Source: Bacteroidales bacterium (GTDB taxonomy: Bacteria; Bacteroidota; Bacteroidia; Bacteroidales; UBA932). Taken from it: a DNA stretch of 64,000 nucleotides. This document shows, one piece after another, positions 1 through 64,000 of the stretch. Numbering within the stretch: the stretch's first letter is position 1; each line of letters begins with the position of its first letter. Location of the stretch: NCBI GenBank assembly GCA_017482565.1, contig JAFUMO010000055.1, positions 107,082-171,081 on the forward strand. Reading direction: 5' to 3'. The position numbers and the translations under genes were made by a program. The notes under the pieces are model-generated. The model was not told the DNA's origin. It made no database searches and worked only from the letters and a program-made list of their open reading frames with translations.

Positions 1-759
1 CTTGCCAAGATGGGATACAAGGTGGGACTTGCAGATGCTGATGTGTATGGCCCTTCAATCCCCAAGATGACCGGTACTGAGGGGGAGGTTCCCGACGTGG
101 AGTTCATCTATGAGGACGGCTACACAGACCACGGCGAGGCTGCCATTGAGGACCAGGATGCTGCCGGCAACCCTATGGGGAGGAACCCTCACGGCAAGAC
201 CGTAGGGGAACTTATCATCCCTGTGGAGAAATTCGGCGTGAAATGGATGTCAATAGGGTATTTTGCAAAACCTGAACAGGCCCTCATATGGAGGGGAGCC
301 ATGGCCTGCAATGCCTTGAAGCAGATGACCCTGCAGGTGAAGTGGGGCGAGCTGGATTTCCTATTGCTTGACCTCCCTCCGGGAACAGGAGACATCCATA
401 TAAGCATGGTGCATGACATTCCGCTCAATGGTGCAATCATTGTTACCACACCTCAGGCGGTTGCCCTTGCAGATGTGGAGAAGGGTATCAACATGTTCCG
501 CAACAAGGACATCAACAAGCCTATCTTTGGTTTGGTGGAGAACATGGCGTGGTTCACCCCTGCCGAGCTGCCTGAAAACAAATATTACATCTTTGGAAAG
601 GATGGCGGCAAACAGATGGCTGAAAAATACAATGTCTCTCTTCTTGGACAGATTCCTATTGTCCAGGGCATCCGGGAGTGCGGGGACGAGGGCATCCCTG
701 CCGCAGTGAGTGCAGGACCAATCTTTGATGCGTTTGTGGAGATAGCAAAAGCACTGTAA
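1..759 (+). CDS. mrp: Mrp/ApbC-family iron-sulfur cluster carrier ATPase (5' end outside window)
   Basis: This is the C-terminal part of a P-loop NTPase of the Mrp/NBP35 (ApbC) family, which carries Fe-S clusters to apoproteins in the cytosol. The frame is open from base 1, so the N-terminus and the Walker A loop lie to the left of the window. Family blocks are clear: DADVYGPS at the start, WRGAM in the middle, and the Walker B/switch block LDLPPGTGD. After these comes the usual NMAWF segment and a C-terminal GIPIV-like part. The visible 252 codons are intact. A strong bidirectional terminator follows. The family assignment is firm, and partner proteins cannot be deduced here. Confidence 0.93.
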   Translation, partial: LAKMGYKVGLADADVYGPSIPKMTGTEGEVPDVEFIYEDGYTDHGEAAIEDQDAAGNPMGRNPHGKTVGELIIPVEKFGVKWMSIGYFAKPEQALIWRGAMACNALKQMTLQVKWGELDFLLLDLPPGTGDIHISMVHDIPLNGAIIVTTPQAVALADVEKGINMFRNKDINKPIFGLVENMAWFTPAELPENKYYIFGKDGGKQMAEKYNVSLLGQIPIVQGIRECGDEGIPAAVSAGPIFDAFVEIAKAL

Positions 760-783
760 TTGGGCAGGATTCCAATTAATGAC

Positions 784-829
784 ATGTAAAGAGTCTGATT
801 CCTAAATTCAGGAATCAGACTCTTTACAT
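784..829. terminator. Bidirectional intrinsic terminator
   Basis: A perfect 20-bp inverted repeat (784-803 pairs with 810-829) encloses a 6-base loop. It sits between the converging mrp (+) and the unknown exported protein gene (-). A- and T-rich flanks on both sides suit termination in both directions. Confidence 0.85.
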
Positions 830-831
830 TC

Positions 832-1449
832 TTATAAATCGCTTATCCTCACTCTTACACTTATCCCTATTACGTAATCTACCAATTCTTTAGTCTTCTC
901 CGGAATTTTAAATATTACTCTCCCCTCCTCTTTCAGTGCCTGCTCCAACGCAAACATCTTATCGGGGTTAATAGTGTTAAATACTGTAATATTAGGGAAA
1001 TGAATCTCCAGTTCCAATAGCTCTCCAGCGCTTGATACAACAGAATAGATGGTAAAGGAAATCTGATCTACGGGGATTGTTTTTTTCCTCTCATCATCGT
1101 CATAGTATACTACACCTCCAGATATACCTTGCTTCATTTGCTCTATCTCTTGAATTGTAAAAACACTTCTAAATGCATCATAAAAAACCTTCATATTATC
1201 CGGCTCAACACCAGGCTTTACACTTCCTGGATACACATTAGGAGACCCATTTTTATAAGTCCATTTTTTTATATCAAATAGCCTATTCTGAGTATTTTTT
1301 AAAAGGACTCTCTTTTGAGCAATATCCACAACCTCATATTCATAAAAATCAGTCTTTATGACTGTTTTCCCTCTATAATAATTAACCTCTTGAGCGCTAA
1401 TAGTCAATGAATACACTAATAGCATTACTGTCAAAATAATATATTTCAT
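832..1449 (-). CDS. Hypothetical exported protein, 205 aa
   Basis: No family is recognised with certainty. The product starts with a typical signal peptide (hydrophobic MLLVYSLTISAQ, cleavage expected after Ala-Gln near residue 20). The rest is a soluble, mixed alpha/beta-looking domain rich in Tyr, Val, Asp and Lys, without transmembrane segments. It is therefore probably periplasmic or surface exposed. The ATG overlaps the stop of a 35-codon upstream ORF in an ATGA arrangement, which suggests translational coupling. Base composition is clearly more A+T rich than the flanking mrp and rsmA genes, in common with the rest of the 832-4806 island, which suggests horizontal acquisition. Function unknown. 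Confidence 0.7.
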   Translation of the reverse strand: MKYIILTVMLLVYSLTISAQEVNYYRGKTVIKTDFYEYEVVDIAQKRVLLKNTQNRLFDIKKWTYKNGSPNVYPGSVKPGVEPDNMKVFYDAFRSVFTIQEIEQMKQGISGGVVYYDDDERKKTIPVDQISFTIYSVVSSAGELLELEIHFPNITVFNTINPDKMFALEQALKEEGRVIFKIPEKTKELVDYVIGISVRVRISDL

Positions 1450-1553
1450 AAAACATTTAATTTATCGCTGATAAAAATCGTACTCTGTAAACGCAATCTG
1501 TTGCTGAGTGTCAGATAAATTTCGTACTTTTGCCATGAGTTATTTTTGCTCAT
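1446..1553 (-). CDS. Possible 35-aa leader ORF coupled to the downstream exported protein
   Basis: This ORF runs from ATG (1553-1551) to TGA (1448-1446). The stop overlaps the downstream start codon as ATGA. The peptide begins MSKNNSWQKY and ends SDKLNVL; it has no signal peptide and matches no family I know. A GGAGG sequence lies immediately upstream, but only two bases separate it from the ATG, which is shorter than ideal, and Shine-Dalgarno use is rare in this phylum. The GGAGG lies in one arm of a hairpin (1554-1591). Whether it is translated is inference. Confidence 0.35.
   Translation of the reverse strand: MSKNNSWQKYEIYLTLSNRLRLQSTIFISDKLNVL
1501..1532 (+). promoter_or_regulatory. Candidate Bacteroidota-type promoter facing right
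   Basis: TTG at 1501-1503, a 21-base gap, then TACTTTTG at 1525-1532 fit the TTTG/TAnnTTTG consensus of the phylum's main sigma factor, with a weak -33 element. No long plus-strand gene follows. A hairpin with a T-rich tail lies at 1688-1719, so the pair could bound a short untranslated RNA. Alternatively this is a chance match within the antisense leader ORF. Confidence 0.3.
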
Positions 1554-1591
1554 TTCCTCCGAATTTCACTTTTCCACGGTGTTCGGAGGAA
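1554..1591 (-). promoter_or_regulatory. Hairpin that could mask the leader ORF ribosome site
   Basis: A perfect 10-bp inverted repeat pairs 1554-1563 with 1582-1591. Read on the minus strand the 3' arm is TTCGGAGGAA directly before ATG 1553, and the 5' arm is its exact complement. Folding would hide the purine-rich start region of the leader ORF. A regulatory role is inference from position. The repeat is strand-symmetric, so it could equally belong to a plus-strand transcript. Confidence 0.3.
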
Positions 1592-1687
1592 TTCTTATTT
1601 CCTCTTGCTAAGATACAAAATATTTATCACATTGACAATCAATTGATTATATTTTTAAGCCTATTTCACGACTGGCCCTAGTATATC

Positions 1688-1719
1688 GGGAGGCTGGACT
1701 TTTTTCTTGTCAGCCTCCC
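1688..1719 (+). terminator. Candidate intrinsic terminator (plus strand)
   Basis: GGGAGGCTG at 1688-1696 pairs perfectly with CAGCCTCCC at 1711-1719, and ATTTTGTATTT follows. It is GC-rich in an AT-rich stretch and lies about 180 bases after the candidate promoter at 1501-1532. The rest of 1554-1785 holds no other gene that I can support. Confidence 0.45.
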
Positions 1720-1785
1720 ATTTTGTATTTAAACCGCTTCTAATCCCCCTTTCTTTATCATTAGCTATGAATAATACAGAAATAG

Positions 1786-2100
1786 CTAAAAGAGAGCCTG
1801 ATACATAATGAATGTAATGACACTATTATTATGAGTTACCCTTAAAGTATTATCACCCAATTTTACTACAACAGTTTTAAGGTTAGGCCCTCTATCCTCT
1901 TCAATAAAGAATTTTCCAAAACCGTTTGCAATCATATCTCGAAAATTCTTGATATTATCACCTACTCGTATTGTTCCATAGAATAAATAATCAGAAGAAT
2001 CTGTATAAAACTCTTGAACGACTCCATCTGTAAATTTCATATATAATTTTGTATCACCGTTACTATGGTAATACTTTTGTTATAGATTTCATATATTCCA
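1786..2100 (-). pseudogene. Truncated and frameshifted relative of the 2350-2859 exported protein
   Basis: The open part (1786-2040) matches the C-terminal half of the intact protein at 2350-2859. Both share FTDG, VQEFYTDSSDYLFYG, VGDNI, NGFG and LRVTH at the same spacing. The similarity continues upstream of the apparent ATG in the same frame (KYYHSNGDTKLYM against YKYVSNNKELYM) until stop codons. It then continues briefly in another frame near 2070-2090. The N-terminal half with its signal peptide is missing. This is therefore a decayed duplicate, although the 84-codon remnant could still be translated. Confidence 0.7.
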
Positions 2101-2109
2101 CTTTCATTT

Positions 2110-2304
2110 CTATATTGATGCCATATAGTGAATGGAGATAATGATATCATTCTTATACAACACATAAAAATCATCATCTCCAAGTTTAATATGAAACATC
2201 TTACTTGTATCATCTAAAACTTCTTCCATATAAACACGACCAAATCCAAGCGTTGTCAATTCTACAAACTGCTCTACCGAGAGCTGCTCCGGACGGAGCT
2301 CCAT
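2110..2304 (-). pseudogene. Chimeric fragment: rsmA 3' end fused to the tail of the small exported-protein family
   Basis: The 64-codon frame is a join. Its first 17 residues (MELRPEQLSVEQFVELT) equal the end of RsmA (encoded at 4807-5625). The rest (GFGR..., IKLGDD, KNDIIISI) aligns with the last 45 residues of the 2350-2859 protein (GFGRFRIEED, IKLGDE, QNDVIIFI). No signal peptide remains. It is best explained as debris from duplication or recombination between the rsmA end and copies of the small gene. Confidence 0.7.
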
Positions 2305-2342
2305 CAGGCGGGCGAGTGGTGCAGGAGTACTCTAGGGAGTTA
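2252..2342. repeat. Degenerate copy of the rsmA 3' end
   Basis: Bases 2252-2342 align with 4823-4913 inside rsmA. The stretch 2261-2312 is identical to 4832-4883 over 52 bp, and similarity then fades. Copies lie in the same orientation 2.57 kb apart and bracket the M23 peptidase gene and the intact small gene, so they are the footprint of a tandem duplication or an insertion beside rsmA. Confidence 0.85.
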
Positions 2343-2349
2343 AGCTCTT

Positions 2350-2859
2350 CTAAAAAATTGTAACAAATTTTATAAATATTATAACATCATTCTGATGAGT
2401 TACCCTAAGAGTTTCGTCGCCTAATTTAATCTCTAATGTCTTTAAAACAGAGCCTTTATCTTCCTCGATCCTAAATCTGCCAAAACCATTGACGAGCATC
2501 TCTCTAACTTTCTGAATATTATCTCCTACTTTAAAAGTTCCATAGAATAAATAATCAGAAGAATCAGTGTAAAATTCTTGTACTATTCCATCTGTAAACA
2601 TCATATATAGCTCTTTATTATTGGAAACATACTTGTAAAATTCATCGGTCCCAACAAATTGTTCATCCGGATATTCATGAATTTCATATTGCGTAGGCTC
2701 TCCTAATGCTGCTATCACATCTGTTTTGGTTACAGGAGTTTTAGATAAATCCAAATTGTTAATCGCATTTGGATATCCAGATAAATATTGTCCACTACAA
2801 ACAATCGATGCTATAGGGAATATTAATAAAGTTATAATAAGTGATCTAAATGTTTTCAT
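2350..2859 (-). CDS. Small exported protein of the island, 169 aa (possible partner of the M23 protein)
   Basis: The protein starts with a signal peptide (LIITLLIFPIASIVCSG). Cys21 could be lipid-modified, but Val precedes it, so the lipobox is poor. The mature part contains VTKTDVIAALGEPTQYE, which resembles the start of SmpA/BamE-like folds, followed by beta-rich sequence ending IIFIKFVTIF. It begins 13 bases after the M23 peptidase stop on the same strand, so the two are probably one operon. Two broken relatives lie just downstream. A secreted peptidase followed by several small exported paralogues is the layout expected of immunity or inhibitor genes, but that is inference. The family was not recognised. 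Confidence 0.7.
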   Translation of the reverse strand: MKTFRSLIITLLIFPIASIVCSGQYLSGYPNAINNLDLSKTPVTKTDVIAALGEPTQYEIHEYPDEQFVGTDEFYKYVSNNKELYMMFTDGIVQEFYTDSSDYLFYGTFKVGDNIQKVREMLVNGFGRFRIEEDKGSVLKTLEIKLGDETLRVTHQNDVIIFIKFVTIF

Positions 2860-2872
2860 ATTAATGAGTCGT

Positions 2873-4639
2873 TTATTTGTTAATACAATTGAGTAACGTT
2901 ATATTTACATCAGTAGTTGTAATGATTGCATTAAGATATTCTATTGGGTTTGTAGCTACATTATTCTTAGATAAGTTAAGATGTAAATGTGGTACACTTT
3001 TACTAGCGTTGCCAGTATAACCAGCATAACCAATCACCTCTCCCTGATAGACCTTATCCCCAGCTTTAAATTGCACACCTGTTCTTGGGTTAATGGCAAT
3101 AGGTCCATTATCTACACCGTGACCTTGCAAATGCCAATATCCTATTCTAATATTATCTCCACCAATTACACTATTAACATAAATTCTATTTCCAGCGCCA
3201 TTTTTATCTCCACTATATCCTTCAGGATAGACCCAAGTAGAATCGCCACTTGCATCTAGACCACCAAACACTTTATTTTCCTGGCTAGACACAACTCTCT
3301 CAACAGACCCTGTAAACATTGAAAAAATTGGTGTACCTAAAGGTGTGAAGAGATCTATACCATTGTGAACACGAATATTTCCATCCGTTCCTACTCTTGT
3401 GGGTCCATAAGTTGCTGCAGCTATCATGCTACCTTTTGGCGGAGCCAATTTCATTACTCTTAAAGGATTTGATTTGTTATTGATTGCATCAATACATAAA
3501 TCAATTATTCTGAAATTAGCTTCAGCAGAAACATCTTTCTCTACTTGAAATGAAAAACTGCTCGGTTTTCCAGCAAAATCACCACTCCAATTATAAAACT
3601 GATACTCCCATACTGGTGATGCAACAATTGATGCAGATGAACCCGCAGCATACACCCCTCCACCTGTAACAGTACCAAATCCATCGCTTAGCATACTTAC
3701 CGTAGCAGATACAGTATATGTTTGGCCTGAGTTATAATTTTCCCCAGATGAACTTCCTCCGCCACCGCCTCCACCACCATTCTGGTCCTTATATAAGTCA
3801 GATCCAGTTGGACCACCACCTCCACTTTCCTCTTCTTCCATTGATGGACCATCTTTTGGGCCTGTGGGTGTTGTTGGAGTAACTATTATCGGATTCAATT
3901 CACCTCCATCAAGGCTATTATCATCGTCTCCATCTCCACCATCATCTGCTCCTCCGGCTTTAGTTTGCGGCGATGAGTATACTGCAAGATATATAACATC
4001 ATTATTATCTTTTATTTCATCAACGCTTAATATTTTCCCTTTAAGCAACCTTCCTTTTTGGAAATGTTCAACCCTTAGAAATTCACCATCTAAAGTAGAA
4101 TAAATAATCACCCCGCTATAATTGGCTTTTCTTAAGAATGTACAGTTATCGTTAATAAGGGTTCCACTATATAAAGGGAACATACTGGCTAAATACTCTA
4201 TTTTCTCGTTGGTTGAAAAGTTTTCAACAATTATATAATATGATTTAACTTGAGTTAATGAATCCAGTGCATTCTGTCTGTTGACACTGTGAGTTACAGA
4301 GCAATGTATTTTTCCTCGTTTAAAGTCAATGGGAATCTGCCTTAATAAAACTTGTTCTTTCTCTAAATAAAGTTGGTCCTCATATTCCCATTTTAGTAAT
4401 GAATCTACAATAAATTCGCCAGTAGCGCCGCCACTTTTGGTACTTTGCAACAAATTATAGTCAGAGATATACACAGGCAGATATGAAAAGATATCTACGT
4501 TCACTTTTCTTTCTGAGAGAATAGATTCTTGCTCCTCAATTATAAATTTTTCACATGAAACAACCGTTGCCAAGACAAAGCAACAAGTCAGTACTACAGA
4601 AAGTACTTTTAACGGATAAAGTTTTTTAAGGTATCTCAT
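2873..4639 (-). CDS. M23-family peptidase lipoprotein with InlB-like repeat domain
   Basis: The N-terminus is a lipoprotein signal (LATVVSC, Cys29). Residues 30-225 form an unrecognised region. About residues 226-305 are a Gly/Ser/Asp/Pro-rich linker with a run of nine glycines. A domain resembling divergent InlB B-repeats (VSATVSM, GTVTGGGVY, FYNWSGDF) follows to about 375. The C-terminal domain is M23/LytM type: HNGIDL gives the first zinc His and Asp, YWHLQ follows, and PHLHLNL gives the HxH motif. All catalytic residues are present, so peptidoglycan (or other glycyl-bond) cleavage is likely. Placement is probably periplasmic or at the cell surface. A well-formed promoter lies upstream, and a small exported protein gene follows 13 bases downstream. 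The DNA is AT-rich compared with rsmA. Confidence 0.88.
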   Translation of the reverse strand: MRYLKKLYPLKVLSVVLTCCFVLATVVSCEKFIIEEQESILSERKVNVDIFSYLPVYISDYNLLQSTKSGGATGEFIVDSLLKWEYEDQLYLEKEQVLLRQIPIDFKRGKIHCSVTHSVNRQNALDSLTQVKSYYIIVENFSTNEKIEYLASMFPLYSGTLINDNCTFLRKANYSGVIIYSTLDGEFLRVEHFQKGRLLKGKILSVDEIKDNNDVIYLAVYSSPQTKAGGADDGGDGDDDNSLDGGELNPIIVTPTTPTGPKDGPSMEEEESGGGGPTGSDLYKDQNGGGGGGGGSSSGENYNSGQTYTVSATVSMLSDGFGTVTGGGVYAAGSSASIVASPVWEYQFYNWSGDFAGKPSSFSFQVEKDVSAEANFRIIDLCIDAINNKSNPLRVMKLAPPKGSMIAAATYGPTRVGTDGNIRVHNGIDLFTPLGTPIFSMFTGSVERVVSSQENKVFGGLDASGDSTWVYPEGYSGDKNGAGNRIYVNSVIGGDNIRIGYWHLQGHGVDNGPIAINPRTGVQFKAGDKVYQGEVIGYAGYTGNASKSVPHLHLNLSKNNVATNPIEYLNAIITTTDVNITLLNCINK

Positions 4640-4737
4640 ACGCTAAATGTTTAAAAAGTTAATAAATATTAGTGATGTGGTACCATTCAGGCCTGTTGCC
4701 TGATTTATAAAGAACTATTTTGAGTGCACTCTCAATA

Positions 4738-4769
4738 CAAATATAACAATTACATTCTAATAATTCAAA
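4738..4769 (-). promoter_or_regulatory. Promoter of the M23 peptidase gene
   Basis: On the minus strand TTTG (4769-4766), a 20-base gap and TATATTTG (4745-4738) match the Bacteroidota consensus exactly. Transcription would start near 4731, leaving a leader of roughly 90 bases before the ATG at 4639. Confidence 0.75.
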
Positions 4770-4806
4770 CTAAAACATAATTTTTCAAAGTAACATACTG
4801 TGATGC

Positions 4807-5625
4807 CTAATTTTGTACAAGCTTTGTCAGCTCTACAAACTGCTCTACCGAGAGCTGCTCCGGACGGAGCTCCATCAGGCGGGTGAGGGCCTCAGGGGTG
4901 TTGTCGGGAGTAAAATTACGGCCCAATTCTGCAAGGATGGGTTTTATTGAGTTGCGGATGGTTTTGCGGCGCTGGTTGAAGCAGGTCTTCACCACTTTCT
5001 TGAAAAGCACCTCATCACATCCCAGTTCCGTGCGGCTGTTGCGCACAAGGCGGATTACTCCGCTCTTTACTTTTGGAGGCGGTATAAATACATGCTCCGA
5101 GACGGTGAACAAATATTCTATGTTGTACCAGGCCTGCAACAGCACTGAAAGGATTCCATATGATTTGTTGCCCGGGCCGCTTGCAAGACGCTCTGCAACC
5201 TCTTTCTGAAGCATACATACAACCTGCGGAATTGTCTCTTTATAATCCAATACCTTAAAGAAAATCTGTGATGAGATATTGTACGGGAAGTTGCCTATCA
5301 CTGCAAAGTCACCGCTGAAGATCTTCTCAAGCGGCACCTGGAGGAAATCCCTCTGCTGCAGGGAATACAACATCTGCGGATAGGTCTTCTGCAGATACTC
5401 AATAGACTCGGTATCAATCTCACACACCTCCAGCTTTATCTGCGGATTCTGCAGCATATACTTGGTGAGCACTCCCGTTCCGGGGCCTATTTCAAGTACC
5501 TGAAGCTGCTGTGATGCCTCCTGCGGAAGGAGAAGCCCCTCCACTATCCTCTGCGCTATTGATTCATCTGCCAAAAAGTGTTGTCCCAACCCCTTTTTCG
5601 CCTTAACTCCGTATTGCTGTGCCAT
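4807..5625 (-). CDS. rsmA: 16S rRNA (adenine1518-N6/adenine1519-N6)-dimethyltransferase
   Basis: RsmA (KsgA) dimethylates two adjacent adenines at the 3' end of 16S rRNA during small-subunit maturation. The 272-residue length is normal. The substrate-binding start GLGQHFLADE, the SAM loop LEIGPGTGVLT and the catalytic NFPYNIS motif are all present. The last codons (LRPEQLSVEQFVEL) are duplicated at 2252-2342. The gene is divergent from aspS. TACCTTTG at 5638-5631 on the minus strand is a good -7 element only six bases before the ATG, so the mRNA may be almost leaderless. Confidence 0.97.
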   Translation of the reverse strand: MAQQYGVKAKKGLGQHFLADESIAQRIVEGLLLPQEASQQLQVLEIGPGTGVLTKYMLQNPQIKLEVCEIDTESIEYLQKTYPQMLYSLQQRDFLQVPLEKIFSGDFAVIGNFPYNISSQIFFKVLDYKETIPQVVCMLQKEVAERLASGPGNKSYGILSVLLQAWYNIEYLFTVSEHVFIPPPKVKSGVIRLVRNSRTELGCDEVLFKKVVKTCFNQRRKTIRNSIKPILAELGRNFTPDNTPEALTRLMELRPEQLSVEQFVELTKLVQN

Positions 5626-5651
5626 AAGTACAAAGGTATGAAAAAAACCGG

Positions 5652-5691
5652 AAGTCGAGTATCGACTTACATTGTAGTCGTGTACCGACTT
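5652..5691. promoter_or_regulatory. Two tandem 17-bp palindromes between rsmA and aspS (candidate operator)
   Basis: AAGTCGAGTATCGACTT (5652-5668) and TAGTCGTGTACCGACTT (5675-5691) are near-identical dyads of the form GTCG-N5-CGAC. Their centres are 23 bp apart, about two helical turns. The outer arms can also pair (5650-5657 with 5686-5693), and a T-run follows on the minus strand. They lie where the -33 region of the rsmA promoter should be. Dimeric regulator binding is inference; an attenuator hairpin is the alternative. Confidence 0.45.
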
Positions 5692-5789
5692 CCAAAAAAA
5701 TTACACCTTTTATACGATTTTTATTATTTTTGTTGGTTAGTCTGCTTGTGGGCAGAACAGAGGAGAAAAATATTAAAAATTCAACATAT

Positions 5790-7559
5790 ATGTACAGGAC
5801 ACACACATGCGGAGAGCTCCGCATTTCAAATGTAGGCCAGGAGGTTACACTGGCAGGATGGGTACAGAAAGTACGCAAGATGGGTTCCCTCAACTTCATT
5901 GACCTGAGGGACCGCTACGGTATCACACAGCTTGTGGCTGATGAACACAACAAGGAGGTCAACGACCTTGTGGAGAAGATGGGCAGGGAGTGGGTTATCC
6001 AAGCTAAAGGTGTTGTTACAGAGAGACAGAGCAAGAACAACAAGATAGATACAGGTGACATTGAGATAAAGCTTACAGATGTTACAGTACTCAATGCGGC
6101 CGTTACCCCTCCTTTCACAATTGAGGAGAATACAGACGGCGGTGAGGAGCTCAGGGCCCAGTACAGGTATCTGGATTTGCGCCGCGGACCGCTCAAGAGG
6201 GCTTTGGAGCTGAGGCACAAGATGGCTCACGAAGTACGCAACTACCTGAGCAACGTTGGCTTCATGGAGATTGAGACCCCTTATCTTATCAAATCAACCC
6301 CGGAGGGAGCAAGGGATTTTGTGGTTCCAAGCCGCATGAATCCGGGCGAGTTCTATGCTTTGCCACAGAGCCCGCAAACCTTCAAGCAGCTCCTTATGGT
6401 TGCCGGCTATGACAAGTATTTCCAGATTGTACGCTGCTTCCGCGATGAGGACCTGCGCGCAGACCGCCAGCCTGAGTTCACCCAGATTGACTGCGAGATG
6501 TCATTTGTGGAGAGGGAGGATGTACTCAACACCTTTGAGGGACTTGCAAAAGCACTGTTCAAGAATGTTCTCGGCAAGGAGCTTACAGGTGATTTCCCAA
6601 GAATCTCATACGCAGATGCAATGGAGTACTACGGATCAGACAAGCCTGATATCCGTTTTGACATGAAGATGAACACAGTAACCTCTTTACTCCAGGGCAA
6701 CGGCTTCTCTGTATTTGATACAGCGGAGTACATTGGCGCAATTGTGGCAAAAGGCTGTGCAGGATACACCAGAAAACAGTTGGATGAGCTTACAGAGTGG
6801 GTAAAGCGCCCTCAGGTAGGTGCCAAAGGCCTTGTTTACATAAAGCTTAATCCCGACGGAATAAAATCTTCAATTGACAAGTTCTACACCCCTGAGCAGC
6901 TGAAGGCAGTTGCAGATAAGATTGGGGCACAGGAGGGGGACCTCATCCTTATGCTCAGCGGAGACAAGAAGAAGATGCAGGGAGCACTCGGCACATTGCG
7001 CCTTGAGATGGGTAACCGACTCGGATTGAGGGACAATTCAGTTTATGCCCCTCTTTGGGTATGTGACTTCCCTCTTCTTGAGTGGGATGACGAGACCCAG
7101 AGGTTCTACGCAATGCACCATCCGTTCACAGCCCCTAAACCTGAGGATCTGGACAAATTCTTCAGCAACAGGAAAGAGGATCTGGAGCAGGTGAACGCAA
7201 ACGCATACGACTTTGTCCTTAACGGTACAGAGGTGGGCGGCGGCTCAATCAGGATCCACGATTCAAAAGTTCAGGAGCGCATGTTTGAGGTGCTCGGCTT
7301 CAGCAAGGAGGATGCAGACTACCGCTTCGGCTTCATCATCAACGCATTCAAATACGGTGCACCTCCTCACGGCGGCATAGCATTCGGATTTGACCGCTTC
7401 TGCTCACTGTTCGGCGGACAGGAGACCATCAGGGACTACATTGCATTCCCTAAGAACAACATGGGCCGCGATGTGATGCTTGATGCCCCAAGCATGATTG
7501 ACAACGCACAGATGGAGGAGCTTTTCCTGGTAAGCACTGCAAAGAAAGAACTTAACTAA
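5790..7559 (+). CDS. aspS: Aspartyl-tRNA synthetase
   Basis: This class II synthetase charges tRNA-Asp in the cytosol. The start at 5790 ([10 protein letters not shown]) gives 589 residues, normal for bacterial AspRS; the frame is open further upstream, but that part is unlike the family. The OB-fold anticodon domain ([11 protein letters not shown]) comes first. Class II motif 2 ([18 protein letters not shown]) and the GAD insertion follow, and motif 3 is [18 protein letters not shown] -7 element at 5725-5732 could drive it, although no clear -33 box is seen. The yqeY-like gene follows 13 bases on and is probably co-transcribed. Confidence 0.98.
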
Positions 7560-7572
7560 CAAAAGAAGAGGT

Positions 7573-8016
7573 ATGAGCATGGAACAACAAATACAGCAGG
7601 ACATCAAGGCTGCAATGCTGGCAAAGGAGAAGACCCGCCTGGAGTCACTCAGGGCCATAAAGGCAGCAATCCTGCTTGCCAAGACTGCAGACGGCTCCGA
7701 GAGCATTGCAGATGAGGCTGTGGTAAAGATTATACAGAAACTGGTAAAGCAGCGCAAGGAGACCGCTGAGATTTACAGGCAGCAGAACCGCGCAGAACTT
7801 GCAGAGCAGGAGCTTGCTGAGGCTGCTGCAATGGAGGTTTATCTTCCTAAGCAGCTCTCTGAAGAGGAGCTTGAGGCAGAGCTGAAGAAGATTATTGCAC
7901 AGGTTAGTGCAACCGGTCCTCAGGATATGGGCAAGGTGATGGGAACAGCAACCAAGGCCCTTGCAGGCAAGGCTGAGGGAAGGATGATTTCAGCCCTTGT
8001 AAAAAAATTGCTGTAA
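7573..8016 (+). CDS. GatB/YqeY domain protein
   Basis: A 147-residue protein of the YqeY family, which resembles the tRNA-binding tail domain of GatB. It is helical and charged, with the family start (IQQDIKAAMLAKEKTRLESLR) and the conserved end block MGKVMGTATKAL followed by VKKLL. It follows aspS closely, consistent with a role around aminoacyl-tRNA, though the true function of free-standing YqeY is not established. A hairpin terminator follows. Confidence 0.92.
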   Translation: MSMEQQIQQDIKAAMLAKEKTRLESLRAIKAAILLAKTADGSESIADEAVVKIIQKLVKQRKETAEIYRQQNRAELAEQELAEAAAMEVYLPKQLSEEELEAELKKIIAQVSATGPQDMGKVMGTATKALAGKAEGRMISALVKKLL

Positions 8017-8035
8017 AGGTTTACAGGATTCACAG

Positions 8036-8071
8036 CTGCGCCTTACAGTCATTCTGCAGGGCGCAGTTTTT
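8036..8071 (+). terminator. Intrinsic terminator after aspS-yqeY
   Basis: CTGCGCC (8036-8042) pairs with GGCGCAG (8060-8066), directly followed by TTTTT. It ends the aspS operon before the DUF2027-Smr gene. Confidence 0.8.
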
Positions 8072-8148
8072 GTATATACAGCTTTGCCACGCAAGTTGCA
8101 GATGCAACTGAAAATGGTGCAATGATTATGAAAAAATGAATATAAGAC

Positions 8149-9267
8149 ATGAAGATAGGAGATAAAGTAAGGTTCCTCAACCAGACAGGCGGGGGAATTG
8201 TGGTGGGATTCAGCAGGAAAGGCTGGGTGACCGTAGAGGATGAGGAGGGGTTTGAGATTCCTGTACCGGAGAAGGAGTGTGTGGTTGTAGAGGAGAATGT
8301 GGTGGCCTCCGAGAAGAAGAATATCCAAACAAAGGACGGGGAAAAACTGAATGTTGCCCTGGCCTACACCAAGGCAGGAATGGGATTCGTGTGCACTTTG
8401 GCAAACGAGTGCAACTACAGTCTGCTGGTGGCATATTCGGTTCAGATGCCCCAGGGCATCACCCAGGGCCCGGCGGTATACAGTACCCTTTTTGCAGGGG
8501 AAATACTGCCATACGAGCGTAAGGAACTCTTCAAGTTCGGGAGGGAGGAGCTGAATGACTTCTCAAAGAGGGTACTTGTAAGGGCAATCCCCTTCAAGAG
8601 GGGGACAGGGCTCAGGAAGATTGCCCCTGCCGCGCTGAAACCCGCAATTGAGAAGGATTTCATTCTGGACCCCATGAACCTGCTTAAGGACGGGATGTAC
8701 AAAGAGAATGACTATACTCCATACAAAGCATACATAATTACCCTTGTGAATGAGAATATAAAGGAACTCCCGCTGCTTCAGAATGATGAGGATGAGAAGC
8801 TCAGGCAGGCCCTCAAGGAGAAGTTCCAGGGGGAGGCGGCATCATCTGCAGCAGGCGGACAGGGGAATAGTTTGTCGGGAAGAAAAGATACTTCCGGCAA
8901 GGCATTCATAAACGGCCGGTGGGTTGAGATGCCCAAGGCCAGAAAAGAGGAAATTGAGGAGAAGGCCCTCATAAAGAGTTCTGCTTCGGGGATTCTGGAG
9001 GTTGACCTGCATGCCTCGGCATTGCTGGAGACCACAGCCGGCATGGACAACACAGCCATCCTCAAATACCAGATGGAAAAATTCAATGAGGCCATGAAGG
9101 CAGTGCTGCGCAAGAAAGGGCAGCGGATTGTTTTCATCCACGGCAAGGGGGATGGAGTGCTCCGGAAGGCAATCCTCACCGAACTGAAGATCAAATACCC
9201 TACCTGCAAATGTCAGGACGCCTCTTTCAAGGAATACGGCTACGGTGCCACAATGGTGACGGTGTAA
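8149..9267 (+). CDS. DUF2027 domain protein with C-terminal Smr domain
   Basis: The N-terminus (MKIGDKVRFLNQTGGGIV) is a small beta-barrel-like module typical of Bacteroidota DUF2027 proteins, and a central DUF2027 beta domain follows to about residue 200. A Lys/Glu-rich linker follows. The last 90 residues form an Smr domain with LEVDLHAS, the GxG-like IHGKGDGVLR motif and a terminal TMVTV. Smr domains bind or cut nucleic acid and occur in MutS2 and ribosome-rescue nucleases. The gene lies just before mutS, but a separate -7 box suggests mutS has its own promoter. The biological role is not known. Confidence 0.9.
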   Translation: MKIGDKVRFLNQTGGGIVVGFSRKGWVTVEDEEGFEIPVPEKECVVVEENVVASEKKNIQTKDGEKLNVALAYTKAGMGFVCTLANECNYSLLVAYSVQMPQGITQGPAVYSTLFAGEILPYERKELFKFGREELNDFSKRVLVRAIPFKRGTGLRKIAPAALKPAIEKDFILDPMNLLKDGMYKENDYTPYKAYIITLVNENIKELPLLQNDEDEKLRQALKEKFQGEAASSAAGGQGNSLSGRKDTSGKAFINGRWVEMPKARKEEIEEKALIKSSASGILEVDLHASALLETTAGMDNTAILKYQMEKFNEAMKAVLRKKGQRIVFIHGKGDGVLRKAILTELKIKYPTCKCQDASFKEYGYGATMVTV

Positions 9268-9323
9268 AATAAAGCAAATGTGCTGATTTTTTCTTAATTT
9301 TGCTGGGTGCCAATACAGAAGAT

Positions 9324-11987
9324 ATGACTGACAAGAAGAAGATAGTTGAGACCCCGCTGATGAAGCAGTACTTTGAGGTGAAGGCAAAGCATCCGGATGC
9401 ATTGCTGCTATTCAGGGTGGGTGATTTCTATGAGACATTCGGGGATGATGCAATCATTGCCAGCAAGGTGCTTGGGATTGTCCTTACCAAGAGGGCGAAC
9501 GGCTCGGCGCAGCATGTGGAGCTGGCGGGTTTCCCGCACCACTCAATTGAAACTTATCTTCCAAAATTGGTGAGGGCAGGCTATAAGGTGGCTGTGTGCG
9601 ACCAGCTGGAAGATCCAAAACTTACAAAGAAGATTGTGAAGAGGGGGGTGACAGAGCTGGTGACTCCGGGAATAGCCTACAGTGAGCAGCTTTTGAGCCA
9701 GAAGGAGAACAATTATCTTGGAGCGGTATATTTCAAGGGTGACAAGGGAGGAGTGGCATTCCTGGATATATCTACCGGAACATTCAAGGTTGCCGAGGGA
9801 AGCCTGGACTATATTGAGGTGCTCCTTTCAAACTTTGCCCCCAAAGAGATTGTATTGCAGAAAGGGTATCAGTGCGGTTTCAGAGAACGTTTCGGCTCCA
9901 ACTGGTACATCTCCACAATGGATGAGTGGGCGTTTGTGCCTCAGGCCTGTGAGGACAAGCTGAAGAAGCAGTTTTCCCTCAATTCCCTGAAGGGTTTTGG
10001 TGTGGAGGGGCTCACATTGGGTACAACCGCGGCAGGAGCCATTCTTTTCTATCTTGAACAGAACCAGAATACAGGTGTTGCCCACTTGTGTTCCATTTCC
10101 CGTATAGACCGTGGCAGCTTTGTATGGATGGACCGCTTCACATTCCGCAATCTGGAGATTTTCAGTTCAGCTGCGGGCAATGAGGGAACATCCCTGCTGG
10201 ATGTAATGGATAAATGTGCATCACCGCTTGGGGCAAGGATGCTACGCAGCTGGCTTGCCATGCCGCTGAAAGACCTGCAGGAGATACAGGCCAGACATGA
10301 TGTGGTGGATATCTTCGTAAACCATCCGGGTGCCATAGAGGAGGTACAGGAGAGGCTTTCAAATATAGGGGATATGGAGAGGATTATTTCCCGCGCTGCG
10401 GCAGGGAAGATTGCCCCAAGGGAGATTGTACAGCTCAAGAGAGGTTTGGAACAGATGGAGCCTGTGAAGGAGGTATGCTGCCAGTTGGGCGGCAGTGCGG
10501 CCGGATTGGGGGAGAAGATTCTCCTTTTCAATGAACTGTATGAATTTATCGGGAAGAACATGCTTGCCGAGCCGGCAAATGCCTTTGGCAAGGGTGATAT
10601 AATTGCAGATGGGGTGAATGAGGAGCTGGATGAGCTGCGGAGGATTGCCCGCCATGGAAAGGATTACCTGCTGGAGGTACAGCAGAGGGAGAGCGAAAGG
10701 ACAGGAATTCCTTCCCTCAAGATAAGCTACAACAATGTGTTCGGGTATTACCTTGAGGTGAGGAACACCCACAAGGATAAGGTACCCCCTGAATGGATAC
10801 GCAAGCAGACCCTTGTGAGTGCGGAGCGCTACATTACCCAGGAGCTGAAGGAGTATGAGGAGAAGATTCTGGGTGCGGAGGAGAGGATAAGCTCCCTGGA
10901 GCAGCAGATTTACCATCAGGTGGTGGCTGCAATACAGAAGGAGATTCCGGGGATACAGCTCAGCTGCAGCGCCCTGGCACAGACAGATTGCCTTGTGGGC
11001 TTTGCAAGGCTGGCAAATGAACGTAACTATTGCCGTCCGCAGATGAATGACGGCTACAGGATAGAGATACAGCAGGGAAGACATCCGGTAATTGAGACCC
11101 TGATGGAACCTGGAGAGGAGTATGTTGCAAATGACATTTGGCTGGATAATGACAGCCAGCAGGTGATAATCCTTACCGGCCCCAACATGGCAGGTAAGAG
11201 TGCCCTGCTCAGGCAGACCGCCCTCATTGTGCTGATGGCGCAGATAGGAAGCTTTGTTCCGGCCTCAGGTGCCAGGATAGGTTATGTAGACAAGATATTT
11301 ACCCGTGTGGGGGCCTCTGATAACATCTCCCGTGGAGAATCAACCTTTATGGTGGAGATGACCGAGACCTCAACCATCCTGCATAACATTTCAGAAAGGT
11401 CACTCATCCTGTTGGATGAGATTGGGCGCGGTACAAGTACCTTTGACGGCATGTCAATCGCATGGGCAATAGTGGAATACATACACCAGAGGGGGGAGAG
11501 GGCAAAGACCCTTTTTGCAACCCATTACCATGAGCTCAATGAGCTGGAGGAGATATATCCGCGGGTGAAGAACTACCATATCTCCGTGAAGGAGGTGGAG
11601 AACAAGGTGATTTTTCTCAGGAAACTTTGCCCTGGCGGGGTGGCCCACAGCTTCGGTATCCATGTGGCAAGGATGGCCGGAATGCCGCAGGCTGTGATTG
11701 ATTCGGCCCAGAGGACACTCAGCATGCTGGAGAAGAAGGAGGAGGGGACACACCTGGGAGAGGCACAGGATGGCCCAGCAGTTGAAAAGACAGGGAAAGG
11801 GCTGGCATCCAGGAAAAAGAAGAGCAGTGCGGCAGACAATCTGCAGCTTTCGTTCTTCCAGCTGGAGGATCCGCTGCTGTGTGACTTGAGGGACAGCATA
11901 AAGGCTATGGACATAAACACTATGTCTCCGCTGGATGCTTTTGATGCAATAAGGAAACTGAAAGAGAAACTGGGACTAAAAAAGTGA
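9324..11987 (+). CDS. mutS: DNA mismatch repair protein MutS
   Basis: MutS recognises mismatches and small loops and recruits MutL. The ATG at 9324 (MTDKKKIVETP) is preferred because a TAATTTTG -7 element covers 9295-9302 and the family N-terminus TPLMKQYFEVK follows at once. This gives 887 residues, a full-length MutS1. The mismatch-binding motif is LLFRVGDFYETF (Phe and Glu present). The ATPase has Walker A GPNMAGKS near residue 620, Walker B DEIGRGTSTFDG near 697 and the ATHYHEL block. The C-terminal tail contains a Lys-rich linker and ends in the usual helical dimer region. Confidence 0.98.
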   Translation: MTDKKKIVETPLMKQYFEVKAKHPDALLLFRVGDFYETFGDDAIIASKVLGIVLTKRANGSAQHVELAGFPHHSIETYLPKLVRAGYKVAVCDQLEDPKLTKKIVKRGVTELVTPGIAYSEQLLSQKENNYLGAVYFKGDKGGVAFLDISTGTFKVAEGSLDYIEVLLSNFAPKEIVLQKGYQCGFRERFGSNWYISTMDEWAFVPQACEDKLKKQFSLNSLKGFGVEGLTLGTTAAGAILFYLEQNQNTGVAHLCSISRIDRGSFVWMDRFTFRNLEIFSSAAGNEGTSLLDVMDKCASPLGARMLRSWLAMPLKDLQEIQARHDVVDIFVNHPGAIEEVQERLSNIGDMERIISRAAAGKIAPREIVQLKRGLEQMEPVKEVCCQLGGSAAGLGEKILLFNELYEFIGKNMLAEPANAFGKGDIIADGVNEELDELRRIARHGKDYLLEVQQRESERTGIPSLKISYNNVFGYYLEVRNTHKDKVPPEWIRKQTLVSAERYITQELKEYEEKILGAEERISSLEQQIYHQVVAAIQKEIPGIQLSCSALAQTDCLVGFARLANERNYCRPQMNDGYRIEIQQGRHPVIETLMEPGEEYVANDIWLDNDSQQVIILTGPNMAGKSALLRQTALIVLMAQIGSFVPASGARIGYVDKIFTRVGASDNISRGESTFMVEMTETSTILHNISERSLILLDEIGRGTSTFDGMSIAWAIVEYIHQRGERAKTLFATHYHELNELEEIYPRVKNYHISVKEVENKVIFLRKLCPGGVAHSFGIHVARMAGMPQAVIDSAQRTLSMLEKKEEGTHLGEAQDGPAVEKTGKGLASRKKKSSAADNLQLSFFQLEDPLLCDLRDSIKAMDINTMSPLDAFDAIRKLKEKLGLKK

Positions 11988-12010
11988 CATTAACATAAGG
12001 AGGGGAAGGT

Positions 12011-13276
12011 ATGGTACTGAGACTTATTAAGGAGAGCGTGGCGTTTGCATTTTCACAATTGCAGGGGGACAAGTTCAGGACATTCCTCTCGCTGTTCGGC
12101 GTGAGCATAGGCATCTTCTCAATTGTTGCCATCTTTACCGCCATTGATGCCCTGCAGGAGAATGTAAGGCGTGGCTTTGATACCGTAGGAAGCGATATAG
12201 TACAGGTAAGCCGCTGGCCCATGATGGGAGAGGATGAAGAGGGAAATGCAGACATAACCCAGGAGTTCAAGTGGTGGGAATATATGCGCCGCCCCAACAC
12301 ATCATACGAGGATTACCGTTTCCTCTCCGCAAATTCTACCCTGGGAGAAAACATCAGCTTTTCAATATTCTCCAATCAGACAGCCCGCTATGGCCGCAGG
12401 TCCGTGGCAAATGCCTCAGTAGGGTGCATCACCCGTAATTTCAACTCCATAATGAAGTTTGAAGTGGCCAAGGGACGCTATTTTACTCCCGACGAAGACA
12501 GCAAGGGTACCGCTGTGGCAGTCATAGGGCATGAGATGGCTGCATCCCTCTTTGAAGATGAGGAACCGGTTGGAAAAAGACTGAAGGTGGGTACCACCAC
12601 AGCCACTGTGATAGGTGTGATTGAGAAACAGGGGGAGAGTATGGTGAGCATGGGAGACCTCGACTACAACATATTTGTCCCGCTCAATTTCGGCCGCTAT
12701 ATGGTGAACCCCCGCTGGGCCGACAATTCCATCTATGCCCGCCCGAAGGCCGGCGTAGCGCAGCAGGAACTTGTGGATGAGCTCCGCATGCTTATGAGGG
12801 CCCACCGCCGTCTGGCCCCCGGACAGAAGAACAATTTCTCCATAAGCACCATGGGCTTCATCATGGAGAGCGTGCAGCAGGTATTCTCAATGATAAATGC
12901 GGTAGGCTGGGTGATAGCCGGCTTCTCGCTCCTGATAGGAGGCTTTGGAATTGCAAACATAATGTTTGTGAGCGTAAAGGAGCGCACCAATATAATTGGC
13001 ATACAGAAAGCCCTGGGAGCCAAAAAATATGTAATCATGCTCCAGTTCCTGGTAGAAGCCGCGGCCCTTGCTGTGGCAGGAGGTATAATAGGAATCCTGC
13101 TGGTACTCCTTGGAGTGTTGCTGATACCGGAAACGGAAAGCTTCACCCTCACCCTTTCGGCTGCAAACATCCTCTATGGAGTAATGATAGCCTCAGTCAT
13201 AGGCCTGCTGGCAGGTCTCATCCCGGCATGGTCTGCAGCAAGCCTCAATCCTGTTGATGCGATAAACAGCAAGTGA
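12011..13276 (+). CDS. MacB/FtsX-type ABC transporter permease
   Basis: A 421-residue inner-membrane permease. The first transmembrane helix (LSLFGVSIGIFSIVAIFTAI) follows an amphipathic start. A large periplasmic MacB_PCD-like domain spans about residues 40-270. Three more helices make up the C-terminal FtsX domain, with GFGIANIMFVSVKERT and ending GLIPAWSAASLNPVDAI. Such proteins couple cytosolic ATP hydrolysis to periplasmic work such as efflux or lipoprotein release. No ATPase or membrane-fusion gene is adjacent. It starts 23 bases after mutS, so co-transcription is possible. Confidence 0.9.
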   Translation: MVLRLIKESVAFAFSQLQGDKFRTFLSLFGVSIGIFSIVAIFTAIDALQENVRRGFDTVGSDIVQVSRWPMMGEDEEGNADITQEFKWWEYMRRPNTSYEDYRFLSANSTLGENISFSIFSNQTARYGRRSVANASVGCITRNFNSIMKFEVAKGRYFTPDEDSKGTAVAVIGHEMAASLFEDEEPVGKRLKVGTTTATVIGVIEKQGESMVSMGDLDYNIFVPLNFGRYMVNPRWADNSIYARPKAGVAQQELVDELRMLMRAHRRLAPGQKNNFSISTMGFIMESVQQVFSMINAVGWVIAGFSLLIGGFGIANIMFVSVKERTNIIGIQKALGAKKYVIMLQFLVEAAALAVAGGIIGILLVLLGVLLIPETESFTLTLSAANILYGVMIASVIGLLAGLIPAWSAASLNPVDAINSK

Positions 13277-13468
13277 TTCTTTGTGAAAACCGCCGTTGCC
13301 GGATTCCTTTTGCCTTCATTGTTTCTTAAGAAAAGAAATTGCTGATTTTAAAAAGAGCAATTATAGATTCAGAAAAATATTCCCGTCATTCTTAACTTTT
13401 TCTTTTTCAGAAAAGGTTTTTCAAAAATAATTTGCAACTTGCAGGCAGTGGACATAAATTTTTAAGCT

Positions 13469-14482
13469 ATGGAGAACCGGTTAAATGATTTAGGGGAGAT
13501 TGTAATTTTCAGTAATGAAAATGGTGAAATAGGTGTGCAGGTTGATGCAATTAATGAAACCATCTGGATGAATCAAAAGGGGATTGCGGAACTTTTTAAT
13601 GTAACAGTTCCCAATATCTCGTATCACTTTAAAAATATATTCAATTCAGGAGAACTGGAGCCCGAATTGGTAATTAAAGAAGTTTTAATTACCGCTCAGA
13701 GTGGTGCAAGAGGCCTTTCTCCAGAAAAGGTTAAGTTTTATAACCTTGATGCAATAATTGCTGTCGGGTATCGTGTAAACTCAAAACGTGCAACCCAATT
13801 CCGTATTTGGGCAACCAAAATATTAAGGCAATATCTGGTAAAAGGATTTGCATTGGATGATGAGAGATTTAAAAAAGGGAGGTCGCTTAATCATTTCAAG
13901 GAGCTGATAGAACGAATCCGTGCCATTAGAGTGTCGGAGAGATTCTTTTATCAGCAGATTAAGGATATTTATAAGTTGAGCGAAGATTATGATGCTAAAG
14001 ATGAAGTTACAATAGAGTTCTTCAAGAAAATTCAGAACAAGCTGTTATGGGCAGTTAGCGGTAAAACGGCAGCAGAGCTTGTTTATTATAGGTCCAATGC
14101 AGCATTGCCTTTAATGGGATTGACAACAACAGAAATAGAGGGTATTGTAAGAACTACTGGTATTGGTAAAAATTATCTTTCCGAAGAAGAGTTGTCATCT
14201 TTAAAACTTATCGTCGAACAATATCTGTCGTTTGCAGAAGCCCAGGCTCAGGCCCATAGACCAATGTATATGCAGGACTGGATTACAAATCTGGATTTGA
14301 TTCTACAAATGAACAGAAAAGAGATTCTTACGGGTGCGGGAAAAATATCGGCTTAACTTGCCAAGAAAAGAGTTCGTGAGGTGTTTGCAGACTACAAGGA
14401 AAAGATGAGAATAGAGGAGAAAATCATCAGTCTGAAAGAACTTGAGGCAGATTTGAGAAGCTTTAAAGGAAATGCCTTGTAA
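13469..14482 (+). pseudogene. rhuM: RhuM-family protein interrupted by an in-frame TAA
   Basis: The first 295 codons (13469-14353) are a RhuM (virulence-associated, DNA-binding-like) protein: IWMNQKGIAELFNV, ISYHFKNIF, VITAQSGARG-like and the hallmark YNLDAIIAVGYRVNSKRATQFRIWA are all present. A TAA at 14354-14356 then stops the frame within GKISA. The same frame continues open for 41 more codons (LAKKRVREVF...RSFKGNAL) to TAA at 14480, exactly the C-terminal helix expected of full-length members (about 335 aa). It is therefore a single nonsense change, or a sequencing error. RhuM genes are often mobile and lie in pathogenicity or defence islands; their biochemical role is unclear. AT content is above that of the neighbours. 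Confidence 0.82.
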
Positions 14483-14599
14483 TTAAACAACTTAGGGGGG
14501 GTACAAAATCGTATGATTCTGTACCCCTGAATGTATCAATGTTCCTGACTGAAGGCAGCGTTATTTACAAAAATGAAAAAAATGTTGATTATCTGCAAC

Positions 14600-15535
14600 C
14601 TACACCAGACTCTTCATTATCTGCTTCACGGTTTCCATTTCCTTTACCATTGAGCATATCTGCCCTATCTCTATTTCTCCCTCATCAATATCACCCTCAA
14701 AGATTCCCTTGCGGGCACGCCCTTTGCCAAGATAGGCTGCCATCTCCTCCTTGGAGGCACCGGCCTCTTCCATGCGTGCGGCATTCTCTGTAAATGCACT
14801 GCCAAAGGCCAGGCGGGCAGGGGCAAGCTTCTTCAGGAGCAGTTTTGTGGAACCTTCAGGCATGCCGAGGCAATGTTTCTTGAAGTTTTCGTGGGCAGAG
14901 CTCTCCGCTGATAGGGCAAAACGGGTACCAATCTGCACTCCCTCAGCGCCGAGGGCCTCACAAGCCTTTATCTGGCATTTGAGGGCTATTCCACCTGCAG
15001 CAATCAGCGGCAATGAGGTAGCCTCGCTCACCGCAGGAATCAGGCATAGGGTTGTGGTCTCTTCTCTCCCGTTATGGCCTCCTGCCTCAAACCCTTCCGC
15101 AACTATTGCATCCACACCGGCCTCCTCACACTTGCGGGCAAACACGCTGCTGGATACCACATGCACTACGGTAATCCCGTGCTCCTTGAGGAACGGAGTC
15201 CATTTCTTGGGGCTTCCCGCAGAGGTGAAGACAATCTTTACCCCCTCCTCAACAAGGATATTCATCAGCTCATCTATCTGGGGATACATCAGCGGTACAT
15301 TCACGCCAAAAGGGAGGTCTCTTCCCGATGAATTGCCGGGTGCTCCCGCCTTCAGGGCCTCCTTGCAGCACCTGATATGATGACGGAGATTGTCGGGATG
15401 CATGCTCCCTGCCCCAATGAGGCCCAGACCTCCGTTGAGACTCACTGCACTGGCCAGCCTCCATCCGCTGCACCATACCATTCCTCCTGAAATGATGGGG
15501 TGCTCTATTCCAAAAAGTTCACATACTCTGTTCAT
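14600..15535 (-). CDS. NAD(P)H-dependent flavin oxidoreductase (nitronate monooxygenase/FabK-like)
   Basis: A TIM-barrel FMN enzyme of the 2-nitropropane dioxygenase family, 311 residues. Family marks are the N-terminal HPIISGGMVWCSG, GGLGLIGAG, the VTSAG-type block VFTSAGSPKKW, EGFEAGGHNG with the catalytic-region His, and LIAAGGIALK and EGVQIGTRFALS in the phosphate-binding part. Members oxidise alkyl nitronates or act as enoyl-ACP reductases (FabK); sequence alone does not separate them. The downstream end has little spacer before the rhuM tail. One base separates it from the yfhO-like stop codon, so the two are likely co-transcribed. Confidence 0.9.
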   Translation of the reverse strand: MNRVCELFGIEHPIISGGMVWCSGWRLASAVSLNGGLGLIGAGSMHPDNLRHHIRCCKEALKAGAPGNSSGRDLPFGVNVPLMYPQIDELMNILVEEGVKIVFTSAGSPKKWTPFLKEHGITVVHVVSSSVFARKCEEAGVDAIVAEGFEAGGHNGREETTTLCLIPAVSEATSLPLIAAGGIALKCQIKACEALGAEGVQIGTRFALSAESSAHENFKKHCLGMPEGSTKLLLKKLAPARLAFGSAFTENAARMEEAGASKEEMAAYLGKGRARKGIFEGDIDEGEIEIGQICSMVKEMETVKQIMKSLV

Positions 15536-15536
15536 A

Positions 15537-18152
15537 TTACCTCCTTTTCCTTAAAAACATTGCTCCCAGGCCTCCCAACAGGAGTACAATGAGTATTCCC
15601 GACGAAATCCTTGAGTATATCTCCCCCTTCTCAAATGCAGGCGGGTTGAATGTAAATTCTATCCTGTAGTCACCCTCAGGGACAACTGCCCCCCTGAGTA
15701 TCCAGTTTGCCCTGAAGAGCTCAAGCTGCTGTGGCTCCCCGCCTCCTGTAGGGGTTACTGTAGCCTCCCAGCCAGGGTTGTAATATACCTCACTGAAAAG
15801 GACAATCTGAGGCTTGTTGCTTGAATATTCATAAACCAGCCTGTTAGGGGCGTAGCTCTCCAACTCTATGAAGTTGTTGAGGGACATGTCTGCTACTTCC
15901 TCCCCGCTCTGCCCCCCTTCAGAAGCCTCCTCCTGCTTCAGCTTCTCTGCCATAGCTGCAACCTCACGGGCAAGGGCCTCATTGCCTTCAATGAACTCTG
16001 TTGAAACAACAGCCTGCAGGGCAGGGTTCAAAGCCCCAAGGAATGCTATCTCCCCGTTTGCATTTGATGCAGGGATAATTTCCTTTACAAACCAGGCATT
16101 GCCCAACCTGTAGATGTTCTCCACCGGCGGAACCGAGGACCCTAGGATAATATATTTAGTATTGAGCATGCTCAATACCGGATGGTATCCGAGTGCCTTC
16201 TGTGCATCTGCAATTGTCTGGATATTCCCCATTTCCAATGCAATGTCCTTTATCTCAGGGGCAATGTTATAGTCTATAAGGTCCTGGTAGCGCTGCAGCT
16301 TGGCAGGGCTGTAGCCGCCTATAGTCTTGTGGTGGTAGCTCACATATGCATCATTGAAGGTGTTCACGCTCAGGTCCAGCACCCTGTAGTGAGGGTCTTT
16401 ATCCTGAAGTATGATCTCATCCACAGGACGTTTTGCAAAGGCGTTGCTGAACTCCCTGCGGGTTACAAAATGGGAATCATTGAGGTACCTCTTGTCTGCG
16501 CTCCACAAGTCCACAAGTACAAGGGCTGCAAGGATCATTGCTGCAGCGGCAGGCTTGAGCTTGTTGGACCTCCAAGAGAGGACCATAACCACAAATGCCG
16601 CAACTATGAAGAACACGCTTCTCCAGGCATCTGCCTTGAGCATTGCCGCACGGTCATCCGAAAGGGCAACCGCAATCTCTCCCGGAAGCTGCCCGTCTGA
16701 TGCCGAGATGAAGCTTCCTGCAAGTGAAGGTACAAGGGCAAACAGTGCTGATACACCTGCTGTAAGGCCGAGTGCCCAGTACATCCCTTTCTGCACCCTA
16801 TGCTTCTTGCCCGGGTAATCTTCCCCGAACAGGATTTCATTTGCCGCAAGGACTCCGAGTACCGGTATGAGTACCTGGAGGATTACCAGTATCATTGAAA
16901 CTGTACGGAACTTGTTGTACATTGGGGCCCAGTTGAAGAAGAACTCCGAAACCGGCATGCAGTGGTATCCCCACCCCAGAAGCAGGGCAAGGAGGGAAAC
17001 TCCCCCTATCCACCATCTGATTCCCCCTTTCAGCACAAAGAAGCCGAGAACAAAGAGGAAGATGCTGATTGCTCCCATATACATTGGGCCTGCAGTGAAA
17101 GGCTGCGGACCCCAGTAGAGCGGCAGCTGCCTTATGATCTGCTCAGCCCCCTGGTATCCCCCCTGCTTGAGGGCCTTGTAGGTGTTTGAACTGCGGTCCA
17201 GTTCCCCTGCCGATGCCCCTCCGTTGAAGTTGGGTATCATCAGGTTAAGGGTCTCCTCAATACCGTATGACCACTGGGTGGCATATTCAAGGTCAAGTCC
17301 CTTGCGGGTCTTTTTGCCCGGCTCCGACTGCTGCTGTGCCTCTTCTGAAGAGCTGTCGGGAAGAAGTTCGGTGCCTCCCCTCATTGTATGCTGTGCATAC
17401 TCGTATGTAGGCCACAGGTGGTTTATGTTGGTTGCTATTCCCAGAAGCCCAGCCACAAGGACAATTGCCGATGTACGGAGGAATTTTGGGAAAGTCTTCT
17501 CCTTTATTGCCTTGCAAAGCTGCCAGATGCCATAGCCCACAATTATCATTGCAAGGTAATAGGTTATCTGCGGGTGGTTGGCCTTTATCTGGAAGCTGAG
17601 GGCAAAAGCGAAGAGCAGCGCCCCCCAAAAGGCACATTTGCGGTAGGCATACACAACCGCTGCAAGCACCCATGGCATGAATGCTATTGCCACCATCTTG
17701 GAGTTGTGCCCTACCTGTATAATCTGCATGTTATATGAGCAGAAGGAGATTGCTATTGCGCCCAGGAAGGCCAGATATACATTGCATCCGAATGCAAGCA
17801 TAAGGAGGAATCCACCCACAAGGCTTATCAGGAGATAGCTGGCAGGACGGGCCCCTGTGAAGAGGAGGTCATATATCCCTTTTGTGAAATCCCCTTCATA
17901 AATCACCGAGATGGATGTTGCCGGCATGCCGCCGAACATTGAGTTTGTCCAGAGGGTGCGCTCCCCCGGATTGGCCTTGTTGTATGTAACAATCTCGTTG
18001 GCCATACCCTCCCAGCTGGAAATATCGCTCTGGTTCACAATCTTCCCTTCCAGCACCTGCGGTGCATAGCCGTATGCAATAAACACGAATGCAATTATCG
18101 GAATTGCATACTTCAGAATCTTTTTCCACTCAATATTTTTCATGTCACTCAA
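15537..18152 (-). CDS. YfhO-family polytopic membrane protein
   Basis: An 871-residue inner-membrane protein with about a dozen hydrophobic helices, a large extracytoplasmic C-terminal domain (from about residue 540) and a final helix (ILIVLLLGGLGAMFL) before a basic tail. Diagnostic YfhO features are the WTNSMFGGMPA block near the start, the GGYSPAKLQRY segment, and the Asn/Tyr-rich end (SEVYYNPGWEATV). YfhO proteins belong to the GT-C-like superfamily and in Firmicutes glycosylate teichoic acids; in Bacteroidota the substrate is unknown. The gene overlaps the upstream glycosyltransferase by eight bases, pointing to a joint role in surface glycan synthesis. Confidence 0.88.
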   Translation of the reverse strand: MSDMKNIEWKKILKYAIPIIAFVFIAYGYAPQVLEGKIVNQSDISSWEGMANEIVTYNKANPGERTLWTNSMFGGMPATSISVIYEGDFTKGIYDLLFTGARPASYLLISLVGGFLLMLAFGCNVYLAFLGAIAISFCSYNMQIIQVGHNSKMVAIAFMPWVLAAVVYAYRKCAFWGALLFAFALSFQIKANHPQITYYLAMIIVGYGIWQLCKAIKEKTFPKFLRTSAIVLVAGLLGIATNINHLWPTYEYAQHTMRGGTELLPDSSSEEAQQQSEPGKKTRKGLDLEYATQWSYGIEETLNLMIPNFNGGASAGELDRSSNTYKALKQGGYQGAEQIIRQLPLYWGPQPFTAGPMYMGAISIFLFVLGFFVLKGGIRWWIGGVSLLALLLGWGYHCMPVSEFFFNWAPMYNKFRTVSMILVILQVLIPVLGVLAANEILFGEDYPGKKHRVQKGMYWALGLTAGVSALFALVPSLAGSFISASDGQLPGEIAVALSDDRAAMLKADAWRSVFFIVAAFVVMVLSWRSNKLKPAAAAMILAALVLVDLWSADKRYLNDSHFVTRREFSNAFAKRPVDEIILQDKDPHYRVLDLSVNTFNDAYVSYHHKTIGGYSPAKLQRYQDLIDYNIAPEIKDIALEMGNIQTIADAQKALGYHPVLSMLNTKYIILGSSVPPVENIYRLGNAWFVKEIIPASNANGEIAFLGALNPALQAVVSTEFIEGNEALAREVAAMAEKLKQEEASEGGQSGEEVADMSLNNFIELESYAPNRLVYEYSSNKPQIVLFSEVYYNPGWEATVTPTGGGEPQQLELFRANWILRGAVVPEGDYRIEFTFNPPAFEKGEIYSRISSGILIVLLLGGLGAMFLRKRR

Positions 18153-19515
18153 ATAATTTCACCATTTCTCCGGCAAGATGCATCCGGGAATATTTCATAA
18201 CAGCAGGGGAAAGTACATTTTCTACCCTGCAATTCTTCACTCCCCTCTCCTCCCGGAAATTGCTGTACAACCTGTCAATTTCTCTGCGGACAGCCTCCTT
18301 ATCCCCAAATTCAACTATTGTACCGCTGCCTGTCTCCTGCAAAGCCTTTGCCAGATCACCGCCTGTAGGGCCGAATGCCAGAATCTTCCTTCCGCTGGCC
18401 AGATACTCAAAGAATTTGCCGGTAAGGATTGCTGCAGCCTCCGGCTCTTTCCTAAGCGGCAGGAGCAGCACCTGAGCCCTCTTCTGCCATTGTACCACCT
18501 CATCATGCGGACGGTATCCCATATTATGCAGATTGCCGTCCAGTCCTGCCTTGCCTATACCTTGCAAAATGGAATCATCCACCTGCCCCATAAGCCTTAT
18601 TTGCAGATCTTTTTTGAATTGGGGTTCTGCAGCTGCCTTCTCCCCCAGCACCTCCCAGAGATGTTCCGGATTTCCGTTATCCACAAATATGCCTGTGTGT
18701 ACCAGCCGGAAACCGCCTGACCCACACTCCGGTGTGCCGGCTCCCAGATCCGCCATACCATGCCCATGTGAATCTGATGGGGACGCTTTGAGGAAATCCT
18801 CATGGTCAAATCCGTTTGTAACCACCTTTACAGGGGTGGCAGTACGTGCATGGAAATCCTCCTGCATCTTGCGGGAAACCACCACAACTGTATCTGCACT
18901 GTCCAGCACACTCTGCTCCAGAGTGCGGTGGCGACGGTATGCCCAACCGCTCAGGTTAAGGTGCTTGAAATAGAATATCTCTGTCCACGGATCCCTGAAG
19001 TCAGCCACCCATCTGGTTCCTGTAGCCTTGGCCACCCCCCTTGCAATCAGATGCATGGAGTGTGGAGGTCCTGTGCTTATAATCACATCCACAGGGTGTT
19101 CTTTGAGGTATTTTACTATATATCTGATGCTGGGACGTATCCACCAGCAACGGGGATCAGGGATGAAGAAGTTCCCCCTTATGAAAAGTGAAAGCCTGTG
19201 TGAAAGGGACTTGTTTTCTGAGCCTATGATATTGGCCTTGATATGTTTTCCTCCATCCGAAGTGTTCTTCTTCCCCCCAAACAGGGCCTTATAGAAGCTG
19301 TAGGGCTCCCATATCCTTCTCTTTATAACCTCCGTTCCGGGGGCTATATCCTTCAGGAGGGCATCATCCGTTGTATTGGCCTCAGGATTCTCCGGGGTAT
19401 AGATTACCGGCTCCCAGCCATACTGCGGAAGATACTTGGCAAACTTGAGCCAGCGCTGCACACCCGAGCCTCCGCTCGGCGGCCAGTAGTATGTGATTAT
19501 AAGTGCCCTCTTCAT
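18145..19515 (-). CDS. Family 4-type glycosyltransferase
   Basis: A GT-B fold enzyme of about 456 residues, starting MKRALIITYYWPPSGGSGVQRW, where the PPSGG loop is typical. An upstream ATG at 19545 is open but unlike homologues. The N-terminal domain ends with STGPPHSMHLIA and ADFRDPW. The C-terminal nucleotide-sugar domain contains VVVSRKMQEDF, VTNGFDHEDF and the E-x7-E-like stretch LPLRKEPEAAAILTGKFFEYLASG. It probably transfers a sugar to a surface polysaccharide or lipid carrier in the cytosol. It overlaps the yfhO-like gene. Confidence 0.9.
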   Translation of the reverse strand: MKRALIITYYWPPSGGSGVQRWLKFAKYLPQYGWEPVIYTPENPEANTTDDALLKDIAPGTEVIKRRIWEPYSFYKALFGGKKNTSDGGKHIKANIIGSENKSLSHRLSLFIRGNFFIPDPRCWWIRPSIRYIVKYLKEHPVDVIISTGPPHSMHLIARGVAKATGTRWVADFRDPWTEIFYFKHLNLSGWAYRRHRTLEQSVLDSADTVVVVSRKMQEDFHARTATPVKVVTNGFDHEDFLKASPSDSHGHGMADLGAGTPECGSGGFRLVHTGIFVDNGNPEHLWEVLGEKAAAEPQFKKDLQIRLMGQVDDSILQGIGKAGLDGNLHNMGYRPHDEVVQWQKRAQVLLLPLRKEPEAAAILTGKFFEYLASGRKILAFGPTGGDLAKALQETGSGTIVEFGDKEAVRREIDRLYSNFREERGVKNCRVENVLSPAVMKYSRMHLAGEMVKLFE

Positions 19516-19633
19516 TATCTGCAGAGAAACCCGGGACAAGGTCATTCTTCCCTCCCAGCCCCGGGTTGTCCTTTCATCTATTATTTACGGAACCTGTCTG
19601 CTGTAGGCAACAATCCAGACTCCTGGGTATCAT

Positions 19634-20788
19634 CTATTTTGCAATAAAATACTTGTACATTGCAGGAACACACTCTGTATGGATTGCCATAAAGTTGTGC
19701 TCATCATCGTATTTTGCATTGCAGCCGTTGGTCATCACCACAAAGCCGAACTTGCGGTCCTTGTCCCAAAACATTGAAGTATATACTCCGTATGCACTTC
19801 CGGTGTGGCCTATCATTGTATGGCCTTCCAAAAGCTGGTTTGAAATCCTTATTGCATAGCCGTATGCATCACCCTCGTCTGTCTTTGGTGCAACAATGCT
19901 CTGCATTGCCTGCGAGCTCTCCTTTGAAATGATCCGGATTCCCTCTGCCGTTGTACCCAAGTTCATGTGCATCTGCATAACCTTTGCAAGGTCCTGCGGA
20001 GAAATCTTGAGGCCTCCGGTAGGCGAGAAGATTGCAGTGCTGTGGCCGAATACATAGTTCTCAATATCCTTCTCCCTTGTAGCATAAGCTGCAGGCTTGT
20101 GGATAAACTCCTGTTTCTCACCGTCCCAAGTGTAGATCTTAACAAACTTGGTTGAATCAAGGCTCAATACCTCATAGCCACCATAAACCCCAATAGGATT
20201 GAGGATGTGGTTTACAATGTACTTGTCAAATCTCTCGCCGCTTACACGCTCAAGGATGGTCCCAAGGGTGTTGAAGCCAAGGTTGCAGTACTCATAGCCT
20301 GTACCCGGCTCATATGCGTTCCATGCTGTCTGCCATGTTGCAGATGAATCAGGATTGATTGCATTGATTGAGAAATAACCGTTTGCATCATTCATACTTG
20401 AGGTGTGTGAAAGGAGCATCTCCACGGTTATCACTTTCTCGGGAAACTTGGGATTCCTTACCTGGAATCCTACAAGCTCTGATACATCCTGCTGAAGATT
20501 GAGCTTGCCCTGCTCCACGAGCTGCATGATTGCAGTTGCGGTAAAGGATTTTGAAATTGAGGCAATGCGGAAAATGTCATACTTTGCAATGGGCTCCCTG
20601 GTCTCAAGGTCCTTATAGCCGTATCTCTCGTTGAGCACAACCTCACCGTTGTGTACTGCAACCAGTGCAAGGCCCACATTGTTGTTGCGCTCCATAATGG
20701 CCGCAATCTCCTCATTGAACTGCTGCTCTTTTGATGTACAGGCAAACATTGTTGCCATGGCAGCCGCAATTATAAACAGTTTCTTCAT
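19634..20788 (-). CDS. Serine hydrolase lipoprotein, class C beta-lactamase family
   Basis: The signal sequence ends in the lipobox-like MFAC (Cys17), so it is probably membrane-anchored in the periplasm. The beta-lactamase-related domain shows SISKSF (SxxK nucleophile), YCNLGFN (YxN) and GHTGSAYG in the place of the KTG box. Its 384 residues fit a single-domain esterase/D-aminopeptidase-like member. Beta-lactam hydrolysis is possible but not implied, since most Bacteroidota relatives are of unknown substrate. It stands alone, with about 90-base gaps on the glycosyltransferase side. Confidence 0.9.
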   Translation of the reverse strand: MKKLFIIAAAMATMFACTSKEQQFNEEIAAIMERNNNVGLALVAVHNGEVVLNERYGYKDLETREPIAKYDIFRIASISKSFTATAIMQLVEQGKLNLQQDVSELVGFQVRNPKFPEKVITVEMLLSHTSSMNDANGYFSINAINPDSSATWQTAWNAYEPGTGYEYCNLGFNTLGTILERVSGERFDKYIVNHILNPIGVYGGYEVLSLDSTKFVKIYTWDGEKQEFIHKPAAYATREKDIENYVFGHSTAIFSPTGGLKISPQDLAKVMQMHMNLGTTAEGIRIISKESSQAMQSIVAPKTDEGDAYGYAIRISNQLLEGHTMIGHTGSAYGVYTSMFWDKDRKFGFVVMTNGCNAKYDDEHNFMAIHTECVPAMYKYFIAK

Positions 20789-20814
20789 ATCGGTATTTTT
20801 TGTGTTTTTCAGTT

Positions 20815-22158
20815 TTAGATCAGGCCGCTTATCAGGACCACAGCCACCACTATTGGTGCAAGATATTTTATTGAATAGTATGAGAAGTTGAGGAAGAACC
20901 TGCTGTACTTGCGCATCCCGCCACTTGTGAACTCATCCACAACATCAGGCCTCTTCATCTTCCATCCCACAAATATCACTGCAAAGAAGCCGCCCAGCGG
21001 GAGGAGTATGTTTGCAGAAGTAGTGTCAAAGAAATCAAAGAAGTTATATCCGAATATCTTCACATCTGCCAGAGTCCCCTGTGAAAGTGAGCACAATACT
21101 CCAAATACTGTTATGACAGATACAGAGAGTGTGATTGCCAGCTTCCTGCTCATCCTGAACTCCTCTATCAGGTAGGATACAATTACCTCAAGCTGTGAGA
21201 TTGAAGAGGTGATTGCCGCAATAAAGAGCATGAAAAAGAACAATATTGCCAGGAATGCCCCAAACGGCAGCTGGGCGAAAATGTAAGGCAATGTAACAAA
21301 TACAAGCCCTGGACCCTCAGAAGGGGAGATGCCGAACGCAAATACTGCAGGCATGATAGCAAGGCCTGCAATGATTGCAAACAGTGTGTCTGTCATTGCT
21401 GTCTGGGCAGAAAGTCCTGCAATGTTCTCTTTCTTGCTTACATAGGATCCGTAGGTCATGATTGTTCCGCAACCTATGCTCAACGAGAAGAAGGCCTGCC
21501 CAAGTGCATCAAGGAGGGTTTTTCCGGTTACCAGTGAGAAATCAGGCTTGAATAGGAACTCAAGGCCTGCTGCGGAACCAGGAAGGGTTACAGAACGTAC
21601 CGCAACCACAACTACTATCACAAACAGGATAGGCATCATCACCTTTGTATATCTCTCAATGCCGTCCTTGATTCCGGCCATTACAATGAGGGCTGTGGCA
21701 ATGAGGAAGATGAGCATGAATATCAGCGGCTCGCTGTTTGAGGTTACAGTATTGTTGAACATGTCTCCAAGAACCGCTGTATCAGCAGTAGTGAAACGGA
21801 ATGTGACAGATTTCCAGAAATAGTTTATTGTCCATCCGCCTACAACACAGTAGAACGAGATTATGAACAGTGATGCCATCACATATACAAGCCCCACATT
21901 GCACCATCCTGTCTTTGGGGCCAGCACCTTATATGCACCGAATACATTTGCCTGGCTCCTGCGCCCCACAATGAACTCAGAGTACATGATAGGCAATGCC
22001 AGAAGGAATACAAAAGCCAGATAAATAATTATGAATGCCGCACCTCCGTTAGTGCCCACAAGGTAAGGGAACCTCCAAAGGTTTCCCAAGCCCACTGCAG
22101 ATCCGGCCATGGCTACAAGAACGCCGAATCCGCTGCCGAAACTCTCTCTCTTTTCCAT
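20815..22158 (-). CDS. Sodium-dependent symporter of the SNF/NSS family (copy 2)
   Basis: A 447-residue LeuT-type Na+-coupled amino-acid symporter. It opens with FGVLVAMAGSAVGLGNLWRFPYL, the Na+ and substrate site in helix 1, and has the GTNGGAAF unwound region. The eleven or twelve hydrophobic helices are evident (for example LPYIFAQLPFGAFLAILFFFML). It lies eight bases downstream of a closely similar copy, so the two arose by tandem duplication and are read together. The exact substrate (often Trp, Tyr, Met or another amino acid) cannot be told from sequence. Confidence 0.95.
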   Translation of the reverse strand: MEKRESFGSGFGVLVAMAGSAVGLGNLWRFPYLVGTNGGAAFIIIYLAFVFLLALPIMYSEFIVGRRSQANVFGAYKVLAPKTGWCNVGLVYVMASLFIISFYCVVGGWTINYFWKSVTFRFTTADTAVLGDMFNNTVTSNSEPLIFMLIFLIATALIVMAGIKDGIERYTKVMMPILFVIVVVVAVRSVTLPGSAAGLEFLFKPDFSLVTGKTLLDALGQAFFSLSIGCGTIMTYGSYVSKKENIAGLSAQTAMTDTLFAIIAGLAIMPAVFAFGISPSEGPGLVFVTLPYIFAQLPFGAFLAILFFFMLFIAAITSSISQLEVIVSYLIEEFRMSRKLAITLSVSVITVFGVLCSLSQGTLADVKIFGYNFFDFFDTTSANILLPLGGFFAVIFVGWKMKRPDVVDEFTSGGMRKYSRFFLNFSYYSIKYLAPIVVAVVLISGLI

Positions 22159-22165
22159 GATTATT

Positions 22166-23509
22166 CTAAATGAAAGTCCTTATCATTATAAGTGCAATTA
22201 CAACTGGGGCAAGATACCTCACCGAGAATATTATCACCTTGAGGTATGTTGGGTTGATCCTGTGCTTTCCTCCGCTGGTTATCTCATCAATGAAATCCTC
22301 CCTCTTCATCTTCCACCCTGCAAACAGCACTATCAGAAGAGCCCCTATAGGGATAAGGATATTGGCAGTTGTCTTGTCAAACAGGTCAAAGATATTGTTT
22401 CCAAGAATCTTCACATTCCCTAGGATACCCTGTGAAAGCGAACAGAATGTTCCCAGTACGAGTACAATTAAAGTGACAATGATCACTGACAACTTCCTGC
22501 TCACCTTGAGTTCCTCTATAACGTATGCCACTGCCACCTCCAGCAATGATATGGCTGAAGTGAGGGCTGCAACATAGAGTACAAAGAAGAATATGACGGC
22601 AAGCACAGAGCCGAGCGGCAGCTGTGCAAACACATACGGAAGTGTAACAAATACAAGTCCCGGACCCTGCCCCGGCTCAATGCCGAATGCGAACACTGCA
22701 GGCATGATTGCAATTCCTGCAATTATTGCAAAAATTGTATCCGCAGAGGCTGTCTGTACCGACATGCTTACAAGGTTCTCTTCCCTCTTTACGTATGATG
22801 CGTATGTGAAGATGATTCCAAATCCTACGCTCAATGAAAAGAATGCCTGCCCGAGTGCATCAAGAAAAGTGTTTGCAGTTACCTTTGAGAAATCAGGCTT
22901 GAAGAGGAAATCAAGTCCTGCACCGGCACCTGGAAGGGTTACCGAACGTACAGCAATCACTATAACCATGAGAAACAGCAGCGGCATGAGCACCTTTGAG
23001 TATTTCTCAATACCATCCTTCACACCTGCCAGCAAAACCGCCGAAGAGGTTGCCACAAAGAGGAACATAAACAGCAGCGGCCTGTAGTTCTGTGAAACGG
23101 TATTTGCAAACAGCCCGTCAAAAGCAGTGCTTGCAGAGGAGAACTCTCCGCAGATTGCCTTGAACATATAGTCAATTGTCCACCCTCCCACAACCGAGTA
23201 GAATGAAACTATGAGGATACAGCACACAATTGCCAGAATTCCGGTGATTCCCCACCATTTTGAATCCGGTGCAAGTTTCTTGAACGCCCCATATACATTT
23301 GACTGGGCCCTGCGCCCCAAGGCAAATTCAGAATACATGATTGGAATGGCCAATATGAAGACTATGGCCAGATAGATGATTATGAAGGCTGCACCTCCGT
23401 TAGTACCTACAAGATATGGGAACCTCCATAAATTTCCCAGACCCACAGCAGATCCTGCCATTGCCACAAGGATACCAAAACTGCTGGCAAAACTGTCCCG
23501 CTTTTCCAT
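22166..23509 (-). CDS. Sodium-dependent symporter of the SNF/NSS family (copy 1)
   Basis: The paralogue of the next gene downstream is of the same 447-residue length and shares long identical blocks (MAGSAVGLGNLWRFPYLVG; SVTLPG; GLDFLFKPDFS; LDALGQAFFSLS; AIMPAVFAFGI). Differences cluster between residues 80 and 150 and at the C-terminus, where substrate or gating differences might reside. It follows folA by seven bases, so thyA-folA-transporter-transporter may form one leftward transcription unit. Folate enzymes and amino-acid uptake have no obvious shared logic, so this may be mere packing. Confidence 0.95.
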   Translation of the reverse strand: MEKRDSFASSFGILVAMAGSAVGLGNLWRFPYLVGTNGGAAFIIIYLAIVFILAIPIMYSEFALGRRAQSNVYGAFKKLAPDSKWWGITGILAIVCCILIVSFYSVVGGWTIDYMFKAICGEFSSASTAFDGLFANTVSQNYRPLLFMFLFVATSSAVLLAGVKDGIEKYSKVLMPLLFLMVIVIAVRSVTLPGAGAGLDFLFKPDFSKVTANTFLDALGQAFFSLSVGFGIIFTYASYVKREENLVSMSVQTASADTIFAIIAGIAIMPAVFAFGIEPGQGPGLVFVTLPYVFAQLPLGSVLAVIFFFVLYVAALTSAISLLEVAVAYVIEELKVSRKLSVIIVTLIVLVLGTFCSLSQGILGNVKILGNNIFDLFDKTTANILIPIGALLIVLFAGWKMKREDFIDEITSGGKHRINPTYLKVIIFSVRYLAPVVIALIMIRTFI

Positions 23510-23516
23510 TACGTCT

Positions 23517-24026
23517 CTAATTTTTTCTTTTATAAACTAAAAATTGAAAATCAATGTCATTCTCCTCATCATGCATCACTTCATGCTCCTTCTCCATCTC
23601 CCAATCCAGAGGGGATATCTCAGGGAAGAAGGTATCAGCATCCTCTGCAGCAGCAAATATCCTGGTAATGTACAGTTTGTCCGCCACCCCAAAAGTTGCG
23701 TTGTAAAGCATGCCGCCCCCCATGATGAAGAACTCCTGGTCGCCCGCGGCAATTTCAAGGACCTTCTCAAGAGAATCCACCACTTCCATTGAAGTTGTCC
23801 GGGGATTCTTTATCTGGGGTATCTCAAGCCCTCCCCTGGTAAGTACAATGTTCCTCCTTCCGGGAAGAGGCCTCCCGACAGATTCGTATGTCTTCCTCCC
23901 CATGATTACAGGATGCCCCATAGTGGTTCCCTTGAAGTATTTGAGGTCTTCTGATATATGCCACAGGAGCCCGTTATTTCTGCCTATGGCCCCATTCTGG
24001 GCTACCGCAACTATTATTGAAAGCAT
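23517..24026 (-). CDS. folA: Dihydrofolate reductase
   Basis: FolA reduces dihydrofolate to tetrahydrofolate with NADPH, restoring the folate oxidised by thymidylate synthase next door. Length (169 aa) is normal. Key parts are AVAQNGAIGRNNGLLWHISEDLKYFK (shown in part: IGRNNGLLW, with the acidic Glu in HISEDL), the NADPH-binding VIMGRKTYES and the FIMGGGMLY loop. It is 68 bases downstream of thyA on the same strand. Confidence 0.97.
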   Translation of the reverse strand: MLSIIVAVAQNGAIGRNNGLLWHISEDLKYFKGTTMGHPVIMGRKTYESVGRPLPGRRNIVLTRGGLEIPQIKNPRTTSMEVVDSLEKVLEIAAGDQEFFIMGGGMLYNATFGVADKLYITRIFAAAEDADTFFPEISPLDWEMEKEHEVMHDEENDIDFQFLVYKRKN

Positions 24027-24094
24027 AATGATTTAAATTCTAACCAATTATAAATAGTGATGTAAAATTATTTTACAGCCATTGTGTAAAATAT

Positions 24095-24889
24095 TTATAC
24101 AGCAATAGGGGCCTTAATCACCGGATAAGGATCATAACCTGTAAGCTCAAAATCCTCATACCTGAAACTGAAGATGTCTTTCTGGTCTCCATGTATCAGC
24201 ATCCTCGGCAAAGCCCTAGGCTCCCTTGAGAGCTGTGTCTGCACCTGCTCAAAATGGTTAAGATAGATATGGGTATCACCCAATGTGTGTACGAACTCTC
24301 CCAGCTCATATCCGCATACCTTTGCTATCATCATTGTAAACAAAGCATATGAAGCAATATTGAACGGAACGCCAAGGAACACATCAGCACTCCTCTGGTA
24401 CAACTGACATGAAAGCCTGTTTCCGGCCACATAGAACTGGAACAGGGAATGGCAAGGAGGGAGAGCCATATTGTCAACCTGGGCCACATTCCACGCCGAG
24501 ATGATATGCCTGCGCGAATCCGGATTCTCCTTCAGCTGTTTCATCAGATTGGCCAGCTGGTCTATCTCTGTACCTTCTGCAGTTTTCCAGTGCCTCCACT
24601 GGGCTCCATATACCGGACCGAGCTCACCGTTCTCATCAGCCCACTCATCCCAGATGGTAACACCATGGTCGTTAAGATACTTTATGTTGGTGTCACCGTT
24701 AATGAACCACAGCAACTCATATATGATTGACTTTAGATGGACCTTCTTGGTGGTAAGCAAAGGGAACCCCTCATTGAGGTTGAACCTCATCTGGTACCCG
24801 AATATGCTCTTGGTGCCTGTGCCGGTCCTGTCGCCCTTTATAACCCCTTCATCCATTATCTTTTTCAGGAGTGTCAGGTATTGTTTCAT
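24095..24889 (-). CDS. thyA: Thymidylate synthase (ThyA type)
   Basis: ThyA methylates dUMP to dTMP using methylene-tetrahydrofolate. Length 264 aa is that of the E. coli type. The catalytic Cys lies in [12 protein letters not shown], and the dUMP-binding [19 protein letters not shown] and the end block ([12 protein letters not shown]) are intact. With folA it forms the classic thymidylate cycle pair. Confidence 0.98.
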
Positions 24890-24935
24890 TTCACATCATT
24901 TAAAACTGCAAATTTTCAAAAAAAAACACACAAAA

Positions 24936-25886
24936 TCAATACTCCAGGCCGTATATCTTGAGTATTATGGGCAGGTGGTCACTTACCCCTCCAAGATACC
25001 TCGGGCCCTGCAGTGTCCTGTTGGGTTTCACCCCCATGTACGTTTCGTCGGGAACAAGAAGCCACTGCGGCGCAAATATCTCCATCTGCCTGTTGCAGCG
25101 GAGCCATTGGGGAGAGAATGCCCCTGCACGGGAGGCTGTGTCTGAGGTAAGGAGCCCCTCAGATACGGAGAAATGGTCTATGATGTTCCACCCGCCCTGG
25201 TACTTGTGGGTCCCCTCCGCCCCTTCTGCCCAACGGGCCAGGTTTACAAGAGGGGCAAGATTTCTTACCGCATCCGATGCATATCCGTCATTGAGGTCCC
25301 CCATAAGGATTATGTCCGCCTGGGGGGCAGTTGTCATAATTGAATCCACCACACTTTTCACCCTATCAGAAACTGCCATCCTGCGGGGAGCGGAGGCCTT
25401 CTCCCCTCCCAGTTTGGAAGGCCAGTGGTTTACAAATACATGTATGGTATCCAGGCTGTTCACCACCCCCTTTACATGCAGCACTTCCCTTGTAGGGAAA
25501 TCCACACCGTAGAACTTCTCTTCCAGGGGGGTGAAGATTTCCTCCCTGTAGAGGAGGGCCACATCTATGCCTCGGCTGTCGGGAGATTCCCTGTGGATAA
25601 AATTGTAGCCGGCCCTGGCAAGTGGGGTGTGTTCCAGCAGGTGCCTCAGGGCGAAATGGCTTTCCACTTCACAGAGTCCCACAAGGGCCGGGAACTGCCC
25701 GTACGTGTCTGCTGCAAGGATAATGGTCTTGGCAATGTCATCCCTCTTCTTCTCAAACTTTCTCCACCCCCAGAAATATTCCCCTTCTGCAGTAAACTGT
25801 TCATCGTTTTTCCCCGGAGTGTCAAATGGGTCAAAATAATTCTCAACATTCCAGAACATTGCAAGGAGCAGCAAAATCTCTTTCAT
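24936..25886 (-). CDS. Endonuclease/exonuclease/phosphatase family protein
   Basis: An EEP-fold Mg2+-dependent hydrolase of about 316 residues. The motifs are FWNVENYFDPFDTP (metal-site Asn), GLCEVES (metal Glu), DVALLYRE, FVNHWPSKLGG (catalytic His), ILMGDLNDGYASDA (GDxN) and a terminal VSDHLPIIL (SDH). The start at 25886 leaves a short hydrophobic stretch (LLLLAMF) that may be a weak signal peptide; the frame is also open to 25910, but that reaches into the region of the opposing ychF promoter. Substrate unknown; many Bacteroidota relatives are exported phosphodiesterases. Confidence 0.87.
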   Translation of the reverse strand: MKEILLLLAMFWNVENYFDPFDTPGKNDEQFTAEGEYFWGWRKFEKKRDDIAKTIILAADTYGQFPALVGLCEVESHFALRHLLEHTPLARAGYNFIHRESPDSRGIDVALLYREEIFTPLEEKFYGVDFPTREVLHVKGVVNSLDTIHVFVNHWPSKLGGEKASAPRRMAVSDRVKSVVDSIMTTAPQADIILMGDLNDGYASDAVRNLAPLVNLARWAEGAEGTHKYQGGWNIIDHFSVSEGLLTSDTASRAGAFSPQWLRCNRQMEIFAPQWLLVPDETYMGVKPNRTLQGPRYLGGVSDHLPIILKIYGLEY

Positions 25887-25900
25887 ACCAATTAATTTCT

Positions 25901-25934
25901 TTTGATGCAATATTAAACAATTTCCTTATTTTTG
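25901..25934 (+). promoter_or_regulatory. Promoter of ychF
   Basis: TTTG (25901-25904), 22 bases, TATTTTTG (25927-25934). It excludes an upstream in-frame start for ychF at 25932 and supports the ATG at 25962. Confidence 0.65.
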
Positions 25935-25961
25935 CAGCCTAAAATATCAAATATCAAGAAA

Positions 25962-27065
25962 ATGGCACTAAGATGCGGTATAGTTGGCCTGCCGAATGTA
26001 GGCAAATCAACACTTTTTAATTGCATAAGCTCGGGAAAAGCACAGTCTGCAAATTTCCCATTCTGCACAATTGAACCTAACATAGGCTCCACAATTGTCC
26101 CTGATGACAGGCTGGAAGTCCTTGAAAAGATAGTAAAGCCACAGAGGGTAGTACCTGCAACTGTGGAGATTGTGGATATTGCCGGCCTCGTAAAAGGTGC
26201 CAGCAAGGGTGAGGGCCTGGGTAACCAGTTCCTTGCAAACATAAGGGAGACAGATGCAATCCTGCATGTACTCAGATGTTTTGACGATTCCAACATTGTG
26301 CACGTAGACGGTTCCGTGAACCCTGTAAGGGACAAGGAGATCATTGATACCGAACTTCAGCTGAAGGACCTGGAGACTGTTGAAAACAGGATCAGCAAAG
26401 TTCAGAAACAGGCACAGACCGGTGGGGACAAGAATGCCAAGAAACTTTATGATATACTTGTAAGATACAAGGAAGTGCTGGAGCAGGGAAAATCTGCCCG
26501 CACGGTAACCTTTGACAACGCTGAGGACGAGAAGCTTGCACGCGAGCTGTTCCTCCTCACAAACAAGCCTGTGATGTATGTGTGCAATGTGGATGAGAAC
26601 AGCGCCAAGGATGGCAACAAGTATGTTGAGCAGGTAAAGGAGGCTGTAAAGGATGAGAATGCACAGATTCTGGTAATTGCAGCAAAGATAGAATCTGAGA
26701 TTGCCGAGCTTGAGAGCTATGAGGAGCGCCAGATGTTCCTTGAAGAGATAGGGCTTGAGAAATCTGGTGTGGTAAGGCTCATCAGAAGTGCATATGCACT
26801 GCTCAACCTGGAGACCTACTTTACTGCAGGAGCACCTGAAGTGAGAGCATGGACATATAATAAGGGTGATAAGGCCCCTGCCTGTGCTGGTGTGATCCAT
26901 TCTGATTTTGAGAGAGGATTTATCCGTGCGGAGGTAATCAAATATGATGACTATGTTAAATATGGCTCTGAGTCGGCATGCCGTGCAGCAGGAAAACTTG
27001 GAGTTGAAGGCAAGGATTATGTAGTACAGGACGGTGACATAATGCACTTCCTGTTCAATGTATAA
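25962..27065 (+). CDS. ychF: Ribosome-associated ATPase/GTPase YchF (OLA1 family)
   Basis: An Obg-related P-loop protein that prefers ATP, binds the ribosome and has been linked to oxidative-stress response. The 367 residues begin MALRCGIVGLPNVGKSTLFN (G1), with the G3 region VDIAGLVKGASKGEGLG. Unlike true GTPases the G4 position reads CNVDEN. A coiled-coil insertion (about residues 130-160) and the C-terminal TGS domain (TYFTAGAPEVRAWT to the end) are present. It stands alone with its own promoter and a terminator shared with the opposing ppiD-like gene. Confidence 0.97.
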   Translation: MALRCGIVGLPNVGKSTLFNCISSGKAQSANFPFCTIEPNIGSTIVPDDRLEVLEKIVKPQRVVPATVEIVDIAGLVKGASKGEGLGNQFLANIRETDAILHVLRCFDDSNIVHVDGSVNPVRDKEIIDTELQLKDLETVENRISKVQKQAQTGGDKNAKKLYDILVRYKEVLEQGKSARTVTFDNAEDEKLARELFLLTNKPVMYVCNVDENSAKDGNKYVEQVKEAVKDENAQILVIAAKIESEIAELESYEERQMFLEEIGLEKSGVVRLIRSAYALLNLETYFTAGAPEVRAWTYNKGDKAPACAGVIHSDFERGFIRAEVIKYDDYVKYGSESACRAAGKLGVEGKDYVVQDGDIMHFLFNV

Positions 27066-27084
27066 GCCCCGCCTTGCACAAACA

Positions 27085-27114
27085 AAGAAGGATGCCCCAC
27101 GGGACATCCTTCTT
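27085..27114. terminator. Bidirectional terminator between ychF and the ppiD-like gene
   Basis: AAGAAGGATG (27085-27094) pairs perfectly with CATCCTTCTT (27105-27114) around a 10-base loop, between converging genes. Confidence 0.8.
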
Positions 27115-27137
27115 CTGCTTTATATCTCTTCTATCTG

Positions 27138-29225
27138 TTAATAGAATTTATATCTCTCGTCCTTTACATCAGCACCCTCTGTCATAATTGCCGGGATTAC
27201 CCTTGCAACACTTGCAAAAACCTGTGCATTTCTTGATTTTGCATCATCCTCTGTATAGAATGCGCCTGTCTCCTTACCATTTACAGTAAAGTAGTAGACA
27301 CCTATCTCACCAACTACCGGACCTACTATTGTATTCTCAGGGGCACCTGCCACTGCACCTATGAATTTAGGATCAAGCTGCTGTGAAGTAAGTGAAGAGA
27401 ATGCCATACCACTCTGGTTGCTTACAGTAGTGTTGAGCTTCTCTGCAACCTCAGCGATTGTTGTGGCACCTGCAATTGCCTCTTTTGTCTCAGCTGCAAC
27501 CTTCTCACCCTTCTTCTCCAGAAGAAGTACATTCATGATATCCTCTGCAACCTCATTGTAAGAAGCATAACCCTCAGGATGGATAGCAGTAAGGGCAACA
27601 ACAAAGAAGTATTTGTTGTCAACAGTAATGATAGGTGAAACATCACCAACCTTGCTCTCGTTTGCCCATCTTGAAATCTCTCTTGTATGCTGGTAGTTAG
27701 CCAAAGTCCTGGCACCTGGAAGAACCCTGATAGCCGGATAAACTGCAACGTTCATCTCCTTTGCTGCAGCATTGAACTTCTCCCTGCTGCCCTCGCTCTT
27801 GGTTACAATCTCGTTAGCCTTTGCATAGAAGTCTGAGTAAGTCTCCTTGCTTGCTACAGTCTCCTTTACAAGAAGTGCAACCTGCATCTTCTTCATAGGC
27901 TTGGTAGCGTCAGTTACCTTTACAATGTGTGTTCCGTATGTGGTCTTCAGCTTGAGGAAGTCCCCTGCCTTTGCCTGAAGAACGCTCTCCATACCTGGAA
28001 TCATATACTGCTGTGTCATCCAGCCAAGGTCACCTGCCTCAGCAACGTTAGGATTCCTGTCAGCTGACCACTCAGCAGCAAGCTCTGCAAAATTACCTTT
28101 CTTTGCAACTGCCATAAGGCTGTCTGCCTTGGCCTCATCCTCACCCTGGAGAAGGATGTGCTTTACAAATACTGAATCAGGCATCTGTTTGATATCAACA
28201 ACCTTTGCCGCAATGAAAGTGTTCTCCTGCTGGAACGGAGCCAATGTCTCACCAACCTTAGCCTTTGCTGCAAAATCCTCAAGCTCAGTTGCAATGGTCT
28301 TCAGTTCACCCTCCTTGTAATAATAAGGGTTAAACTGTGCATCAGAGTTCCTTGCAAGGAAATTCTTCATGTTTTCAGCTGCAACAAACTCATCGTAAAT
28401 GCCGGCAAACTCTGCCTCAGCAGCCTCAAGGTCTGCAACAGAAGGCACAACCTCAAACACTACATACTCAAGGTCCCTGCTCTCTGCCTGCCTGAACATC
28501 TCCTTGTGCTTCTCATAATACTCCTTTACCTGCTGGTTGTCTACAAACAGTGTTGAATCAATTGAGAAACCGAAAGGCCTTACAACAAAATCTACATTAT
28601 ATGTTGTATTATTCTCAGCAATTGCCCTGTTAAGCTCAGCAGGGCTCATATAGCTGCTCTGCTCAAGCAAAGAGAGATATTTTGTAAAGAGCTGGTCTTT
28701 TACGATGTTATCCTCAAGGAAGTTCCAGTACATTGAGAGCTGGCCGCTCGCATCCTGGCCCAATGCCTGTACAAACTCTGAAACCCTCTGTTTGCTGAAC
28801 TGTCCGTCCTCACCCATGAAAGATGCCTCCGACATGAGGACAGGAGATATATTTGCTCCCTGTGTAAGGTCATAAAGCTCCTCCTCACCCAAAGTAATGC
28901 CCGCACTCTTGATAGCAGGAACAAGCACTCTGTCAGCAATCTCATTCTGCCATGCAGAATTGTTGATAGCATCCTGAGTCTGCTCATCTGAAGATGTTGT
29001 ACCTGATGTCATCTGATAAATCTGAGTGAAATAATCCACTTTCTGCTGGTACTCCTGATATGGAATACCCTCACCGTTAATCTCTCCTACATCATATTTT
29101 GAAGAGAACATAGACATCGCACTCTGGAGAGTGGATGGATCCACAACGAAAGATAGCAACGCAACTGCGATGAGGACAGTGATGAAAGCCCCCATCTTTA
29201 CGCGTATTTTTTCTAGTACTGCCAT
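27138..29225 (-). CDS. PpiD/SurA-like peptidyl-prolyl isomerase, membrane-anchored
   Basis: A 695-residue periplasmic folding factor with one N-terminal membrane helix (GAFITVLIAVALLSFVV, residues 12-28). A SurA_N-like chaperone region follows. A parvulin domain lies near residues 340-445 (VFVKHILLQ, FAELAAEWSADRNPNVAEAGDLGWM, GDFLKLKTTYGTHIVKV). A second, degenerate parvulin-like part and a helical tail complete it. This is the usual Bacteroidota PpiD architecture, assisting outer-membrane protein folding. It lies downstream of the CNNM, lptC and TPR genes on the same strand, forming an envelope-biogenesis block. Confidence 0.92.
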   Translation of the reverse strand: MAVLEKIRVKMGAFITVLIAVALLSFVVDPSTLQSAMSMFSSKYDVGEINGEGIPYQEYQQKVDYFTQIYQMTSGTTSSDEQTQDAINNSAWQNEIADRVLVPAIKSAGITLGEEELYDLTQGANISPVLMSEASFMGEDGQFSKQRVSEFVQALGQDASGQLSMYWNFLEDNIVKDQLFTKYLSLLEQSSYMSPAELNRAIAENNTTYNVDFVVRPFGFSIDSTLFVDNQQVKEYYEKHKEMFRQAESRDLEYVVFEVVPSVADLEAAEAEFAGIYDEFVAAENMKNFLARNSDAQFNPYYYKEGELKTIATELEDFAAKAKVGETLAPFQQENTFIAAKVVDIKQMPDSVFVKHILLQGEDEAKADSLMAVAKKGNFAELAAEWSADRNPNVAEAGDLGWMTQQYMIPGMESVLQAKAGDFLKLKTTYGTHIVKVTDATKPMKKMQVALLVKETVASKETYSDFYAKANEIVTKSEGSREKFNAAAKEMNVAVYPAIRVLPGARTLANYQHTREISRWANESKVGDVSPIITVDNKYFFVVALTAIHPEGYASYNEVAEDIMNVLLLEKKGEKVAAETKEAIAGATTIAEVAEKLNTTVSNQSGMAFSSLTSQQLDPKFIGAVAGAPENTIVGPVVGEIGVYYFTVNGKETGAFYTEDDAKSRNAQVFASVARVIPAIMTEGADVKDERYKFY

Positions 29226-29301
29226 TTTATATTATAATTTTTAAGATTTTTTTCTTGCAAAGTGCGAAGATAGTAATTTTCTGCTGAATACAACAAAAAA
29301 A

Positions 29302-30573
29302 CTACTTTTGTAACACTCTCACGCCTACCGTCTCTATCCTTTTACGGGTAGTTTTCAGTATGGTGTAGGAGAAAGTTCCAAACTGCAATATCTCCTTCTC
29401 CTTAGGTATATTCTCGTTGTAATGCATGATGAGCCCTGCCAATGTCTCGTATTCATCCGACTCCGGAAGGTCAAGTCCAAACTTTCTGTTTATTTCCTCT
29501 ACCTCAAGCCTTGCCGAGAAGATATACTCATCATCAGAAATCTTCTTTTCAATGAACTCCTCCTTGTCGAGCTCATCATCAATGTTGCCGAAAATCTCCT
29601 CCATAAGGTCCTCAAGGGTAACAATACCGCTTGTACCGCCATACTCGTCCCTCACCACGGCAAGCGAACTCCTGTTTTTTGTAAAGTAAGCCATGAGGGT
29701 CTGTGCACTCATCTCCTCAGAGACATATGTAACCGTACGCAGCAGCTCAGGGATACTTGCCGGCATCTCCTCCCCAAACAGGTCCTTGGAATGTACATAA
29801 CCTATTATGTCATCCACATTCTCCCTGTAAACCAATATCCTGGAATATCCCTGCTCCAAAAACAGCTGGGCCAGCTCCTCCATGCTGTCCTGTACATCAA
29901 GTGCCGCTATTTCTGTACGGGGAATCATACACTCCCTCACCTTCACAGATGAGAAGTTAAGTGCATTCTGGAATATCACTATATCATTGGAGTGCTCATT
30001 CTCCTGCTCATCATCAGAGGATACTTCCGTTGAAAGGTACATGAGGTCACTCTTGTCAAACATGAGCTGCTCCCTGGCGGAATCTGTCCTCACACCAAAA
30101 AGCTTCATGAGCATCTCCGATATCCTGTTGGTGATGAATGTTATCGGATAGAAAAGATAATAGAAGAATATGAACAGCCAATAAAGCGAAGAAAACACTC
30201 CATTGGGGTTGAGCCTGCTCACGGCCTTTGGAAGAAACTCTGCGGTAACAAGCACAATGAGGGTGGCAACCACAGTATCTATTGCCAGGATTGCCCCCAC
30301 AGAAGCGGTGATGTATCTTTCAATAAGAGGATCCAGTATCTTGGCAATTGCTATACCATATATTACAATAGCCACATTATTACCCACGAGAAGGCAGGAG
30401 ATCACCTTCTCCGGCGCTTTCAGGAAACCCTCCATAACCTGTGCATACCTCTTGCCCTGCTTGCGGTCAAGCTCAATCCTCAACTTGTTTCCCGACAAGA
30501 ATGCAATTTCATACCCTGAGAAAAAGGCAGAAAAGACCAATGCCAGCACAGTAATGATAATATTGCCACTCAT
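29302..30573 (-). CDS. CNNM/HlyC-CorC family membrane protein with CBS domains
   Basis: A 423-residue protein with an N-terminal DUF21 (CNNM) membrane domain of three or four helices (IIITVLALVFSAFFSGYEIAFLSG, VIYGIAIAKIL region, VATLIVLVTAEFLPKAVSR). Two CBS domains follow at about residues 205-320 (MIPRTEIAALD; VVRDEYGGTSGIVTLEDLMEEIFG), and then a C-terminal CorC_HlyC domain. The family is commonly named hemolysin, but ion (Mg2+/Co2+) transport or resistance is more likely. Similar proteins in gliding relatives are called GldE. It begins 13 bases after lptC stops. Confidence 0.93.
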   Translation of the reverse strand: MSGNIIITVLALVFSAFFSGYEIAFLSGNKLRIELDRKQGKRYAQVMEGFLKAPEKVISCLLVGNNVAIVIYGIAIAKILDPLIERYITASVGAILAIDTVVATLIVLVTAEFLPKAVSRLNPNGVFSSLYWLFIFFYYLFYPITFITNRISEMLMKLFGVRTDSAREQLMFDKSDLMYLSTEVSSDDEQENEHSNDIVIFQNALNFSSVKVRECMIPRTEIAALDVQDSMEELAQLFLEQGYSRILVYRENVDDIIGYVHSKDLFGEEMPASIPELLRTVTYVSEEMSAQTLMAYFTKNRSSLAVVRDEYGGTSGIVTLEDLMEEIFGNIDDELDKEEFIEKKISDDEYIFSARLEVEEINRKFGLDLPESDEYETLAGLIMHYNENIPKEKEILQFGTFSYTILKTTRKRIETVGVRVLQK

Positions 30574-30585
30574 CCCAGCTAAATT

Positions 30586-31197
30586 TTACTTGATTGCAGG
30601 CCCCACAAAGTTGACAGTATCAATATACACACGGGTAGAGTCATTGCTTATGATTCCATAACTGTCAAAAGGCCTGTGGATCCGGGCATTCCTTGCCATC
30701 TCATCACTCTCCATACCGTAACCCTGCATATATCCGCTTGGAGAATACATCCTTACAAGCGTATGGGTGTGTATCCTTCCTTTTTCACGGTCCCAATAAA
30801 GGGTATCAGTCTCCATCCTCTCCCCCTTTATGAAGTTTGTGATCACCACATTGCCGAATGCCTCCCACTTTTCCTCCTTTCCCTTGGCCGCAGTGGTATG
30901 CCTTGCAATGTCAGACCTTATCTGTGTCTCCAGAAGTCCATCCCTGTTATAGGCATATACATCAAAACCGTTGGGGAAAAGTTCGTATGACTCCTCGTCA
31001 TTCTTGAACCTCTGCATCAGCGGCGACACCATCCTCATCTGGAGCATGCCGTTGCTTGTCTGTACAGCATTCATGTTCTCTATGGTCTGCACAGGAATTT
31101 TGGTGAGGTCCAGCGGTTCCTCCTGAATCTCATCCTTACAAGATACAACAATGGTAGCAACGGCAAAAACCATTGCTACCATCTGTATGAATTTCAT
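30586..31197 (-). CDS. lptC: LPS export factor LptC (lipoprotein form)
   Basis: This is a LptC-type protein, the single-span or lipid-anchored periplasmic link that passes lipopolysaccharide from LptB2FG to LptA. With the start at 31197 the signal is MKFIQMVAMVFAVATIVVSC, a good lipobox (Cys20); a start at 31230 is also open. The OstA-like beta-jellyroll features include MRMVSPLMQRF, ELFPNGFDVYAYN, VVITNFIKGERMETDTLYWD and the end DSTRVYIDTVNFVGP. Anchoring by lipid instead of a helix is usual in Bacteroidota. It is transcribed with the TPR and CNNM genes. Confidence 0.88.
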   Translation of the reverse strand: MKFIQMVAMVFAVATIVVSCKDEIQEEPLDLTKIPVQTIENMNAVQTSNGMLQMRMVSPLMQRFKNDEESYELFPNGFDVYAYNRDGLLETQIRSDIARHTTAAKGKEEKWEAFGNVVITNFIKGERMETDTLYWDREKGRIHTHTLVRMYSPSGYMQGYGMESDEMARNARIHRPFDSYGIISNDSTRVYIDTVNFVGPAIK

Positions 31198-31230
31198 ATC
31201 GGGTAACCCCTTGAACATTCTTGCAAACAA

Positions 31231-32577
31231 CTATTTGTTTGTCCTTACAGTTGTTGTTGCATGCATTCCGCCACAAGAGATTGAGTATGCTTTGCCATCA
31301 GTAAGGTCATACATGAAAGCATCCTCAGTCTTAGGGAAATACTGGCGGTAAGTTGCTGCAAGCTTGTTTGCCTCCTCTGTCAAAGTCTCATCAGCAGCCT
31401 TGGCCTTGTTCAGATAGTCAACAGCAACCCAATATTTAGCCCTGTTGTCCATATCATTTGCAGTACATCTCTGGCCAGCCCAAATATTTGCCATCAACAA
31501 GTTTGCCTTGCCTGCGTTTGCCGGATCCTTCTCAATTGCATCCTTGGCAGCGGCTACAGCCTTGGCGTTGTTGCCAACCTTGAAGTTGTATACGGCAAGC
31601 TCCATTGTAAGCTCACCATCCTTAATTGCATCCGACTCCTCGCTTGCAATTGCCTCCTCAAGGAATTTCACAGCATCAGCAGAATTGTCCCTGCTTGCAT
31701 GCAATTTGTAGAGGAAATATGAAGAAGTGTAAGAAGGCTCAATCTGGTGGAGTGAAGTAACAGCCTTGAGGAACAAATCTGATTTCACACAAACTGAATC
31801 TGCACCCAAAAGGCTTACGATAGGTTTCACAACATCAACATTTGTAGGCTCAGCCTCATATCTTGGTGTGAACACCATAACAAGGTTGTCACATGTTGCA
31901 ACACCGCTGGTTACGAATGCATTCTCAAATGCAGCACGTGCTGTCTTGTTGTCCTCTGAAGGGTTTGCGGCAACCTGTGCCTCCATGATTGGTGAAAGCT
32001 CGGTATATGACTTCAAAACCTCCTCGCTGCTCATCTTCTGCGCCTTGTACTGGTCAGAAGCCTTCTCCATGAAAGCTACAAGCAAAGCAGGTTTAGTCTT
32101 CTCTCCTGTAAGGGCAACAACCTCCTTGATGGCTGCCATAGTCTTCTCAGGCTCATTAGGACAATATGAAAGCATATCAAAGGCAATATTCTCTGCAACG
32201 GCATTCCTGTATTTAGGGAAGTTATCCCTTCTTACCTTATGGATAAGCATAAGGGTATCAAGCAGACCCTGCCTTACCTGTGCATTGTTTGCATTTGTCC
32301 TGATAAGGTTCTGGAAGATTGTCCTTCCATCTATGAACATATTGTGGCTTGCCTTAGGAGGACAAAGCTTGAAGGCTCCTCTCCACTGGTTTGCAGCCTC
32401 GTTAAGGTTGCCTGCTGATTTTGTAGCCCTGAACTGTTTGAGGTAATCCTTGTAGAAGTTAAGATAACTTACGCATTGGGCGCTGTCTTTGCCGTATTTT
32501 CCCTGGGCACCTGCAGAAACTGAACCCGCAAGGAAAAGGGCAACGGCTAGAGTTAGATAAACGTGCAATTTTTTCAT
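31231..32577 (-). CDS. Exported tetratricopeptide-repeat protein
   Basis: A 448-residue protein with a signal peptide (LTLAVALFLAGSVSAGAQ) and helical repeats throughout. The best TPR-like units lie around residues 330-400 (YNFKVGNNAKAVAAAKDAIEKDP; KYWVAVDYLNKAKAADE). It ends with an Asp/Thr-rich tail. Located between an outer-membrane protein gene and lptC, it is likely periplasmic and involved in envelope assembly, but no partner can be named. The same neighbourhood (coaX, outer-membrane protein, TPR protein, lptC, CNNM, PpiD) is, to my knowledge, common in Bacteroidales. Confidence 0.85.
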   Translation of the reverse strand: MKKLHVYLTLAVALFLAGSVSAGAQGKYGKDSAQCVSYLNFYKDYLKQFRATKSAGNLNEAANQWRGAFKLCPPKASHNMFIDGRTIFQNLIRTNANNAQVRQGLLDTLMLIHKVRRDNFPKYRNAVAENIAFDMLSYCPNEPEKTMAAIKEVVALTGEKTKPALLVAFMEKASDQYKAQKMSSEEVLKSYTELSPIMEAQVAANPSEDNKTARAAFENAFVTSGVATCDNLVMVFTPRYEAEPTNVDVVKPIVSLLGADSVCVKSDLFLKAVTSLHQIEPSYTSSYFLYKLHASRDNSADAVKFLEEAIASEESDAIKDGELTMELAVYNFKVGNNAKAVAAAKDAIEKDPANAGKANLLMANIWAGQRCTANDMDNRAKYWVAVDYLNKAKAADETLTEEANKLAATYRQYFPKTEDAFMYDLTDGKAYSISCGGMHATTTVRTNK

Positions 32578-32604
32578 GAAATCATTGTTTAGTTATATTT
32601 TATT

Positions 32605-33909
32605 TTACTGATATCTTTTCTTTATGAACCACATGTCGTGCAGATTGAAGTTCAGGTTCACCTGCACATATCTCTCCCTTACCATACCGTTTTCAAGCGA
32701 ACCCCTCTGCCCAAGGTCTACAGACCATGTAAGTGCATTGTACCACCTGAATATAGGCATTGACATACCTAATGTTATTCCGGCTGCATTTACCTGATTC
32801 CCGGCAATGTTTACATATGACTTGTCATAATAAGCACCAAACCTGTATGTTGCCCTCTTGAGATAATATCTGATGTCATACCTGTTTGGTATATACTCAA
32901 ATCCTACCCTGAATGAACTTGCAACAGACGGCTTGAAATCCACACCCGGAGTCTCTCCAAAGAATGAACCCTTCCAATCCTGTCTTGTGTAGTCAAATCC
33001 AACCATCCACTTGTCCTGCTTCTTGATTGAGAATCCCAGGGAAATCTCAGAAGGGATATCAACCTTATATCCCGGAGAGGTAACAAGCTTCACTGTATCC
33101 ATTGTAGATGATGAAACTGCAAGGGCATAGCTGGTATGGTCACCGTCCAGCTGGCTCTTCAACCTGTAGGTTGCACCTACGGTAAGGATAGTGTTCTTTG
33201 CAATGTTGCCAAAATACTGCACTCCTATCCTTCCCGACAAGGCCCTTACATCATAATCCCATCCCGTATTGATGTTCCTTACAGAGGCATCCGAATCAAA
33301 GGAGACATTGCTGTATCTGTTGAGTGCCCCAAAATAATATATCATCTCTGCACCCACAGCCACATTCTTTGAAAGGTTTACAGCTGCACCTGCAAAGAGC
33401 TGGTTTATGCTTCCTGTACCATATTTCTCGTAGGAGATGTCCCCATATTTTGCAATCAGCTCCTTGTCCTGCTCCTTTGACTGAAACTTGTATCCTATGC
33501 TGCTGTATGGCGTAACGCCCACAATAAGCGCAGATTTCTTGTAGATGGGAGCTGTAAAGATCACATTCTGCATGTTTGCTGTATTGTATGCAGACTCCAC
33601 ATTTTTATCTGTGTTGTAAAAGTTCTTCATTACCAGACCAAAATCAAGCATGAAGGAAAGGGTATCCCTCTCAGTGATTGAAGCGGGGTTAAGATAGTTT
33701 ATCACCCTGTTGTCCCTCACTCCTGTTCCTATTCCCCCCATACCCATATTGAAAGCAGTCCCCTGCCTCTGGATATCACCTATACCAAACAACGAATAAG
33801 GTGTATATGTACCAAGGGCATCCGTATCCTGCGAAACAGCCTTTGGGCCGAATGCCAGAAACAGAGCCGCAACAATTAAAATTCTCCTAACAAATCCTGT
33901 CTTGTGCAT
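32605..33909 (-). CDS. Outer-membrane beta-barrel protein, FadL/PorV-like
   Basis: The 434 residues start with a signal peptide (ILIVAALFLAFGPKAVSQ). The N-terminus of the mature part (SLFGIGDIQRQGTAFNMGMGGIG; YLNPAS) looks like FadL/TodX-type or PorV-type barrels of Bacteroidota, which have a Gly-rich plug and the NPA motif. Alternating hydrophobic strands continue to a C-terminal segment ending in a basic tail. A transport or type IX secretion-like role cannot be decided. Its start overlaps the end of coaX by 23 bases, so the two are co-transcribed. Confidence 0.8.
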   Translation of the reverse strand: MHKTGFVRRILIVAALFLAFGPKAVSQDTDALGTYTPYSLFGIGDIQRQGTAFNMGMGGIGTGVRDNRVINYLNPASITERDTLSFMLDFGLVMKNFYNTDKNVESAYNTANMQNVIFTAPIYKKSALIVGVTPYSSIGYKFQSKEQDKELIAKYGDISYEKYGTGSINQLFAGAAVNLSKNVAVGAEMIYYFGALNRYSNVSFDSDASVRNINTGWDYDVRALSGRIGVQYFGNIAKNTILTVGATYRLKSQLDGDHTSYALAVSSSTMDTVKLVTSPGYKVDIPSEISLGFSIKKQDKWMVGFDYTRQDWKGSFFGETPGVDFKPSVASSFRVGFEYIPNRYDIRYYLKRATYRFGAYYDKSYVNIAGNQVNAAGITLGMSMPIFRWYNALTWSVDLGQRGSLENGMVRERYVQVNLNFNLHDMWFIKKRYQ

Positions 33910-34624
33910 AATAATCTGCTATTAGGGCTAATCCCGACAGCACCAGATTCTTAACTACAAAGATGGAACTTTTGACCTTTTCTGCAAAATAAAAAGAATC
34001 CCCCCCTGTAAAAATCACCGTATGTCCGGGATACCTGTTAATGTAACCCTCTACTTCAAAAATCAGACCTAAAACTACACCGGCAGTCATCGCACCGGCC
34101 GTATCAGTCCCCTTTTCATCAAATTCCCTGCCAGGATCTATAAGCGGAAGCTTTTTGGTAAAGGTATTCAGAGCCCTGAACCTGCTCTGCATACCCAACG
34201 AAATGTTGCCCCCCTCGTATACTCCCCCGGCACTTATAAAATCAACCGTAAGTGCTGTGCCGAAATCAAACTTAATGCAGTCCCTTCCCGGAAAGAGCAT
34301 CGCTACCGCAACAGCGGCCGCAAGCCTGTCTGAACCAAGACCCTTTGCAGGAAATCCAAGCTTCAGGTTTACAGGAAGCCTTGTATCTGTACCGAAAACC
34401 ACAAATTTGCGGCATCTGGCAGAAAGCACCTCCTGCATGTGTGCATCATCATCCTTTACAGTAGAGAGGACGATTGCATCAAAGAAAGTATCTTTCATCA
34501 CTGAAAGTATAAATTCCAGCGTATCAGGTTGCGAACTCCTGAACATCTCTCCAAGTTCACCCCCCCTGCCGCTGAATGCAACCTTACAGTTGGAATTGCC
34601 TATATCAATCAGTAGATTCCTCAC
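33887..34624 (-). CDS. coaX: Type III pantothenate kinase
   Basis: CoaX phosphorylates pantothenate, the first step of coenzyme A synthesis, and is resistant to CoA feedback. The ASKHA-fold marks are LIDIGNSNCKVAF (phosphate 1), GSDRLAAAVAV, FDFGTALTVDFI (phosphate 2) and IFTGGDSFYF. Length 245 aa is typical. It lies 12 bases downstream of mfd and overlaps the outer-membrane protein gene. Confidence 0.95.
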   Translation of the reverse strand: MRNLLIDIGNSNCKVAFSGRGGELGEMFRSSQPDTLEFILSVMKDTFFDAIVLSTVKDDDAHMQEVLSARCRKFVVFGTDTRLPVNLKLGFPAKGLGSDRLAAAVAVAMLFPGRDCIKFDFGTALTVDFISAGGVYEGGNISLGMQSRFRALNTFTKKLPLIDPGREFDEKGTDTAGAMTAGVVLGLIFEVEGYINRYPGHTVIFTGGDSFYFAEKVKSSIFVVKNLVLSGLALIADYYAQDRIC

Positions 34625-34636
34625 CAGAATTACACT

Positions 34637-37600
34637 TTATAAGTTTGCAAAGATAGACATTTTCATTTTAAACACAACATTATATCCTTTTTCTATTGAA
34701 TCAATCCCTTTGATTTTCAATATCAATTTTTTGTTGTGCTCACTTACCTGCATGTTACTGTATGATGAATTGATATAATTCAGAATACCGGCAAAGAGCG
34801 GTGAACTGTAATAAGATGACTGTTGGTTACCAACAAAATAAACCAGCATCATGTTATTTTTCATCACTATCCTCTCAAATCCCAGTTCCAGGGCCTCCCA
34901 CCTCAGCCTCACCACATATGTGAGCTGTATGAGCTGGTCCGGCAGCTCTCCAAAACGGTCCCTGAGGTCATCTGTGAACTTTACAAGTACCTCTTCAGAT
35001 GTTATTGCATCCAGTTCCTTGTACAGGCGTATCTTTTCGGATGTAAGGGATATGTAGCTGTCGGGAATGAGAAGTTCCATATCTGTGTCTATGGTACAAT
35101 CAGTCACATATTTCTCGGGCTCCCTGCTTCCCTGTACAGCTTCCTGGAACATCTCCATGTTGCCGCTGTCCTGCTTTATCTCCATGAAGGCCTCTGAGAG
35201 GATTTTCTGGTATGTCTCAAATCCCATATCTGCAATGAAGCCGCTCTGTTCCCCTCCAAGGAGGTTTCCCGCACCCCTAATATCAAGATCCTGCATTGCT
35301 ATATTGAATCCGCTTCCGAGATCTGAGAAAGCTTCAATTGCCCTCAGCCTGCGCCTTGCATCATCTGTTATCGCCGCCATTGAAGGGACAATAAGATAAC
35401 AGAATGCCTTCTGGTTTGAACGCCCTACCCTTCCACGCAACTGGTGGAGGTCACTCAGCCCGAAGTTCTGAGCCTGGTTTATTATGATTGTATTGGCATT
35501 TGGTATGTCTATGCCATTCTCCACAATGGTTGTAGCTATGAGCACATCATAATCGCCGGCCATGAATTCCAGTATCTTCCCTTCCAGTTCTTTGGGCTCC
35601 ATCTTCCCGTGCCCGACACAAGTCTTCACACCGGGGCATATCCTCCTTATTATGTCCTCAACTGCAAGGATATCCTCTACCTTGTTGTGTACGAAATATA
35701 CCTGTCCTCCCCTCTCAATTTCATACGTTATGGCCTCCCTAACCAGCTCCTCATTAAAATCAATGATCTCTGTCTGTACGGGAAGCCTGTTTGGAGGTGG
35801 TGTATTTATGATTGAAAGATCCCTTGCTCCCAATAGCGAGAACTGGAGGGTTCTTGGTATTGGTGTTGCCGTTAGGGTTAATGTATCAACCGAGAGCTTC
35901 AGCTGCCTGAGCTTTTCTTTTGCCGCCACACCAAACTTCTGCTCCTCATCAATTATAAGGAGTCCAAGATCCTTGAACTGCATCTCCTTGTTCAGGAGCC
36001 TGTGTGTACCAATTATTATATCTGTCTTGCCTGTCTTGAGGTTTTCTGCTGTCTGTTTTATCTCCTTTGTTGTCTTGAGCCTGCTTATATATTCTATGGT
36101 GCATGGAAAATCCTTCAGCCTTTTCTTGAATGTCTTGTAATGCTGTAGGGCAAGTATGGTTGTAGGGACAAGCAGTGCAACCTGTTTTCCGTCAACCGCT
36201 GCCTTGAATGCTGCCCTTACTGCAATCTCTGTCTTGCCGAATCCCACATCCCCGCAAACCAGACGGTCCATAGGAAAATCCCTCTCCATATCCTCCTTAA
36301 CAGCCTGCGTTGTCTTAAGCTGGTCCGGGGTATCCTCGTACATAAATGATGCCTCAAGCTCATGCTGGAGATAACTGTCGGGAGAAAAGGCAAAACCCTT
36401 GGCCTGCCTCCTCTCTGCATAAAGCTTTATAAGATCCTTTGCTATATCCTTTACCTTGTTCTTTGTCTGGGTCTTTAGCTTTTCCCAAGCACCTGTGCCA
36501 AGCTTATAGATTTTTGGAGGAGCACCCTCCTTGCTCTTGTATCTGGATATCCTGTGTATGCCGTGGATTGAGACAAAAATCACATCATTATCCTTATATA
36601 TCAGCTTAATAGCCTCCTGCACCTTTCCGTTCATGTTTGTCTTTACCAGACCTCCAAACACTCCCACACCATGATCAATATGTACAACATAGTCACCTAT
36701 CTGGAACGCACTCAGTTCATTGAGGGTGAGCCTCTCGCTCCTGGGAACCTCCCTCTTTATCTTAACTCTGTGATAACGGTCAAAAATCTGGTGGTCTGTA
36801 TAAAGGCATGTCCTTGCTGCATTATCCACAAATCCTGTATGGATGGAACAGTCAAGTTCGGTAAACTCAGGTACTTTTGTCACATCATCCCCGCTGTTAT
36901 GGGCAAATATGCTCCTGAGCCTCTCAAACTGCTTTCCGTTTTCACTACATATATATATGGTATACCCTTCAGATATTTTCCTGTTGATATCTGTGAGCAG
37001 GAGGTCAAAATTCTTGTTGAATGAGGGCTGCGGAGAAATGCTGAACTCCACCTGCACCTGCCCATCCATATGGAAATCATTGAAAGTTACTATCCTCTCC
37101 TGCATGATGTTTCCAAGCACCTGGGAATACTGTTCCCCCTGCATCACACTTATGTCATTTATCCATACATTTGTCTTTCCCTTTCCTGCAAATTCAAGCA
37201 CATCAACCAGCTCCTCCTCCATAACTTCCCCCTTATCATAGATGTTTGGGAAAATCTCCACCTCTTGAAGTTCCCTGAATGATCTTTGCGTATTTGTGTC
37301 AAATTCCCTTATGCTCTCCACCTCATTGCCAAAGAAATCTATCCTGTACGGTTTGTCTGAAGAGAAAGAGAACATATCTATAATGCTGCCCCTCAAGGCA
37401 AACTGTCCCGGTTCTCCTACAAAATCCACCTTTTCAAAATTATATTCCTGCAATGTCTCCTTAATGAATTCATGGGATACCATCTCCCCTTTCCTTATCT
37501 TGAGTATATTGCTTTTCAACACCCTGCTGTTGGGAATTTTCTCATAAACTGAAGCAGGATACGCTACAAGTATTATCTTTTTTAGAGTAGATTCGCCATC

Positions 37601-37951
37601 AAGAAAATTACGGAGGGCACTTATAGCAGCACTCCTCTGTACCTTTTGGGAAGAATCCTTTATTGTACTAACCTTATTGGATACTGAATTTGATGAGCAT
37701 GGAAAAAAGAAGACACAATCCTCATCCACCAGATTGTACAGATCATTGGAAAAGAACTGCGCCTCCTCCTTATTGTCCATTATAACCAGATTTATACCTC
37801 CGGGCATAGAAGAGGCTAGTACAAATGATTTGGACGAACCATAAAGCCCCTTTATTGCAATAGAATTGTTTTTTTTATTATTTAAAACTTCAACAAGTTC
37901 TTTTACAGCACTTTGTGAAGAGAAAACATTAAGCAGCACATTATTTTCCAT
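34637..37951 (-). CDS. mfd: Transcription-repair coupling factor Mfd
   Basis: Mfd removes RNA polymerase stalled at DNA lesions and recruits UvrA. The start at 37951 (MENNVLLNVF) gives 1104 residues; a TTG at 37963 is excluded because the -7 box overlaps it. UvrB-like domains come first. The RNA-polymerase interaction (CarD-like) region has IGDYVVHIDHGVGVFGG. The RecG-like translocase contains Walker A GDVGFGKTEIAVRAA, DEEQKFG (DEEQ box), the TATPIPRTL motif and QLRGRVGRSNQKAFCYL. The C-terminal TRCF domain is present. It is transcribed away from ruvB across the AT-rich gap. Confidence 0.98.
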   Translation of the reverse strand: MENNVLLNVFSSQSAVKELVEVLNNKKNNSIAIKGLYGSSKSFVLASSMPGGINLVIMDNKEEAQFFSNDLYNLVDEDCVFFFPCSSNSVSNKVSTIKDSSQKVQRSAAISALRNFLDGESTLKKIILVAYPASVYEKIPNSRVLKSNILKIRKGEMVSHEFIKETLQEYNFEKVDFVGEPGQFALRGSIIDMFSFSSDKPYRIDFFGNEVESIREFDTNTQRSFRELQEVEIFPNIYDKGEVMEEELVDVLEFAGKGKTNVWINDISVMQGEQYSQVLGNIMQERIVTFNDFHMDGQVQVEFSISPQPSFNKNFDLLLTDINRKISEGYTIYICSENGKQFERLRSIFAHNSGDDVTKVPEFTELDCSIHTGFVDNAARTCLYTDHQIFDRYHRVKIKREVPRSERLTLNELSAFQIGDYVVHIDHGVGVFGGLVKTNMNGKVQEAIKLIYKDNDVIFVSIHGIHRISRYKSKEGAPPKIYKLGTGAWEKLKTQTKNKVKDIAKDLIKLYAERRQAKGFAFSPDSYLQHELEASFMYEDTPDQLKTTQAVKEDMERDFPMDRLVCGDVGFGKTEIAVRAAFKAAVDGKQVALLVPTTILALQHYKTFKKRLKDFPCTIEYISRLKTTKEIKQTAENLKTGKTDIIIGTHRLLNKEMQFKDLGLLIIDEEQKFGVAAKEKLRQLKLSVDTLTLTATPIPRTLQFSLLGARDLSIINTPPPNRLPVQTEIIDFNEELVREAITYEIERGGQVYFVHNKVEDILAVEDIIRRICPGVKTCVGHGKMEPKELEGKILEFMAGDYDVLIATTIVENGIDIPNANTIIINQAQNFGLSDLHQLRGRVGRSNQKAFCYLIVPSMAAITDDARRRLRAIEAFSDLGSGFNIAMQDLDIRGAGNLLGGEQSGFIADMGFETYQKILSEAFMEIKQDSGNMEMFQEAVQGSREPEKYVTDCTIDTDMELLIPDSYISLTSEKIRLYKELDAITSEEVLVKFTDDLRDRFGELPDQLIQLTYVVRLRWEALELGFERIVMKNNMMLVYFVGNQQSSYYSSPLFAGILNYINSSYSNMQVSEHNKKLILKIKGIDSIEKGYNVVFKMKMSIFANL

Positions 37952-37960
37952 AATCAGCTG

Positions 37961-37993
37961 CAAAATTAAATTAAGTTTTTAACAATACACCAA
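37961..37993 (-). promoter_or_regulatory. Promoter of mfd
   Basis: On the minus strand TTG (37993-37991), a 22-base gap and TAATTTTG (37968-37961). The -33 element is weak. It lies directly beside the first DnaA-box-like 9-mer at 38000. Confidence 0.5.
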
Positions 37994-37997
37994 TAAA

Positions 37998-38310
37998 CAT
38001 GTTGAAAACCCGGTTTTATATATTGATAACTCTTTTGATAACTTTTAAGAAATATTGGATTGTTTATTGGAATTTTTGTACAGATATATTTTTTTCTTCT
38101 CCTGCAATCAACTGCAACCTTATTTTTAAAAATATTTTCTACCAGCTTTATCAACATTGTAAATATGTTGATAATAGATGTCAAGTTTTTCAACATACGT
38201 TGATAAAATGTTATATATATTTAATAATCAATTAATTATAAATATTTTATTTTTTAATATCTTTAAAAGTGATTAACAATAGTGTTGAAAAATAAAATTA
38301 TCAACATATT
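37998..38310. other. oriC: Candidate chromosomal replication origin (cluster of DnaA-box-like 9-mers)
   Basis: The 405-bp gap between divergent mfd and ruvB is very AT-rich and holds no gene. Six exact copies of TGTTGAWAA or its complement TTWTCAACA lie at 38000-38008, 38148-38156, 38166-38174, 38187-38195, 38283-38291 and 38298-38306. One-mismatch copies are at 38021-38029, 38033-38041 and 38198-38206. Several face each other as inverted pairs. TTATCAACA differs from the classic DnaA box TTATCCACA at one base. A pure A/T stretch at 38205-38272 could be the unwinding element. The motif cluster is seen directly; origin function is inference. A parS-like site 15 kb away agrees with it. dnaA is not in this window. 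Confidence 0.55.
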
Positions 38311-38368
38311 AACATAATATAAATAAACATCATTAAAATTCTTTTTATAAAAAGATTATATTTGTGTT

Positions 38369-39397
38369 ATGAATAGTTTTGAAAAAAATTTTGATCCAAG
38401 GAAAGCAGGTGTCCAGTCAGAAGGGGATATTGAAGGGGTTATAAGGCCAAAGGATTTTAGTGATTTTTCAGGTCAGGAAAAGATTATGAAAAATCTGAAG
38501 GTTTTTGTGAAGGCAGCAAGGCAGAGGGGAGAATCACTTGACCATGTCCTTTTCCATGGCCCTCCTGGATTGGGGAAGACCACACTTGCCAATATTATAG
38601 CAAATGAGCTTGGGGTATCAATGAAGATAACATCAGGTCCAATATTGGACAAGCCCGGTGACCTTGCCGGTCTGCTTACAAGCCTTGATGAAGGTGATGT
38701 GCTCTTTATTGATGAGATACACAGGCTTTCTCCTGTAGTTGAGGAATACCTTTATTCGGCTATGGAGGATTACAGGATTGATATCATGCTCGACAAGGGT
38801 CCTGGAGCAAGATCTGTACAGATATCATTGAATCCATTCACTCTTGTGGGTGCAACAACAAGGAGCGGATTGCTCACATCCCCATTAAGGGCTAGATTTG
38901 GTATCCAGTGCCATCTGGAGTATTATGATTCAAAGGTTCTCCAAAAAATAGTAGGAAGGAGTGCAAGGATACTTGATATGGAGATAGACAGTGAGGCAGC
39001 ACTTGAAATTGCATGCAGGAGCAGGGGAACACCACGTATAGCAAATTCTCTCCTCAGGAGGGTAAGGGATTTTGCCCAGGTTGAAGGGAACGGAAAAATA
39101 GATCTTCCCATAACGAGATATGCCCTTGATGCCCTTAATATAGACAAGAAGGGGCTTGACCTTATGGACAACAAGATACTTACCACTATAATAAGCAAGT
39201 TCAAGGGAGGTCCTGTAGGGGTGAATACAATAGCAACAGCTGTAGGTGAGGATCCGGGAACACTTGAGGAGGTTTATGAACCTTTCCTTATAAAGGAGGG
39301 ATTCATAAACAGGACACCAAGGGGCAGGGAAGTTACAGAACTTGCCTACAGGCATCTTGGAATGGACAGATATATGCCTGAAGATACTTTATTCTGA
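38369..39397 (+). CDS. ruvB: Holliday junction branch-migration helicase RuvB
   Basis: RuvB is the AAA+ motor that drives branch migration with RuvA (encoded here at 57806-58396). The 342 residues have Walker [13 protein letters not shown], Walker [12 protein letters not shown], sensor 1 [13 protein letters not shown] and the arginine-finger region [10 protein letters not shown]. The winged helix ends [13 protein letters not shown] perfect -7 box TATATTTG occupies 38357-38364, only four bases before the ATG, so its mRNA may be leaderless; no -33 box is obvious. Confidence 0.98.
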
Positions 39398-39427
39398 TTA
39401 TTAACACAATTGATAAAACACACTTAT

Positions 39428-40606
39428 ATGAAAAAGATTTTATTGGCTTTTATTGCGGCAATGATGCTTTTTGCTGCTGACATCCATGCCTGTACTTCGG
39501 CTATCATTACAGGCAAGGCAACACCTGATGGAAGACCTTTGCTTTGGAAACACAGGGATACAGGTGAGCTCAACAACAAGGTAAAACATTTCAAGGGTGC
39601 AAAATATTCATTCTATGCACTTATCAACTCTCCAGATGCAATGAAGGAGGAGGCATGGACAGGCACAAATGAAGTGGGATTCTCAATAATGAATACAGCT
39701 TCATATAACCTGAAGGATGACAATTTGCCTTCAGACCAGATGGACAAGGAGGGAGAGGTCATGTACAAGGCCCTTGCAACATGCAGGACATTGGCAGATT
39801 TTGAGAAGCTTCTCGACAAATACAAGAGGCCAATGGGAGTTGAGGCCAATTTTGGTGTTATAGATGCAGAAGGCGGTGCAGCCTATTATGAGGTGAACAA
39901 TGATTCATGGACAAAAGTTGATGTGAATGATCCCAAGATTGCCCCGCAGGGTTATCTTGTATATACAAACCATTCAAATACCGGAAGACTGAACGACGGT
40001 ATGGGTTATGTAAGATATACAGCTGCAGACAAGATAATGAAGGAGCAGATAGGAAGAAACGGTGACATAACTGCAAAATGGATCATGCAGAACCTTTCAC
40101 GTACTTTTTACCACTCAATCCTTGGCATTGACCTCAATAAGGACAAGGAGCTTGTGGAGAAATGTAACGGATGGTTTATAGACCAGGATTTCATTCCAAG
40201 AAAATCATCAAGCTGTTCAATAGTAGTTGAGGGTGTGAAAAAAGGTGAGAACCCTGCAAATACAGTAATGTGGACCATTTTGGGTTATCCTCCTATCGGC
40301 ATCACAGTTCCTCTGATGGTGGCAAACGGTGAAAATATCCCTTCATTCATGACAGCAGAGGGAACAGCGAATGCACAGATGTGTGACTGGGTTCTTGAGA
40401 ACAAGAAGGAGATTTTCCCAATTACAAGAGGTAATGGAAACAAATATTTGAACTATAATGCAATAGAAAAATATATGGTTCCAGCACTTGAGGTGGAGAA
40501 CATGGTATTTGACCAGGCTGTTCCTGTAATAGAGAAGATAAGGGAAGGAAAGGCAACTGCAGCAGACCTCAATACGGTTTATGAAACAATACAGAAAGTA
40601 TTCTAA
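39428..40606 (+). CDS. Exported Ntn-hydrolase of the C45/C69 type (acyl-amide hydrolase/acyltransferase-like)
   Basis: The product begins MKKILLAFIAAMMLFAADIHAC, a signal peptide ending right before Cys22. The sequence CTSAIITGKATPDGRPLLWKHRD is the nucleophile strand of N-terminal-nucleophile hydrolases such as peptidase C45, choloylglycine-hydrolase-like and acyl-CoA:6-aminopenicillanate acyltransferase-like enzymes. Signal cleavage itself would expose the catalytic Cys. Further family-like blocks are NEVGFSIMNTASYNL, NFGVIDAEGGAAYYEV and YLVYTNHSNTG. Length of the mature form is about 371 residues. Substrate unknown (bile-acid, N-acyl amino acid or peptide amides are options). It follows ruvB closely and is ended by a hairpin terminator. 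Confidence 0.85.
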   Translation: MKKILLAFIAAMMLFAADIHACTSAIITGKATPDGRPLLWKHRDTGELNNKVKHFKGAKYSFYALINSPDAMKEEAWTGTNEVGFSIMNTASYNLKDDNLPSDQMDKEGEVMYKALATCRTLADFEKLLDKYKRPMGVEANFGVIDAEGGAAYYEVNNDSWTKVDVNDPKIAPQGYLVYTNHSNTGRLNDGMGYVRYTAADKIMKEQIGRNGDITAKWIMQNLSRTFYHSILGIDLNKDKELVEKCNGWFIDQDFIPRKSSSCSIVVEGVKKGENPANTVMWTILGYPPIGITVPLMVANGENIPSFMTAEGTANAQMCDWVLENKKEIFPITRGNGNKYLNYNAIEKYMVPALEVENMVFDQAVPVIEKIREGKATAADLNTVYETIQKVF

Positions 40607-40628
40607 ACCATATGATAGGATAAATGAG

Positions 40629-40656
40629 AAGGGACCTCAAAATGATGGGGTCCCTT
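40629..40656. terminator. Bidirectional terminator between the Ntn hydrolase and GH20 genes
   Basis: AAGGGACC (40629-40636) pairs with GGTCCCTT (40649-40656), followed by TCTTTTC on the plus strand; it separates converging genes. Confidence 0.75.
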
Positions 40657-40678
40657 TCTTTTCAACTATAAGTGAAGG

Positions 40679-42889
40679 TCATTTTTCAATCTTCAGGTTC
40701 TGGAAAGCAGTTATGAGTGCATCAGACATTCCTGTAAACACAATTTTAACGGCCTTTACCTTATCTTCAGGCTTGATGACTGATATTCCATACACAAAGT
40801 CATTACCCTTTATGAAATCCTCTCCATTATATGAATATTCCACATGTCCTTCTGTACAGCTGTAGAATGTGATGTCAGGAACACCTGTCTCAACAGTTAT
40901 CTTGCCGCACTCTACTGGTTCCTTAAATGTATAAAGCACGTAGTCACCCGCATTTGACCTTCTGTTTACCCTCCAGTATTTATCCATGTTATAAGAAGTG
41001 ATGTTGCTCATAGGGAAACTTTTGTTTGATTCAGATTCCTTGTATGAGCTTTCAATAGAAACTTCAGGTGTAAGGTAATGGTAAAGCTCAATATTTGAAG
41101 CACCCACTGCAATGCTCCTGTTATGGTCTTTATAGAAAGTGGTAAACCTGTACTTTTCTGGTTCCTGTGTCTTTATGTCACCTTTCCATATGGCAGAAGA
41201 GGCTGCAGGTTCGGAAGCATCTGTTGTATATCTTATCACTGCACCCTCGTATGGAGGTGTAACCTTAAGCATATCATCTTCATAAACAACTTCAGGGAAA
41301 GGAAGCCTGAACTTTATGCCCATGTTGTCCATCCTGTCATAATGGGTTGATGTAATCCTGTTCCAGAAACAGTCATAATTCTTCTTTTCAGGCATTGTCC
41401 ATGCAGTTTCAGCCAGTGCGCACAATCTTGGGAAGAACTGGTATTCAAGGAACCTTGCAGGCCTGTCCAGAAGTTCGCACCAGAGATTTGCCTGTACACC
41501 AAGTACAAGCTTCTCCTCTTCAGGAGTAAAGTCACACATATTTATAGGATCCAGCTTATATGTGCTGTCCAAGGTGACAATTGCAGCCCAGTTGTGTCCT
41601 CTTTCATATTCAGACTGCTTCATGTCCATATAGCAGTACTGTCCTGGGAGGAATACTGTAGGCTGCCCCTTTTTCACTGCACTTTCACCTCTTTTCAGTG
41701 AGCCCCATCCATAAACGATTGTAGAAGGTTCAAGGTCACCTCCCTTTATTATTTCATCCCATCCTACCAGCACCTTGCCATACTTATTGGCAATCTTTTC
41801 CATCCTCCTCACAAAATAATTCTGCAGTTCAATCTCCTCCTTCATTCCCATCTTTTTCATGAAAGCCTGGCAGTGTGGACAGTTCTTCCAGTTATCCAGA
41901 TTAACCTCATCACCTCCAAGGTGCAGCTTCTCAGAAGGGAAAAGCTCCACAAGCTCGGCAACAATGTTCTCTATCATCTCATAGGTCTTCTCATTGCCCA
42001 CACACCATACATTGTTCACCTCACCGTTTACGCTCATTGTCTTGTCCTTGTTGGTACAGCCAACTTCAGGATAACACTCAATAACAGCCTTGCTGTGCCC
42101 CGGCATATCTATTTCAGGGATTATTTCAATATTTCTCTCAGCTGCATATTTTACAACCTCCCTTATCTCCTCCTGGGTATAGAATCCGCCGTATCTCTTG
42201 TTTCCTGAACCGTAAGATGGTGGAAGAACCTCATCAGGTCCTCTCCATGCACCCTTTTCGGTAAGGAGCGGATATTTCTTTATCTCTATCCTCCAGCCGT
42301 TGTCATCTGTAATGTGCCAATGGAATACGTTCAGCTTGTGGTAAGAAATCCAGTCAAGCATGTCATAAATGGTCTCAAGCGGGAAAAATGTTCTTGAAAC
42401 ATCAAGTCCAGCACCCCTGTAGCCGAATCTCGGCCAGTCTTCAATGGAAACGCAAGGGACACTCAGCTTGCCCTTACAGCTTCCTTTCCCATAAATTCCA
42501 GGAGGCATCAGCTGCAGGAGCGTCTGCACTCCATAAAAGGCACCTGCCTGGTCTGGGGCAACAATTGAAATTTTATCGGGAAGGACATCAAGCCTGTATC
42601 CCTCCTTTTTAATCCCGACAGAAGGGTCAATATTAATCTCCACATTCCCTTTTCCCTCCGGAGCATCTGCCAGCTGGAGACCGGCAGCCTTTGAAAGTCT
42701 TCCTTTGAGGAAATCAATCCCGAAAAGGGCATTTCCCCCTACTGTAACATTGTTGCTGAAAGTGAAATTTCCCCCTTTCACATCAATCTGCTGTGGCTGG
42801 GGGATAATGTTGGGCCCACTCTCCTTATCACATGCAGCAAGCACTGAAAGGGAGATTACAGCCCCGATAAAAGCGTTCTTTAAGTTCAT
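40679..42889 (-). CDS. Beta-N-acetylhexosaminidase lipoprotein (GH20)
   Basis: The enzyme removes terminal GlcNAc/GalNAc from glycans such as host mucin or chitooligosaccharides, by substrate-assisted catalysis. The lipobox SVLAAC (Cys20) implies attachment to a membrane. The GH20b domain (IIPQPQQIDV) is followed by the catalytic barrel with YRGAGLDVSRTFF, FHWHITDDNGWR and the Asp-Glu pair in LHLGGDEVNLDNW (about residues 325-335). A chitobiase-like C-terminal part and a beta domain (FKEPVECGKITVETG) that looks like a discoidin/CBM32-type fold complete its 736 residues. It lies 11 bases downstream of a possible small exported peptide gene. Confidence 0.96.
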   Translation of the reverse strand: MNLKNAFIGAVISLSVLAACDKESGPNIIPQPQQIDVKGGNFTFSNNVTVGGNALFGIDFLKGRLSKAAGLQLADAPEGKGNVEINIDPSVGIKKEGYRLDVLPDKISIVAPDQAGAFYGVQTLLQLMPPGIYGKGSCKGKLSVPCVSIEDWPRFGYRGAGLDVSRTFFPLETIYDMLDWISYHKLNVFHWHITDDNGWRIEIKKYPLLTEKGAWRGPDEVLPPSYGSGNKRYGGFYTQEEIREVVKYAAERNIEIIPEIDMPGHSKAVIECYPEVGCTNKDKTMSVNGEVNNVWCVGNEKTYEMIENIVAELVELFPSEKLHLGGDEVNLDNWKNCPHCQAFMKKMGMKEEIELQNYFVRRMEKIANKYGKVLVGWDEIIKGGDLEPSTIVYGWGSLKRGESAVKKGQPTVFLPGQYCYMDMKQSEYERGHNWAAIVTLDSTYKLDPINMCDFTPEEEKLVLGVQANLWCELLDRPARFLEYQFFPRLCALAETAWTMPEKKNYDCFWNRITSTHYDRMDNMGIKFRLPFPEVVYEDDMLKVTPPYEGAVIRYTTDASEPAASSAIWKGDIKTQEPEKYRFTTFYKDHNRSIAVGASNIELYHYLTPEVSIESSYKESESNKSFPMSNITSYNMDKYWRVNRRSNAGDYVLYTFKEPVECGKITVETGVPDITFYSCTEGHVEYSYNGEDFIKGNDFVYGISVIKPEDKVKAVKIVFTGMSDALITAFQNLKIEK

Positions 42890-42900
42890 GATATCTTGGT

Positions 42901-43063
42901 TTATTTGTTTCCATATATGTTTTCCTCACTCTCGTTCCTGAATTTCAGGTAATAGTATGTGATCCCTCTGTTTCTTCTCTGCACGCCTTCCCATCTTCTG
43001 TTGTGCAGTTAGGGTGCAGTCCACTGTTGTTACAAGCATGAAAAGGAGTACAATAAATCTCAT
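42901..43063 (-). pseudogene. Small exported peptide gene, apparently frameshifted, before the GH20 gene
   Basis: From ATG 43063 a 45-codon frame ends at TGA 42926. It starts like a signal peptide (MRFIVLLFMLVTTVDCTLTAQQ) but then reads as unnatural basic sequence. The alternative frame over the same bases gives RRNRGITYYYLKFRNES, ending at TAA 42901, which looks much more like protein. A one-base change near 42975-42990 would join the two into a peptide of about 54 residues, ending 11 bases before the GH20 ATG. No family recognised. The remainder of the 42890-43221 gap holds only the frdA promoter. Confidence 0.35.
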
Positions 43064-43146
43064 AAAAACAAGTTTTAGGGTTTTTCAAGCTAATATACTA
43101 AAAATGTCAGTAGAAGCGGCGTTTGGCAATAATTATTTGAGAATAA

Positions 43147-43177
43147 TTGCTTATTTGATAAAAAGTGACTAAAATTG
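43147..43177 (+). promoter_or_regulatory. Candidate promoter of frdAB
   Basis: TTG (43147-43149), 20 bases, TAAAATTG (43170-43177), a one-mismatch -7 box. The start of transcription would lie near 43184, 38 bases before the frdA ATG. Confidence 0.45.
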
Positions 43178-43221
43178 TGCAAAATTTAATTGCGCTAAAA
43201 GTACACTTAAAAAACATAATA

Positions 43222-45168
43222 ATGGCCGAAAAATTATTATCACAGATTCCTGAAGGGCCTTTGGCTGAAAAATGGACAAAGCATAAGGCTCAAATTCGCG
43301 TAGTCAGTCCGGCTAACAAACGCAAACTGGAAATTATTGTAATTGGTACAGGCTTGGGTGGTGCAGCTGCAGCTGCTTCATTGGGCGAGCTGGGATACAA
43401 TGTAAAAGTATTCTGTATCAGTGATTCACCAAGACGTGCACACTCTATTGCAGCTCAAGGTGGTATCAACGCTGCAAAGAACTACACTAATGACAACGAT
43501 TCTGTTTACCGTCTGTTCTATGACACAATCAAAGGTGGTGACTACAGGGCAAGGGAGGCTAACGTATACCGTCTTGCTGAGGTAAGTAACAACATCATCG
43601 ACCAGTGTGTTGCACAGGGTGTTCCTTTCGCAAGGGATTATGGCGGATTGTTGGATAACCGCTCATTCGGTGGTGCACAGGTAAGCCGTACATTCTATGC
43701 AAGGGGCCAAACCGGGCAGCAGCTTCTCCTTGGTGCCTACGCGGCATTGAACAGGGCAGTAGCAAAGGGTTCTGTAAAATCGTACCCAAGATATGAGATG
43801 TTGGACCTTGTTGTAATTGACGGTCAGGCAAAAGGTATCATTGCAAGAAACTTGCAGAACGGACAGATTGAGAGGTTCGGTGCCCATGCGGTGGTAATTG
43901 CAAGCGGTGGTTACGGAAACGTTTTCTTCCTTTCTACCAATGCAATGAACAGCAACGGTTCTGCAGCTTGGCAGTGCTACAAGAAGGGTGCATTCTTTGG
44001 CAATCCATGTTTTGCACAGATCCACCCTACATGTATTCCTGTTCACGGAACACAGCAGAGCAAGCTTACCCTCATGAGCGAGTCATTGAGAAATGATGGT
44101 AGAATCTGGGTACCTAAGAAGATGGAGGATGTTGAGAAGCTGAGGAAAAAACAGATAAAGCCTTCGCAGATTGCTGAGGAGGACAGGGACTACTACTTGG
44201 AGAGGAGATATCCTGCATTCGGTAACCTTGTACCTCGTGACGTTGCTTCACGTGCTGCCAAGGAGCGTTGTGATGCAGGCTACGGTGTAAATGAGACAGG
44301 TCTTGCAGTATTCCTTGATTTCAAGACTGCAATTGAGAGACTTGGAAAAGATGTGATTACACAGCGTTACGGTAACTTGTTCCAGATGTATGAGAAGATT
44401 ACCGATACAGATCCATATAAGGAGCCTATGATGATTTATCCTGCCATCCACTACACAATGGGCGGTATCTGGGTTGACTACAACCTCCAGACAACCATCC
44501 CTGGCCTGTATGCGATTGGTGAGGCTAACTTCAGCGATCACGGCGGTAACCGTCTTGGTGCTTCTGCATTGATGCAGGGTCTTGCAGACGGATACTTCAT
44601 CCTTCCTTACACAATTGGTGACTATCTTTCACATAAGATCCAGGAGCCTAAGACAGACATCAACCACCCTGCATTTGCAGAGGCTGAGAAGGCAGTGAAG
44701 GAGAAGATCAACAAGCTTCTTTCAATCAAAGGAAAGAAATCTGTTGACGATATCCACAAGCAGCTTGGTCATGTAATGTGGGAATACGTTGGTATGGCAA
44801 GAAATGAGGCAGGCTTGAAGAAGGCCCTTGAGCTTATTAAAGAGCTTAAGAAAGAGTTCTGGAGCAACGTATATGTTGCAGGTGAGAACGGTGAGTTCAA
44901 CCAGGAGCTTGAGAAGGCGTTGCGTCTTGCAGACTTCCTTGAGATGGGTGAGCTCATGGCTTTGGATGCCCTTAACAGAAAAGAGTCTTGCGGTGGTCAC
45001 TTCCGTGAGGAGATGCAGACCGAGGACGGTGAGACAAAACGTGATGACGAGAACTTCATGTATGTTGCAGCATGGGAGTACAAAGGTGAGAACGCCGCTC
45101 CTGAGATGCACAAGGAGCCTCTGAACTACGAGTTTGTAAAACCATCAACAAGAAACTATAAAGACTAA
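43222..45168 (+). CDS. frdA: Fumarate reductase/succinate dehydrogenase flavoprotein subunit
   Basis: The large FAD-carrying subunit interconverts fumarate and succinate, the key step of anaerobic succinate fermentation in Bacteroidales. The start at 43222 ([12 protein letters not shown]) gives 648 residues; an earlier in-frame ATG (43165) would overlap the promoter. The FAD motif [19 protein letters not shown], the flavinylation region [31 protein letters not shown] and [20 protein letters not shown] in the catalytic half are intact. It is of the non-classical (B. subtilis/Wolinella-like, longer) type. frdB follows by 16 bases. No cytochrome b subunit gene lies upstream. Confidence 0.97.
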
Positions 45169-45184
45169 GAAAAAGGTACACGAT

Positions 45185-45964
45185 ATGGATTTGACATTAA
45201 AAGTTTGGCGTCAGAAAAACGCAAAGGAGAAGGGACACTTCGAGACCTATCAGGTTAAGAACATCTCCCCTGACAGTTCATTCCTTGAGATGATGGATAT
45301 CCTTAATGAGCAGTTGATTAAGGAGAACATTGATCCGGTAGCAGTGAACAAGGGCTGTAAAGCCAGCGGTCCTGTAAGCTTTGACCACGACTGTAGAGAG
45401 GGTATTTGCGGTGCATGCTCACTTTATATCAACGGTAGGGCTCATGGTCCGGACAATGAGATTACAACTTGCCAGTTGCATATGCGCAAGTTCAAGGATG
45501 GTGACACCATTACCATTGAGCCTTGGAGAAGTGCAGGTTTCCCTATCATCAAGGACCTTGTTGTTGACAGGACTGCATTTGACAAGATTCTTCAGGCAGG
45601 TGGTTTCGTTTCAGTGAATACAGGTGGTGTTCCTGATGGAAATGCCATTCCAATTCCTAAGAAAGATGCTGATGAGAGTATGGATGCAGCTTCTTGCGTG
45701 GGTTGTGGTGCTTGTGTTGCAACTTGTAAGAACGGTTCAGCCATGTTGTTTGTTTCTGCAAGGGTAAGCTCTCTGGCTTTGCTTCCTCAGGGTAGGATTG
45801 AGGGTGCAAGAAGGGCCAAGGCTATGGTTGCAAAAATGGATGAGCTTGGTTTCGGTGCTTGTACAAATACCAGGGCCTGTGAGATGGAGTGTCCTAAGAA
45901 GGTATCCGTAGCTCACATTGCAAGGCTCAACAGAGAGTTCCTTTGTGCAAAATTGAAAGACTAA
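45185..45964 (+). CDS. frdB: Fumarate reductase/succinate dehydrogenase iron-sulfur subunit
   Basis: The electron-transfer subunit, 259 residues. The N-terminal 2Fe-2S ferredoxin domain has [15 protein letters not shown] and ITTCQLHM. The C-terminal domain has [16 protein letters not shown] and [15 protein letters not shown], the cysteine sets for the 4Fe-4S and 3Fe-4S clusters. It is co-transcribed with frdA and closed by a hairpin terminator. Confidence 0.97.
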
Positions 45965-45987
45965 CCACAAGATGTAATAATAGAGAA

Positions 45988-46016
45988 AGAGGTCACGCCG
46001 TGGCCTCTTTTTTTTT
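45988..46016 (+). terminator. Intrinsic terminator of frdAB
   Basis: AGAGGTCAC (45988-45996) pairs with GTGGCCTCT (46000-46008), with one G-U pair, and then a run of T to 46016. Confidence 0.85.
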
Positions 46017-46051
46017 CCACTCCACGTGACTGCCCGGATGTATGGAGGGTA

Positions 46052-46085
46052 CAAAAAAACCTGCCTCCATTTATCGGGAAGCAGG
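46052..46085 (-). terminator. Intrinsic terminator of the P1 peptidase gene
   Basis: On the minus strand CCTGCTTCCC pairs with GGAGGCAGG (one mismatch) and is followed by TTTTTTT (46059-46053). Confidence 0.75.
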
Positions 46086-46110
46086 ATATGGTCATTATTG
46101 TTGCAGTATA

Positions 46111-47250
46111 TTATTTGTTCCTGTCCTTGAGCATCTTCAGTACTTTGTCTACAGGGAGTGCTTCAACAATCTTGCCGTTATAGCCTTTTGTTGTTTCTGC
46201 CATAAACATTGAATTCCACAAAGCTTCAGCTGTGGCCTCAATGGTTGCGGCAAAGATTGGGGACATCTGTCCGTTGTCCAGAAGTGTTTGGGTATGCAGC
46301 TTTTTGCTGTCATCAATCAGGTTTTCAGGGGCTACAGAGAGGGCAATTACATAGTCACCGCTGCCGTTTGAGGCAATGCCGCCGGTCTTTGCAAGTCCCA
46401 TCATGGCTCTTTTTGCAACCCTTTCAAGGTTGCGGGAATCAATGGGGGCATCGGTTATTACAACCATCATGCATGAGCCGTCCGCTGATTTTGATTGTGG
46501 AATATCATTCTTGTATGAAAATACGCCAAGCTTCTGTCCTACCTGTACGCCGTCTATCTCCAATATTCCACCATAGTTTGACTGTACAATAACTCCAATG
46601 GTATATCCGCCCAAGGATTCAGGCAGAACCCTTGAGGAGGTGCCTATGCCGCCTTTAAAATTGAATGCAACTGTACCTGTACCTGCACCTACGCATCCCT
46701 GCTCCACTTTGCCTCCCTTGGCATTTTTGAGGGCCTGGAGGACTATCTCAGGTGTAACGTATCTCTGCTGGATCTTGTTGAGGCCGCCATCATTGGTCTC
46801 CCCTACCACAGCGTTCACAGAACGGAGGTTTCCGTTACCTGGCTGCTGGAGGGTATATGTTATGAGTCCGTCAATTCCTGCCGCCACGTTCAGGGTGTTT
46901 GTAAGTACAATAGGGGTCTCAATGTTGCCGAGCTCCTGTACTTGGGTATATCCTGCAAGCTTACCGAATCCGTTTCCTGCATAGATTGCTGCAGGTACCT
47001 TTTTCCTGAATATATTGCCCTGGTGGGGAATGATTGCTGTAACGCCTGTGCGGATACTGTCTCCTTCAATGCAGGTAACCTGACCCACAGTTACGCCAGG
47101 TACATCTGTGATTGCGTTGTTTTTTCCTGTGTCGAATATACCTATAGGGAAGCCGTGTTCTCTGAGTGTTTTCTTCTGGGCCTGAGCATCATTGCTTCCT
47201 AAAGAAAAGATAAGTGCCAATGCGGTGATTGATAAATTTTTTATGGTCAT
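46111..47250 (-). CDS. P1-family (DmpA/BapA-like) aminopeptidase, exported
   Basis: A self-cleaving hydrolase of the DmpA fold. Start at 47250 (MTIKNLSITALALIF) gives 379 residues with a signal peptide ending near AQAQ; the frame is open to 47352 but that part is not homologous-looking. Family blocks are FDTGKNNAITDVPGVTVG, GVTAIIP, YAGNGFGKLAG, VVGETNDGGLN, EQGCVGAGTGTVAFNFKGGIGTSSR (the GTSSR zone corresponds to the autoproteolysis/nucleophile site) and IGVIVQSNYGG. It probably trims D- or beta-amino acid peptides in the periplasm. Confidence 0.93.
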   Translation of the reverse strand: MTIKNLSITALALIFSLGSNDAQAQKKTLREHGFPIGIFDTGKNNAITDVPGVTVGQVTCIEGDSIRTGVTAIIPHQGNIFRKKVPAAIYAGNGFGKLAGYTQVQELGNIETPIVLTNTLNVAAGIDGLITYTLQQPGNGNLRSVNAVVGETNDGGLNKIQQRYVTPEIVLQALKNAKGGKVEQGCVGAGTGTVAFNFKGGIGTSSRVLPESLGGYTIGVIVQSNYGGILEIDGVQVGQKLGVFSYKNDIPQSKSADGSCMMVVITDAPIDSRNLERVAKRAMMGLAKTGGIASNGSGDYVIALSVAPENLIDDSKKLHTQTLLDNGQMSPIFAATIEATAEALWNSMFMAETTKGYNGKIVEALPVDKVLKMLKDRNK

Positions 47251-47323
47251 AGGGGTTAGTTTTTGTATTTTACAAATATAGTTTTTATTTTGTAGTTCGT
47301 AAACAAGATTTGGATTTATTTTT

Positions 47324-48487
47324 ATGGAGAGAGCAATTTTTGTAAGTGTCATAACCCCGTCAAATACAGAAGAGCAGGTAACTGAGTATCTGGATGAGCT
47401 GCAATTCCTGGCTGAAACTGCAGGTGCTGTTGGAGAGAAGCGTTTTGTACAGAGGGTTGACAGGCCAAATTCAAAAACTTACGTGGGGAGCGGTAAACTT
47501 GAGGAAATTAAAGCTTATATAGTTGAAAATGAGATAAAGCTTGTCATCTTTGATGATGAGCTGTCACCTTCGCAGTTGAGGAACCTTGAGAGGGAACTGG
47601 AATGCAGGATTCTGGACAGGACAAACCTGATCCTTGACATTTTTGCCCAGAGGGCCAAGACTGCCTATGCAAAGACACAGGTGGAACTGGCACAGTACCA
47701 GTATCTCCTTCCAAGGCTTACAAGGATGTGGACACACCTTGAGAGGCAAAGGGGAGGTATAGGTATGAGGGGGCCGGGAGAAAGCCAGATTGAGACTGAC
47801 CGCCGTATTATTCTAGACAAGATTAGCCGTCTGAAGGAGCAGTTGAGGAAGATTGACAAGCAAATGGCCTCGCAGAGGGGAAATAGGGGCAGTATGGTGA
47901 GGATTTCCCTTGTGGGGTATACTAATGTGGGAAAGAGTACCTTGATGAACCTGCTTGCCAAAAGTGAGGTTTTTGCGGAAAACAAGCTTTTTGCAACCCT
48001 TGATACTACAGTAAGGAAGGTGGTGATAGAGAATGTGCCGTTCCTCTTGAGTGATACGGTTGGATTTATAAGGAAGCTGCCCCATCAGCTTGTAGAGTCT
48101 TTCAAGAGCACTCTAGATGAGGTGAGGGAGGCAGATATCCTAATGCATGTAGTGGATATCTCGCATCCTAATTTTGAAGAGCAGATTAAGGTTGTCAAGC
48201 AGACTCTTCAGGAGATTGGAGCGGGAGAAAAGCCTACCTTTATGGTGTTCAACAAGATAGATGCATATAAATATGTTGAGCAGGATGAGTTTGACCTTGG
48301 TCCCAAGAAGAGGGAGAACTACTCACTTGAAGAGCTCAGGAACTCATGGATGTACAAGGAGAATACCCCGGCAATCTTCATTTCTGCAAAGGAGAAGATG
48401 CATATAGACAAGCTCCGTAATGATCTATACAAGATGGTGGCCGAGATTCATGCGGGAAGGTATCCTTTTGACAATTTCCTGTGGTAA
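47324..48487 (+). CDS. hflX: Ribosome-associated GTPase HflX
   Basis: HflX splits or rescues stalled 70S ribosomes under stress. The 387 residues contain the N-terminal HflX glycine-rich domain (RPNSKTYVGSGKLEE), the mid helix block RMWTHLERQRGGIGMRGPGE with coiled coil, and the G domain: G1 GYTNVGKSTLMN, G3 DTVGFIRKLP, G4 NKID. The C-terminus is short, as in Bacteroidota. It is divergent from the P1 peptidase and has a terminator. Confidence 0.96.
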   Translation: MERAIFVSVITPSNTEEQVTEYLDELQFLAETAGAVGEKRFVQRVDRPNSKTYVGSGKLEEIKAYIVENEIKLVIFDDELSPSQLRNLERELECRILDRTNLILDIFAQRAKTAYAKTQVELAQYQYLLPRLTRMWTHLERQRGGIGMRGPGESQIETDRRIILDKISRLKEQLRKIDKQMASQRGNRGSMVRISLVGYTNVGKSTLMNLLAKSEVFAENKLFATLDTTVRKVVIENVPFLLSDTVGFIRKLPHQLVESFKSTLDEVREADILMHVVDISHPNFEEQIKVVKQTLQEIGAGEKPTFMVFNKIDAYKYVEQDEFDLGPKKRENYSLEELRNSWMYKENTPAIFISAKEKMHIDKLRNDLYKMVAEIHAGRYPFDNFLW

Positions 48488-48495
48488 GATGATAT

Positions 48496-48517
48496 GGGGA
48501 GGCTTACGGGCCTCCCC
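48496..48517. terminator. Terminator between hflX and the alpha/beta hydrolase gene
   Basis: GGGGAGGC (48496-48503) pairs perfectly with GCCTCCCC (48510-48517) between converging genes. Confidence 0.75.
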
Positions 48518-48542
48518 TCTGCTGTTTATATGTTTCCTTTTC

Positions 48543-49334
48543 TCATCCGTTGATGAATCTGTCAATTGCCTCAACTGCAGCTTCCGGATTTTCTATGAAC
48601 GAGTTGTGTCCTGTTTCTGCAATCAGGGCAACCTTTGCATGCGGGAATTCGGCAACCAGCTGTTCCCTTGTCTGCATGGTAATGAATTTGTCTTCAGTAC
48701 CGAACATCAGTATAAGGTTCTGCATGCCCTTAAGCACTTCCCTTGTATCTTTCCTGGCCATCATCCCCTTGATGCAGGCTACAATACCGTTAGGATCGTG
48801 TGTTTCACTTATTTCAACAGTTTCCTCTATCTTTTCATCCATACGTCTCAGGTTGCATGCGGCGTACATTTTTGGTATGCTCAATGATGCAAGGTGTCCG
48901 AGTTTGGCACTAAGTATGAGCTCTATCTCCCTCTCCCTGTCTGCTCTCTTTTCAGGGGAATCTGCGTTTGGTGTAGAGTTGAGCAGTATGAGTCCTTCAA
49001 ATGTCTCCGGGAACAGCTTTACGCAGTTCTGTGCAACATATCCTCCCATTGAATGTCCTGCAACATATGCTTTCTCAATACCGCATTTCTTAAGGATATC
49101 ATGAGCTACCTGTGCGCAGAATTCCATTGAGTTCACCTCCTTGTTGGAGCCGGACAGGCCATGACCAGGCAGATCTATGGCAACAATCCTGTATTTCTTC
49201 TCAAGTATCTCCACAAGTTCGTTGAAGATGTATAGAGTCTCAAGGTACCCATGTAGCAGGAGGATAGTCTTCTCTCCCTTTTTTGTATCCAGAATATGTA
49301 CCGGAATACCGTTTGAAATAGCAAAATACTCCAT
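48543..49334 (-). CDS. Alpha/beta hydrolase
   Basis: A 263-residue cytosolic hydrolase. Oxyanion-hole block LLLHGYLET, DLPGHGLSG, nucleophile elbow AGHSMGGYVAQ (Ser), acid in FGTEDKFI and catalytic His in ETGHNSFIENP are all present, and a helical cap lies between them. Substrate unknown. It stands alone between two terminators. Confidence 0.9.
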   Translation of the reverse strand: MEYFAISNGIPVHILDTKKGEKTILLLHGYLETLYIFNELVEILEKKYRIVAIDLPGHGLSGSNKEVNSMEFCAQVAHDILKKCGIEKAYVAGHSMGGYVAQNCVKLFPETFEGLILLNSTPNADSPEKRADREREIELILSAKLGHLASLSIPKMYAACNLRRMDEKIEETVEISETHDPNGIVACIKGMMARKDTREVLKGMQNLILMFGTEDKFITMQTREQLVAEFPHAKVALIAETGHNSFIENPEAAVEAIDRFING

Positions 49335-49373
49335 AATTCCCGTTTTCTCTTTACAAATATATGAATATTTGAT

Positions 49374-49406
49374 GCAAAAAAAAAGCTACCCGTAACCGGA
49401 TAGCTT
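49374..49406 (-). terminator. Intrinsic terminator of tonB
   Basis: On the minus strand AAGCTA (49406-49401) pairs with TAGCTT (49388-49383), with an inner CCGG/CCG pairing. It is followed by a run of about ten T (49384-49375). Confidence 0.8.
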
Positions 49407-49426
49407 CATGTATCTTTTGTTGTGTG

Positions 49427-50122
49427 TTATTTCAACTGGAATACCACAGGGAAAGTATATTTAACCTTTACAGGTTTGTTTCTCTGCATACCTGGTTTCC
49501 ATTTTGGTGAGCTTGATACCACGCGTACAGCCTCTTTGTCCAATGATGAATCAACACCTCTAAGAACTTTAACGTTCCTTACGCTACCGTCAGTATCAAT
49601 AGTGAACTGTAGGGTTACACGACCCTGCACACCGTTCTCTTTAGCAATCTCAGGATATACAATCTTGCCGAATACCCATTTTGTGAATGTATTTGCATCA
49701 CCACCCTGGAATGAAGGTTTCTGCTCTACTATTGCAAAAGGAATCTCCTCCTCCTCTACAACCTCTTCCTCAACCTGCTCTACAACGTAGTCCTTGATCT
49801 CTACTCCCAATGAAGCATCATCCTCAGTTGAAATCAGGAAGTTGTCCTCAACCTTGATGTCATCATCAACGATATCAATGATATCTGACATTACAGGCTC
49901 CTTTGGTGCTTCTGGTGGTGGAAGCTGCTCTTCCTGTGTGATTGGAACCTGCTCCTCCTCAATTACAATAGCAACCTCTTCCTCAAGAATACTTACTGAA
50001 GTCTCTGTTGTACTCCATTCAAATGCGCCAAGGACTATCAAAAGTGCAATTATTAGTCCAATTTCTGTGAACAAGAACTTTTTGTTCTGCAAGTTGGCTT
50101 TAGGTGATTTCTTTATTTCCAT
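49427..50122 (-). CDS. tonB: TonB energy-transducing protein
   Basis: TonB passes proton-motive energy from ExbBD to outer-membrane TonB-dependent receptors. The 231 residues have one N-terminal membrane anchor (IGLIIALLIVLGAF). A long acidic linker (many Glu/Val, PPPEAPKEP) replaces the usual Pro-Lys repeats. The C-terminal TonB domain has YPEIAKENGVQGRVTLQFTIDTDG, VRNVKVLRGVDSSLDKEA and WKPGMQRNKPVKVKYTFPV. No exbBD genes are next to it. The 228-bp upstream gap is AT-rich and contains the mdh terminator. Confidence 0.95.
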   Translation of the reverse strand: MEIKKSPKANLQNKKFLFTEIGLIIALLIVLGAFEWSTTETSVSILEEEVAIVIEEEQVPITQEEQLPPPEAPKEPVMSDIIDIVDDDIKVEDNFLISTEDDASLGVEIKDYVVEQVEEEVVEEEEIPFAIVEQKPSFQGGDANTFTKWVFGKIVYPEIAKENGVQGRVTLQFTIDTDGSVRNVKVLRGVDSSLDKEAVRVVSSSPKWKPGMQRNKPVKVKYTFPVVFQLK

Positions 50123-50279
50123 TTTTTTTATGTTATTTCGTGTATAAAGCGGTTGTAAAATTAGTAAATTATTTACAAATAAGCATATATTTTGTTAATA
50201 AATTACCATTCTATATTGCAATGTGTTGAAATATAGAGTTTTATTTTTTTACTTTCCCTTAACGAAATGTTAATAAAAT

Positions 50280-50313
50280 AGGGTTTTTATAGCTTTTGCA
50301 CTACAAAAACCCT
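50280..50313 (-). terminator. Intrinsic terminator of mdh
   Basis: AGGGTTTTT (50280-50288) pairs perfectly with AAAAACCCT (50305-50313); on the minus strand ATTTTATTA follows. The rest of 50123-50350 shows nothing further. Confidence 0.65.
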
Positions 50314-50350
50314 ACTGTATTGTCTTTGAAACAGTTATTTTTGAAGCGTA

Positions 50351-51298
50351 TTATTTCTTCAGGATATCCATTTCGTAAAGGATGTTGTTGGTTTTCCTTG
50401 TAGCATCAGCACTCTTTTGGAACAACTCCATCTCCTCTGCGTTAAGCTTGTATTTTACAACTTTCTCGCAGCCTTTCTTTCCAATTACTGCAGGAACTCC
50501 TATGCAGATATCCTCCTGCCCGTACTCGCCGTCCAAAGCCACGCAGCAAGGATATACTTTCTTCTCGTCCATTACGATTGATTTTACGAGAACTGCTGCA
50601 GAAGCACCTGGAGCATACCAAGCTGAAGTTCCGAGAAGTTTTGTAAGGGTTGCGCCACCTACCATTGTATCAGCAACTACCTGCTCGGCTGCTTTCTTGG
50701 AAAGGAGTTCTTTTACTGCTACACCTCTGTAGTTTGCAAATCTGATAAGAGGAATCATTGTAGTGTCACCGTGACCGCCGATAACCATACCCTCAATGTC
50801 GCTTGCTGGTGCCTTGAGAGCCTTGCTCAGGAAGTACTGGAAGCGGCTGCTGTCGAGGATACCGCCCATACCGATAACCCTGTTCTTAGGAAGACCAGTC
50901 TTCTTGAGTGTAAGATATGTCATAGGGTCCATAGGGTTTGAAACTATAACGAGGATAGCTTTTGGAGAGTGTTTCAATACATTCTCAACAACGCTGCTTA
51001 CTATACCAGCATTTACACCGATAAGCTCCTCCCTTGTCATGCCAGGTTTTCTAGGAAGACCGGAAGTTACAACCACAACATCTGAGTTGGCTGTTGCCTT
51101 GTAATCATTGGTAACACCGGTTACTTTAGTATCAAATTTGTAAAGGTTTGCAGTCTGCATCATATCCATTGCCTTACCCTCTGATACACCCTCCTTGATG
51201 TCCAGAAGAACAATCTCAGAACAGAATTTCATGTGCAGCATTGCATTTGCACAAGTAGCACCTACGTTACCGGCGCCAATAACACTTACTTTAGCCAT
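50351..51298 (-). CDS. mdh: Malate dehydrogenase
   Basis: NAD-dependent malate dehydrogenase of the LDH-like group, 315 residues, serving the reductive branch to fumarate and thus working with FrdAB encoded 5 kb away. Marks are the NAD fold VIGAGNVGATCANAM with Asp in VLLDIKEG, the Arg-containing loop LPRKPGMTREEL (active-site Arg), VSNPMDPMTYL, and the catalytic His in GGHGDTTMIPL. It is divergent from ybeY. Confidence 0.97.
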   Translation of the reverse strand: MAKVSVIGAGNVGATCANAMLHMKFCSEIVLLDIKEGVSEGKAMDMMQTANLYKFDTKVTGVTNDYKATANSDVVVVTSGLPRKPGMTREELIGVNAGIVSSVVENVLKHSPKAILVIVSNPMDPMTYLTLKKTGLPKNRVIGMGGILDSSRFQYFLSKALKAPASDIEGMVIGGHGDTTMIPLIRFANYRGVAVKELLSKKAAEQVVADTMVGGATLTKLLGTSAWYAPGASAAVLVKSIVMDEKKVYPCCVALDGEYGQEDICIGVPAVIGKKGCEKVVKYKLNAEEMELFQKSADATRKTNNILYEMDILKK

Positions 51299-51399
51299 AA
51301 TAATTATTTTAAAGGTTTTAATTTTTAATTTCTAAGTTGTAGCTTTGCCGCTACAAACACAGCAAAGTTATTAAACTTTGTCAACATAAGTAAATTTTT

Positions 51400-51831
51400 A
51401 TGGTCAGATTTTTCAATAAGGACATCAAATTTGAGCTTAAGGACAAACTTCTGTATAAAAGGTGGATTAAATCTGTTGTTCAAGAACATGGAAATAGGGT
51501 GGGGGATGTAAATGTCATCTTCTGCAATGATGACTACATTCTTGAAATCAACAACCGGTTTTTGGGGCACGACTACTATACAGACATAATTACATTTGAC
51601 TATTCGGAGGAAGATCTGATCAATGGTGAGCTGTATATAAGTATAGATACAGTAATGGCAAATGCCGGAGAATACAACCAGAATTTTCCCGACGAATTGA
51701 ACAGGGTGATAATCCATGGCTTCCTTCATCTGTGCGGACTTGATGACCACTCTGAGGATGACATCAGACTGATGAGGGAGGCTGAAAACTCATCACTTGA
51801 AAAGCTTGAGGAAATATTGCTTTCTAAATAA
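51400..51831 (+). CDS. ybeY: Endoribonuclease YbeY (16S rRNA maturation)
   Basis: YbeY is a zinc-dependent RNase in rRNA processing and ribosome quality control. The 143 residues contain NVIFCNDDYILEINNRFL, TDIITFDYSE and the metal-binding HGFLHLCGLDDHSEDD, in which the last His lies one position later than in proteobacterial HGxLHLxGxDH; this spacing is usual for the phylum. The gene ends three bases before mnmG, so the two are translated from one mRNA. Confidence 0.95.
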   Translation: MVRFFNKDIKFELKDKLLYKRWIKSVVQEHGNRVGDVNVIFCNDDYILEINNRFLGHDYYTDIITFDYSEEDLINGELYISIDTVMANAGEYNQNFPDELNRVIIHGFLHLCGLDDHSEDDIRLMREAENSSLEKLEEILLSK

Positions 51832-51834
51832 TAT

Positions 51835-53844
51835 ATGGAAAGGGACTTTGATGTAATTGTAGTTGGAGCAGGTCATGCCGGATGTGAGGCAGCGGCTGCA
51901 GCTGCAAAGATGGGCAAGAAGACACTTCTTGTTACGATGGACATGAACAAGATAGCCCAGATGTCTTGCAACCCGGCAATAGGTGGAATTGCAAAGGGCC
52001 AGATTGTAAGGGAAATTGACGCATTGGGCGGGTGCTCCGCTCTTGTCACAGATGCAAGCACCCTTCAGTTCAGGATGCTAAACCGTTCCAAGGGGCCGGC
52101 CATGTGGAGCCCGAGGGCACAGTGTGACAGGGTCTATTATTCATTCAACTGGCGTTATATTCTGGAAAATACTCAAAATCTTTCTGTTTGGCAAGATGTA
52201 GTAAATTCATTAATTATTGAGAATGAGGAGGTTAAAGGTGTTTTAACCGTTTTGGGTGCAAAATTTACAGCCTCCGCCACCATCATTACTGCAGGAACGT
52301 TTCTAAACGGCAGATTATTTATAGGAAAAGAGACAACTGAAGGAGGCAGGGTAGGGGAGCTTTCATCATACGGTGTAACCGAGCAGCTTGAATCCTTCGG
52401 ACTTGAGAGCGGCAGGATGAAGACAGGCACACCACCAAGGATTGATGCAAGGTCCGTTGATTTCTCCAGACTGGAGAGACAGCCGGGAGATTCGTCACCT
52501 GCAAGATTCTCATTCCTGAATGTTCCTTCACCAATCCAGAACGGGGTTGATCAGATGAGCTGCTTTATGGTGCATACCAATTCAACCGTTCATGAGATAC
52601 TTAAGGGAGGTTTCAAGGATTCACCGTTGTTCTCAGGAAAGATTCATGGCATTGGCCCACGATACTGTCCGAGCATAGAGGACAAGCTTAAGACTTTTGA
52701 AGGGAAAGATTCGCACCAGCTCTTCCTTGAGCCTGAGGGATGGCATACATACGAATATTACCTTCAGGGATTCTCATCATCGCTCCCTTTTAATGTGCAG
52801 ATGGATGCCCTCAGAAATATCAAGGGGCTTGAGAAGGTAGAGATCTTCCGCCCTGCATACGCAGTGGAGTACGATTACTTCCCGCCAGTTCAGCTCAAGC
52901 ATACATTGGAGTGCAAGGCCCTGATGAATCTATACCTTGCCGGACAGGTTAATGGAACAACCGGTTATGAAGAAGCAGCAGCGCAAGGTTTGATGGCAGG
53001 TATCAATGCCGCCCTTGCATGTGACGGCAAAGATCCTTTTATCCTGAGAAGAGACCAGGCATATATAGGTGTACTGATTGATGACCTTGTAACCAAAGGA
53101 GTGGATGAGCCTTACAGAATGTTCACCTCAAGGGCAGAGTATAGAATATTGTTGAGGCAGGATAATGCAGACTTGAGGCTTACCAACGCTGGGTATGAGA
53201 TTGGTCTTGTTTCTGATGACAGGCTGAGGCTTGTTGAGCAGAAATACTCTTCCGTAGGTAAAATAGAGGAGATCTTCAACAGTGTATCTGCTGACCCTAT
53301 ACAGATAAATCCTTTCCTTGAGGGGGCAGGATCTTCTCCGCTTCCACAGAAGAGAAGGCTTGCAGACTTGCTCTCAAGGCCCCAGATCTCAATAAAGTCT
53401 TTGTTGAAGAATATTCCTCAGGAAGGGGAAATAATGCAACATGTAGTAGAGGTATCATCTAATAGTGGACTCACAAATTCCTTCAATAATTCAGGCCCTG
53501 CATCAGTAGGTGATAATTTTATTGAGCTCCCATATAAAACCCATACAAATGGCTTTACTCCTGAGGCTGCACAAATTCTTCCCGATGAAGTTTTGGAAAG
53601 TGTGGAGATAGCAGTAAAATACAAGGGGTATATTGAGAGGGAGCAGAGAATTGCTGATAAGATTCTAAGACTGGAGAATGTATCTATTCCAGAGAATTTT
53701 GATTTCCTTAAGGTAACTTCCCTGTCAATAGAGAGTAGGCAGAAGTTGATGAAACATAGGCCTACAACTATAGCCCAGGCTTCAAGGATTCCTGGGGTAT
53801 CTCCAGCAGATGTATCCGTTCTTCTCGTCTATTTTGGCAGATAA
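51835..53844 (+). CDS. mnmG: tRNA uridine-5-carboxymethylaminomethyl(34) synthesis enzyme MnmG
   Basis: MnmG (GidA) works with MnmE to modify U34 of several tRNAs, using FAD and NADH. FAD motif [45 protein letters not shown] and [17 protein letters not shown] are intact. At 669 residues it is some 40 longer than common MnmG. The extra sequence is an Asn/Ser-rich stretch (about residues 540-580, [17 protein letters not shown]) between the [11 protein letters not shown] helix and the IAVKYKGYI block. A parS-like site and a strong terminator follow immediately. Confidence 0.96.
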
Positions 53845-53851
53845 TTTTAAA

Positions 53852-53867
53852 TGTTCCACGTGGAACA
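53852..53867. promoter_or_regulatory. parS: parS-like centromere site (ParB/Spo0J binding)
   Basis: TGTTCCACGTGGAACA is a perfect 16-bp palindrome that fits the widely conserved chromosomal parS consensus TGTTNCACGTGNAACA. It lies eight bases after mnmG in non-coding DNA. Such sites bind ParB near the replication origin; the parAB genes are not in this window. The match is direct; binding is inferred from the known consensus. Confidence 0.8.
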
Positions 53868-53890
53868 ATTAATGTATAAACAATAAAAAT

Positions 53891-53934
53891 TAAAGCGGTC
53901 TAACTTTTGAAAAATAATAAGTTAGACCGCTTTA
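53891..53934. terminator. Bidirectional terminator after mnmG
   Basis: A perfect 16-bp stem (53891-53906 with 53919-53934) around a 12-base AT loop sits between mnmG and the converging GNAT gene. Confidence 0.88.
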
Positions 53935-53959
53935 GTTTATTTTATACTACATTGTTTTC

Positions 53960-54667
53960 TTATTCCATTGGGAAGCAGAAAAACGTGTTCCTGTAGATTT
54001 CTGGGTTAGGTGAATCCAGAGGGTTTACAGCGATGTAGGTTTCTTTCTGGTCCTCGACAAATTTGTATCCCAAAAGATGCTCCCTCAGTTCTCCCAAGGC
54101 TATGAGCCCTTCAAGTATTTCATTTTTTTTCCAGATGAATTTCCTTTCAAAATCCCTCATAATCCAGCTTGTGATTGCTTCTGATAGGGGTCTTTCCAGG
54201 ATGTTTTCTGTTGGGTCTGGCCTGTTTGTGCAGCGGTCAAGCATGCTGAACGGGTATGGTAGCTTAGGGACAGATATTGAGAATCCAAGGTTCAGGTAAT
54301 ATTTGTTTAAGCTTTGATATGCAGGCCTTTCAAAGATGAAACTGAAACCCTCTGTTTCTAAATCTCCTACAGTTTTCCTTATAAGGTTTGCAGCGAGTCT
54401 TCTGCCCTCGGCTTTCCTTAGTGTGGCAACACCAAACATGTACCAGCCGTTCCCCGTGGAACCTTCTTTTGTGTAATGGATCATGGGCATAAGGGAAATT
54501 ACGGAGATAATTTCGCCGTTTTCCTGGTGGATATAGCTTCTGCAATGTGGCATGATTCTGCTGAAAAGGATATCGAGATAGGTGGCGTCTGTTGTAAAAC
54601 GCTCTTCCCATATCTTCCTTATCCCTTCAAAATCCTCTTTGCAGTTTGCAATCCTTATCTCATCCAT
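53960..54667 (-). CDS. GNAT-family N-acetyltransferase-like protein
   Basis: A 235-residue protein with an N-terminal GNAT fold. Evidence is the start IRIANCKEDFEGIRKIWEE, the beta strands around EIISVISLMPM, WYMFGVATLRKAEGRRLAANLI as the acetyl-CoA-binding block (the R/Q-x-x-G-x-G/A motif is recognisable as KAEGRR), and YQSLNKYYLNLGF at the end of the fold. A C-terminal extension of about 80 residues is unassigned. Substrate unknown. A degenerate parS-like palindrome lies inside the gene at 54448-54463. Confidence 0.8.
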   Translation of the reverse strand: MDEIRIANCKEDFEGIRKIWEERFTTDATYLDILFSRIMPHCRSYIHQENGEIISVISLMPMIHYTKEGSTGNGWYMFGVATLRKAEGRRLAANLIRKTVGDLETEGFSFIFERPAYQSLNKYYLNLGFSISVPKLPYPFSMLDRCTNRPDPTENILERPLSEAITSWIMRDFERKFIWKKNEILEGLIALGELREHLLGYKFVEDQKETYIAVNPLDSPNPEIYRNTFFCFPME

Positions 54668-54732
54668 TATCCTTTATCTCTGTTTTATCTGCTTCCGTAC
54701 CCTTTTTATCTGGAAAAACCAGGGGAGGGGCA

Positions 54733-55824
54733 CTATTTGTTGTGCTGTAAAATAATCTCCTTTACGTCTGCCACAAACAAGTCTATATCCTCTTTTGTGG
54801 TGTTGAACGAGCACATCCATCTTACTTCGTTTGTGGTTTCATCCCATACATAGAAGTAGTGTTTTTTGTGCAGTTCTTCTCCAATCCATAGAGGGATTAT
54901 GGCAAATACGGCGTTGCTGTCTACGCTCTTTGAGATTTCAACTTCCGGAATCCCTTTCAGGCTTTCTGCAAGGTATTTTGCCATTGAATTTGACTGTCCT
55001 GCAAGTTTCAGGTAGAGGTCGTCCTTCAGGTATGCCTCAAACTGTGCTGCTATGAACCTGCTCTTTGAGTAGAGCTGGGTTGTCTGTTTTCTCAGGTATT
55101 GCAGGTTTTTGGCAGCTTCCATATTCTGGATATTCATAGGCAAGCCGTTGCTGTCGGGAAGGGTATTTTCAGGCCTGTGGAAGATTACTACAGCCTCTCC
55201 CATGAGCAGGCCGTTCTTTGTGCCGCCGAATGAGAGGGCATCCACACCGCAGTCATTGATGAAGGATTTGATTGGGAGCCCCAGTGATTCTGCTGCATTT
55301 GAGATTCTTGAACCGTCTACATGGAGGTAGCAGCCGTGGCTGTGCATGAGGTCTGCCAGCTCCTTTATCTCCTCTGGGGTGTAGTTTGTGCCAAGTTCTG
55401 TAGGCTGCGAGATTGAGAGGATCTTTGGCTGTGCGTGGTGTTGGAAACCAAATCCTGTGAGCCCTTTCTTTACCTCTTCAGGGGTTACTTTTCCGTCAGG
55501 GGCATCAAGGGGTATTATCCTGGATGCGGAGATTTTCTCAACTGCACCGCACTCATCCACATTTATGTGGGCGGTGGCAGGGGCCAGTACGGAGTTATAG
55601 CTTCTGAGGAATCCCTGCAGGGCAACTATGTTTGCACCTGTGCCGTTGAATACGAAGAAGGCTGTGCAGTTTCCCCCAAGCAGATCCTCCAGCTTGTTGA
55701 GGACGCTTCTGGTGTAGTTGTCTTCGCCGTATGCGGTTGCAAATTCCTTGTTTTCATTCAGGATGGCTTCCATGATGGTAGGATGTACCCCCGAGTGGTT
55801 GTCGCTGCCAAAACTATGTTTCAT
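54733..55824 (-). CDS. Low-specificity threonine aldolase-type PLP enzyme
   Basis: A fold-type I PLP lyase of 363 residues that cleaves threonine or allo-threonine to glycine and acetaldehyde, or a close beta-eliminating relative. Marks are the start SFGSDNHSGVHP, GTGANIVAL in the cofactor site, HVDGSRISNAAESLG (Asp that holds the pyridine ring) and the Schiff-base Lys in LSFGGTKNGLL. The glycine it makes could feed the glycine cleavage system whose H protein is encoded downstream. A TAAATTTG -7 box lies in the leader; no -33 box was found. Confidence 0.92.
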   Translation of the reverse strand: MKHSFGSDNHSGVHPTIMEAILNENKEFATAYGEDNYTRSVLNKLEDLLGGNCTAFFVFNGTGANIVALQGFLRSYNSVLAPATAHINVDECGAVEKISASRIIPLDAPDGKVTPEEVKKGLTGFGFQHHAQPKILSISQPTELGTNYTPEEIKELADLMHSHGCYLHVDGSRISNAAESLGLPIKSFINDCGVDALSFGGTKNGLLMGEAVVIFHRPENTLPDSNGLPMNIQNMEAAKNLQYLRKQTTQLYSKSRFIAAQFEAYLKDDLYLKLAGQSNSMAKYLAESLKGIPEVEISKSVDSNAVFAIIPLWIGEELHKKHYFYVWDETTNEVRWMCSFNTTKEDIDLFVADVKEIILQHNK

Positions 55825-55938
55825 GATACTGTGATATTAATAATGGGAACTTAATGTATATCAATTTTCACAAATTTATATACTTTGGGGGATATTCTCC
55901 CATTTTTTATATAAATTTGGCATTACACACTTATAAAC

Positions 55939-55984
55939 AGAAACCGCCACCATTGCGGGCACTTGGCTCCAGGTGACGGTTTCT
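55939..55984 (-). terminator. Terminator of the 55994-57238 gene
   Basis: AGAAACCGCCACC (55939-55951) pairs with GGTGACGGTTTCT (55972-55984) with one mismatch; TGTTTATAA follows on the minus strand. Confidence 0.65.
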
Positions 55985-55993
55985 TTGTCTACG

Positions 55994-57238
55994 TTAATAC
56001 ATCCTTTTGCTTCCCAGGTTCAGCCTTTTCTTTATAGGGGTGTTCCCTTTGTAGTAGTACAGTACGAGGGTGTTACCTTTTTCTCCATAGAAAGTGTTGA
56101 GTTCCAGAGAGTTCTTTCCTTGAGGCATAGGCTGGCAGAGTGCCAGCGAGTATCTCTGGTCTTCCCTGTTGTAAACAACAACCACAGTGTTGTAGCAGAT
56201 GTCAAACATTGCAACGGTGTATTGTCCCACTTTCTCCTTCTCCTTGTTTTCAGTGAACATGCGGGCCAGCTCCGATTCGGCAGGTATTATACCAAATTGC
56301 AGGTTGCCAGCGTTTTGAGGGTTGTTTTCGTACCACCACTCAATGGTTTCCTGCGTGCGGAACATCTCCTTGTCGTATGGCTTGAGGTTCTCATTTGCCC
56401 TCAGGTGCCTCAACAGGTATGTCTGCTGCGGTGTGGCCATCATGCCCCCCTGTGCCGAATCCATTGTGCTGCCATAAATGGCATCACCCACAGCCTTGCC
56501 GCTGTAGAGCACGTTGTAGATTGAGTTGTCTGCCATGGAGTATAGGTTGGCCACATACTCAATGTTGTTGTTCGGGATATTGCTCCTCTTGCCGGCCTTG
56601 TCTGTAGTGTTGGTGTAGGCGAAGAAGAGGTGCTGCGCACCGCCCAATGTTACGGTATATATCTCAGGAGTGAGCTTGAATTGCCCAAGCTCCGTGTCAT
56701 TGGTGTATATCATCTCCTCTACTTGAGACACCTTCTTCCATTCCCCGTTTTCCTGGGCAATCACATGCAAGGTGTACTTTCCGGATACGGGCGCCGTGAT
56801 TGCCACAACATGCTCCTTATTGAGGCTTTTTACTCCCTTTACGGCCAGAATTTCCTGTTCTGGTATTCCCGCCTCCTTTGCAATGCCGAATGCCTGAGGA
56901 TTTGAAATTGAGCTTGTGTTCAGCTGTTCAATCCTGGCGTTGGCCCTTGGGGCGTATGCAGATTTGGGGTTATTCTCCAGAAAATTCACATATGCGGTAA
57001 CATCATTCCCGTCCAGGTTGAAAAATACAATGGAATCCCTGATTCCAGCCACCTGTTGGGCGTAAGTGGAGTTGGGGAATTTTGCAAGGAACTTGGAAGC
57101 GGTCTTGAGGTCCTGCTTTGCAAGTACGCTTTTGTATAGCTTTGTTTCAGCCTTTGTCTGGGCGTTTATTGTGCCGGCGGAGCCTGTAAGCACGGCAGCT
57201 GAGAGGCAGGCCGGAAGAAACAGTTTCTTTATGTTCAT
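55994..57238 (-). CDS. Hypothetical exported protein, 414 aa
   Basis: Function not recognised. A signal peptide (LFLPACLSAAVLTGSAGTINAQ) leads a helical region (about residues 30-110) that resembles TPR/YbgF-type repeats: FPNSTYAQQVAGIRDS and NPKSAYAPRANARIEQL are similar units. A beta-rich C-terminal region follows (YTLHVIAQENGEWKKV; NTLVLYYYKGNTPIKKRL). The end is very basic and lacks the type IX secretion tail. It is probably periplasmic. It is on the same strand as gcvH but separated by a hairpin. Confidence 0.75.
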   Translation of the reverse strand: MNIKKLFLPACLSAAVLTGSAGTINAQTKAETKLYKSVLAKQDLKTASKFLAKFPNSTYAQQVAGIRDSIVFFNLDGNDVTAYVNFLENNPKSAYAPRANARIEQLNTSSISNPQAFGIAKEAGIPEQEILAVKGVKSLNKEHVVAITAPVSGKYTLHVIAQENGEWKKVSQVEEMIYTNDTELGQFKLTPEIYTVTLGGAQHLFFAYTNTTDKAGKRSNIPNNNIEYVANLYSMADNSIYNVLYSGKAVGDAIYGSTMDSAQGGMMATPQQTYLLRHLRANENLKPYDKEMFRTQETIEWWYENNPQNAGNLQFGIIPAESELARMFTENKEKEKVGQYTVAMFDICYNTVVVVYNREDQRYSLALCQPMPQGKNSLELNTFYGEKGNTLVLYYYKGNTPIKKRLNLGSKRMY

Positions 57239-57290
57239 GGTCTTTATTTGGTTTTATAGGGCAAAGGTACAACAGAAATGGTGCCAAACA

Positions 57291-57318
57291 AAAGGGTGAC
57301 CCCTCAGGACCACCCTTT
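57291..57318 (-). terminator. Candidate terminator after gcvH
   Basis: AAAGGGTG (57291-57298) pairs with CACCCTTT (57311-57318). On the minus strand the tail TGTTTGG is a weak T-run. Confidence 0.5.
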
Positions 57319-57356
57319 ATATCTGTTGTGCGCCGCAATGCGGCACCTATAGGCAA

Positions 57357-57734
57357 TTATTTGCAGATTTCATCGTAAGCAGCTGCATCAAGGAGATCAT
57401 CAACCTCAGCAGGGTTGCTCATCTCAACCTTGATCATCCAGCCTGCGCCGTATGGATCTGAGTTAACTGACTCAGGAGCACCCTCAAGGTCAGCATTAAC
57501 CTCAACAACTTTACCTGAAACCGGCATAAGACCGTCAGCTACAGTTTTTACAGCCTCAATTGCGCCGAAAACCTCACCTGCCTCAAGGTCCTCACCCTCA
57601 GTCTGGATGTCAACAAAAACGATGTCACCAAGCTGGCTCTGTGCAAAGTCAGTAATTCCGATAGTAGCTACATTGCCCTCTACTTTAACCCACTCGTGGT
57701 CTTTAGAGTACTTAAGATTTGTAGGAGTATTCAT
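57357..57734 (-). CDS. gcvH: Glycine cleavage system H protein
   Basis: GcvH carries the lipoyl arm that shuttles the aminomethyl group between the P, T and L proteins. The 125 residues include the start [33 protein letters not shown] and the lipoylation site [11 protein letters not shown] (Lys in EAVKT). The other gcv genes are not in this window. It lies 72 bases downstream of ruvA and may be read with it. Confidence 0.97.
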
Positions 57735-57805
57735 AGTGTATGAAAATTATTTTTGATTATGATTTGATTACAAAAGTATTAAAATATTTTAAAATACCTC
57801 TTAAA

Positions 57806-58396
57806 CTACAGCCTTTTTAAAGAGAATTTTATGAGCTCTTCCAAAGAACTGTCGGGATGCTCCTTGTAAACCGCCTTGAGGGCCTTGTCTGCGGCTGCCT
57901 TTGCAAATCCGAGCATCACAAGGGCAGAGAGGGCCTCCTCCATATTTGAGGATTTTGTTTCCGGTGTCAGGAGTGCTGCGGTATTGTCTTCCCCGCCTTT
58001 GGCAATCTTGTCCTTGAGGTCTATTATCACCCTCTGGGCGGTCTTGAGGCCTATCCCCTTCACGCTCTTTATCCTGTTCACATCTCCGCTTATGATGGCG
58101 GTCTTGAGCTCAAGGCAGCTCAGGGATGAGAGCATCATGCGTGCGGTGTTGGGGCCAATGCCGTTCACTTCTATGAGCATCCTGAAGATGTTGCGCTCCT
58201 CTCTGGTGGCAAAGCCGTACCACATCTCCACATCTTCCCTCAGGTGGTGGTGGATATATAGCATCACCTCATGGAGCCCCTGGATGTCCGTAAATGTCTG
58301 GAGGGATATCTGCAGTTCATACCCTATGCCGTTGTTCTCTATTGTTGCAGTTGTGGGGGCCAGTTCTACAAGTTCCCCCTTGATGTAGCTGTACAT
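57806..58396 (-). CDS. ruvA: Holliday junction DNA helicase subunit RuvA
   Basis: RuvA binds the four-way junction and loads RuvB, whose gene is 19 kb away, so ruvA and ruvB are not in one operon. The 196 residues start MYSYIKGELVELAP (OB fold). The double helix-hairpin-helix part has VNGIGPNTARMML and VKGIGLKTAQRVIIDLKDKI. The flexible linker leads to the RuvB-binding domain (LVMLGFAKAAADKAL). Confidence 0.97.
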   Translation of the reverse strand: MYSYIKGELVELAPTTATIENNGIGYELQISLQTFTDIQGLHEVMLYIHHHLREDVEMWYGFATREERNIFRMLIEVNGIGPNTARMMLSSLSCLELKTAIISGDVNRIKSVKGIGLKTAQRVIIDLKDKIAKGGEDNTAALLTPETKSSNMEEALSALVMLGFAKAAADKALKAVYKEHPDSSLEELIKFSLKRL

Positions 58397-58519
58397 GTCT
58401 TTAAATGTTAAATCAGTCCCTGAATCAGAGCAAAGTTAAAAAAGAATCCGCATTCTCATAAAATGAGAACTATAAAATGACAATCTGCTTCCCGACAGAT
58501 CCAACTACATGATTCCAAG

Positions 58520-58910
58520 GGAATTTTCTGGCGCAACCGGGAGTGTGCAAGTGCCTGGTCCTCTGTGGTGTTACGGGTCAACTGCGTGGTATGGCTCAAG
58601 AACAGGGAGAAGGGGTGCCTCCACAATGGCGGCATCTCAATAGGGGCCCTTGACAATATGGTTGTATATACCAGGCTGAAGGACGGGCGCACTGTAATTT
58701 TTGACCCTACAGGCAATCCTGTGGATCCCCGCCTGATAAATCCCATGTATCTGGTTAAGGAGGGGATTGTGTATAATGGTGGAGAACAAGGAGTACCACA
58801 ATGCGTCCCTGTTCATAGATTCCACCGGAATGGTGAAGGGTAGCAGCAGTCTTATACTTGAACGGAATTGTCCAGAAGAGGATAATTCCGTTATTTTTTT
58901 GTTATATAAA
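58520..58910 (+). pseudogene. Decayed coding remnant between ruvA and sufS
   Basis: The 555-base gap between ruvA and sufS holds no intact gene. One frame (about 58533-58790) reads naturally (LDNMVVYTRLKDGRTVIFDP; TGNPVDPRLINPMYLVKEG). Near 58775 the natural-looking sequence moves to the next frame (MVENKEYHNASLFIDSTGM, then KGSSSLILERN). No start or stop bounds a full protein, so this looks like a gene fragment with at least one frameshift. Family not recognised. The first part of the gap (58397-58520) shows nothing except one CTGTCGGGA-type 9-mer at 58490. Confidence 0.4.
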
Positions 58911-58931
58911 GTGATAAGTTTGTTATTTTTG
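58898..58931 (+). promoter_or_regulatory. Promoter of the suf genes
   Basis: TTTG (58898-58901), 22 bases, TATTTTTG (58924-58931). Transcription would start near 58938, just before the sufS start. Confidence 0.6.
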
Positions 58932-58950
58932 CGTGTTTGATATGTATAGT

Positions 58951-60213
58951 ATGAAAACAGTTGAAGATATAAGGGGATTGTTTCCCGCATTGCAGCAGAG
59001 TGTGTACGGCAAGCCGCTGGTTTACCTGGATAACAGTGCCACATCGCAGAAGCCGCAGTGTGTGATTGATCTTGTAGATGGAATGCACAAGGGGGCAAAT
59101 GCCAATGTGCACCGTGCTATGCATAAGCTCAGCGATGATGCTACCGCGCTGTATGAGGGGGCAAGGGAGAAGGTGAGACAGTTCATCAATGCTCCGGGGA
59201 GGGAGAACATCATCTTTACAAGCGGAACCACCGCTTCAATCAACCTGGTGGCTTCCAGTTTCTGCAGGAAGTTTGTGGGTGAGGGGGATGTGGTCCTGGT
59301 TTCAGGGGATTCCCACCACTCAAATATAGTTCCGTGGCAGCTGGCCTGCGGGGCTGCAGGGGCATCTGTAAAGGCCATTCCCGTACTGGAGAGCGGGGAG
59401 CTGGATATGGAGGCCTACAAGGAGTTGCTGCAGGGAAGTAGAGTGAAGATTGTGGCTGTGGAGCATATCTCCAATGTGATGGGTATTGTTAATCCTGTGA
59501 AGGAGATGATAGCGCTGGCCCATGCACAGGGGATACCTGTACTGGTTGACGGGGCACAGGGAATTGTGCATGCCAGGGTGGATGTGCAGGATATGGATTG
59601 TGATTTTTATGCCTTCTCGGGGCATAAGATATATGCTGCAACAGGTTCCGGAGTGCTGTATGGCCGCAGGGAGCTGCTGGAGGCAATGCCGCCATATATG
59701 GGTGGCGGTGACATGGTGGATACCGTAACTTTTGAGAAGACTACATACGCTCCGCTGCCGTTGAAATATGAGGCGGGGACACCGAATTTCATTGCACAGG
59801 CCTCACTGGCCCCGGCGCTGGAGTTTGCACAGAGCCTGAGGGAAGGGGAGATTGCCAGTGTGGTGGAGGAGCAGGAGAGGAGCATAATTGAGTATCTGAA
59901 AGTGGCATTGCAGGAGATTGAGGGGTGCAGGATTTATGGATTGCCCCAGAGGGGTGATATGGAGCCGGGGATGCCGGGGAGCAAGATTCCTGTCTTCTCG
60001 TTCAACATTGAGGGGTGTTTCCCTTCAGATCTGGCTCAGCTGCTGGACAAGATGGGGATTGCGGTGCGCACGGGGATGATGTGTTGTGAACCGCTGATGG
60101 CCCGCTTCGGGGTAACCAGCATGGTGAGGGCATCGTTCCTGCCGTACAATACCCTGCAGGAGGCGGAGTATTTCATAGCCAGCCTCAAGAGGGCAGCGAG
60201 GATGCTCAGGTAA
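58951..60213 (+). CDS. sufS: Cysteine desulfurase SufS
   Basis: SufS frees sulfur from cysteine as an enzyme-bound persulfide for Fe-S cluster assembly. A start at 58951 (MKTVEDIRGLFPAL) gives 420 residues; ATG 58942 and GTG 58933 are also in frame but lie at the predicted transcription start. Marks are YLDNSATSQKP, the THSHH-like SGDSHHSNIVPW, DGAQGIVHARVDVQ, the PLP Lys in FSGHKIYAATGSG, and the catalytic Cys in RTGMMCCEPLMARFG. It leads the run sufS-sufE-sufT-folK-glyS. The sufBCD genes are not in the window. Confidence 0.96.
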   Translation: MKTVEDIRGLFPALQQSVYGKPLVYLDNSATSQKPQCVIDLVDGMHKGANANVHRAMHKLSDDATALYEGAREKVRQFINAPGRENIIFTSGTTASINLVASSFCRKFVGEGDVVLVSGDSHHSNIVPWQLACGAAGASVKAIPVLESGELDMEAYKELLQGSRVKIVAVEHISNVMGIVNPVKEMIALAHAQGIPVLVDGAQGIVHARVDVQDMDCDFYAFSGHKIYAATGSGVLYGRRELLEAMPPYMGGGDMVDTVTFEKTTYAPLPLKYEAGTPNFIAQASLAPALEFAQSLREGEIASVVEEQERSIIEYLKVALQEIEGCRIYGLPQRGDMEPGMPGSKIPVFSFNIEGCFPSDLAQLLDKMGIAVRTGMMCCEPLMARFGVTSMVRASFLPYNTLQEAEYFIASLKRAARMLR

Positions 60214-60303
60214 TCTTCCCGACAGATGAGAATAAAATCGCCCCGAACGTACCCGGAGCGGGAGCGTAAGGCGGGTGGAAGGAAAAGGAAAATAGGAGAT
60301 ATT

Positions 60304-60717
60304 ATGACTATAAAGGAGATTGAAAACGAAATTGTGGAGGAGTTCGCAGTCTTTACGGACTGGATGGACAAGTATGAGTATATCATTGAACTGGGCAAGG
60401 GCGTGCCGGTGATTGATGAGAAGGAGAAGACCGATGCCAACCTCATAAAGGGGTGCCAGAGCAGGGTATGGCTCAGCTGCAGGGTGGAGGACGGCAAGCT
60501 TTATTTTGCTGCGGACAGTGATGCCATCATTACAAAAGGGATAATTTCCCTCCTCATCAGGGTTTATAACGGGCAGGCTCCGGCAGATATCCTGGCAAAT
60601 GAGCTGGAATTCATAGGGAAGATAGGATTGCAGGAGAATCTTTCCCCTACAAGGGCAAACGGACTGGTTTCTATGATAAAGCAGATAAAGATCTACGCCA
60701 TGGCGTACAACAGTTAG
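60304..60717 (+). CDS. sufE: Cysteine desulfuration protein SufE
   Basis: SufE accepts persulfide sulfur from SufS and raises its activity. The ATG at 60304 (MTIKEIENEIVEEF) gives 137 residues and is preceded by AGGAG at a fair distance; the frame is open from 60226 but the added 26 residues are very basic and unlike the family. The persulfide Cys lies in DANLIKGCQSRVWL, and the C-terminal LSPTRANGL is typical. The 90-base gap after sufS contains a CTGTCGGGA-type 9-mer. Confidence 0.95.
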   Translation: MTIKEIENEIVEEFAVFTDWMDKYEYIIELGKGVPVIDEKEKTDANLIKGCQSRVWLSCRVEDGKLYFAADSDAIITKGIISLLIRVYNGQAPADILANELEFIGKIGLQENLSPTRANGLVSMIKQIKIYAMAYNS

Positions 60718-60721
60718 AGAT

Positions 60722-61036
60722 ATGAAGAGCAAAGAGAGTGTTTTGAGGGATGTCGTTAGGGCTCTGAGGATGGTTTATGATCCTGAGATCCCGGTGAACA
60801 TCTATGACCTGGGACTTATTTATGACCTGAAGATTGATGATGACCACAAGGTTTTCATTGAGATGACACTTACCGCCCCAAACTGCCCAATGGCGGATGA
60901 ACTGGTGGAGAATGTGAATGAGGCGGTGAAGGATACTCCCGGCGTTACCGATGTGGCGCTGAAGCTGGTATTTGAGCCCGAGTGGGACAAGAGCCGCATG
61001 AGCGAGGAGGCAATGTTGGAACTGGGACTATTGTAA
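60722..61036 (+). CDS. sufT: DUF59/MIP18-type Fe-S assembly protein (SufT-like)
   Basis: A 104-residue single-domain protein, mostly the DUF59 fold: VYDPEIPVNIYDLGLIYDL, IEMTLTAPNCPMADEL (the conserved Cys) and a VTDVALKLVFEPEWDKSRMSEEA-like end (in part VFEPEWDKSRMSEEA). SufT-type proteins help mature Fe-S proteins; the context after sufSE supports this. It is four bases from sufE. Confidence 0.93.
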   Translation: MKSKESVLRDVVRALRMVYDPEIPVNIYDLGLIYDLKIDDDHKVFIEMTLTAPNCPMADELVENVNEAVKDTPGVTDVALKLVFEPEWDKSRMSEEAMLELGLL

Positions 61037-61045
61037 TTGACAGAT

Positions 61046-61603
61046 ATGTACAGAGTTTATCTTCTTTTGGGGAGCAACATGGGTGACAGGCAGGCGCTGC
61101 TGGATTCAGCGAACCTGGAGCTTATTGATGCCCTTCTTCCCGATTATCTTGAGGTGGCTTCCCTTGGGGATGCAGTGAATACCTCCGGGGTGATTGAGAC
61201 TGAGCCGTGGGGTTTTGATGCTCCAGAGAAATTCCTCAACCAGAGCTTCTGCTGCCTTACTGAACTGGAGCCGCTGCAGGTTCTGGCCCAATGCCAGAGG
61301 ATTGAGACTGAGCTGGGAAGGGTGAGGAATGCGCCCCGTTATGATGAGGCCGGGAAGAGGATATATGAATCAAGGACAATGGATATTGACATCCTTGCCA
61401 TTGAGAGGCAGGCCGGTGAGGGTTGGGAGGCAGTGGAGATTGCCACAGAGGAGCTTACAGTACCTCATCCCCAGCTGGTGGAGAGGGATTTTGCCGGGAA
61501 GCTCTACCAGGAGCTGAAGGCGGTGAAAGGTGCGGGGAAGAACGGGAAGCCTGCGGGGAAAGGAGATAAGGAAGTCGGGAAGAAAAAAATGAATAAAAGA
61601 TAA
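61046..61603 (+). CDS. folK: 2-amino-4-hydroxy-6-hydroxymethyldihydropteridine pyrophosphokinase
   Basis: FolK transfers pyrophosphate from ATP to the pterin in folate synthesis. Start at ATG 61046 (MYRVYLLLGSNMGDR); TTG 61037 is in frame and possible. Features are LGSNMGDRQALL, ETEPWGFDAPEKFLNQ, LGRVRN and the Mg-binding RTMDIDILAIE (DxD), with VPHPQLVERDF near the end. A Lys/Gly-rich tail of about 25 residues is beyond the usual fold. It joins the suf genes by tight spacing. Confidence 0.95.
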   Translation: MYRVYLLLGSNMGDRQALLDSANLELIDALLPDYLEVASLGDAVNTSGVIETEPWGFDAPEKFLNQSFCCLTELEPLQVLAQCQRIETELGRVRNAPRYDEAGKRIYESRTMDIDILAIERQAGEGWEAVEIATEELTVPHPQLVERDFAGKLYQELKAVKGAGKNGKPAGKGDKEVGKKKMNKR

Positions 61604-61639
61604 ATATTTGGCCGGGAAGCCGGCTTAACTGAAAAAATT

Positions 61640-63181
61640 ATGACACAGGAAGACCTTTTTAAAAATCTGATTGCCCATACAAAGGAGGACGGGTACATTT
61701 TCCCTTCAAGTGAGATTTATGACGGATTGGGAGCAGTTTATGATTATGGCCAGCTTGGAAGCGAACTGAAGAACAACATCAAGAAATATTGGTGGGAGTC
61801 TATGGTAAGGCTCAATGAGAACATCGTGGGAATTGATTCTGCAATCTTCATGCATCCGAGGATTTGGGAGGCTTCAGGTCATGTGGGGGCGTTCAATGAC
61901 CCGCTGATTGACAACAAGGATTCAAAGAAGAGATATAGGGCAGACGTGCTCCTTGAGGATTATATTGCAAAACTTGAGGAGAAGATAAACAAGGATGTGG
62001 AGAAAGGGCGCAAGAGGTTTGGCGATGCTTTTGATGAGGCACAGTTCAGGGCTACAAACCCTAATGTCTTGAGGAATGCCAGGAAGATTGCAGAGTGCAC
62101 TGAGAGGATGGTTGCAGCATTGAATGCAAATGACCTTGATGCATTGAAGCAGCTTATCCTGGACTGCGAGATTGTATGTCCTATATCGGGAACCAAGAAC
62201 TGGACAGATGTAAGGCAGTTCAACCTTATGTTCAGCACCCAGCTGGGAAGCGTTTCAGGGGAGAGCGGTACAATTTACCTGAGGCCTGAGACAGCACAGG
62301 GTATTTTTGTGAATTATTTGAATGTGCAGAAGACCGGCCGCATGAAGCTTCCGTTTGGTATTGCACAGATTGGTAAGGCCTTTAGGAATGAGATTGTTGC
62401 AAGGCAGTTCATCTTCAGGATGAGGGAGTTCGAGCAGATGGAGATGCAGTTCTTCGTACAGCCTGGAGCGGAGCTTGAGTGGTTTGCAAAATGGAAGGAG
62501 ACCCGTCTGAAATGGCACAAGGCCCTTGGAATGGGTGAGGAGAACTACCGCTACCATGATCATGAGAAGCTTGCCCACTATGCAAATGCGGCAACAGACA
62601 TAGAGTTCAACTTCCCGTTCGGCTTCAAGGAGCTTGAGGGTATCCACTCACGTACAGACTTTGACCTGGGACGCCACCAGGAGTTCTCGGGCAAGAAGCT
62701 CCAGTACTTTGATCCTGAGAAAGGTGAGAGCTATGTACCTTACGTAATTGAGACCTCTATTGGTGTGGACAGGACCGTCCTTGCCGTACTTTCAGGAGCA
62801 TACAAGGAGGAGAAGCTTGAGAACGGTGAGGAGAGGGTAGTATTGAAGCTCCACCCTGCACTTGCCCCTGTAAAGCTTGCTGTCCTCCCATTGGTGAAGA
62901 AAGACGGCCTTCCTGAGCTTGCAAGGGAGATCATGGCAGAACTCAAACTGGATTTCAACTGCCAGTACGATGAGAAAGACTCAATAGGAAAGCGCTACCG
63001 CCGCCAGGATGCGATAGGTACCCCATTGTGCATCACAGTTGACCACCAGAGCCTTGAGGACAAATGTGTTACTCTGCGCGACCGCGATACCATGGAGCAG
63101 GAGAGGATTCCAATCGCAGACTTGTGGAAGAGGGTAGATGAGAAGGTGAATATGAGGAATCTTCTGAAGCAGTTGATGTAG
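61640..63181 (+). CDS. glyS: Glycyl-tRNA synthetase (single-chain, eukaryote/archaeal type)
   Basis: A dimeric class II synthetase of 513 residues, not the alpha2beta2 form of proteobacteria. Marks are the start GYIFPSSEIYDGLGAVYDYG, the catalytic RPETAQGIFVNYLN, IGKAFRNEI, REFEQMEMQFFV (motif 2 region), and motif 3 in VIETSIGVDRTVLAVL. The C-terminal anticodon domain (APVKLAVLPLVKKDGLPE; IGKRYRRQDAIGTPLCITVD) is complete. It is 37 bases after folK, and a strong terminator follows. Confidence 0.98.
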   Translation: MTQEDLFKNLIAHTKEDGYIFPSSEIYDGLGAVYDYGQLGSELKNNIKKYWWESMVRLNENIVGIDSAIFMHPRIWEASGHVGAFNDPLIDNKDSKKRYRADVLLEDYIAKLEEKINKDVEKGRKRFGDAFDEAQFRATNPNVLRNARKIAECTERMVAALNANDLDALKQLILDCEIVCPISGTKNWTDVRQFNLMFSTQLGSVSGESGTIYLRPETAQGIFVNYLNVQKTGRMKLPFGIAQIGKAFRNEIVARQFIFRMREFEQMEMQFFVQPGAELEWFAKWKETRLKWHKALGMGEENYRYHDHEKLAHYANAATDIEFNFPFGFKELEGIHSRTDFDLGRHQEFSGKKLQYFDPEKGESYVPYVIETSIGVDRTVLAVLSGAYKEEKLENGEERVVLKLHPALAPVKLAVLPLVKKDGLPELAREIMAELKLDFNCQYDEKDSIGKRYRRQDAIGTPLCITVDHQSLEDKCVTLRDRDTMEQERIPIADLWKRVDEKVNMRNLLKQLM

Positions 63182-63218
63182 TATTTTCTTCCAGACAGGA
63201 AGCATTCCTGATATGTGA

Positions 63219-63243
63219 AAAGCGCCCTTTTTGAGGGCGCTTT
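63219..63243. terminator. Terminator between glyS and the barrel-protein gene
   Basis: AAAGCGCCCT (63219-63228) pairs perfectly with AGGGCGCTTT (63234-63243) around TTTTG; it separates converging genes. Confidence 0.9.
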
Positions 63244-63265
63244 CCGTTATATATAATTCAACAGG

Positions 63266-63772
63266 CTAGAATTTGTAAACCGCTCCGAATGTGAAGTGGG
63301 ATCTGTTCCAGCTGTCTACAATACGATATTTGTATTCTATCGCCATTCCAAGGCTTGGGGTGAACATGAATTCCATGCCGCCGCCAAAGTTGAAGGCGAA
63401 TTTTGTGTCATTCTCATTGTTGAGGCCAAGCGGCTCATAATCCCTGTCCAGACCGGTCATACCCATTCCCAGGAGTGGATATATGTTCATCATCGGGCTG
63501 AGGTCAAACATGTAGTGCAGGTTTGCGGTGAGGTCCCATGAGGAGATGTTGTCTTTCTTGAAGAAGTATGTGAATGATGGCTCAAGGCGCATGTTGTCCA
63601 GGAATGTCCACTGGTATTTTACTCCAAGTCCATAGTTTGTGTAGTCTTCTCCGGTGGCTATCTCAAAGTTGAGACCCGCTCCCATCTCACCCCTTACCTG
63701 GGCATTTGAGGTATTGCTGCCAATCATTACGGATGCGGCAACAATGGCGATGATTGTAAAAATTTTTTTCAT
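63266..63772 (-). CDS. Outer-membrane beta-barrel (porin-like) protein
   Basis: Start at 63772 (MKKIFTIIAIVAASVMIG) gives 168 residues with a signal peptide cleaved near NAQ; the frame stays open to 63913 but the added part is not signal-like. The mature part is an eight-strand-type small barrel, as in the OmpA-transmembrane/PF13505-type domains: GAGLNFEIATG, LGVKYQWTFLDN, LEPSFTYFF, IYPLLGMGMTG, FNFGGGMEFMF and a terminal FTFGAVYKF with the Phe end required for assembly. No OmpA peptidoglycan domain follows. Role unknown. Confidence 0.88.
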   Translation of the reverse strand: MKKIFTIIAIVAASVMIGSNTSNAQVRGEMGAGLNFEIATGEDYTNYGLGVKYQWTFLDNMRLEPSFTYFFKKDNISSWDLTANLHYMFDLSPMMNIYPLLGMGMTGLDRDYEPLGLNNENDTKFAFNFGGGMEFMFTPSLGMAIEYKYRIVDSWNRSHFTFGAVYKF

Positions 63773-63918
63773 GGCTTTCTGTGTTTGAGTTTCAATCTGG
63801 TTCTTTAACGCAGGAAATTTCCATTTGTTCAGCGCCATGGAATAAATCGGACAGATTTTGGAGCAATTGAAAAAGTAGGTGGAGTAAAGTAAAAGGTCTA
63901 TCTTTGAAAACAAAAAAG

Positions 63919-64000
63919 ATGGATAAGAAAAAAGTTAGTTACGAGGATTTGCTCCGATTGATTTTACCTGAAGAAATATTTGATTTCTTTGAAGTCCTTA
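63919..64000 (+). CDS. Start of an ISAon1-like transposase N-terminal protein (3' end outside window)
   Basis: The visible 27 codons (MDKKKVSYEDLLRLILP, then EEIFDFFEVL) match what I know of the short N-terminal ORF of Bacteroidota ISAon1-type elements, where a DDE transposase frame of the ISL3-like kind follows. The element's left end should lie between 63773 and 63918, but no terminal repeat can be fixed without the other end. Only the first 82 bases are in the window, so the call rests on a short match. Confidence 0.55.
   Translation, partial: MDKKKVSYEDLLRLILPEEIFDFFEVL

Follow-up and report, generated by a model that had tools for sequence, protein, structure and literature searches.

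The 405-bp intergenic gap between mfd and ruvB is, as judged from its sequence and that of its relatives, very probably the oriC, or chromosomal origin of replication, of this Bacteroidales bacterium. The gap lies in the window, the whole stretch of 64,000 nucleotides that was analysed, and has a GC content of 18.8% compared to 45.5% for the window. An earlier note on this DNA had put forward the same reading, which is supported by a cluster of DnaA-box-like sites, a GC-skew minimum, the skew split by strand, the weakest duplex of the contig, a neighbouring parS-like site and conservation in relatives. The divergent transcription that the note described on both sides of the gap was also found, mfd being on the minus and ruvB on the plus strand, both with NCBIfam matches (Table 1). 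An Rfam search over 37800-38500 (E up to 1) gave no match to an RNA element.

Table 1. Features of the candidate origin and its surroundings, in window coordinates.
Feature	Position	Strand	Remarks
mfd, transcription-repair coupling factor	34637..37963	-	left flank; NCBIfam TIGR00580 above cut-off
Candidate oriC, mfd-ruvB intergenic gap	37964..38368	none	405 bp, 18.8% GC
DnaA-box-like TTTTCAACA	38000..38008	-	exact
Two one-mismatch boxes	38021..38041	-	TTATCAATA at 38021-38029 and TTATCAAAA at 38033-38041, 12 bp apart
DnaA-box-like TTATCAACA	38148..38156	+	exact; contains contig GC-skew minimum, 38155
DnaA-box-like TTATCAACA	38166..38174	-	exact; inverted relative to 38148 box
DnaA-box-like TTTTCAACA	38187..38195	+	exact
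One-mismatch box TTATCAACG	38198..38206	-	
Candidate DNA unwinding element	38203..38262	none	least stable 60-mer of the 171-kb contig, nearest-neighbour energy
DnaA-box-like TTTTCAACA	38283..38291	-	exact; ACA end toward candidate unwinding element
DnaA-box-like TTATCAACA	38298..38306	+	exact; first half of doublet
Second half of doublet	38307..38314	+	weaker; TATTAACA here, consensus of relatives TATCAACA
ruvB, Holliday junction helicase	38369..39397	+	right flank; NCBIfam NF000868 above cut-off
mnmG (gidA)	51835..53844	+	
Perfect parS-like palindrome TGTTCCACGTGGAACA	53852..53867	none	sole match in the genome at up to one mismatch

The source genome (G000) is a draft of 2,099,584 bases in 70 contigs, 89.45% complete, with ruvB on the 171-kb contig C47. 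The number of contigs and the completeness suggest a metagenome assembly. Six exact copies of the 9-mer TTWTCAACA and three with one mismatch had been reported as a cluster, and all nine indeed fall within 307 bp of the gap; a fourth one-mismatch site, at 37976 on the plus strand, lies outside this span. Genome-wide the exact 9-mer occurs 58 times. The note had named a similar density elsewhere as a ground for doubt, but while the gap holds six copies, no other 500 bp of the draft genome holds more than two, even when TTWTCCACA is counted alongside TTWTCAACA. TTWTCCACA, the E. coli-type box, has 77 genomic occurrences, all outside the gap. The Poisson chance of at least six exact sites in 405 bp at the mean density of the genome is approximately 2.7e-15, a value that ignores the A/T-richness of the gap; this is covered by dinucleotide shuffles of the gap itself, which contained a mean of 0.06 and never more than 2 exact sites in 5,000 shuffles. 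A unique cluster of DnaA-box-like sites is one of the features expected of an oriC, and these candidate boxes form such a cluster. Adjoining the mfd-side box, two copies of TTGATAACT stand 12 bp apart at 38020-38041, and relatives are rich in the similar 9-mer AGTTATCAA, which 19 of 83 loci contain where shuffles predict 1.05. The pair could be weak DnaA sites or the site of another factor.

The stretch from 38205 to 38272 had been described as pure A/T, which proved incorrect: it has five G/C among its 68 bases (counted by eye), corresponding to 93% A+T, and the longest pure A/T run in the gap is 31 bases (38230-38260). The least stable 60-mer of the contig sits between the central box group and the box at 38283. 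On predicted stability, the gap hence contains the easily melted A/T-rich element beside the boxes that is another feature of an oriC. In a search for DnaA-trios, modelled on PMC8287927, four boxes had at least three NAN trios within 16 bp, an outcome that a sequence of this composition gives by chance at 56% of boxes.

A GC-skew minimum was expected at an origin. The cumulative minimum of the whole 171-kb contig lies at C47:145236, in the gap and within a box (window position 38155), and a corresponding minimum was found on a complete chromosome of the same genus (G062; 2,229,011 bp), from which 20 stretches of 20 kb (18%) were sampled. In G062, 19 of the 20 stretches are consistent with one origin (about 0.67 Mb) and with a terminus somewhere in 1.77-1.95 Mb. 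The antipode of the mfd-ruvB gap is 1.786 Mb, near which the sign of the skew flips back. To mark the terminus by its dif site, no usable sequence from Bacteroidetes was found in the text available of PMC3025954. Within 660-700 kb the minimum is at 671,968, about 15 bp from the start of the gap (about 671,983). The stretch at 220-240 kb has the wrong sign (+0.083), which weighs against the oriC reading. In another genome of the family (G008), the minimum over 178 kb of contig C2 is at 110,902, inside ruvB and about 320 bp from the gap. The weakness of the skew, the distribution of the own genome over 70 contigs and the sampling of the relatives likewise count against an origin here.

The skew also bears on a DnaA-titrating or nucleotide-switching locus (datA- or DARS-like) near the origin, which would tune initiation while replication starts elsewhere. 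Boxes alone cannot separate such a locus from an oriC, and the cluster in the gap does have no dnaA next to it. However, a datA-like cluster would be expected away from the skew minimum, whereas the minimum lies in the gap itself on the own contig and about 15 bp off in G062. Moreover, the weakest duplex of the contig is inside the gap and the draft genome has no second cluster of exact boxes, with the proviso that the draft, at 89% completeness, may be short of about a tenth of the genome. We therefore consider a datA-like locus very unlikely.

Since divergent genes can cause a local change in skew, third-codon skew (GC3) was split by gene direction on C47, in gene sense and using mechanically called ORFs of at least 100 aa. 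Genes leaving the gap had a GC3 skew of +0.217 on the right (12 genes) and +0.101 on the left (64 genes), and genes approaching it -0.088 on the right (11 genes) and +0.011 on the left (59 genes). GC3 skew thus differs by side of the gap, so that gene direction alone is insufficient as an explanation. Noncoding skew was -0.047 on the left, where it was -0.004 within 60 kb, and +0.066 on the right. DnaA binding to the gap is a prediction and skew near divergent genes is partly transcriptional, which leaves room for another regulator binding TTWTCAACA-like sites beside a skew change that comes merely from the divergent genes. This we regard as extremely improbable, because plus-strand genes change from +0.011 on the left to +0.217 on the right of the gap and because the sign change spans hundreds of kilobases in the samples of G062.

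The comparison of the mfd-ruvB gap in related genomes, proposed in the earlier note, revealed box enrichment upstream of ruvB in much of the family. From a larger group, 99 family genomes were sampled evenly. A search for ruvB (E <= 1e-50) succeeded in 83 of them, and at all 83 loci 450 bp upstream of ruvB were read by coordinates. In total, these contained 130 TTWTCAACA, compared to a shuffle mean of 3.5 (maximum 8, 50 rounds) and 7 for the reversed pattern, as well as 24 TTWTCCACA, compared to a mean of 1.6 (maximum 5) and none for the reversed pattern. At least one TTWTCAACA was present in 52 of the 83 genomes and at least two in 39, while 31 had none. When 9-mers were ranked by over-representation with no prior motif, TTATCAACA came first (44 of 83 loci, 0.9 expected). 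All eight sampled genomes of the genus had at least one TTWTCMACA in 500 bp and seven had at least two; the single box of G119 weighs against the oriC reading. Aligning the gaps of these eight genomes and of RGIG7222 gave a mean column identity of 48%, and 10 of the 27 invariant columns fall in the doublet TTATCAACA-TATCAACA near ruvB. Bacteroidales bacterium RGIG7222, from buffalo caecum, has the closest RuvB (87% identical) among the best 80 of 590 relatives.

At 26 of the 83 family loci, no exact TTWTCMACA was found in the 450 bp upstream of ruvB; like the 31 loci with no exact TTWTCAACA, these weigh against the oriC reading. Those loci contained 36 one-mismatch sites, compared to 23.7 in shuffles (sd 3.9, maximum 31, 20 rounds), so weak an excess that most of them truly have no cluster. 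They include L138, L153, L185, L187 and L208. The first two retain a divergent mfd, which again weighs against an origin at this position. Possible reasons are a relocated origin or ruvB at the 26 loci, or a different box.

In 23 of 28 genomes from other families of the order, the 1,200 bp upstream of ruvB contained no TTWTCAACA; the other five had one or two and none had three. These 28 come from the best 30 of 59 matching genomes, the remaining two being the own genome and G008. Among the best 80 of 590 RuvB relatives, nine had at least one TTWTCAACA upstream of ruvB (L040 and L041 four each, L046 six, L051 five, L060 three, L054 and L116 two each, L055 and L085 one each) and 71 had none, including six whose upstream sequence is shorter than 1,200 bp. 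The family set and this set overlap (L051 is G092 and L054 is G110), so that their counts are not additive.

Seven relatives (L046, L051, L054, L060, L090, L151 and L163) have mfd on the ruvB strand, the left side of the candidate origin being rearranged. In all seven mfd lies downstream of ruvB. Six of them still have boxes upstream of ruvB; L090 has one TTATCCACA alone left there. The retention of boxes at ruvB despite a relocated mfd indicates that the cluster exists independently of the mfd promoter. This argues against the gap serving as a divergent promoter through which DnaA regulates the two repair genes, without origin function, as do the chromosome-scale skew and the parS-like neighbour, both of which such a promoter would leave unexplained. 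By its position the gap should nevertheless hold both promoters, and it has nine sigma-70-type promoter-like sites (shuffle mean 4.9, sd 2.5). A promoter region and nothing more is, on balance, highly improbable. Neither DnaA titration nor an autoregulated repair promoter, the alternatives raised in the note, is needed to explain what the sequence contains, and either may be an additional role of the site.

Immediately 5' of the ruvB ATG lies TATATTTG (38357-38364), and the 9-mer TATATTTGT is found in 31 of the 83 family regions upstream of ruvB (shuffle expectation 1.75). The -7 promoter element of Bacteroidetes is TAnnTTTG. As TATATTTG resembles this element, the ruvB message would be nearly leaderless.

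A parS close to the site, in an organism that has ParB, is a further feature expected of an oriC. The genome encodes ParB on contig C69, and a parS-like palindrome starts 8 bp past the stop codon of mnmG, 15.5 kb from the gap; mnmG itself is 13.5 kb away from the gap. In E. coli, mnmG (gidA) directly adjoins oriC. Using the 16-mer TGTTNCACGTGNAACA with up to one mismatch, we searched 22 family genomes, 18 of them chosen by hand. A match was found in all 22, many of the matches carrying one mismatch, and the reversed pattern matched in five of the 22. In 20 of the 22 genomes at least one match shares a contig with ruvB, at a distance of 5.3 to 17.4 kb, and in G085 and G103 the match is on a different contig; G062, G008 and G144 each have one extra match elsewhere. 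The site is on the opposite side of ruvB in six of the 20 (G092, G074, G098, G141, G080 and G061), and in G074 it is near ruvB though no box is found at ruvB. In Bacteroides sp. Marseille-P3684 (G158), one parS-like site lies about 59 kb from ruvB, and the reversed-pattern control also gave one match. On the far side of the palindrome, ruvA is located at 57806-58396 of the window, about 18 kb from ruvB. The order mdh, mnmG-parS, ruvA, glyS is repeated in G062 and likewise in G008, in which mdh was not found.

Outside the family, we analysed the complete chromosome of Alistipes sp. dk3624 (NZ_CP045651.1). Here mnmG is closely followed by two perfect parS at 1,829.5 kb, ruvB is at about 1,814 kb, and no TTWTCAACA was found within 1,200 bp upstream of ruvB. 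In 20 sampled stretches (13%), the skew changes from negative to positive at 1.82-1.84 Mb and reverts at 0.1-0.3 Mb; the 1.1-Mb stretch (+0.017) deviates from this pattern. Within 1.78-1.88 Mb the minimum is at 1,838,149, about 24 kb from ruvB, which weighs against the oriC reading. The densest window of near-boxes starts at 1,836,841 but, with a single exact box (TTTTCCACA), does not suffice to place the origin. The distance between the minimum and ruvB suggests that the exact spot of the origin shifts inside a conserved ruvB/mnmG-parS neighbourhood.

Adjacency to dnaA is common for an oriC and not a defining feature. The gap does not have it, which weighs against the oriC reading: dnaA is on contig C34, separate from the ruvB contig. 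The dnaA neighbourhood was considered as the origin and rejected, as C34:50001-70000 contains no exact TTWTCMACA. With dnaA at about 59.2-60.7 kb, the sites on C34 are at 4417, 24643, 27318, 91960 and 106799. An oriC far from dnaA is common in Bacteroidetes (PMC4755523). Similarly, among 12 mouse-gut strains, two of them Bacteroidetes, whose origins were placed by parS and skew with supporting coverage, the origin was not systematically at dnaA (PMC10197239). The two Bacteroidetes, Bacteroides caecimuris and Muribaculum intestinale, resemble our case in having parS nearby; the accessible part of that report gives no box sequence or flanking genes for comparison. The predicted oriC of Prevotella intermedia OMA14 chromosome I, also from the Bacteroidales, is like the gap a box cluster at a GC-skew transition with dnaA distant. 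Unlike the gap, it was located via E. coli boxes with one mismatch, and flanking mfd or ruvB are not named in the text available (PMC4755523). Two reports count against a phylum-wide rule: Blattabacterium Bge has neither DnaA boxes nor dnaA (PMC2768785), and in Melioribacter, from the wider Bacteroidetes/Chlorobi group, the origin is between dnaA and dnaN (PMC3534657).

As in the gap, the oriC of E. coli has DnaA boxes beside an A/T-rich unwinding element (PMC5742627), whereas its box is TTATCCACA. The unwinding module of Bacillus subtilis (boxes and DnaA-trios) shares with the gap a box doublet and an A/T-rich flank (PMC8287927); it differs in that the gap is not at dnaA and has trios indistinguishable from chance. 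The 9-mer of the gap is known from unrelated phyla: TT(T/A)TCAACA is the DnaA-box consensus of mollicutes (PMC3322544), and one TTATCAACA box was predicted in the linear chromosome of Cyanothece 51142 (PMC4674748). In mollicutes the motifs are single ones in or near dnaN, and the consensus has been doubted for phytoplasmas (PMC3322544).

The DnaA encoded in this genome (471 aa) matches solved DnaA structures. Its recognition helix reads GGKDHATV, compared to GGRDHTTV in the best solved match, 8btg, which we take to be B. subtilis DnaA; the E. coli motif is DHTTV. Contacts of E. coli DnaA with its box include D433, H434 and T435, and the T435M variant is binding-defective (PMC7561715, PMC5742627). 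A survey of the order gave a DnaA-domain match in 29 of 31 genomes and 30 loci in all, two of which (both HATV) come from G013. HATV was found at 24 loci (at two of them preceded by N rather than D), HSTV at one and HTTV at one, and four were not read by the helix pattern. The change from DHTTV to DHATV may explain the TTWTCAACA box, as far as sequence comparison goes. The HSTV locus belongs to G008, a genome of the same family that has two TTWTCAACA boxes nonetheless, so that the link between helix and box is not strict. More broadly, the Bacteroidales initiators might be a distinct specificity class, in which the step from DHTTV to DHATV (E. coli T435 to A) accompanies that from TTWTCCACA to TTWTCAACA, with an oriC that hopped at least once between nearby spots in the conserved ruvB/mnmG-parS neighbourhood and sits directly at ruvB in much of the family. 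This combined proposal is possible, if somewhat doubtful, and we offer it tentatively.

If the gap acts as oriC, DnaA would bind the TTWTCAACA boxes and assemble into an oligomer, which would melt the A/T-rich stretch around 38203-38262. The replicative helicase would then be loaded and two forks would depart, one through mfd and one through ruvB, while ParB, acting at the parS-like site (53852), would segregate the origin region once copied.

Neither an mfd-ruvB origin nor TTWTCAACA as a box of Bacteroidetes was found in the literature searched, which included few subscription papers. The motif itself is not new, having been published as the mollicute DnaA box, and an oriC away from dnaA has already been stated for Bacteroidetes (PMC4755523). 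What appears new, within that literature, is the location of the probable oriC and the box for this lineage. A replication origin as such is a commonplace, essential site; interest here attaches to where it lies and to the motif of the starter protein in this group. In Bacteroidales, origins are difficult to locate: dnaA does not point to them and, in the family, a box other than that of E. coli prevails. The TTWTCAACA box together with the ruvB marker, in much of the family, and the mnmG-parS marker would offer a better start point for estimating growth rate from coverage and for genome rotation. The pairing of DnaA helix and box is, in addition, a directly testable case of initiator specificity.

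Elsewhere in the window, positions 1001-3000 form a low-GC stretch (32.5%, compared to the window mean of 45.5%) that is possibly foreign DNA.
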